Source of the DNA: Rhizobiaceae bacterium
Lineage (GTDB): Bacteria; Pseudomonadota; Alphaproteobacteria; Rhizobiales; Rhizobiaceae
Length of the DNA stretch: 36,203 bases
Assembly (NCBI GenBank): GCA_027000565.1
Contig: JALTNS010000415.1
Location: 1 to 36,203 of the forward strand
Reading direction: 5' to 3'
Below, piece after piece: positions 1 through 36,203 of this stretch. The notes under the pieces were generated by a model that made no database searches, was not told the DNA's origin, and saw only the letters and a program-made list of their open reading frames with translations. How positions within the stretch are numbered: the first letter of the stretch is position 1; each line of letters begins with the position of its first letter. The translations under genes and the position numbers were made by a program.

Positions 1-1
1 A

Positions 2-103
2 CCACTGCGCAACCGGTTGAGTGAGGTGAACCCGGATGAGTTGACCCCCCGGGAAGCCCTGGATGAATTGTATAAGTTAAAGGCAATGGTGAAGAAAGAA
101 TAG
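2..103 (+). CDS. mutS: DNA mismatch repair protein MutS, C-terminal fragment (5' part outside window)
   Basis: Frame 2 is open from the window edge to TAG at 101-103: PLRNRLSEVNPDELTPREALDELYKLKAMVKKE*, matching the typical MutS C-terminal 'LTPREAL..LY.LK' ending. Confidence 0.75.
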   Translation, partial: PLRNRLSEVNPDELTPREALDELYKLKAMVKKE

Positions 104-158
104 ACTTGAATAGATTATTCGACAGAGGGGCGAGCCAGGAGATATTGTGCAAGAACCC

Positions 159-1070
159 CTACCGGTTGAATACCCGTTTTGGTTGGAACATGCCTTTGTC
201 AATCATGCCAATGGCCACCACTTCACCTGATTGGGTTGCGCAAATTTCTTCAGCGTAAAGCGGCGCGTCTCTGCCCATCACCAAAACTGAATTGCCAAGC
301 CTGATTCGGTTGGCCGCATCATTGGCAAATTCAATAGAAGGCAAATCAGCCAGGGCGGCACCCGGGGTGATCAGCAATTGATCCAGATCGTCAAACTTGC
401 CCTCCAGGGCAATCAACTCATCAAGTTCAATCATTTCATCGCTGTGGAACGGCGCGACATCGACGCGGTGGAGGTCGCTGACATGGCCTAAACAGCCAAG
501 GTCAATTCCAATATCCCGGGCAAAGGAACGAATATAGCTGCCCTTGCTGCATTCCACCTCAAAAACGGCGAGGTTTTCATCCGGCATTTCGACCAGTTCA
601 AACCGCTCTACATAAATCTCGCGCGGATTGAGAATGACCTCCTCACCGCTGCGGGCAAGATCGTAGGCCCGCTTGCCATTGACTTTCAATGCGGAGAAAT
701 TTGGCGGTAATTGCTCAATTTCGCCGGTGTAATCCGGCAACAGGTTTTCGATCGCTGCACGGTCCGGCCGGTTTTTGGACGTATTGATTGCCTTACCTTC
801 GGCATCATCTGTGGAAGTTTGTACACCCCATGAAACCGTAAAGCGGTAGGTTTTCATGCCCTCCATCACATAGTTGACGGTTTTTGTGGCTTCACCAAGC
901 GCAATTGGCAACATGCCGGTCGCCAGCGGGTCGAGAGTGCCTGCATGGCCAGCCTTTTGTGCCTGAAACAACCATTTTACCTTCCCAACAGCCTGGGTTG
1001 AACCCATGCCATAAGGTTTGTTGAGAATAAGCCAGCCGGAAATCCGGCGACCTTTTTTCTTGCGTGCCAT
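159..1070 (-). CDS. truB: tRNA pseudouridine(55) synthase TruB
   Basis: Translation contains [24 protein letters not shown] and [24 protein letters not shown] (TruB catalytic region). Start placed at MARKKKGRR (ATG 1068-1070) rather than the ORF-track M at 1157, which would overlap rbfA. Confidence 0.95.
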
Positions 1071-1074
1071 TGAG

Positions 1075-1482
1075 CTATTCTTCGTTGTCAGGGCTGCCGA
1101 GATCGCGGGCCACGGCCTCCGACCGCAAAAGGCTGTCGATGCGGGCATAATTGTCAAAACTGGTGTCCGGCTGAAAACGGAATGCTGGTTGCGATTTCAT
1201 CTGTTTCAACAATGGTGCCACTCGGGCACGGATCTGTTTCACATTGGCTGCAAGCGCCTTGATCACCGGTTTGGAATCGGTCTGACCAAGCGCCGTCACA
1301 TAGACCGTTGCAATTTTCAGGTCAGGCGACATCGCAACTTCAGAAATTGACAGAACAGCTTTTTCAAGCAGCGGATCCCGTATTTCACCGCGCTGTAAAA
1401 CAGTTGTTAATGCACGACGCACAATTTCACCAACCCGAAGCTGGCGCTGTGAGGGCATTTTGCCCGAAAGACCTTGTGCCAT
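1075..1482 (-). CDS. rbfA: 30S ribosome-binding factor RbfA
   Basis: 135 aa; [27 protein letters not shown]...[21 protein letters not shown]; located between infB and truB. Confidence 0.93.
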
Positions 1483-1606
1483 TTGATTATTCCATGACTG
1501 ATTTTGTCAATTCAAACTCAGGACATTTGCTTTGGGTGAACAGTTGTTACCTGCAGCCAAAGTGCCCACCAGCATGATGTCTTGTTATATGCATCTGGCG
1601 GGCTTC

Positions 1607-4168
1607 CTAAAGAGTTCGTGCGATATGCTCGACCTGGAAACACTCGATGATATCACCCTTGCGCATATCCTGATAGTTTTTGAACGCCATACCACATTCG
1701 AGACCGGACGAAACTTCGCTAACTTCATCCTTGAAGCGCTTGAGTGTCGACAATTCCCCCTCGTGGATAACAACATCTTCGCGAATAAGACGCACACCTG
1801 CGCCACGTTCGACCTTGCCTTCTGTCACCAGACACCCGGCAACCTTGCCAATTTTTGATACATTGAAAATGTCGAGTATCTCGGCATTACCGAGGAAGGT
1901 CTCACGGCGCTCAGGTGACAACATGCCCGAAAGCGTGTTTTTTACATCGTCAACCAGGTCATAGATGATGCTGTAATATCGTATCTCTATACCTTCACGC
2001 TGGGCCATTTCACGAGCCTGCGGATTGGCTCGAACATTAAATCCGATGATCGGGGTGTTGGAGGCCATGGCAAGCGTTACATCAGCTTCTGTAATACCGC
2101 CGGCACCGGAATGCACAACCCTTGCCTGAACTTCCTCGTTACCGAGTTTTTCTAGCGATCCGATAATTGCTTCGACAGAACCTTGTGTATCTGCCTTGAT
2201 AACCAATGGAGCGGTGTCTGCACCTTTGGTCTGCAGATTGGTCATCATCTGTTCGAGCGAACCTCGAGATCCAGCCGCATGGGCGATTTCCAGTTCACGA
2301 GCAGAACGTTGGCGATATTCAGAAATTTCCCGGGCGCGAGCTTCATTTTCAACAACGATAAGCCGGTCGCCAGCACCAGGTGCTCCTGAAAGGCCCAACA
2401 CCTCAACAGGTGTTGATGGCAGCGCTTCCTTGATATTCTTGTGATTGTCATTGACCAAGGCCCGGACACGGCCCCATTCACTGCCGGCAACAATAATTTC
2501 ACCGATATGCAAGGTTCCGCGTTGAATGAGCACTGTGGCAACTGCGCCGCGTCCACGTTCCAGTTTTGCTTCGACGACAATCCCTTCGGCGGGACGATCA
2601 GGATTGGCTTTGAGTTCCATTACTTCTGCCTGAAGCAAAATGGCCTCAAGCAAACCATCAAGATTTGTGCCTTCCTTTGCAGAAACTTCCACATCCATGA
2701 CTTCGCCGCCCATGGATTCAACAAAAACCTCGTGCTGCAGTAGCTCGTTTCGAACCCGAGTCGGGTCTGCACCCTCAAGGTCCATCTTGTTGATGGCAAC
2801 AATGATCGGCACTTCCGCTGCCTTGGCATGATTGATCGATTCAATTGTTTGCGGCATCACACCGTCATCGGCGGCAACTACAAGAATTGCAATATCGGTG
2901 GATTCTGCGCCGCGAGCGCGCATGGTGGTAAACGCTTCATGGCCCGGGGTATCAATAAAGGTGATTTTCTGACCGTCTTTTTCAACCTGATAGGCACCAA
3001 TATGCTGGGTGATACCACCGGATTCATCTACTGCCACCCTCGAATTCCGCAGCGCGTCGAGCAATGACGTTTTACCATGATCCACGTGACCCATGATTGT
3101 CACAACCGGCGGACGGGGTACCAGATCCTCTGGATCATCCGGCGTATCGTGCAACCCTTCTTCGACGTCACTTTCCGAAACGCGCACCACTGTGTGGCCC
3201 ATTTCTTCCGCAATCAGCTGCGCCATATCTGCATCGATAATATCGCCGGGCTTCAACATCTGGCCTTGCTGCATCAGATATTTGATCACATCAACCGAGC
3301 GTTCACTCATCCGGTTGGCTAGTTCCTGAATTGTTATTGTATCGGGCACGGTGACTTCGCGCATGATTTTTTCGCGCGGCCCGCTGTTAAGCGCGCGTTT
3401 TTCCTTTTCACGCCTGCGGCGCATTGCTGCCAGCGAGCGACCGCGCTGTGGATTGTCGTCCAAGGCATTGGAAAGTGTCAATTTGGTGCGGCGCTTGTTG
3501 TCACCTCCCCTTGGCTTCGACTGCCTGGGAGCCTCGTTGGTCTTGGGACGGTGCACTTCACGCAAAGCCTCGGGAGCAGCAGCTTTTTTAGAAACAGGGG
3601 AAGCCCGGTCGTCGTCATTGAGCGCGGCAACAGAGGCGTCAGCTGCCGCAATTTTTGCAGCTTCTTCTTCAGCCAGTTTTTTTGCCTCGTCTTCGATTTT
3701 TTGTTTTTCAGCTTCAATTGCGCGCTGTTTTTCAGCTTCCAGTTCGGCAGCTTTTTTTGCTTCGTCCTGTTCCGCACGCTGCTTTGCAGTTTCAAGCGCG
3801 CGGGCCTGTTCTTTTACATCACGAATTCTTGCCTCTTCCAGCGCTCTGGTGCGGGCATCCATCTCGCTTGCCGATAGTTTTTTGGCAGATGCAGACACCT
3901 CCGCAGGGGCTTTCGCTACCGGTTTTTCGGGTTCAACTTCCGGCTTTTTGGAAATTAACGATTCCTTTTTGGGTGCAAACACCTGTTCGGCATCTCCGGG
4001 ACGCTTTATTCTGCGTTTTTTTGTTTCAACAACCACAGAATTGCTTCGGCCATGCGAAAGGTTTTGCCGCACAGTTCCCTGACCTGGCCCTCGCTTTAAC
4101 GACAGCGTGCGGTTGGGTGTACCCAGTGTGTTGTCTTTGCCAGTCTTAGAATCACTCATACCTTGCAA
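1607..4168 (-). CDS. infB: Translation initiation factor IF-2
   Basis: 853 aa; GTPase motifs [40 protein letters not shown]; Ala/Glu/Lys-rich N-terminus typical of IF2. Start may be MSDSK at 4159. Confidence 0.97.
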
Positions 4169-4899
4169 TCGTCCTTTGAAAAGCCTGCATCCTTCGACAC
4201 ATGGTCTTCTCCTGTTTCCGGGGAATCGCCCCGGTACCGAACAAGCGTTTCTGCGCGCTTGATAAATGAATTGGCAGCACCACCACCGGTCACCGCCGCG
4301 TGTACCACATTTGAACCACCAAGTGCCAAGCCCATTTGATCAGAATCAAACATTCTAAACACCTTTACTTTTACTCCGCCCTGCCCGCACGCATAGACTG
4401 CTCCGCCGAGCTTTCTGATGCCATCGTCTGCAGCATTGTCCGCATGGACAATTGCCCGGGCCTTTCCTGTCCGCAGCGCCCCGTCCACTTTGCCGGCACC
4501 TGTAACACATTCGCCCGCCTTACGGGCAAATCCCAGTCCGGCAAGCGCGGAACGTTCAAGCAATGCATCAACTTCACTCGCCAGCATTGGCGACACAGAT
4601 ACATTCTTTTTCAGACCCCGGGCAAACAGTTTTTTTACCACCGCCTGTTCCACCAGATCATGACGGGCCAAGACCCAGACACCGCGCCCTGGAAGATTTC
4701 GCTTCAAATCGGGAACGATCATTCCATCCGGCCCCGCCACAAATCTGATCATCTGATCCGGAGCAAAACTTTCCCTGCTGACAATACAGGTACGATCATT
4801 CATCCTGTCTTTTTCCATGGGCTGCTTTCCAGTCTTATCAGCGCCACAACCGGATAGTACAGCGTTGGCCAGTTTGACGCTATAGGGCAACTCCTTCAA
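4156..4899 (-). CDS. RNA-binding protein of the YlxR (DUF448)/RnpM family with C-terminal L7Ae-like domain
   Basis: [24 protein letters not shown]...[30 protein letters not shown] between nusA and infB. The start could be internal (MNDRT at 4803), since the long form overlaps nusA. Confidence 0.85.
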
Positions 4900-6535
4900 T
4901 TACATTGATCGGACCGGAAGAAGCTTCCGCTTCTTCTGATGCATCCGCATCCGCTTCTTCTTCAACAACCGGGTTAAGATCTTCCTCTGTTACCCAGCCA
5001 GCTTTCAATCGTGCCGCCATAACCATCTCGTCAGCTTCAACGCGCGAAATATCAAAACCATCAAGGGCACCGGCATGACGCGTTGATTCACCGTCCTTGC
5101 GTTCTGTCCAGCCGATAAGATCATCGGCAACGCATCCGGCGAAATCATCAAGGGTCAAGATTTTATCCTCGCTTTTACCCAATGCCACCAACATTGCCGT
5201 GGTCAGGCCCGGAATTCCAAGCAACTCATCGGAAACACCAAGCGCCTTGCGTTCTTCATCGAGTTCCGATTCCTGCCGTTCAAGGTACTCACGCGCCCTC
5301 GCTTGCAACTCGGCCGCCATTTCCTCATCAAAGCCTTCGATTTCGGCGATTTCGTCAACGTCCACAAAGGCGACTTCTTCAAGATTTGAAAAACCTTCTG
5401 ACGCCAGCAGCTGGGCAACCAGTTCATCGACATTCAGCGCATCGCCAAATACCTTGCTGGTTTCCACAAATTCAGCCTGACGGCGATCGCTTTCTTCCTG
5501 CTCGGTCATGATATCAATATCCCAACCGGTCAACTGGGAAGCAAGGCGAACATTTTGACCACGACGACCAATCGCCAGTGACAATTGTTCGTCCGGCACA
5601 ACCACCTCAATGCGCGCGGCGTCCTCATCAAGCACCACCTTGGCCACCTCAGCCGGCTGCAAGGCATTTACGATGAACGATGCAGCATCCGGCGACCAGG
5701 GAATAATATCAATTTTTTCGCCCTGCAATTCGCCAACAACCGCCTGAACCCGTGATCCACGCATACCAACGCATGCTCCCACCGGATCAACCGATGAATC
5801 ATTGGAAATAACGGCAATTTTGGCGCGCGATCCGGGATCGCGGGCAACCGAGCGAATCTCGATTACACCGTCATAAATTTCCGGTACTTCCATCTGAAAC
5901 AGTTTGGCCATGAACTGCGGGTGGGTGCGGGACAGGAATATCTGAGGGCCGCGCTGTTCACGACGCACATCATAGATATAGGCGCGAACCCGGTCGCCAT
6001 AACGGTAGGCTTCGCGCGGGATAAGTTCATCGCGCCTGATGATCGCCTCACCACGACCAAGATCGACAATCACATTGCCATATTCGACCCGCTTGACCGT
6101 GCCATTGATGATTTCACCGGTCCGATCCTTGAATTCCTCATATTGACGGTCCCGTTCAGCATCGCGCACTTTTTGAACAATAACCTGTTTGGCCGACTGG
6201 GCTGCAATCCGGCCAAAATCCATGGGCGGCAATGGCTCACCAATAAAATCCCCGATTTTGGCGGCGGCATTTTGTTCCAGAGCGCCTTTCAAATCAATCT
6301 GGGTGCCAAAGTCTTCAACATTCTCCACAACCTCAAGCAACCGCTGCAATTTAATATCACCGGTTTTTTCGTTGATGTCGGCACGAATATTGGTCTCCGC
6401 ACCATAGCGTGATTTTGCCGCCTTTTGAATGGCATCGGCCATTGCATCAATAACGATCGACTTGTCGATGGATTTCTCCCGGGCCACCGCGTCGGCAATC
6501 TGGAGAAGCTCGAGCCTGTTTGCACTAACGGCCAT
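4880..6535 (-). CDS. nusA: Transcription termination/antitermination protein NusA
   Basis: 551 aa with S1/KH regions (GACVGMRGSRVQAVVGELQGEKIDIIPWS; LAIGRRGQNVRLASQLTGWDIDI); acidic C-terminus. Confidence 0.97.
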   Translation of the reverse strand: MAVSANRLELLQIADAVAREKSIDKSIVIDAMADAIQKAAKSRYGAETNIRADINEKTGDIKLQRLLEVVENVEDFGTQIDLKGALEQNAAAKIGDFIGEPLPPMDFGRIAAQSAKQVIVQKVRDAERDRQYEEFKDRTGEIINGTVKRVEYGNVIVDLGRGEAIIRRDELIPREAYRYGDRVRAYIYDVRREQRGPQIFLSRTHPQFMAKLFQMEVPEIYDGVIEIRSVARDPGSRAKIAVISNDSSVDPVGACVGMRGSRVQAVVGELQGEKIDIIPWSPDAASFIVNALQPAEVAKVVLDEDAARIEVVVPDEQLSLAIGRRGQNVRLASQLTGWDIDIMTEQEESDRRQAEFVETSKVFGDALNVDELVAQLLASEGFSNLEEVAFVDVDEIAEIEGFDEEMAAELQARAREYLERQESELDEERKALGVSDELLGIPGLTTAMLVALGKSEDKILTLDDFAGCVADDLIGWTERKDGESTRHAGALDGFDISRVEADEMVMAARLKAGWVTEEDLNPVVEEEADADASEEAEASSGPINVIEGVAL

Positions 6536-6636
6536 TTGGATGCTCCATGGTCATGCTGAATTCCTCTTCCTTTTGTTTGGCCTCTTAATCAACTATCGGC
6601 CTTTTAATGTGTTGTCTCTCCGCATTTATTGCGGAA

Positions 6637-7281
6637 CTAGTTGTCTTGCGGATCTGTTTCCAAATTTTCTGCCGCATTAGCAGTCCGCAATGCCTTGTCG
6701 CGTTTTAAGGCCTCACGGATCAATTCATCTGTTAAGATTAATCGCGCGTCAGAAATAGACTGCAGCGGAATTACCGCGTCGTTTTCTTCAGCCGATGCCG
6801 GGTTATCTCTTCGCATAATGACCGCATCACCCTCGACGCCAATCAGGGTCCCGCGAAACCTTTTACGATTATTGACAAGATACTGCGTTTCAATTTTTGC
6901 CAGGTGGCCAACCCATTTTTCAAAGTCTCTTTGCCTGACCAGCGGCCGGTCGATACCCGGCGAAGATACTTCCAGGGAATAGGCCGTGTGCACCGGTTCC
7001 TCGATATCCAAAACCGGAGACAACGCACGCGACAGGGTTTCACAATCGCCCACTGACATCGTACCGTCCGGGCGTTCAGCCATCACCTGCATTACCGGAC
7101 CATTGTTATTGATCATCCGAACACGCACCAACTGAAAGTCCAGATCCTTCACCACCGGACCAACCACCGATGCAATGCGCGCATCAGCACCCGTTTCGAC
7201 TATCAGTCGATCATCTTCGATTGCTGGATCAGTTTCCAAATTCAGGTTCTCAGTGTCCATATTCAAATCATCAAATCGCAC
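6637..7281 (-). CDS. rimP: Ribosome maturation factor RimP
   Basis: DFQLVRVRMINNNGPVMQVMAERPDGTMSVGDCETLSRALSPVLDIEEPVHTAYSLEVSSPGIDRPL; directly upstream of nusA. Confidence 0.93.
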   Translation of the reverse strand: MRFDDLNMDTENLNLETDPAIEDDRLIVETGADARIASVVGPVVKDLDFQLVRVRMINNNGPVMQVMAERPDGTMSVGDCETLSRALSPVLDIEEPVHTAYSLEVSSPGIDRPLVRQRDFEKWVGHLAKIETQYLVNNRKRFRGTLIGVEGDAVIMRRDNPASAEENDAVIPLQSISDARLILTDELIREALKRDKALRTANAAENLETDPQDN

Positions 7282-7395
7282 AAGTGTGCATCAGTTCCAG
7301 CCACAAAATCTGCCCGGATTATTAATCCCGGCTCCCGGGGCACAAAAAAGAGCGGGTACCCGAAGGTCCCACTCTGACAAATGCCCGAGAATGTT
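7282..7395 (-). promoter_or_regulatory. 5' leader of rimP operon, putative rimP-leader-type attenuator
   Basis: Predicted TSS ~7395 from promoter 7402-7430. The leader holds a strong intrinsic terminator (7343-7375) followed by a second hairpin CCGG-GATT-AAT-AATC-CGG (about 7313-7332) before the rimP ATG. Confidence 0.5.
7343..7375 (-). terminator. Rho-independent terminator/attenuator hairpin upstream of rimP
   Basis: Minus strand: AGAGTGGGACC-TTCG-GGTACCCGCTCT-TTTTT; near-perfect 11-bp stem with UUCG tetraloop and T-tract. Confidence 0.7.
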
Positions 7396-7401
7396 CATCG
7401 A

Positions 7402-7430
7402 CTTATAGGCTCAACCCATACAAATGGCAA
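7402..7430 (-). promoter_or_regulatory. Sigma70-like promoter for the rimP-nusA-infB operon
   Basis: Minus strand TTGCCA (7430-7425), 17-nt spacer, TATAAG (7407-7402). Confidence 0.5.
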
Positions 7431-7493
7431 GCCAAATCCGCACAGGTAAAATTAAGAGCCTGACTTCAATTTTTCATCCGGTTTGGTGTTCAA

Positions 7494-8459
7494 TTATTTG
7501 ACCGAAATTCGCAGCAAATACAAATCAAGTGGTCTGCCCTGTCCGGATATATCGGCAACGATCGAAATTGAACCACTTTTGTTTTCATCTTCCGCGTTAC
7601 CTCTGATAATTTTGACATTGAAAACAAAAGATTCTGCAAGTTTGCCGGTGGTAAACCTCTTGCGACCGCAATCGCCTGACGAATTAAACTGGCATGTTAT
7701 AACAAACTGAAGGTCCGCACCGTCCCCGGATTTGGTTTTTAACTCGAATGTGGCCGTTTTCCCGTGCATGGCTTCCATAAGGCCGGGTTCAACGGTTACA
7801 ATAGCACTGTTTGATGTGACCCCGCCCTGAGCGGCCAGTCGTACATATTTACCTGCACCGTCTTCCCCCAATTCGGCAGTGGAAGCTGCCTGGGTTGACA
7901 ATTCGCGCGGGTCTCCTGGCTCAAATATAGTCAGCCATTCACCGTCAACCAGTTCTGATCCATCGGGCGCCGAACTTTCAGCTTTCAGTATCCTGGGAGG
8001 ATTTGGAACACTGTTGTCCCGCATCGCCGCCGGTCTGGCCAAATCCTGATCGTAAATCCACCAGGTGCCCATAGCCGCAGCCACTATAATAGTCGTACTC
8101 AACAACAATATTGCAAATGGCCGGCGTTTGAATATCGAGCGCTTTTCAGATTGCGCCGCATCATTATAACCCGCGGGCCCCTGCACTGGTGGCGGCTCGA
8201 CCATTACCGGGTTAACTTCAGGATAAACAGTATCCGGTGTGATGTATCTTGATTCAATTTCTGCAATCGCAATTTCCAGGCGCTGCTGCTGATCGCGAAT
8301 GTTTTCCGGACTGAGATTTCCGGCACTATTAAGCATTTTAGCTAAAGTTTTGCGGGCAGAATCATATATTTGCTGGCGAACCAAAACAGAACCAGAATCC
8401 TGCTTTTCAAGTGCCCTTTGAATGACATCTTCAAATCCGGCCAACAAAACCCCCGTCAA
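7494..8459 (-). CDS. Hypothetical membrane-anchored protein (one predicted TM, C-terminal beta-rich domain)
   Basis: 321 aa ORF with N-terminal helical region, hydrophobic FAILLLSTTIIVAAAMGTWWIY, then a soluble domain; no confident family. Confidence 0.75.
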   Translation of the reverse strand: MTGVLLAGFEDVIQRALEKQDSGSVLVRQQIYDSARKTLAKMLNSAGNLSPENIRDQQQRLEIAIAEIESRYITPDTVYPEVNPVMVEPPPVQGPAGYNDAAQSEKRSIFKRRPFAILLLSTTIIVAAAMGTWWIYDQDLARPAAMRDNSVPNPPRILKAESSAPDGSELVDGEWLTIFEPGDPRELSTQAASTAELGEDGAGKYVRLAAQGGVTSNSAIVTVEPGLMEAMHGKTATFELKTKSGDGADLQFVITCQFNSSGDCGRKRFTTGKLAESFVFNVKIIRGNAEDENKSGSISIVADISGQGRPLDLYLLRISVK

Positions 8460-8516
8460 GTAATATCAAAATGCTACATTGACGAAAGGTCAACAAATTT
8501 GCAACCTCCGCGTTTT

Positions 8517-8659
8517 AGCGCTTCATCATTTGATGAAATCACTCTCGTATTAATTCGCTCACGGCCATTCGTGCAGCAAACGGCCTCCGCGGGGGCGGCG
8601 CACAAGCGCCGGACCGTCCTTGCGGCCAGACTGTTTCCGTATAAACGTGAAACGGTCTA
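8517..8659 (+). repeat. Dispersed structured intergenic repeat, copy 1
   Basis: AGCGCTTCATCATTTGATGAAATCACTCTCGTATTAATTCGCTC...CCGTATAAACGTGAAACGGTCTA; about 92% identical to 12948-13090 and about 90% to 27556-27697 (hand alignment). Confidence 0.93.
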
Positions 8660-8729
8660 ACAGACCGCCAACCGGCGCAATTGCCAAGCCGGGCAAAACT
8701 GGCGCAACATCAAGGGAGAATGGACTGGC

Positions 8730-9230
8730 TCAGCGCCGTTTTCTGCGGCGCTCGGATGCCGGCTGAAATGCCAACTTTGAATGAAATTCACAATAGGGCG
8801 TGGAATCCTTGGAATTGTGGCCGCAAAAACTGAAGTCAGGATATTGCGGATCACCACTTGGCCATTTGCAGGTGTTTTCAGTGAGTTGCAATACCGTCAA
8901 ATGCTTCGAAATCGGCACAACAACATCTTCTGCCGGTTTCGGCCTGAAACGAACTTCCGCATCAGCATCTATTTTAAGCGCATTTGCACCGCTGGTGCGT
9001 GGTGTGGCCCGCGTCGTCCGGGTTGCGGTATAACCCGCGCTGCGCGGTTGGCGCTTGGCTCTTGCCGTGGATGATGCGGGTTTTGCGCGTCCGGAAAGTC
9101 CCAGCCGGTGCACTTTGCCAATAACGGCATTGCGGGTCACACCACCCAGATCAGCCGCGATCTGACTGGCGCTCAAGCCGTCAGCCCACAATTTTGTCAA
9201 TCGACCAACTCGATCTTCTGTCCAGGACAT
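8730..9230 (-). CDS. gcrA: Cell-cycle regulator GcrA
   Basis: MSWTEDRVGRLTKLWADGLSASQIAADLGGVTRNAVIGKVHRLGLSGR, the typical GcrA N-terminus; C-terminal C-x-WP..DP....F.FCG...... region. ORF extends to 9263, but ATG at 9230 fits the family start. Confidence 0.95.
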   Translation of the reverse strand: MSWTEDRVGRLTKLWADGLSASQIAADLGGVTRNAVIGKVHRLGLSGRAKPASSTARAKRQPRSAGYTATRTTRATPRTSGANALKIDADAEVRFRPKPAEDVVVPISKHLTVLQLTENTCKWPSGDPQYPDFSFCGHNSKDSTPYCEFHSKLAFQPASERRRKRR

Positions 9231-9272
9231 TTTTGACCTCTCGTTTTTCATGGCAGAATCCACCTATAATGC

Positions 9273-9291
9273 CCCTGAACATTTTTCAGGG
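9273..9291. repeat. Perfect inverted repeat in gcrA 5' region
   Basis: CCCTGAA-CATTT-TTCAGGG, 7-bp arms, 5-nt spacer, about 43 bp upstream of the gcrA ATG. Confidence 0.6.
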
Positions 9292-9660
9292 TGCCAACGT
9301 TTATCTCTTTGATGTGAGCCTGGGTTGCCGCCAGTTTGTTATCTTGGATTTCAAACTACATTACGGTTTAAACCGGTGACAAGAGCGTTGGAGTCGTAAC
9401 GAATCATTTTTTCAGTTTGTCCCCAACTACCGGAATCGCTTTGCGTAAATTGCTTAGAATTGGTTAAATTCGAGCAATTTTTACACAGGTTTTTTTGGAT
9501 AAACCGCGGACGTAGGCCTTAAACGTTCGTTTTTCTCTAATACTGCATTCTGTGACGCAAGGTTCAGCTTCAAAAATGCGGTAAATTGTATGGATTTTTA
9601 GCACCTGTTTCCGACTAAAGGTTGCGTTGCTTCGGTTTCGGAACCGGCTCAACACCAAGA

Positions 9661-9688
9661 TTGACACTTTGGACAGTTTCACTACTAT
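9661..9688 (+). promoter_or_regulatory. Sigma70-like promoter upstream of argD
   Basis: TTGACA (9661-9666), 16-nt spacer, TACTAT (9683-9688). Confidence 0.5.
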
Positions 9689-9698
9689 AGCAATCTAT

Positions 9699-9720
9699 CC
9701 GCCCCTGAGGCGGTGTTTTT
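9699..9720 (+). terminator. Intrinsic-terminator-like hairpin immediately downstream of the predicted argD promoter
   Basis: CCGCC-CCTGA-GGCGG followed by TGTTTTTGTTT. Confidence 0.5.
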
Positions 9721-9794
9721 GTTTAACCCTGCAGAATATGCAGGCAACCTTCCCTTCTTTAGCTGCAATAGTCGCGCACGTTTTGGAAACTGCC

Positions 9795-11009
9795 ATGTCC
9801 ACACATCCAAACCATACCACTTCCATATTCAATACATTCAAGCGGGCACCGCTTTCATTTGAGCGTGGCGAGGGTGTGCGACTGTTTACCGACGACGGCC
9901 ATGAATATCTGGATTTTGGCGCAGGAATTGCTGTCAATTCTCTTGGCCATGCTCACCCGCATCTGGTTGAAGCGCTTACCGCTCAGGCATCAAGATTATG
10001 GCACGTGTCCAACCTTTATCAAATTCCTGATCAGGAGAAATTAGGGCAACGACTTTGTGATAATACATTCGCTGACAAGGTGTTTTTCACCAATTCCGGT
10101 GCCGAGGCGATGGAGTGCGCGATTAAGACTGCGCGCCGCTATCATTTTCACAACGGCAATCCCGAGAAAATAGACATCCTTACATTTGAAGGGGCGTTTC
10201 ACGGGCGAACCCTTGCAACTATTGCAGCCGGTGGCCAAGAAAAATACCTTGAAGGATTTGGGCCCAAAACCCAGGGGTTTGTTCAACTGCCCTTTGGTGA
10301 TGCCGACGCGGTGAAAAATGCAATTAACGAACAGACTGCTGCAATACTGATAGAACCGGTTCAGGGCGAAGGCGGTGTTGTACCTGCATCATCCGGTTTC
10401 CTGAAGTTTTTGCGCAACATCTGCGATCAACACGGGTTGCTTCTGATCTATGACGAGATTCAAACCGGCGTGGGCCGCACCGGAAAGTTTTTTGCCTATC
10501 AATGGTCGGGGGCCGCACCTGACATAATGGCAATTGCCAAGGGTATTGGCGGCGGGTTTCCGATTGGTGCCTGTCTTGCAACAAAAGAGGCCGCAGAAGG
10601 TATGGTGCTGGGCACCCACGGAACCACATTTGGCGGTAACCCGCTGGCAATGGCTGTGGGCAACGCGGTTTTGGATGTGGTTCTGGAAGAAGGTTTTTTA
10701 GAACAGGTTCAACAAACTGCACTTTATTTGCGCCAGCAACTCGCCGAACTTGCAGATGCGTTTCCGCAGCTGATTGAAAACGTACGCGGTGAGGGTATGT
10801 TGCTTGGGTTGAAATGCCGGGCCTCAAACCTCGATGTCGTTGATGCATTCAGAGACGCCGGCGTTCTCTCAATCCCGGCCGGAGACAACGTGGTTCGGCT
10901 TTTGCCACCACTGGTGGTTACAATTGAAGACATCCGCGAGGCCAACAATAAAATGCATCAGGCGCTGGGCAAACTGTCTCAGAAAACCAATGACGGTGAA
11001 AAAAAATGA
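9795..11009 (+). CDS. argD: Acetylornithine aminotransferase ArgD
   Basis: PLP aminotransferase class III motifs ([59 protein letters not shown]). Start at MSTHPNHTT (9795), not the ORF-track start 9627, whose extension crosses the promoter/terminator region. Confidence 0.94.
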
Positions 11010-11923
11010 GCGGCATCAAGAACTTTCTAGATTTGTCGGATCTGGCATCGGGCGAATTGAAAAACATCATCGCAAACAGTATTGCCATGAAAAATTCAGG
11101 CGAGAGGCATGCTGTACCGCTGGCTGGCAAAACCCTTGCAATGATTTTCGACAAACCATCCACCCGTACACGGGTTTCTTTTGATGTGGCGATGCGGCAA
11201 CTGGGAGGTGGTATCGTGGTACTCGATCAAAGTGGCACCCAGCTTGGGCGTGGTGAATCCATTGCCGATACAGCGCGGGTTCTTTCACGTTATGTGGATG
11301 CCATTATGATCCGGACCACGGCCCATGACCGGTTGTTGCAGATGGCAGAATATGCCGGCGTACCGGTAATCAATGGTCTGACGGATGACACCCATCCCTG
11401 CCAGATCATGGCCGATATTATGACAATCGAGGAACATCGTGGCCCGGTTACAGGCAAAAAGATCGCCTGGGTTGGCGATGGTAATAATGTATTGCAAACA
11501 TTTATCCAGGCCGCAGCACGATTTGATTTCACCGTCCATGCTGCAGTGCCCGAAGGCAAAGAGCCCGAACAAAGATTTCTCGACTGGTCGCGGCAAAATG
11601 GTGCAAAAATTGAAATCACCCACAATGCAGAAGAAGCGGTTTATGAAGCTGATTGTGTTGTAACCGACACTTGGGTCTCGATGGGTGATGAGCAGGTGGG
11701 TCGTGGTGAAAACACTTTTCTTCCCTATCAGGTCAATAAGGAACTGATGGCAAAGGCCAAACCGGATGCGCTGTTTATGCATGATTTGCCGGCCTATCGC
11801 GGCAAAGAAGTAACAGCGGAAGTTATCGACGGGCCACAATCTGTTGTATTTGATGAGGCTGAAAACCGGCTGCATGCTCAAAAGGGCATTTTAGCCTGGT
11901 GTTTTGGCGTCGACAAAGATTGA
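11006..11923 (+). CDS. argF: Ornithine carbamoyltransferase
   Basis: [61 protein letters not shown] overlap with argD. Confidence 0.96.
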
Positions 11924-11934
11924 CGCAGAAAATT

Positions 11935-12933
11935 ATGGCAAATCCAGTTGATAATGATAAAGGCAAAACCATTTCCCCGGCTGGCCTTGATGCGGTAGTT
12001 CCGTTTCAGGTGTCACCATTGGACATTCGAGGCCGGGCGATACAACTTGGCCCATTGCTTGATGATATTTTGCACCGCCACAACTACCCCGAATGCGTTT
12101 CAACCTTGCTCGCGGAAGCCATAACGCTGACAATCTTACTTGGCACTTCGATAAAACTTGAAGGCAAGTTTATCGTTCAAACCCAGACAGACGGCCCGGT
12201 TTCAATGTTGCTGGTCGACTTTCGAACGCCGGGCAGTGTGCGGGCATATGCACGATTCGACAAAGAACGCGTGGCCAAGGCCAAAGAGACCGGCAAAACT
12301 GATGCTATTTCGCTCATGGGTGATGGCATCTTGGCAATGACCATTGATCAAGGTGCCCACACCCAGCGTTATCAGGGTATTGTCAAACTGGAGGAATCCA
12401 GTCTTGAGGACGTTGCCCGGCAATATTTCAAACAGTCCGAGCAAATTCCAACCGAGGTAAGGCTCGCGGTTGCTCAATCGCTGACCCGCTCAAAACACGG
12501 CAAACCTGACCATGGTTGGCAAGCCGGTGGATTGATGGTGCAATTTTTACCGGAATCAGAAGAGCGTTTGAAACAAGCCGACCTGCACGGCGGTGATGAT
12601 CCCAGTGGCAAAATGCCTGCTGAATTTCGTGAAGACGATGCCTGGGTTGAAACCCGGTCGTTAATGTCAACGATAGACGATGTGGAACTTGTTGACCGTG
12701 ATGTGAATGTGGAAACACTGCTCTATCGGTTGTTTAATGAACACGGCGTCAGGGTATTTGAGCCGCGACCGGTAAAAGATGAATGCTCGTGCTCGATCGA
12801 CACTGTAAAATCCATACTTGCAAGTTTCAGTCCTGCAGAAATTACGGAAAGCGTCGTGGACGGGAAAATTGAGGTTAATTGCGAATTTTGCAGCACCAGC
12901 TACCACTTTGATGTCGGCGAATTCATTGATTAG
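11935..12933 (+). CDS. hslO: Redox-regulated chaperone Hsp33
   Basis: ORF from MANPVDNDKG; C-terminal zinc motif CSCS...CEFCSTSYHF typical of Hsp33. Confidence 0.92.
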   Translation: MANPVDNDKGKTISPAGLDAVVPFQVSPLDIRGRAIQLGPLLDDILHRHNYPECVSTLLAEAITLTILLGTSIKLEGKFIVQTQTDGPVSMLLVDFRTPGSVRAYARFDKERVAKAKETGKTDAISLMGDGILAMTIDQGAHTQRYQGIVKLEESSLEDVARQYFKQSEQIPTEVRLAVAQSLTRSKHGKPDHGWQAGGLMVQFLPESEERLKQADLHGGDDPSGKMPAEFREDDAWVETRSLMSTIDDVELVDRDVNVETLLYRLFNEHGVRVFEPRPVKDECSCSIDTVKSILASFSPAEITESVVDGKIEVNCEFCSTSYHFDVGEFID

Positions 12934-12947
12934 TGAGCCCTGGCCCA

Positions 12948-13090
12948 AGCGCTTCATCATTCGATGGAACCACTCTCGTATTAATTCGCTCACGGCCATT
13001 CGTGCTGCGCACGGCCTCCGCGGGGGCGGCGCACAAGCGCCGGGCCGCCCTTGCGGCCTGACTGTTTCCATATAAATGTGAAACAGTCTA
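12948..13090 (+). repeat. Dispersed structured intergenic repeat, copy 2
   Basis: AGCGCTTCATCATTCGATGGAACCACTCTCGTATTAATTCGCTC...CCATATAAATGTGAAACAGTCTA; same length and orientation as copy 1. Confidence 0.93.
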
Positions 13091-13234
13091 AGACAAATCG
13101 CAGCAGCAAGCACACCTTGCAGGTATATGAACCGCAAATTTACCACATTGCTGTACTTTAACATTTCGGGCCTATCGGGCACCGACCAATCCGGGTCAGC
13201 TGCAGATGATGTTTGCCGCAATCTCGAAATATTG

Positions 13235-13254
13235 AGTGTAAAGTAGTGTAAAGT
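13235..13254. repeat. Perfect 10-bp tandem direct repeat adjacent to a TATAAT box
   Basis: AGTGTAAAGT AGTGTAAAGT, 3 bp before TATAAT at 13258-13263. Confidence 0.6.
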
Positions 13255-13320
13255 TTGTATAATTGGTTATCCAACAACATATAGAGTATCATTCGATCAA
13301 AATTTCGAACACTTGAATAT

Positions 13321-14877
13321 GTGAAGCTGGAGTTTCCGGGAAGTTCAATGCTTGACAGGCCAAATAATCTGGAAGACAGGCTCCTCTCTGCAGAGCCCGG
13401 CCCCAGCGCGCCCAAAGCGCGTAATCCGTCAATTCTGATGCGTCTGTCAAAAGGGCTTTTGCAAATAATCCTGATGGTCGCAATTCTCGCCGGTTCGGTA
13501 TTCGCCATGAACCGCTTGATCAAGTCCAAACCAGAAACCAAAGCCCGTCATGCGTTTAAAACCGTATATACCATCAAGTCAGTTGAGGCGGTACGTGCCG
13601 CTCACCAGCCAAAATTTATTTCCTATGGGCAAATTGAGGCCGCCAGAAAAGTCGACCTGCGATCACTCGTATCCGGCGAGGTCGTATCTATTAGCAACAA
13701 ATTACAGGTCGGAGCCCGTGTCGCGGCTGGAGAAGCTTTAGTCGAAATTGACCGGTTCAATTATGAAGGGGCATTGCGGGAAGCAAAGGCCAACCTTCGG
13801 GAAGCAAGGGCTAGGCTGGCCGAAAACAAGGCCAGAATTACATCTGAGATTTCCAAACTGGCAAGCGCCAAAGATCAGTTGGCGATTGCTGAACGTGATC
13901 TTGCGCGTGCGCAATCTCTCAGTAAAAACGGTACAATGACGACCCAGCAGGTCGAGGTCCGCACACTTGTGTTCAGCCAACGCCAGCAGGCGTTGAACCT
14001 GTCAGCAAATATGGTGAAAATTGAACAGGCCAGACTTGAACAACAGGAAGCCGCGATAGAACGGTTGCAGTGGCGGGTAGCCCAAGCCAACAGAAACCTT
14101 CAAAACACCGTACTCAGAGCACCGTTTGCCGGAATTGTACGCTCCAGTGCGGTGGATGTCGGCAAACTGGTAAGCGCCAATGATGTGGTGGTTTCGCTAT
14201 ACGAGCCGGGCAAACTTGAGGCCAAGTTTACACTGACAGACGCGCAGTATGGCCGCCTGCAAAACGATAGGGAAGGTCTGGTAGGACGCAAGGTTACCGT
14301 CAATTGGAATACAGGTGGTCAACAACAAACCTATCGCGGAACTATCAGCCGTATCGGCGCTGACATCAATTCCAGCCGCGGCGGCATTGAAGTGTTTGCA
14401 ACAGTTCAAAATACCGAAAATAAAATCGAAATGCGCCCTGGTGCATTTGTTGAAATTACGGTGCCCGATAAAGTTTTCAATGATACTGTCAAGCTACCGG
14501 AACACGCTGTTTATAATGGCCAGCTGGTTTATGTGATTAAAGACGGAAAGCTTAACAGACGAGCCATCTCCATTGTTGCTTATGACGGCGAGTCTGTATT
14601 GATATCATCCGGACTGAAAACAGGGGAAAAAGTTCTGGTTACGCGAATTGCCGAAGTCGGCGAAGGCTTGCGGGTCCGCGAAGAGGGCGACGACAGCAAA
14701 TCGACGCCAGACAACAAAGACAAGAACCTTTCGCGCAACAATCTCGGGCGACCTTCTGCGGAAGAACTTGAAAAAATTCTGACCGCCAATAAACTGACCC
14801 GATCAAAATGGAAAGATCTTGACCGGGCCGAAAGACAGCGGATGGTTCGTACCTACCGCACTGTTCGCGGCGGTTAA
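13321..14877 (+). CDS. RND efflux periplasmic adaptor (membrane fusion) subunit
   Basis: HlyD/AcrA-like: N-terminal TM, long coiled coil (EAKANLREARARLAENKARI...), lipoyl halves, VLRAPFAGIVRSSAVDVGKLVSANDVVVSL. GTG start at 13321 or ATG at 13348. Confidence 0.9.
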   Translation: MKLEFPGSSMLDRPNNLEDRLLSAEPGPSAPKARNPSILMRLSKGLLQIILMVAILAGSVFAMNRLIKSKPETKARHAFKTVYTIKSVEAVRAAHQPKFISYGQIEAARKVDLRSLVSGEVVSISNKLQVGARVAAGEALVEIDRFNYEGALREAKANLREARARLAENKARITSEISKLASAKDQLAIAERDLARAQSLSKNGTMTTQQVEVRTLVFSQRQQALNLSANMVKIEQARLEQQEAAIERLQWRVAQANRNLQNTVLRAPFAGIVRSSAVDVGKLVSANDVVVSLYEPGKLEAKFTLTDAQYGRLQNDREGLVGRKVTVNWNTGGQQQTYRGTISRIGADINSSRGGIEVFATVQNTENKIEMRPGAFVEITVPDKVFNDTVKLPEHAVYNGQLVYVIKDGKLNRRAISIVAYDGESVLISSGLKTGEKVLVTRIAEVGEGLRVREEGDDSKSTPDNKDKNLSRNNLGRPSAEELEKILTANKLTRSKWKDLDRAERQRMVRTYRTVRGG

Positions 14878-14880
14878 CAA

Positions 14881-17800
14881 TTGACCCGGTTAGACAACAT
14901 CGGCGCAGGTGGTGTTATCAGCCTGTTTGCGCGCCATCGAAATGCCGCCAATCTGGTCATGGCGCTAATGATCATTTTCGGAATATTTTCGATCGGTCGT
15001 ATCAATACCCAATTTTTCCCGACCATTGAAATCAAGGTCATACGAATAGTCTACACCTGGGCGGGCGCGAGTGCGGAGGATGTTGAATCCAACATTTTAC
15101 AAATCGTCGAACCTGAAGTGCGCTACCTTGAAGGGGTCGATAAAATCACCTCAAGCGCCCGCGAAGGCAGCGGCACAATTGTACTTGAATATGATGCTGC
15201 AACCGACATGCAAAAAGCACAGGGCGACCTTGAAACCGCAGCAAAAGCGGTCACCAACCTGCCTGAAGATGTGGATAGCCCGACCTTTGTTCGAGCAGCA
15301 TTTTTTGATCGCGTCGCACGGCTGGCGATTACCGGTGATGTGCCCGAAGCCGCATTGCGCATTTATGCCAAAAAAATCAGAGAGGACCTGATTGCCCGAG
15401 GCATCGACAAGGTATCTTTTGTTGGGCTGCGTGATGCCGAATTGCAGGCAGAAATACCCGAACGCGAGTTGCGCCGGCTTGGTCTGACGGTGGCAGATAT
15501 CTCGCGCAAGATTGCCGCAAACTCTCGCGATTTGCCTTCCGGACAGGTGAAAGGCAGTGTTGAAAAACAGCTGCGCGCGCTGGCGAATGTGGAATCGGTT
15601 AAATCTCTCGGCAATGTCGAGGTCAAAGCATTCGCCACGGGTGAGAAAGTTAATTTGCGTGATATCGCATCTTTGAGCCGGGGATTTGATAAAGACCAGC
15701 CTCAGGGTTATTCAACCGGCACAAAAGCCATACAGCTGACCGTTGAACGGGCCGAGACTGCGGATACATTGGTGACCGCCAAGATTTTTGAAGATTATCT
15801 GAACGAGATCAAAGGCACATTACCACCCGGAATTCATTTGAAAAAATACGATGTGCGGGCAAATGCACTGGTCGAGCGCATCATGTTGCTGGTTCGCAAC
15901 GGGCTGGGCGGCCTGGCTCTTGTGGTCGCAATTTTGTTCATATTCCTCAATGCGCGGATTGCCTTTTGGGTGGCGATGGGCATTCCAACTGCGATGCTTG
16001 CAACAATAGGCCTGATGTATGTCAGTGGCCAATCCATCAATATGGTCTCGCTGTTTGGCCTGATCATGATGTTGGGCATCATTGTTGATGATGCTATCGT
16101 TGTTGGTGAACATACCGCAACCCGGTTTATGGAGGGAGATGCTCCTTATGAAGCCGCTGAACGCGGCGCCGGACGCATGGTTGTTCCTGTTGTTGCGGCG
16201 ATGATCACTACGGTAGCCGCATTCGCCCCTATTCTGGTAATCGGTGATGTGATTGGCCAGATATTCGGTGTTTTGCCATTTGTGGTAATTGCTGTTGTGA
16301 TTGCCAGCCTGATTGAGTGTTTTCTGGTTTTGCCAGGCCATCTTGCCCACACCCTGCAGCCGCGCGAAAAACGTAATTGGTCATGGTGGCGGCAAATGTT
16401 CTTTTCTCTTGCATTTGCAGCTCTGGTGATGTCGCTGACAACCCGAACCACCGGAACTGTGCTTCCTGATATAATTTCCAGACAGGTGGAAATGGTGCAG
16501 CTATGGCGATCCAGCCAACCGGTTATAATGTTTGTCGCCTCGATTACCGCGTTAAGCCTCGCATTTGGCACATTGTTTGAAATGATATTCTTCATCTCGG
16601 GGCTGATCGCACGATGGTTTTCGTCAAAGTTTCATTCCGGCGGCGAACGAAATATTGAGGGTGGGTTGTTCCGCCGAAATTTCGATGCGGGATTCAACTG
16701 GTTTCGTGACGGACCGTTTAACAAAATGGTCACTGCGGCCTATGACTTTCGATATGTGACCATCTCAATCGCGGTCGGAACGGTTCTGGTTGTGGTTGTC
16801 GGGCTGATTCAGGGCGGCAAGGTGGGGTTCGTCTTTTTTCCATCGGCAGAAGCCGAAAGCCTTTCGGGGCGGGTAGTCTTTAACGCTGGTATTCCTGAAG
16901 ATGAGGCAATCAGAGCGGTTAAACGAATTGAAGCCACACTAAAAATTACCGAGCAGGAATTGACCGGCGGCAAGGAGCAACTGGTCGTTGCATCGTTTGT
17001 CACCCTTGGATCAGCCGGTCGAAACAAGGGTGACAATCTCGCATCAATCAGAGTGCAATTGACCACATCGGAATCCAGGTCGGTGCGTACCCCTAAATTT
17101 ATTCGCGAATGGCGCAAACGTATTCCCAAAATTGCCGGTGTTCGCCGGGTATCAATATTTGAGCACCGCGGGGGGCCTCCGGGTCGTGATGTGGATGTTC
17201 AGTTGCAAGGGGCAAATGCGCCGGTACTCAAAGCTGCGGCAACTGAGATTATCGAAATCGTTGCCGGAATTGATGGCGTTTCCGGCGTAGCCGATGATTT
17301 GCCCTATGGCAAACCGGAACTGATCATGGAATTGCTCCCGCGCGGTGCGGCGCTTGGATTGTCAATGGATGAAATCGGCAAACAAGTGCGTGATGCATTT
17401 CAGGGAATAACACCGCGACGGTTTGCTGAAGGTGACGATGAAGTTTCAATTAAGGTGTCGCAGATCATGCGCAACAAGGGCGCCGCCGCCTTGCGCAATT
17501 TTGATGTAAAAAGTCCTGGTGGAGAGTTTGTCCCGCTGTCGGAAGTTGTAAAAATTACAGAGCGTCAGGGGTTTGCGGCCATCGACCGGGAAAACGGCAA
17601 AGCCAAGGTTTCGGTTACCGGCGACATAGATACCAACATCAATACTACCGAAAAGGTCATTGAAATTCTTGAGGCATCCGGCCTTCCGGCAATTGCCACC
17701 AAATATGGCATCAGCTATAAGTTTGGCGGCCGAAATGAAGAACGCAAAAAGGCCTTTGCTGATCTCGGTATTGGCTCGCTGATTGCACTGTCGGTGATTT

Positions 17801-18313
17801 ATATTATTCTGGCATGGGTTTTTGCCAGTTACTGGAAGCCGATTGCCGTGATGTTAATCATTCCATTTGGGCATTGTCGGTGCTGTATTCGGCCACTGGA
17901 TTCTCGGGTATAAACTGACAATGCTTTCAATGGCCGGATTGCTGGGGCTGGCCGGCATTCTGGTCAATGATTCAATTATTCTGGTCAGTCGAATGGATGA
18001 ACGGCTGAAATTTGGTGATGATACAAGATCCGCATCAATAGGTGCCAGCCGCGACAGGCTTCGAGCCGTATTGTTGACTTCGCTGACCACAATCGGTGGG
18101 TTGTTACCATTGCTCTACGAAAAGAGCCTGCAAGCGCAATTCCTGTTACCAATGGCAATTACCATCGTATTTGGTCTTGCCATGGCAACCCTGCTGGTAC
18201 TGTTTTTGGTGCCGGCCCTGATGGCGGTTGGTGAAGACATTGGCTGGGTGCTGAAATCTCTCTATGGGCGCAAGCCGCCGCATGGGGAGCAATTTCCAAC
18301 GGCTGCCGAATAG
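14881..18313 (+). pseudogene. RND efflux permease (AcrB family), split by an apparent 1-nt insertion at 17869-17871
   Basis: TTG start at 14881. RND motifs (FSIGRINTQFFPTIEIKVIRIVYTWAGASAEDVE; GLIMMLGIIVDDAIVVGEH). ORF 14881-17913 ends in an unrelated tail (GHCRCCIRPLDSRV*), while the expected sequence [45 protein letters not shown] continues in the next frame (ORF 17867-18313). Combined about 1143 aa. Confidence 0.88.
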
Positions 18314-18346
18314 GTGAAATTCGGAAAATTGCTTAATTTAGTGCCT

Positions 18347-18730
18347 TCAATTTTTGGCGCACAACTTCAGTTTCTTGCTGGCCCGCCCATTTTCAAGTGC
18401 GTATAAAGATTTACCGTTATCCCATATTTCAATCCAACCAGACTGCCCCTTGTAGGCCGGGAGCGGGCTGTTTTTTTCATCGAACATGATTGCGATGACG
18501 AAATCGGATGGAGTGTCTTTTCCAAAAAAAGAGTAGGAGGTCAGCACATTCTCATAGCTTTTTGGATCTCTGTCGACGGATGCTGTTCCGTCTTTGTTGA
18601 TTGTAATCGCATAGCCACCGCCTGAATCCTTGCAATTGGCTGCGTAATATCCAGAACCGCGTTCCCCGGCCAGCGCCGGGCCGCTAGTCATTACGACAAG
18701 AGTGAAAGCTGAAACTAATTTGTTGATCAT
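18347..18730 (-). CDS. Small secreted hypothetical protein
   Basis: Signal peptide-like MINKLVSAFTLVVMTSGPALA^GERGSG; no recognised family. Confidence 0.65.
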   Translation of the reverse strand: MINKLVSAFTLVVMTSGPALAGERGSGYYAANCKDSGGGYAITINKDGTASVDRDPKSYENVLTSYSFFGKDTPSDFVIAIMFDEKNSPLPAYKGQSGWIEIWDNGKSLYALENGRASKKLKLCAKN

Positions 18731-18870
18731 TAAATGTCTCCGGTTTTTGAGAACTACACTCATATCATCTTGCCGATACCGCTAAACTGTTTTAGTGGCA
18801 AAATTTTGACTGTTGTTGATAGTTGGGTCACGAGGAGTAACTATGATGATTTTGAGTCAAATGGTTTGGT

Positions 18871-19500
18871 TTACTCCGATTGATTGAAAAAAGACTTCAA
18901 CTCCTGATTTTCCTGCCGCAGTTCGATAATCTGGCGCTGTAACTGTGATAGATGTGGCTCAAGTTCCTGTAAGGTAAGGCGTCGCGGAATGTGTTGCGGA
19001 CAGTTCCAGTCGAAAGCCTCAATTGTAATTACCACCGCCCTTTCGGGCAGGCCTCGATACCCCTTCATCTGTAGTTTCGATAAGAGCTCCGGATCATCGC
19101 TTTTTTCGATCAATCGGGCACGCCCCCAAATCTTCAACCGTTTGCGATTGGGATAGTCCATTAAAATCAACGATATCCTGTCATTGTCACCAAGGTTTCC
19201 GGTGCTGATATATTGCTGATTACCGCGAAAATCCGCATAGGCTATGGTCTTGTTATCAAGGATTTTCAAGAATCCGACAGGTCCGCCACGAAACTGAACA
19301 TAAGGCCAGCCGGTTTCAGATATCGTTGCCTGATAAAATCCGTCACGGTTATTAATGAAGACCATTTCCGGCTGGGCTAATGTATCTCCGGGCTCAGCAT
19401 CCGGTGTTAAAAACTCTTCATAGAGGTCTGCTACCCCCTGCTTGTCCTGCACAGCCCGCACCGATGGTGTGAAAGTTATCTCAGCGAATGCCCGGGCCAT
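18871..19500 (-). CDS. Pyridoxamine 5'-phosphate oxidase (PPOX)-like flavin-binding family protein
   Basis: MVFINNRDGFYQATISETGWPYVQFRGGPVGFLKILDNKTIAYADFRGNQQYISTGNL...DYPNRKRLKIWGRARLIE; C-terminal heptad-rich helix. Confidence 0.85.
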   Translation of the reverse strand: MARAFAEITFTPSVRAVQDKQGVADLYEEFLTPDAEPGDTLAQPEMVFINNRDGFYQATISETGWPYVQFRGGPVGFLKILDNKTIAYADFRGNQQYISTGNLGDNDRISLILMDYPNRKRLKIWGRARLIEKSDDPELLSKLQMKGYRGLPERAVVITIEAFDWNCPQHIPRRLTLQELEPHLSQLQRQIIELRQENQELKSFFNQSE

Positions 19501-19518
19501 TATTATTCCTTCAAATAT

Positions 19519-21087
19519 TCAGTGTTTGCTCACCATCGCATTACGTGGCAGCATTATGTTAAAATTATCACGCAACTGATGGTCAAGTTCTGGTGATAAA
19601 TGAGATGGAAAATAGCCATCAAGAATGCGTCTTTTTTCCTGAATGGCACGTTCGACAATATCCGGCTTTTTTGCTTCGACCCACTCTTTCGGGCTCATAC
19701 GGTTGCCAATAACCGGGTAGATGTATTCGCTTTCCATCAATGACAGGGTTTGTCCGTGGCCAAGATAGTGCACCGGGCCTTCTGTGCAGACATTACGCAT
19801 CGTCTCTACAGACAAGGTTTGTTCATTGACCTCGATGCCGCGCACACAACGGAGCGCCTGCCCCAGCATATCGTTGTCAATTATCAGGCTTTCGTGGCAA
19901 AATCCCATCAAAGACCCGTGCATTCCAGCGGCTTCATAGATCATATTGCCACCGGCAAGGCCAGCCATAACGGTGGTTATGCCTTTTTCATAACCTGATT
20001 GGATATCCGGCATTATTGCATCGGCCATTCCTGCAGGTGTTCCGCATGCCAGATTGTAATGAATGGCCATTTGCCCGCAAGCCGCGGTCAACAGGGACTG
20101 TTCACCAGAACCTCCGGACATGGCACCGGTGCGCAGATCGGAAACAAAAGGCCATGCGCCAAGCAATGCCGGATGGCCGGGAACAACAGCATTAACATAA
20201 ACCAGCCCCGCAAGCACTTCGGCTATTGCCTGAACAATTGACCCGGCAATGGCGGCAGGCGAGGTCGCACCCGCCTGACCGGCAGACAACAGCAGAATTG
20301 GAATTCCGGCCTTTACGCAGTCCTCCAGTACATCACAGGCATCTTCAGCAAACCGTAGTGGCGGAACAACAAAGCAGCTGGAGATTGAAACGAACGGCCT
20401 TGCCCGAAATGCCTGTTCACCTCCGGCGATCTGGTAGATCATATCAATAACCGGCGCGACATTCTGCTTGAAGGAAATGCTGGTACCCACATGTTTCTGA
20501 GTGCCCGAAACGCAGGCATAAAGCGTGTTAATATCGAGATCCAGCGACTTGGCCATATCGCGCGCCACCATCGGTCGTTGAAAAAAATGGATGTTGTCCT
20601 GCACATCAACAATGCGGGCGGCATCGTAAATATCTTGAAGATAACTCTCGCGGTATTCGTTTTTTTCCACATCAACCATATGAACGGCTGCACCGGCCGT
20701 GCCAAAATGAACCTTTGTTCCATGCGGGGAAATATCATGTTTCGGGTTGCGTCCACACAGGACAAAATCCCGATTGGCATTAGCAATCGTATCTTCAATG
20801 AGCTGCCGCGGAAAACGCAGGCGATTGTCTTCGCCGTAAATTGCGCCGACCTTGGTGCAATATTCAATGCAGCCGGGAGTTGCCAGCGACAGACCGATAT
20901 TTTCCAGAACATCAAGGGCTGCTTCGTGAATCTGCAACACCTCCGACTGCGACAACGGTTTGTACCGGCCACTCTCCAGCCCCATTCGAACCGGTTTTAT
21001 CGCTTCTGCCAATGGCGCTGCGCGCATTGCATGGCGGGCGGAACGGCCACCGGCACGACGGGTGCGCGGGCTTGTTGCAGGGCTCAT
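19519..21087 (-). CDS. MttB-family (trimethylamine/quaternary amine) methyltransferase, non-pyrrolysine type
   Basis: RRAGGRSARHAMR N-terminus plus KPLSQSEVLQIHEAALDVLENIGL...; continuous ORF with no in-frame amber codon. Start at MSPATS (21087); ORF track extends to 21132. Confidence 0.87.
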   Translation of the reverse strand: MSPATSPRTRRAGGRSARHAMRAAPLAEAIKPVRMGLESGRYKPLSQSEVLQIHEAALDVLENIGLSLATPGCIEYCTKVGAIYGEDNRLRFPRQLIEDTIANANRDFVLCGRNPKHDISPHGTKVHFGTAGAAVHMVDVEKNEYRESYLQDIYDAARIVDVQDNIHFFQRPMVARDMAKSLDLDINTLYACVSGTQKHVGTSISFKQNVAPVIDMIYQIAGGEQAFRARPFVSISSCFVVPPLRFAEDACDVLEDCVKAGIPILLLSAGQAGATSPAAIAGSIVQAIAEVLAGLVYVNAVVPGHPALLGAWPFVSDLRTGAMSGGSGEQSLLTAACGQMAIHYNLACGTPAGMADAIMPDIQSGYEKGITTVMAGLAGGNMIYEAAGMHGSLMGFCHESLIIDNDMLGQALRCVRGIEVNEQTLSVETMRNVCTEGPVHYLGHGQTLSLMESEYIYPVIGNRMSPKEWVEAKKPDIVERAIQEKRRILDGYFPSHLSPELDHQLRDNFNIMLPRNAMVSKH

Positions 21088-21128
21088 ATCATTCTCCCGG
21101 TTACTTGTGCAGCCCCGCCAAAACGGGG

Positions 21129-21956
21129 TCAATTACCACCCATTTTTATAAAATCTTCAACTTCGGCGCCGCTGACGGAATTGGACAGTTTTGTGAAATC
21201 TCCGGCATCAATCATTGCAGAAACCGTGTCACGAATAACCCGATGGGTGGCACGCGCGATGGCCGAACCCAAACTGATGCGGCGCACTCCACAGGCAGCA
21301 AATTCAGCATGTGAATGTTTGACATAAGGCCCTGCTGCCAGTGCATTCACCGGGATTGAAACCGATTGACACAGGAGCCTGATATCATCAAGCGAGGGTG
21401 GAATGGGCACATAGACTGCATCAGCCCCGGCCTTTTCAAACGCCTGAGCGCGGCGGATGGCTTCGCGCATATCGTAGGCGCCCAACATTACCCCATCGGC
21501 GCGGGCGGTGAATATAAATGGTCGGTCAAGGCTTCTTGCAGCATCTGCCGCGGCCTTTACCCGTTCAACCGCCAGTTCAAACGGATACGATATTTCATCG
21601 TGCCGCATGGTTGTATCTTCGATTGAGCAGCCTGATAGTCCGGCCTCAGCGGCCAGCCGTATGGTCTCGGCAACCGTATCGGGATCATCGCCATAGCCGT
21701 TTTCAAGATCGCCGTTTACCGGCAACGGTGTGGCTGCAACGATGTCGCGTGCATGGGCGAGCGCCTCATCGCGGCTGACATCGCCCATGTCGAATTTGCC
21801 AATTGTAAAAGCATGGCCTGAACTGGTTGTGGCAAGCGCCTTTGCACCAAGTGCTGCCATCATTTTGGCGGAACCCAAATCCCAGGGGTTAGGCATGATG
21901 AAACAGCCGCTCTCGTGCATCGCGGCAAATGTTTCATGTCTTTCCAAAAGGCTCAT
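21129..21956 (-). CDS. Isocitrate lyase/phosphoenolpyruvate mutase superfamily protein
   Basis: FIMPNPWDLGSAKMMAALGAKALATTSSG..PLPVNGDLENGYGDDP..GLSGCSIEDTT..FIFTARADG..RRAQAFEKAGADAVYVP. Confidence 0.88.
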   Translation of the reverse strand: MSLLERHETFAAMHESGCFIMPNPWDLGSAKMMAALGAKALATTSSGHAFTIGKFDMGDVSRDEALAHARDIVAATPLPVNGDLENGYGDDPDTVAETIRLAAEAGLSGCSIEDTTMRHDEISYPFELAVERVKAAADAARSLDRPFIFTARADGVMLGAYDMREAIRRAQAFEKAGADAVYVPIPPSLDDIRLLCQSVSIPVNALAAGPYVKHSHAEFAACGVRRISLGSAIARATHRVIRDTVSAMIDAGDFTKLSNSVSGAEVEDFIKMGGN

Positions 21957-21959
21957 GGT

Positions 21960-24410
21960 TCACATCCTCACGCGTTCAGATTTTGGATCGTAAAGCGGCC
22001 TTAGACTGGCAATGGCGGCATGGCGCTTTCCGGCAATTTCAATCTCATAGGTTGAAGCCAGAAGCTGATCCGGTTTTTCGCCAACCGATGGCACATATCC
22101 AAGGCCGATTGCAGCCCCAAGAGTGTGACCATAGTTGCCGGAGGTCAGGTAGCCGACGATTTTTCCATCACGGACAATCGGCTCATTGTGATAAAGCAAC
22201 GGCTCCGGATCGCTTAGCTGGAATTGCAAAAGCCGCTTTTGCAGGCCCTGATCGCGTTTTGCCAATATCGCATCGCGGCCAATAAAGCCGCCCTTGTCGG
22301 TCTTGACCGCAAATCCAAGTCCCGCTTCCAGCACATGATCATCGTCGGTGATATCGTGGCCAAAATGACGGTAGGCTTTTTCAATGCGGCACGAGTCCAG
22401 CACATGCAACCCGCACAGTTTCAATCCGACATCCTGCCCTGCCACCTCCAACACCTCAAACACATGAGCGGCCTGGTCAGTGGATATATAAAGTTCCCAG
22501 CCCAGTTCACCGACATAGGTAACCCGGTGGGCGCGGGCCAGCCCCATGCCGATTTCGATCTCACGCGATGTGCCAAACGGATGATGCTGATTTGAAAAGT
22601 TGTGCGGGCTGACCTTTTGCAGCAGTTGGCGTGATTTTGGTCCCATAACACAAAACACGGCTTCGGCTGCGGTTACATCGGTGATCACCACGTGCAAAGC
22701 CTCATCAAGATGACGGCGCAGCCAGGAAAGGTCACGATGCAATGTGGCACCCGGCACAACCAGCAAATACGCGGCATCAGAAAGTCTGGTTACGGTCAGA
22801 TCGCATTCAATGCCGCCACGCTGGTTGAGCATTTGGGTATAAACTATTTTGCCCGGCTCAACGTCCATCTGGTTGGCGCATAAATGTTGCAGGAATTTGC
22901 AGGCATCGCGGCCCTCAACCCGGATTTTACCAAAACTGGTCATGTCGAACAGGCCGACCCCCTCGCGCACCGCCAGATGTTCGCGTTTGGCATTTTCAAA
23001 CCAGTTTGGCCGTTTCCAGCTATATTTATATTCCGCCCTCTGCCCGTCATCGGCAAACCAGTTGGCGCGCTCCCACCCGGCGGATTCACCAAAAACCGCA
23101 CCGCGTGCTGTTAAATGTTCGTGGATTGGCGAACGGCGAATACCGCGCGATGTCTCCGGTTGACGATAGGGGAAATGATCGGCGTAGAGCAGGCCAAGGG
23201 TTTCCGACACTCTTTCCTGCAAATAATGTGCATTGTTCTGAAACGGCTGAACGCGACGGATATCCACATCCCACAAGTCAGATGGCGGGTGCCCGTCATG
23301 CATCCATTGGGCCAAAGCGTGGCCTGCTCCACCAGCCGATTGTATGCCTACAGAATTAAACCCGGCGCAGACCCAGAAATTTTTCACCTCAGGTGTTTCA
23401 CCGAGGTAATAACGATCATCGGGGGTAAAGCTTTCCGGCCCGTTGAAAAATGTGTGAATACCGGTTTCCGCCAACATCGGCATGCGGTTGACGGCCTGTT
23501 CGAGAATCGGTTCGAAATGATCAAAGTCTTCCGGCAACTGGTCAAAGCAAAAATCATCAGGAATGCCATCCATGCCCCAGGGTTTGGATTTCGGTTCAAA
23601 CGCGCCGAGTAAAATTTTACCCGCATCTTCTTTATAATATGCGCATTCATCCGGCACCCGCAGTACCGGCAGGCGTTCAAGCCCTGGGATCGCCTCGGTA
23701 ACGATGTAAAAATGTTCACAGGCGTGAAGTGGTATCGCAACCCCCGCCATCTTGCCCACATCGCGCGCCCACATGCCGGCACAGTTGATCACATGACGGG
23801 TTTTGATTTCAGTGGTTTCACCATTGAGTTCACCAACCACTCCGGCAATGCGGTCATCGCTTACTTTAATTTCGCTGACCTTTGCGCCTTCCAGTATCTG
23901 CACACCCATCTGTCGGGCACCTTTGGCCAGTGCCAGTGTAATATTGGTTGGATCGCCCTGCCCGTCCTTTGGCAGATAGACCGCGCCAACCACATTATCG
24001 ACATTGAGGTGCGGGTAACGGTTTTTAACTTCCGCAGGAGAAATTTCCTCGACATCGACACCAAAGGCGCGGGCCATTGAGGCACCGCGGTAAATTTCTT
24101 CGCGGCGCTCACTGGTCAGCGCTACAGTAATCGAGCCATTGCGACGGATGCCTGTCGCAATGCCGGTCTCTGTCTCAAGGTCGAAATAAAGTTCCTGCGT
24201 ATATTTCGCCAGTTTGGTCATGTTGGAGGAGGCACGTAACTGGCCAATCAGCCCCGCCGCATGCCAGGTGGTGCCGCAAGTCAATTGCTTTCGTTCAAGC
24301 AAAACTACGTCCTTCCAGCCAAGTTTAGCCAGATGGTAGGCAACCGAACAACCAACAACACCGCCACCGATGATGACTGCACTTGCCTCTTTGGGAAGGG
24401 GTTTACTCAT
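21960..24410 (-). CDS. FAD-dependent oxidoreductase, dimethylglycine/sarcosine dehydrogenase-like with C-terminal GcvT domain
   Basis: N-terminal GGGVVGCSVAYHLAKLG dinucleotide fold; GTTWHAAGL (His-flavinylation-type motif); C-terminal GcvT-like region (VREGVGLFDMTSFGKIRVEGRDACKFLQHLCANQ...LGWELYI). Confidence 0.9.
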   Translation of the reverse strand: MSKPLPKEASAVIIGGGVVGCSVAYHLAKLGWKDVVLLERKQLTCGTTWHAAGLIGQLRASSNMTKLAKYTQELYFDLETETGIATGIRRNGSITVALTSERREEIYRGASMARAFGVDVEEISPAEVKNRYPHLNVDNVVGAVYLPKDGQGDPTNITLALAKGARQMGVQILEGAKVSEIKVSDDRIAGVVGELNGETTEIKTRHVINCAGMWARDVGKMAGVAIPLHACEHFYIVTEAIPGLERLPVLRVPDECAYYKEDAGKILLGAFEPKSKPWGMDGIPDDFCFDQLPEDFDHFEPILEQAVNRMPMLAETGIHTFFNGPESFTPDDRYYLGETPEVKNFWVCAGFNSVGIQSAGGAGHALAQWMHDGHPPSDLWDVDIRRVQPFQNNAHYLQERVSETLGLLYADHFPYRQPETSRGIRRSPIHEHLTARGAVFGESAGWERANWFADDGQRAEYKYSWKRPNWFENAKREHLAVREGVGLFDMTSFGKIRVEGRDACKFLQHLCANQMDVEPGKIVYTQMLNQRGGIECDLTVTRLSDAAYLLVVPGATLHRDLSWLRRHLDEALHVVITDVTAAEAVFCVMGPKSRQLLQKVSPHNFSNQHHPFGTSREIEIGMGLARAHRVTYVGELGWELYISTDQAAHVFEVLEVAGQDVGLKLCGLHVLDSCRIEKAYRHFGHDITDDDHVLEAGLGFAVKTDKGGFIGRDAILAKRDQGLQKRLLQFQLSDPEPLLYHNEPIVRDGKIVGYLTSGNYGHTLGAAIGLGYVPSVGEKPDQLLASTYEIEIAGKRHAAIASLRPLYDPKSERVRM

Positions 24411-26836
24411 GCACGCAGCCTTTCATTTGCCGGATCCCAAACCGGTTCCGCCAGCACCCTTGCCTCGCGCATTTCGCCCAGTATCAGGACTTCAAGCGCC
24501 GTTCCGGGGCTTGCAAGGTCAGGCGAGACATAGGCAAATGCCAGATTTTTTCGAACTGTAAATCCGTAACCACCGGAGGTCCCCACTCCGGCATATTGGC
24601 CGTTGCAGAATACCGGCTCGCCACCACAGATATCGGCATCATCTGAATCAACTTCGAGATAAACCAGACGGGAATTGACAGCTTTCTGCCGGTTATCATG
24701 CAATGCCTGTTTACCGATGAATTCGTCTTTATCCATGCGAAGAAAGCGCCTCATATCAGCGTCAATCAGGGAAATTTCGCTGGTCAGTTCGGAACCCCAG
24801 CCGCGATAGGCTTTTTCCATGCGCAGGGAATTCATCGCATAGGAACCAAAATCAGCAATGCCGTGGGCTTCGCCCGCCTGCCACACCGCATTGTAAACCG
24901 CCTCGAGATCGGCAATTGGCACGTGCAATTCCCAACCCAGTTCGCCAACATAACTGACCCGAAGCGCCAGCAGCGAAACACCGGCCAATGTTATCTGCTG
25001 TGCTGTCAGCCAGCGGAATGAAGGTGAGGTCAAATCAGCTTCGGTGAGTTTTGAAAGCACATCACGTGATTTCGGACCGGACACCACCAGCACGCCATAC
25101 GCATCGGTGACATTGGTGATCTGGGCATCTTCATTGTCATGTTTTTGCAATACCAAAATGTCAAAATCACGCAGTTCGGCCGTTGCCGCTGACAAGAGAT
25201 AGAAACTCTCCTCTCCCACGCGGGTGATGGTGAATTCACCGGCAATCCTGCCGCCTTTGGTCAAAGGATGAGCGAGAACGATGCCGCCAACTTTGGTCGG
25301 AACCCGGTTGGCAACAATCCGGTTAAGAAAACTCTCTGCACCCGGCCCGCTAACCTCGAATTTTGAAAAGCTGCTCATGTCCATAATGCCAAGGCGTTCG
25401 CGTACCGCCCGGCATTCCTCGCCAACAACTTCATGGACATTGGTGTGGCGAAAACCACACTGTTCCTCGCGGCCATCGAGTGAAAACCACTTTGGTCGTT
25501 CCCATCCGGCAGCTTCGGTATAGACCGCGCCTTTGGTCTTGAGTTGGTCAAATAGTGGGCTTGTACGGGCCGGGCGGGCTGCTTTTCGCTCCATACCCAG
25601 CACCGGTACCACATACATGTCGTGATATTCCTCAATGCATTTATCGAGCGTATATTGCCGGGAGGCATAAGTTTGAAAGCGCCGCGGATCATAGGCAGCC
25701 ATGCAGATATCGGCGGCACCATGGATCATCAATTGGGCGAGATATTCGCCACTTCCAGCCCCCTGGGCAATGCCAATGGCCGAACCATTGCAGTGCCAGT
25801 AATTGCGCAAGCCCGGTGCCGGACCGAGATAGGGATTGCCGTCCGGCGTATGGGGAATGGCACCATGAATGACACTCTTGATGCCCTTGTCGGCGAATAT
25901 CGGCATCAGTTCCATCGCCCCTTCAAGGTGCGGCCCGATACGGTCAAAATCCGCTTCAAACAATTCGTGTTCGGCGTTCCATGCCTGTGAAGTGCCGGGC
26001 CATGCCTCTTGAGCACCAGCGGTCTCGTAAGGCCCGATGAGGCCTGATTTTTGTTCCTGCCGCATGTAACACGAACATTTAGGATCGCGTGTCACCGGCA
26101 GTTCCCCGTCATAATCGACCAGTTCAGGAATAATATCCGTCACCACATATTGATGCAGCATATTGACCACCGGCAGATCGTGGCCGACCATTGCCGCCAC
26201 ATCGCGGGCATAACAGCCCGCCGCATTGACCACGTGCTCGCAGGTGATGTTGCCCTGTTCGGTTTGAACATGCCATTCGCCATTTGACTGTTGTGATATT
26301 CCGGTTACCCGGTTGCGGCGAACAACCTGTGCGCCAAGATTTTGCGCGCCAATAACCATCGCGTTGCACACGCCCGCAGGATCCACATGACCATCATCAG
26401 GGGTAAAGGCTGCAGCGATCACCCCTTGAGTTTTGACGAACGGGTTAACCTTTTTGATCTCGCCGGGATCAAGCACCTGCAATTCAAAACCAACCTCTCG
26501 GCCAAGACCGGCAATCTGGTGAAACCAGTCGACCTCCTCGCGGCTATAGGCAAGGCGCAGCGAACCACAATTGTGCCAGGAGACATATTGCCCGGTTTTT
26601 TCCTCCAGTGTCGGGTAAAGTTCAACCGCCTTGCGGTGAATACGGGCCATTGACAATGAGCCGATGAAATTGGCGACAAGTCCGGCGGCGTGCCAGGTTG
26701 AACCGGATGTCAGCTCGGCTTTTTCGATCATCACACAGTCGTGCCAGCCTTCAAGCGCCAGATGATAGAGCAGGCCTGCGCCCATGACACCGCCGCCGAT
26801 GACAACAACACGCGCTTGAGAGGGGAGTTCCGCCAT
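24407..26836 (-). CDS. FAD-dependent oxidoreductase, second dimethylglycine/sarcosine dehydrogenase-like paralog with C-terminal GcvT domain
   Basis: GGGVMGAGLLYHLALEGWHDCVMIEKAELTSGSTWHAAGL; GcvT-like C-terminus (VRERLGIMDMSSFSKFEVSGPGAESFLNRIVANRVP...); 4-bp ATGA overlap with the downstream paralog. Confidence 0.9.
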   Translation of the reverse strand: MAELPSQARVVVIGGGVMGAGLLYHLALEGWHDCVMIEKAELTSGSTWHAAGLVANFIGSLSMARIHRKAVELYPTLEEKTGQYVSWHNCGSLRLAYSREEVDWFHQIAGLGREVGFELQVLDPGEIKKVNPFVKTQGVIAAAFTPDDGHVDPAGVCNAMVIGAQNLGAQVVRRNRVTGISQQSNGEWHVQTEQGNITCEHVVNAAGCYARDVAAMVGHDLPVVNMLHQYVVTDIIPELVDYDGELPVTRDPKCSCYMRQEQKSGLIGPYETAGAQEAWPGTSQAWNAEHELFEADFDRIGPHLEGAMELMPIFADKGIKSVIHGAIPHTPDGNPYLGPAPGLRNYWHCNGSAIGIAQGAGSGEYLAQLMIHGAADICMAAYDPRRFQTYASRQYTLDKCIEEYHDMYVVPVLGMERKAARPARTSPLFDQLKTKGAVYTEAAGWERPKWFSLDGREEQCGFRHTNVHEVVGEECRAVRERLGIMDMSSFSKFEVSGPGAESFLNRIVANRVPTKVGGIVLAHPLTKGGRIAGEFTITRVGEESFYLLSAATAELRDFDILVLQKHDNEDAQITNVTDAYGVLVVSGPKSRDVLSKLTEADLTSPSFRWLTAQQITLAGVSLLALRVSYVGELGWELHVPIADLEAVYNAVWQAGEAHGIADFGSYAMNSLRMEKAYRGWGSELTSEISLIDADMRRFLRMDKDEFIGKQALHDNRQKAVNSRLVYLEVDSDDADICGGEPVFCNGQYAGVGTSGGYGFTVRKNLAFAYVSPDLASPGTALEVLILGEMREARVLAEPVWDPANERLRA

Positions 26837-26851
26837 GATCGCTTAATCCTG

Positions 26852-27436
26852 CTAATAAACCGGGGGGCTGACCACCCAGATAATCACTGTTTTTTCATCA
26901 CCTGGATTGCTCCAGCGATAGGGCTTGTTTTCAAAGCGAAAACTGTCACCAGCCTGAAGTTTGAATAATTGACTGCCAATCCACAGATTGATCGTTCCCG
27001 AAACGATATAACCGGCTTCTTCGGTTTGCCGTAGGACCGGCTCGCTCATTTCTGCTCCCGGCTCAAGCACCGAGCGGAACATTTCAAACGATCCGCCAAG
27101 ATCAGGAGAAAGCAATTCTTCGATGATGCCATCTTCAACCGTTCCAAGCGCCCGGCGCGATCCGGCGCGAACAATGAATTCACGCTCTTTGCTTTCATCG
27201 TCATCAACCATGAAAAACCAGCTTACCGGCACATCAAAGGCTTTCGCCAGAGTGCGAAGATCCTTGATCGACGGGGTGGAGAGGCCGCGTTCAATCTGAC
27301 TGATAAAACCAACTGACCGGCCAATGATCAGCGCCAGTTCCTGCAGTGTCAGATTTCGGGATTTGCGCAGGGCACGCAAATCGCGACCCAGGGAATGGGC
27401 CGCATCGTCATGCTGAATGGCAATTTGAGTGTTCAC
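26852..27436 (-). CDS. XRE-family HTH regulator with C-terminal cupin domain
   Basis: LGRDLRALRKSRNLTLQELALIIGRSVGFISQIERGLSTPSIKDLRTLAKAFDVPVSWFF + cupin (VLRQTEEAGYIVSGTINLWIG..LQAGDSFRFENKPYRWSNPGDEKTVIIWV). GTG at 27434-27436 proposed; the ORF-track M at 27541 would translate across the palindrome at 27491-27523. Confidence 0.87.
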   Translation of the reverse strand: MNTQIAIQHDDAAHSLGRDLRALRKSRNLTLQELALIIGRSVGFISQIERGLSTPSIKDLRTLAKAFDVPVSWFFMVDDDESKEREFIVRAGSRRALGTVEDGIIEELLSPDLGGSFEMFRSVLEPGAEMSEPVLRQTEEAGYIVSGTINLWIGSQLFKLQAGDSFRFENKPYRWSNPGDEKTVIIWVVSPPVY

Positions 27437-27490
27437 TAATCGAAGTTCCAACGTCAGACTCAATTGTCGCAAGTTGGAGTGAAATACGGT

Positions 27491-27523
27491 TTTCGTGAAA
27501 AAATCAATCAATTTTTCACGAAA
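27491..27523. promoter_or_regulatory. Perfect inverted repeat, candidate operator for the XRE-cupin regulator
   Basis: TTTCGTGAAAAA-ATCAATCAA-TTTTTCACGAAA, 12-bp perfect arms, 9-nt spacer. Confidence 0.7.
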
Positions 27524-27555
27524 GGATAATTTCACATTCATTTTTCAATTACTGG

Positions 27556-27697
27556 AGCGATTCATCATTTGACGGAATCACTCTCGTATTAATTCGCTCG
27601 CGGCCATTCGTGCTGCGCACGCCTCCGCGGGGGCGGCGCACAAGTGCCGGGCCGCCCTTGCGGCCAGACCGTTTCCGTATAAACGTAAAACAGTCTA
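27556..27697 (+). repeat. Dispersed structured intergenic repeat, copy 3
   Basis: AGCGATTCATCATTTGACGGAATCACTCTCGTATTAATTCGCTC...CCGTATAAACGTAAAACAGTCTA; 142 bp (1-nt deletion relative to copies 1 and 2). Confidence 0.93.
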
Positions 27698-27748
27698 TTG
27701 GGCCGAATTTCCCGCCTGATCAACACGGACAGCCAACTGGTTCCGGAG

Positions 27749-28534
27749 TCAGGATGGCTTGTCCTTTAGCTGATCAGTGGTTTTAACCTCCACATCCGCA
27801 GCCTTGCAGATTTTCTGAATTTTTTCGTTCAGTGGTGCATCGGTGACAAAGATGTCAATATCCGACAGGTGGCCGATTTGTACCGGCGCACGACGTTCAA
27901 ACTTCATCGCATCTGCAACCAGAATTTTCTTGCGCGCCTGCTCGAGAATTGCCCGTGCCACCCGGACTTCCTGATAGTCAAAATCAAGAAGACAGCCATC
28001 TTCGTCAATCGACGATGCTCCAATAATGGCAAAATCAACCTTGAACTGCCTTATCAGATCAACGGTTGCCGCCCCAACAATTGCCCGGTCGCTTTTGCGC
28101 ACTGTACCACCGGCAACCACCACCTCGATCTCTGCCGCATCGGAAAGAATATAGGCAACATTCAAATTATTGGTGACCGCCACAAGGCCACGATGATTGC
28201 GCAATTGTATGGCAACACTTTCTACTGTTGTGCCGATATTCAAAAACAGCGAGGAATTGTCGGGAATGAGGGCTGCTGCAACGCTGGCAATCTTGCTTTT
28301 GGCATCAACCGCCAGTTCACGGCGTGAACGATAGGCAAAGTTGGTTGTGCTTGAGGGATAAACCGCTCCGCCGTGAATACGGTTAAGCGCCTTGATTTCA
28401 CAAAGATCATTGAGGTCCTTGCGAATGGTTTGCGGGGTAACCTGAAACTGGAACGCCAGCGAATCCACATCCACCCGCCCTTCGCGTTTGGCGATCTCGA
28501 AAATGTCTGATTGCCTTGGATGTAGTGGCCGCAT
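27749..28534 (-). CDS. DeoR/GlpR-family transcriptional regulator
   Basis: HPRQSDIFEIAKREGRVDVDSLAFQFQVTPQTIRKDLNDLCEIKALNRIHGGAV (DeoR HTH) + DeoR C-terminal sensor (NIGTTVESVA, VTNNLNVA, VVAGGTVRKSDRAIVG). Confidence 0.92.
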   Translation of the reverse strand: MRPLHPRQSDIFEIAKREGRVDVDSLAFQFQVTPQTIRKDLNDLCEIKALNRIHGGAVYPSSTTNFAYRSRRELAVDAKSKIASVAAALIPDNSSLFLNIGTTVESVAIQLRNHRGLVAVTNNLNVAYILSDAAEIEVVVAGGTVRKSDRAIVGAATVDLIRQFKVDFAIIGASSIDEDGCLLDFDYQEVRVARAILEQARKKILVADAMKFERRAPVQIGHLSDIDIFVTDAPLNEKIQKICKAADVEVKTTDQLKDKPS

Positions 28535-28612
28535 TTATTAGCTCCAGATTTAATCTGATCCATATATTTGTGGATTTGGCCCCAACAATCAACTCCCGTC
28601 AAAGCCTGTGAA

Positions 28613-30142
28613 TTATTCACCGGTAATTTTTGCACCTTTTCGTATTCTCTGAACATAAGGCAATACGACAGGAACAAACAAACACAGGGCAGCGATGACA
28701 AGAATTGAGAACGTAAGCGGCCTTTCCCACAAAAATGACCAACTGTCGTTATTGATCAACAACGCACGGCGCAGATTTTCCTCCATCATGCCGCCCAGAA
28801 TAAACCCAAGGATCATCGGTGCCATTGGGAAATCCAGAAAACGCAGCATGACGGCGATAAAACCAAACAGCACCATGAGTTGAATATCGAAAGTGTTGAA
28901 GCTGACAAAATACACGCCGATCAGGGAGAAAAATAAAATCAGCGGCAGCAAAAACCGTGACGGGATTGCCAGCACCCGGGCGATATAAGGTATCAACGGC
29001 AGGTTGAGTACAAGCAGTATAATATTGCCAATCCACATTGAAACTATGACCGACCAGAACACCTCCGGCTGATCAATATAAAGCCGGGGACCGGGTTGAA
29101 TGCCATAGCCAATCAGCGCGCCAAGCATGATTGCTGTTGTGCCTGAGCCTGGAATACCAAGCGTCAACAGCGGAACAAACGAACCCGTTGCAGCTGCATT
29201 GTTGGCGGTCTCTGGTGCGGCAAGACCGCGAATTGAACCCTTGCCAAATTCCTTGCCCTTGACCGGCCCGGCAATCCGCTGCTCAGTTCCATATGCGAGA
29301 AAGCTTGCAATGGTCGCACCCGCACCGGGCAATACACCGATTAGAAATCCCAGAAATGACGAGCGACCTATGACAGGCACCATCTCCTTCACTTCGTCAT
29401 TGGAAAGTTTCATCGAGCCAAGGTTGGCAGATGCTTCCATTTCTTCTTTGCGCGAGGCATCACTGGTCGGTTTCAAAATGGCAATCAACGCCTCAGACAA
29501 CGCAAATGTCGCCATTACCAGGAGCAGAAAAGATATGCCATCAATGAGGTCGATCAATCCAAGGGTGAAACGCGGAATACCCTGTGTCTGATCGGTGCCG
29601 ACTGTGGATAACATCAAGCCGACAACTGTCATCAACAGGGCCTTCAACATTTCGCCTTTTCCGGCAAAGGCGGCCACTGCCGTGAGACCCAGAACCATCA
29701 GCGCAAAATAGTCGGTCGATTGGAAAGAAAGCGAAACACTTGCCAGATAGGGCGCTGCAACAAGCAGGAATATTGCTGCAATTACACCGCCGGAAAACGA
29801 TGAATAGGCAGCAATCGCCAGTGCTTTGCCGGCCATTCCCTTTCTGGCCATAGGATAGCCATCAAATGACGTGGCAACCGTACTGGCCACACCGGGAGCG
29901 TTGATGAGAATGGATGATGTTGAGCCGCCAAAAATTGCGCCATAATATACCGCGGCCATGAGTATGATCCCGGTTGAAGGATCGAGGCTGGCGGCAATCG
30001 GGATCATCAGCGCAATGGCCGACATCGGCCCAAGCCCCGGCAACATGCCGATAAATGTTCCAGCAAGACAGCCTATGACTACAAACACCAGGTTGGTCAG
30101 GGTCAATGCCGTCGACAGTCCGACGATTATTCCCTCTATCAT
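28613..30142 (-). CDS. Tripartite tricarboxylate transporter permease, TctA family
   Basis: [76 protein letters not shown], characteristic TctA motifs. Confidence 0.95.
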
Positions 30143-30143
30143 T

Positions 30144-30605
30144 TCAATCCCCTTGCATGAACCATGGGAATGGCTCGATAAAAACGTCAAGGCCCTGGGT
30201 CATCAATACCCAGAAACCGACTACCAGCGGCAAGGCAATCAGCAGAAGCTTCATCACAGACCTTTCACCCAGCAAGGCAAATCCGGCGATCAGAAAAACA
30301 GAGGTTGAGAAGATAAATCCGAATGGGCGGATGGTCAGGCCGTAGAGCGACATCAAGGCAAGGAACAACCCCGCGACCAGCCAGTTCTGTTTGCCCAGTT
30401 TAGGCATTTCACCGGAACCCGGTTTGAATATCACCATAAGAGAAAGCGCAATCCCCAAAACGGTCAAAATTTCCGGCATGGTTCGCGCGTGGAATGCCGC
30501 CTTGGCCTGAAACGGCAACAGGACGATCTGCTGGCTCAAAAAACCATAGGAAACGCAGAAAACCAGAAGGATCAGGCCGCCAATCCGGTCCTTTGAAAAC
30601 AGCAT
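30144..30605 (-). CDS. Tripartite tricarboxylate transporter small permease, TctB family
   Basis: 153 aa, four hydrophobic segments, between TctA and TctC. Confidence 0.88.
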   Translation of the reverse strand: MLFSKDRIGGLILLVFCVSYGFLSQQIVLLPFQAKAAFHARTMPEILTVLGIALSLMVIFKPGSGEMPKLGKQNWLVAGLFLALMSLYGLTIRPFGFIFSTSVFLIAGFALLGERSVMKLLLIALPLVVGFWVLMTQGLDVFIEPFPWFMQGD

Positions 30606-30681
30606 AGTTGATCCCCGATATTTTTCTGACGAGGCAATTGTGACGCCCCGCCAGAATTCATCTGTGAAAATTCAGGTCGGC

Positions 30682-31653
30682 TTAGAGAAAACCGAGTTCT
30701 TTCATCAGGCCGCCGATGTCTTTTTCCTGTTGTTCAAGGAATTTGACAAAATCATCGCCCGGATTAAAAATTTCCACCCAGCCCATGCGATCACGTACGG
30801 CTGCCCATTCCGGCGTGCCATACATTTTTGTCAATGCATTGATATACATGGCTTTTTTATCATCCGGCAGGCCAGGTGCTGCAAAAAAACCGCGCCAGTT
30901 GACAAAACTGGTGCCCTTGGAACCGGCTTCATCGCAGGTTGGCGTATCAGGAGAAGCAGCAAGCCGTTTCATGGCTGTAACGCAGAGAATTTTTACTTCA
31001 CCTTGACGGGCTAGCGCAATAGCTTCACCAAATCCGGTGGCCAGCGCCTTGATTTCTCCGGAAAGCAGTCCGGCCATCGCCTTTCCACCTGCATCATAAG
31101 GAATATATTTCACCTTGCCTGGATCAGCTCCGGCATTTTTCATCACCAAAGCCGCCACCAGATGATCCATGCCACCGGCGACCGACCCACCGCCAATTGC
31201 AACCTTCGTTGAATCCATCTTGTAAGCATCAATGAGCCCGGCGAAATCCTTTATCTCGGAATTCTTTCCGACAACCATGGCACCGTAGTCTCCGATAGTG
31301 CCGGCAATTGGAGTCAGGTCCCGAAACGATTGCGGAAACACTTTTTGTAAGGAGCGAATGACAATTGGCGTCGAATTGACCATCAATGTGCCGAAGTTCT
31401 TAGTTTCAATCAGATTGGCAATTGCCTTGCCACCGCCGCCGCCGGACATATTTTCGTAGGATGCCGATCCGACAATACCAGATTTTGTCAGGGCTTCTCC
31501 GGTACCGCGCGCGGTTCCGTCCCAGCCACCACCGGCGCCGCCGGGGATTAAAAATTTAATTTCGTCCACCACTTTATGTGACCCGGCCATCGCAACCGAA
31601 GCACTCAATACAAGTGCCGATGCTGCCAATGCCAGTCTGAATTTTTTTAACAT
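30682..31653 (-). CDS. Tripartite tricarboxylate transporter substrate-binding protein, TctC family
   Basis: Signal peptide MLKKFRLALAASALVLSASVAMAG; IKFLIPGGAGGGWDGTARGTGEAL..; ..VKYIPYDAGGKAMAGLLSGEIKA. Confidence 0.93.
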   Translation of the reverse strand: MLKKFRLALAASALVLSASVAMAGSHKVVDEIKFLIPGGAGGGWDGTARGTGEALTKSGIVGSASYENMSGGGGGKAIANLIETKNFGTLMVNSTPIVIRSLQKVFPQSFRDLTPIAGTIGDYGAMVVGKNSEIKDFAGLIDAYKMDSTKVAIGGGSVAGGMDHLVAALVMKNAGADPGKVKYIPYDAGGKAMAGLLSGEIKALATGFGEAIALARQGEVKILCVTAMKRLAASPDTPTCDEAGSKGTSFVNWRGFFAAPGLPDDKKAMYINALTKMYGTPEWAAVRDRMGWVEIFNPGDDFVKFLEQQEKDIGGLMKELGFL

Positions 31654-31804
31654 GATTTTCTCCCGGTACCATTGTACGAATTAATCTGAATTTGATGCCA
31701 ATTCGAAGAATGGCATTTCAGACTGCGACATAATGCGCATTCTTGCCAGCTAGGACAACAGAAATCTCGCCCGTTCAAAATGTTCCGCAACTGGACGCTG
31801 ATAA

Positions 31805-32710
31805 TTAGCGGCGATAAAGCACCCGCAGAATGTCTGAAAGGCTCTGCTGAGTTGATTTGCCAGATGTGTTGATCACCACATCGGCGCGGGAATAGCTTTT
31901 TTCCCGCTCCGACAGAATGTTTTTTAATTGCCGCATGGCATCCGGGTTTCCAGCCATTGGCCGCTCATCGCCCTGGCTTCGGACTCTTGCCATGTGCTCT
32001 TCCGGTCGGGCCTTCAGCCAGATCGTCGTGCAATTATCGAGCAAAAACTGATAGGTTTCGGGTTCATTGACAATGCCTCCGGCCACCGCCAGCACCATAC
32101 TACCGCGCGAGCCGATAATATTTTTTAGCGACTGCAATTCCAGTTTGCGATATCCTTCAACACCGTAAAGGGCCATGACTTCGTTTACCGGTATGCCGCT
32201 GACCTCTTCAATATCGTCATTGAGCTCCTGAAATGGCAGCCCGATTTTTTCGGCCACCTGCCGACCCAAAGTGGATTTGCCGGCCCCGCGCAGACCGATA
32301 AAAGCCAGGCGCCGGACCGGTTTTTTGGTGATTTTCTGTGGTTCCAGAATTTCCAGTATCTGGCGATGCTGCTCTTCATTGGCATTTTGCAGCGCCAGCA
32401 CCATTCTTGAAACCCGACTTTCATGTTGAATTTCCGGTTTCAGGAACCATTGAATATTTTCTCCCAACGCTGCCGCAATACGATAGAGCAGCAGAACGGA
32501 AATATTGCCGGTTCCCGCTTCCAGTTGCGCCAGATACCGTTGCGACACACCCGACAGCTCCGAAAGCGCCTTGCGCGAAAGTTTTTTCGATATCCTTGCC
32601 TTGCGTACCCGGTCGCCGATAAATCCCAAAAGCACACCTTCATCAATTCCGTAATGGTTTGAAGGTTTTGCAATCCGGTCTTTAATATTGGTGGTGATAT
32701 CAGTATCCAT
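31805..32710 (-). CDS. boxR: BoxR/BzdR-type regulator: N-terminal HTH + C-terminal shikimate-kinase-like domain
   Basis: RVRKARISKKLSRKALSELSGVSQRYLAQLEAGTGNISVLLLYRIAAAL (HTH) and RRLAFIGLRGAGKSTLGRQVAEKIGLPFQELNDDIEEVSG (P-loop); adjacent to boxA. Confidence 0.9.
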   Translation of the reverse strand: MDTDITTNIKDRIAKPSNHYGIDEGVLLGFIGDRVRKARISKKLSRKALSELSGVSQRYLAQLEAGTGNISVLLLYRIAAALGENIQWFLKPEIQHESRVSRMVLALQNANEEQHRQILEILEPQKITKKPVRRLAFIGLRGAGKSTLGRQVAEKIGLPFQELNDDIEEVSGIPVNEVMALYGVEGYRKLELQSLKNIIGSRGSMVLAVAGGIVNEPETYQFLLDNCTTIWLKARPEEHMARVRSQGDERPMAGNPDAMRQLKNILSEREKSYSRADVVINTSGKSTQQSLSDILRVLYRR

Positions 32711-32738
32711 TTTTCAGTTTTCGGCTGTATTCTTCTGC

Positions 32739-33956
32739 TCAGTAGGTTTCCACATGATAACGACCTTCATCACGCATGGTTGTTCGAAGTTTCGACCAGT
32801 CCAGACCGGAAGAATTCGCAATCTGTTCAAATGCCTGTTCAACTCCCTCTTCCATCGATTTTAATCCACACATATATATATGGGTCTTTGGCAGGGGTAG
32901 AAGACTTGCCAGGCTCTCCTTTTCATCAAGCATTCCCTGTTGAACATATTTTTTGGGCAGGTCCTTTTCACGCGACAAACAAAATATGGTTTTCATGAAC
33001 TGTTCCGGTACTTTCTTCAAAGGTCCGAAATAAGGAAGGGAGCTGGAACTGCGCGCACCAAAAAATAACATCAGTTTGTTTTGTATTTCGGGACTGGTCC
33101 GCTGCCTTTGCATGGTGAATGCGCGAAACGGTGCCGAGCCCGTGCCTGTGCAAATCATTATCAAATTTGCATCAGGATCATCCGGCATCAAAAATGTCGA
33201 ACCAAACGGGCCAATTATTTCAACCTCATCATCTCGCTGTAGATCACATAGATAATTGGAGCAAATGCCATGTTTTTCGCGTTTAATTGTCAGCGAAAGA
33301 TTATTGGTTTGTGGCCGCTCACCATCCCTTGGGCTTGATATGGAATACAGTCTTGGCAAATGCGGTTTACCATTGTCATCCAGACCTGGCGCAATGATAC
33401 CGATACTTTGACCCTCAAGAACCGGAAATGTGTGGTCGGCCAGATCAATCACAAGATGGCGAACATCACTGTCTGCATCATCAGCGGTAAGGCGAAAGTT
33501 TCCCTGTACCCGAACTCGAAGCGGATTGCTGATATTGTGGAGGTTGATACTTGGTTGTGATGCTGTTGCCGGAGCTCTGGCCTGCCCGCCCGCACCCTCA
33601 TGAGCCGTGTCGAGCAGTTGCTGAATAGCATCATCAAGTGATGCACCGCTTGTACCATCAGAAATGGCAATTTCTGCCTGCTCGGGCAAATCCATCCATT
33701 CCAGTTGCTCGTCGAGAGAATAGGGCGATGATACAACCCGCCAATTATCAATTGCACCGGTTGGGCAAGGTCCAATGCAATGCAGGCAATGCTCGCACAT
33801 GCTTGCATCGACCACCACATTGTCATCATTGTGGCTGATTGCCCCAATGGGGCAAGCATCTTCACAGGTGTGGCAACGTATGCAAATTTCCGGGTCAATC
33901 AGGTGTTGTTTGATCGGCGCATTCATATTTCCGCTTTCCTGGGACTGTTGGGTCAA
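32739..33956 (-). CDS. boxA: Benzoyl-CoA 2,3-epoxidase reductase component BoxA
   Basis: N-terminal two-cluster ferredoxin (CIRCHTCEDACPIGAI..CEHCLHCIGPCPTGAI) plus FAD/NAD(P)-binding reductase domain (MICTGTGSAPFRAFTMQR). Confidence 0.92.
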   Translation of the reverse strand: MTQQSQESGNMNAPIKQHLIDPEICIRCHTCEDACPIGAISHNDDNVVVDASMCEHCLHCIGPCPTGAIDNWRVVSSPYSLDEQLEWMDLPEQAEIAISDGTSGASLDDAIQQLLDTAHEGAGGQARAPATASQPSINLHNISNPLRVRVQGNFRLTADDADSDVRHLVIDLADHTFPVLEGQSIGIIAPGLDDNGKPHLPRLYSISSPRDGERPQTNNLSLTIKREKHGICSNYLCDLQRDDEVEIIGPFGSTFLMPDDPDANLIMICTGTGSAPFRAFTMQRQRTSPEIQNKLMLFFGARSSSSLPYFGPLKKVPEQFMKTIFCLSREKDLPKKYVQQGMLDEKESLASLLPLPKTHIYMCGLKSMEEGVEQAFEQIANSSGLDWSKLRTTMRDEGRYHVETY

Positions 33957-35413
33957 GCCATGTGTATTTGTACGTATTCAAAATCGCCCGGCTTGTTGTC
34001 AATTCCCATTCGCGGTGGAGAAATCCAATTGGCATATTTACCAGGTTGCCATTCAGGCTTCATCAGCGACTTTATAAAGTCACCGTCAGCAGTGGTTGGA
34101 AGCCATTGCCCTTTGGATGCTTCCCACTGCTCGCTTGTCAATAGTTCTCCCTCCGGAGAAACATGATGATTGGCAAAAGTGCCGATTTTCCGGTGAAACC
34201 CCTGGTGTGGCAGCGTTAATTCAAAATTGACACCGGCTTTTTTGATAATGGCATTCCAGCGCTTAACTCCACTTGCCGCATCTTTCGAATAGTCGTCCCG
34301 CAACCGCATATTGATCGCAGAAAGAGCTGGCACCGTTTCGCTGATTATTTTGCCATCTCTCACAGATACCGCTGGATAGGTATCATTGTGCAATTGGTGA
34401 TCATCATCAATTTTTACTTCGCCATAGCGCCCCTTGATTCCGGCATTGAACGCATTGGCAGCATTGGTTGATATTTCCGCACCAAACAAATCGAGGGACA
34501 ACGTATAGTGAAGGTTCATCTTTTTCTGAATTGTCGGCAGATCAATCACACCAAGTGCTCTTACAGCATTGATGTCCTCGGGATCATCGATACCGGCCTC
34601 ATTCATGGCCTCGCAGGTGCGCTGGATGGTACGTCCAACGCCGGTTTCACCAACAAACATGTGATGGGCTTCTTCGGTCAACATGAAACGGCAGGTGCGC
34701 GACAGCGGGTCGAATCCGGACTGGGCCAGTGCCTCAAGCTGCATTTTGCCATCGCGATCTGTGAAATAGGTGAACATGAAAAATGAAAGCCAATCCGGTG
34801 TTTCTTCATTGAAAGCGCCCAGCATGCGCGGCGCTTCCTCCGATCCCGATGCGCGTTGTAAAAGACCATTTGCTTCTTCTCGGCCATCGGCGCCAAAGTA
34901 TTTTTGCAGAATATAGACCATGGCCCACAGATGGCGGCCCTCTTCGACATTCACCTGAAACAAATTGCGCATGTCATAAAGCGACGGGGCGGTTTTTCCC
35001 AAAAAACGCTGTTGCTCGACCGAGGCCGGTTCGGTATCGCCCTGAATGACCACAAGGCGCCGCAACATCGAACGATACTCGCCGGGTAGTTCCTGCCACG
35101 CTGGTTCACCATAGTGTTCGCCGCACGGAATACGGCGGTCCGCTACTTTGGGAGCAAGCAAAATGCCCCAGCGATATTCCGGCATTTTAACATAGTCGAA
35201 CTTTGCCCAGCCCTTGGGATCAACGCTGACCGCCGTTCTGAGATAAACGCTGCTTTCCTGAAAACCCTTCGGGCCAAGGTCATTCCACCATGTGAGATAA
35301 CCCGGGTGCCATTTCTCCAGCGCTTTTAACACCCGTCGATCAGAAGAAAGGTTCACATTGTTTGGAATTAGGGTGTCGTAACTTACGTTTGTCGTGTCGG
35401 CCATACTACTCAC
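33953..35413 (-). CDS. boxB: Benzoyl-CoA 2,3-epoxidase oxygenase component BoxB
   Basis: 486 aa; YLTWWNDLGPKGFQESSVYLRTAVSVDPKGWAKFDYVKMPEYRWGILLAP..VNVEEGRHLWAMVYIL..EEAHHMFVGETGV (di-iron ligands); ATGA overlap with boxA. Confidence 0.94.
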   Translation of the reverse strand: MSSMADTTNVSYDTLIPNNVNLSSDRRVLKALEKWHPGYLTWWNDLGPKGFQESSVYLRTAVSVDPKGWAKFDYVKMPEYRWGILLAPKVADRRIPCGEHYGEPAWQELPGEYRSMLRRLVVIQGDTEPASVEQQRFLGKTAPSLYDMRNLFQVNVEEGRHLWAMVYILQKYFGADGREEANGLLQRASGSEEAPRMLGAFNEETPDWLSFFMFTYFTDRDGKMQLEALAQSGFDPLSRTCRFMLTEEAHHMFVGETGVGRTIQRTCEAMNEAGIDDPEDINAVRALGVIDLPTIQKKMNLHYTLSLDLFGAEISTNAANAFNAGIKGRYGEVKIDDDHQLHNDTYPAVSVRDGKIISETVPALSAINMRLRDDYSKDAASGVKRWNAIIKKAGVNFELTLPHQGFHRKIGTFANHHVSPEGELLTSEQWEASKGQWLPTTADGDFIKSLMKPEWQPGKYANWISPPRMGIDNKPGDFEYVQIHMA

Positions 35414-35447
35414 CTGTTGTTATAATTGTTTGATGACATTGGTCTTT

Positions 35448-36203
35448 TCAGACCCGTCGTTTGTCAAATTCACCGCGCTTGCCGGTTCCGTAACTACGCA
35501 GCGCACCCTTTTCACCAACCGCGTTGGGGCGCTGAAAAATCCAGTTCTGCCAGGCCGTCAACCGTCCAAAAATCCGGGTTTCCATGGTTTCAGGCCCGGG
35601 GAAACGAAGATTTGCTTCCATGCCAGTCATGGCATCCGGAGAGAAACTTGCCCGCTCCTCCATAAAAACGCGAACCTCGTCCTCCCAGTCGATGTCATCA
35701 TAGGCAAATGTGACAAGCCCCAGTTCATCGGCATCACCAGCTTCAATTGGTATCAGCAATTTCTGTTTTGCACTGGCTATACGGGCGGAATCACCGAGGA
35801 ACCTTGTTTCAAGCCTGGTGAGGTTATTTGACATTGGAAACGGGCCAAAACTGGCCTCGCTCAAGATCAGCGTGGCAACCGGTCGGTCATCATCTTCAAA
35901 TTCGCCCATCGCCATGTAGGAGCGATCGACCGCAAACAACAGTTCCGCCAGAATTCCGGCAAAACACGAACCGGGCTCGACCAGCGCAACAAGCGACCGC
36001 GAAGTCAAATCGACACGCTTGAGAACACGTTTCCAGTAGAGCAGAATTTCATTGGCCAGCCAGTGATCGCGATTGTCGAACAAAATCTGTTCATGAGCAA
36101 GTACGGCTTGCGGATCGCCACTGGTCGAAAAAGTAACAACACCAAGCTCCAGCTCATTAAACCGCAGATGCAAGAGCGCGTCATCAAGTTCACGAGCACA
36201 ACG
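35448..36203 (-). CDS. boxC: Benzoyl-CoA-dihydrodiol lyase BoxC, C-terminal part (5' end beyond window)
   Basis: Frame is open to the right window edge (RCARELDDALLHLRFNELELGVVTFSTSGDPQAVLAHEQ...); the track start at 36173 is an internal TTG. Ends IFGRLTAWQNWIFQRPNAVGEKGALRSYGTGKRGEFDKRRV*, BoxC-like; upstream of boxB. Confidence 0.9.
   Translation of the reverse strand, partial: RCARELDDALLHLRFNELELGVVTFSTSGDPQAVLAHEQILFDNRDHWLANEILLYWKRVLKRVDLTSRSLVALVEPGSCFAGILAELLFAVDRSYMAMGEFEDDDRPVATLILSEASFGPFPMSNNLTRLETRFLGDSARIASAKQKLLIPIEAGDADELGLVTFAYDDIDWEDEVRVFMEERASFSPDAMTGMEANLRFPGPETMETRIFGRLTAWQNWIFQRPNAVGEKGALRSYGTGKRGEFDKRRV

Follow-up and report, generated by a model that had tools for sequence, protein, structure and literature searches.

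The repeated block and its copies

The window, by which we mean the whole stretch of 36,203 nucleotides that was analysed, carries three copies of a block of about 140 bp, each close to the end of a gene. The original prediction had picked out these blocks, and their coordinates, their plus-strand orientation and their sharp boundaries were all confirmed: copies 2 and 3 match copy 1 at 90-92% identity along the full length, and the sequence outside the three blocks is unrelated between copies. The distances claimed past the stop codons were found to be correct, at 71 bp for gcrA, 15 bp for hslO/HSP33 and 52 bp for the DeoR gene, and Pfam upheld the identities of these neighbours as gcrA, HSP33/hslO and a DeoR-family regulator. 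The features are the following.

8516..8517, plus strand: 5' TA of copy 1 (target duplication), from the sequence; the duplication was shown at the empty sites of other copies
8518..8657, plus strand: copy 1, the strict unit between both TAs, from the sequence and BLAST
8517..8544, plus strand: terminal hairpin H1 of copy 1, GCGCTTCATC-ATTT-GATGAAATCACTC, which holds the 5' inverted-repeat end, from folding and covariation
8557..8627, plus strand: class-wide structured core of copy 1, from model and alignment
8629..8657, plus strand: terminal hairpin H5 of copy 1, GACTGTTTCCGT...GAAACGGTC, which holds the 3' inverted-repeat end, from folding and covariation
8658..8659, plus strand: 3' TA of copy 1 (target duplication), from the sequence, the flank profile and empty sites
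12948..13088, plus strand: copy 2, 15 bp past the stop codon of hslO/HSP33
27555..27695, plus strand: copy 3

Copy 1 lies between gcrA (minus strand, stop at 8730) and a minus-strand gene at 7494-8459, and its core reads, in order, GCTCACGGC, the variable hairpin H2, GGCCTCCGCNNGGGCGG, H3 (GGCGC-ACAA-GCGCC) and the hairpin H4. In copy 2 the 3' TA is at 13089-13090 and the 5' TA has decayed. Copy 3 has the stop of the DeoR-family gene (27749-28534, minus) on one side and an HTH/cupin gene (26852-27541, minus) on the other; its 3' TA is at 27696-27697 and its 5' TA has decayed to TG. The orthologous loci of two relatives in the genus, G002 and G003, are without copies 1 and 2, and at the place of copy 3 the element is present in G003 and absent from G002. 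Elsewhere in the window, positions 19929-20028 (minus), inside the open reading frame 19519-21132 (minus), gave an Rfam match of 62.9 bits to PYLIS_3, the pyrrolysine insertion element of mttB; the gene is of the MTTB family and is open under the standard code, so it holds no in-frame amber codon.

The expectation of many copies genome-wide was borne out in the host genome (G000), a 3.7-Mb draft in 525 contigs that is 90% complete. About 40 full-length copies were detected there by BLAST (E < 1e-32, the scoring limit of the search), and a searchable covariance model of the core (R1) made 69 matches in the same draft (E <= 1e-3). The unit is also abundant in all three of the other genomes of the genus, namely G001 (QIIJ01, Aurantimonadaceae SZUA-100), G002 (JALSIJ01, Rhizobiaceae 354-166 bin.030) and G003 (JAJRQF01, Dive100_bin10.37), each of which has its own subtype expansion, mostly 69-79% identical. 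Rfam contained nothing relevant at gathering or permissive thresholds and the core belongs to no Rfam family; the genome search, covariance model and Rfam comparison proposed with the original prediction gave further copies and no existing Rfam entry. No record in the plasmid and phage collections matched the element, and no description of it was found in the literature searched. One contig of the draft, at L261 (G000:C157:3450-3850), carries what by eye resembles an archaeal RuBisCO-type gene and is probably foreign in the assembled genome.

Insertion at TA and position at gene ends

The repeated block is a mobile, MITE-like element and is more than a structured intergenic repeat. Two statements of the original prediction had to be corrected here. 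Terminal inverted repeats, which it had called not obvious, are present in imperfect form (TA-GASYGYTTCA), and target duplications, of which it had likewise seen no obvious sign, occur as a 2-bp TA duplication at empty sites. The 5' end reads TA-GAGCGYTTCA and the 3' end, as its reverse complement, TA-GACTGTTTCA; at about 10 bp the repeats are short, and the two ends agree at about 7-8 of 10 positions.

Because the intergenic DNA around the window's own copies is too diverged for junctions to be read base by base, we read them from G002 against G003, which are close relatives, searching the joined flanks of each copy in the other genome. At all four clean base-level empty sites a single TA (or a mutated form of it) in the empty site has become two TAs flanking the unit in the filled site. 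Removal of the unit and one TA leaves no other length change at three of the four sites, and one or two single-base differences at the fourth. At L092/L291 the empty CCCTG-TA-AATCAGG faces the filled CCCTGC-TA-unit-TA-ATATCAGG; at L073/L292, once unit and one TA are taken out, CCATTTCATTGATTAAAATA is equal in length to CCATTTCTT-TA-ATTAAAATA; and equal-length alignments are obtained in the same way at L085/L293 (CTCCCTTTAGTGATGC) and at L076/L294 (AAATACCTTGGGCGTCTGG, with a TA/TG substitution). A fifth pair, L082/L295, preserves what a deletion left of an older insertion common to both genomes. In 37 copies of the host genome, the 5' TA is mostly preceded by C or T, and the 3' TA is followed by A in 20, G in 11, T in 6 and C in none (a purine in 31 of 37), which describes a Y-TA-R target. 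A duplication longer than TA was considered and rejected, the flanks beyond TA being no more alike than shuffled pairs. The repeat thus displays the features of a MITE that we looked for: about 140 bp of non-coding sequence, 40-69 copies, terminal inverted repeats (albeit imperfect), TA duplication and empty sites.

The position of the copies relative to genes was taken from a custom gene finder run on the loci that contain elements. Of the 65 copies that lie between predicted genes, 33 are in convergent gaps. These loci also contain 117 gaps of 20 bp or more without an element, and 14 of those are convergent (Fisher p = 3e-8). Divergent gaps are avoided, with 5 copies as against 25 of the 117 element-free gaps (p = 0.02); two further matches overlap predicted genes. 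The 3' CTA coincides exactly with the TAG stop of the facing gene in nine copies (distance -3), and the 5' TAG is the stop of the upstream gene in nine others (distances 0 to -2), so that the element's own terminal TAG serves as a stop codon in 18 cases. These TAG stops can be explained by two things: TAA and TAG stops fit the Y-TA-R target, and both ends of the element begin with G. Insertion into a TAA or TAG stop would regenerate TAG, making such insertions harmless. Harmless insertion at stop codons, combined with purging from coding and promoter DNA, would account for the crowding at convergent gene ends.

Other repeats were seen beside some copies. At L255 (G000:C278:2700-3400), downstream of a gene end, a truncated copy of the element is directly adjoined by a second, larger MITE of about 310 bp with near-perfect inverted ends of about 23-25 bp (TA-GAGCCTTTCATTGTTAAATAGAA). 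At L053 (G000:C128:760-1027) two copies, one of them divergent, overlap head to head, which suggests a nested insertion. The right flank of L089 (query 1576-1650) is another repeat, with dozens of copies in both G002 and G003, that directly adjoins the element.

A folded core shared across the class

Between its TAs the unit consists of H1, a linker, the core (GCTCACGGC-H2-GGCCTSCGCNNGSGCGG-H3-H4) and H5, so that a core of about 85 nt with three hairpins sits between two terminal hairpins. The hairpins that had been proposed are real. None of 200 shuffles folds as well as the native sequence for copies 1 and 2 (for copy 3, 4 of 200 are as good), and the stems covary between species. The stems of H2 and H4 vary freely in sequence and retain their pairing. 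Watson-Crick covariation is near-complete and extends to a 2-bp S-S' pair, in which the 'S' that follows CCT and a second S are joined in all four Watson-Crick combinations (29 CG, 5 GC, 6 AU and 3 UA). Overall, the covariation score is 0.230 in the genus and 0.272 class-wide, compared with 0.123 for shuffled alignments in each case, and both values lie above all 500 shuffles and all slid controls. In the class-wide alignment, which was fitted to the model, G-U pairs barely exceed A-C mismatches (87 against 64 among 2888 pair cells), so these counts point to no clear RNA strand and do not separate RNA from DNA.

Beyond the genus, matches are mostly to the core or to single hairpins. In a pattern scan of named genomes, at least 104 stretches contained the core, and nearly all of them came from Hyphomicrobiales (Rhizobiaceae, Hyphomicrobiaceae, Rhodobium, Maritalea, Anderseniella) and Caulobacterales-type lineages (Robiginitomaculum, Henriciella, Marinicaulis, Asticcacaulis); matches of the same scan in Streptomyces, Hymenobacter, Cupriavidus and other non-Alphaproteobacteria were judged to be chance in GC-rich DNA. 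With the covariance model the core was found in 25 of 289 sampled genomes of Alphaproteobacteria, with at least 15 matches in some. Such patchy presence, high copy number and tight similarity within genomes is the pattern of a mobile element. In JAAEMP01 the core lies inside different ends, TATAGCAGAACACCTTTAT...AAAGGTGTTCTGCTATA, and two loci there (L113 and L156) have more than one core in tandem within one pair of ends; in some other lineages it has no visible ends. In the host genome, L265 (G000:C135:5277-5467) consists of two tandem core-only units of about 104 bp that lack terminal hairpins and adjoin a gene end. Since the core is conserved throughout the class while the ends are exchanged, it should have a function, whether for the element or for the host, and we infer that it probably does something useful to one or the other.

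Origin and mobilisation of the element

The repeat is likely to be a non-autonomous MITE of the IS630 / Tc1-mariner type, moved in trans and carrying the conserved folded core. An IS630-family transposase acting in trans would recognise the short imperfect ends TA-GAGCGYTTCA and TA-GACTGTTTCA, each within a terminal hairpin, and the unit of about 140 bp would insert into a Y-TA-R target and duplicate the TA. A candidate occurs in the genus: G002 has an IS630 copy (L249:100-1145) with a frameshifted transposase and the ends TA-GAGCACTTCCGG and TA-GAGCACTTTCGG. Members of this IS630 subgroup from the genus, the family and the order have the ends TA-GAGCACTTYC and TA-GAGCGTTTCA, and the ends of the element match these at up to 9-10 of 10 bases. 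Relatives of the G002 transposase were sought in 121 genomes, of which 42 were positive; inverted repeats, sought without reference to the element sequence, were obtained at 10 loci, 8 of them beginning GAGC and 2 AAGC. The ends are GAGCGTTTCACTTT / GAGCGTTTCACATT in G007, of the same family, and GAGCGTTTCCTC / GAGCGTTTCATG in G398. Mean identity to GAGCGTTTCA is 7.3 of 10 for the 5' ends and 7.2 of 10 for the 3' ends, compared with 4.4 of 10 for other TA-GA decamers in the window, and an identity of 9 of 10 is reached by 17 of 46 five-prime ends and by none of 41 controls. After the TA, the commonest 5' ends are GCGCTTCATC (two bases shorter, 8 copies), GAGCGCTTCA (5 copies) and GAGCGTTTCA (5 copies), and the commonest 3' end is GACTGTTTCA (23 copies). 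Given the matching ends and the TA duplication, trans-mobilisation of the IS630 type has the best support among the mechanisms considered; RUP is tied to IS630-Spn1 by the same reasoning (PMC2229807). The identity of the transposase is deduced from the end sequence, the TA target and its presence in the genus.

No IS630 with matching ends was found in the host genome in the 525 contigs of the 90%-complete draft, in which repeats assemble poorly. An IS630 partner in the same genome is not strictly defining for a MITE, as the partner may be lost. The one IS630 locus of the host has other ends, TA-ACCGTCTCA; at this locus (L248/L270, G000:C247), which is of another type, part of the transposase sequence is repeated. 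JAAEMP01, where the element ends are TATAGCAGAACACC, has five IS630 loci, none with matching ends, and a different mobiliser may operate in that lineage.

The same observations can be read as those of a selected RNA module, in which transcribed hairpins at gene ends serve as terminators or stabilisers of mRNAs, or as insulators between convergent genes, with mobility being secondary. The strong enrichment in convergent gaps and beside stop codons would fit such a module, as would the stable folds with their covarying stems, the T-run that follows H1 in the G002 subtype and an orientation bias of 19:8 in co-directional gaps. That bias, however, reaches only p = 0.052, and any element that targets TA and is purged from genes and promoters would be expected to gather at gene ends. 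The terminator role raised in the original prediction was not supported, since a search at copy 1 for an intrinsic terminator (a GC-rich stem followed by a U-run) found none. The G-U and A-C counts given above reveal no clear RNA strand, and the fact that relatives have empty sites beside the same genes speaks against a required role, so we regard the RNA module as unlikely. A somewhat better, though still doubtful, case can be made that the core is a replicating or functional entity in its own right, an old element recognised as ssDNA or RNA and captured repeatedly between different TA-type palindromes. Hyphomicrobiales and Caulobacterales share the core but have different ends; some cores lack terminal hairpins, and others stand in tandem between a single pair of ends. 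The near-complete Watson-Crick covariation of the core extends to the S-S' pair, and solo TA-flanked H5 palindromes occur (L253, in the host genome); but in this genus the empty sites show the whole element, hairpins included, as the mobile unit.

Two further alternatives invoke known classes of bacterial repeat. The original description of the block as REP/MITE-like survives in its second half, through the copy number, the exact empty sites with TA duplication and the IS630-like ends. Its first half, in the RAYT sense of a REP or REPIN moved by a Y1 (RAYT/IS200-like) transposase, has in its favour two palindromes per unit, an intergenic position and many copies; Y1_Tnp (PF01797) is nevertheless absent from G000, G003, G060, G304, G230, G068 and G127, all of which have copies, and TA duplication is atypical of Y1 transposition, which leaves that reading with almost no weight. 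It is very improbable, too, that we are dealing with a CIR/RIME/Bru-RS-type alphaproteobacterial repeat that serves to carry CcrM (GANTC) methylation sites. Two arms, a linker and TA termini are indeed what is described for CIR (PMC2229807), and GANTC is found in H1 of 27 of 42 copies of the host genome. The site is not enriched over composition, however (28 sites against 23.4 expected); copy 3 retains it as GAATC, but copy 1 has lost this consensus site from H1 and copy 2 also lacks it, and CIR, at about 110 bp, has no three-hairpin core in the review's description of it.

We return to the IS630-type MITE and to its closest known counterparts. RUP, the repeat unit of pneumococcus, is mobilised by IS630-Spn1 (Oggioni and Claverys 1999, as summarised in PMC2229807). 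It resembles the present element in being intergenic, of about 100-140 bp and high in copy number, with TA duplication and short inverted ends like those of an IS630 of the same group; it differs in sequence and host, and no structured core, composite two-palindrome ends or class-wide sharing of a core has been reported for it. ERIC, or IRU, of Enterobacteria is a 127-bp intergenic repeat with TA termini (PMC2229807). It shares with our element the intergenic position, TA termini, target duplication, a stable RNA fold and taxon-wide distribution. No sequence relation between the two is known, and the core described here sits in different ends or in none, whereas ERIC to our knowledge keeps a single end type. 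As outlined in the same review, CIR of Caulobacter and Brucella (Chen and Shapiro 2003, via PMC2229807) has two arms and a linker, TA termini and GANTC. Judged from that outline, it is the nearest alphaproteobacterial relative in design, with two palindromic arms, a linker, TA termini and GANTC in one arm of many copies, and by its description it is set apart: GANTC is neither constant nor enriched in our element, and the review's account of CIR includes no three-hairpin core. The IS630 family itself (Tc1/mariner superfamily) has the TA target and, in the genus and family, the terminal repeat TA-GAGC[A/G][C/T]TTYC; its members are about 1050 bp long, and our element is about 140 bp and has no transposase gene. 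RIME and Bru-RS of Rhizobiales are grouped here with CIR.

The best reading of these data appears to be a new family of IS630-type MITE, of a kind already known, with RUP and ERIC as its analogues, in which the unit surrounds a class-wide structured core not described before; derivation from IS630 is supported by the sequences of the ends and the target. We put forward more tentatively, as a possibility, that the core of about 85 nt is an ancient alphaproteobacterial structured element, recognised in its folded form as ssDNA or RNA, that has repeatedly been captured as cargo by different TA-inserting palindromes.

The family offers empty sites resolved to the base and, within the genus, a transposase that is a candidate for moving it, and it provides a simple account of how repeats come to gather at stop codons, through a Y-TA-R target and ends that would rebuild TAG. 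Its covarying core, found class-wide, defines a concrete family that can be searched for with model R1. The repeats are useful as strain markers and are likely to cause assembly breaks in draft genomes of marine alphaproteobacteria. If the core is indeed ancient cargo, its hairpins would encode a conserved selfish or regulatory function that lies outside any known family.
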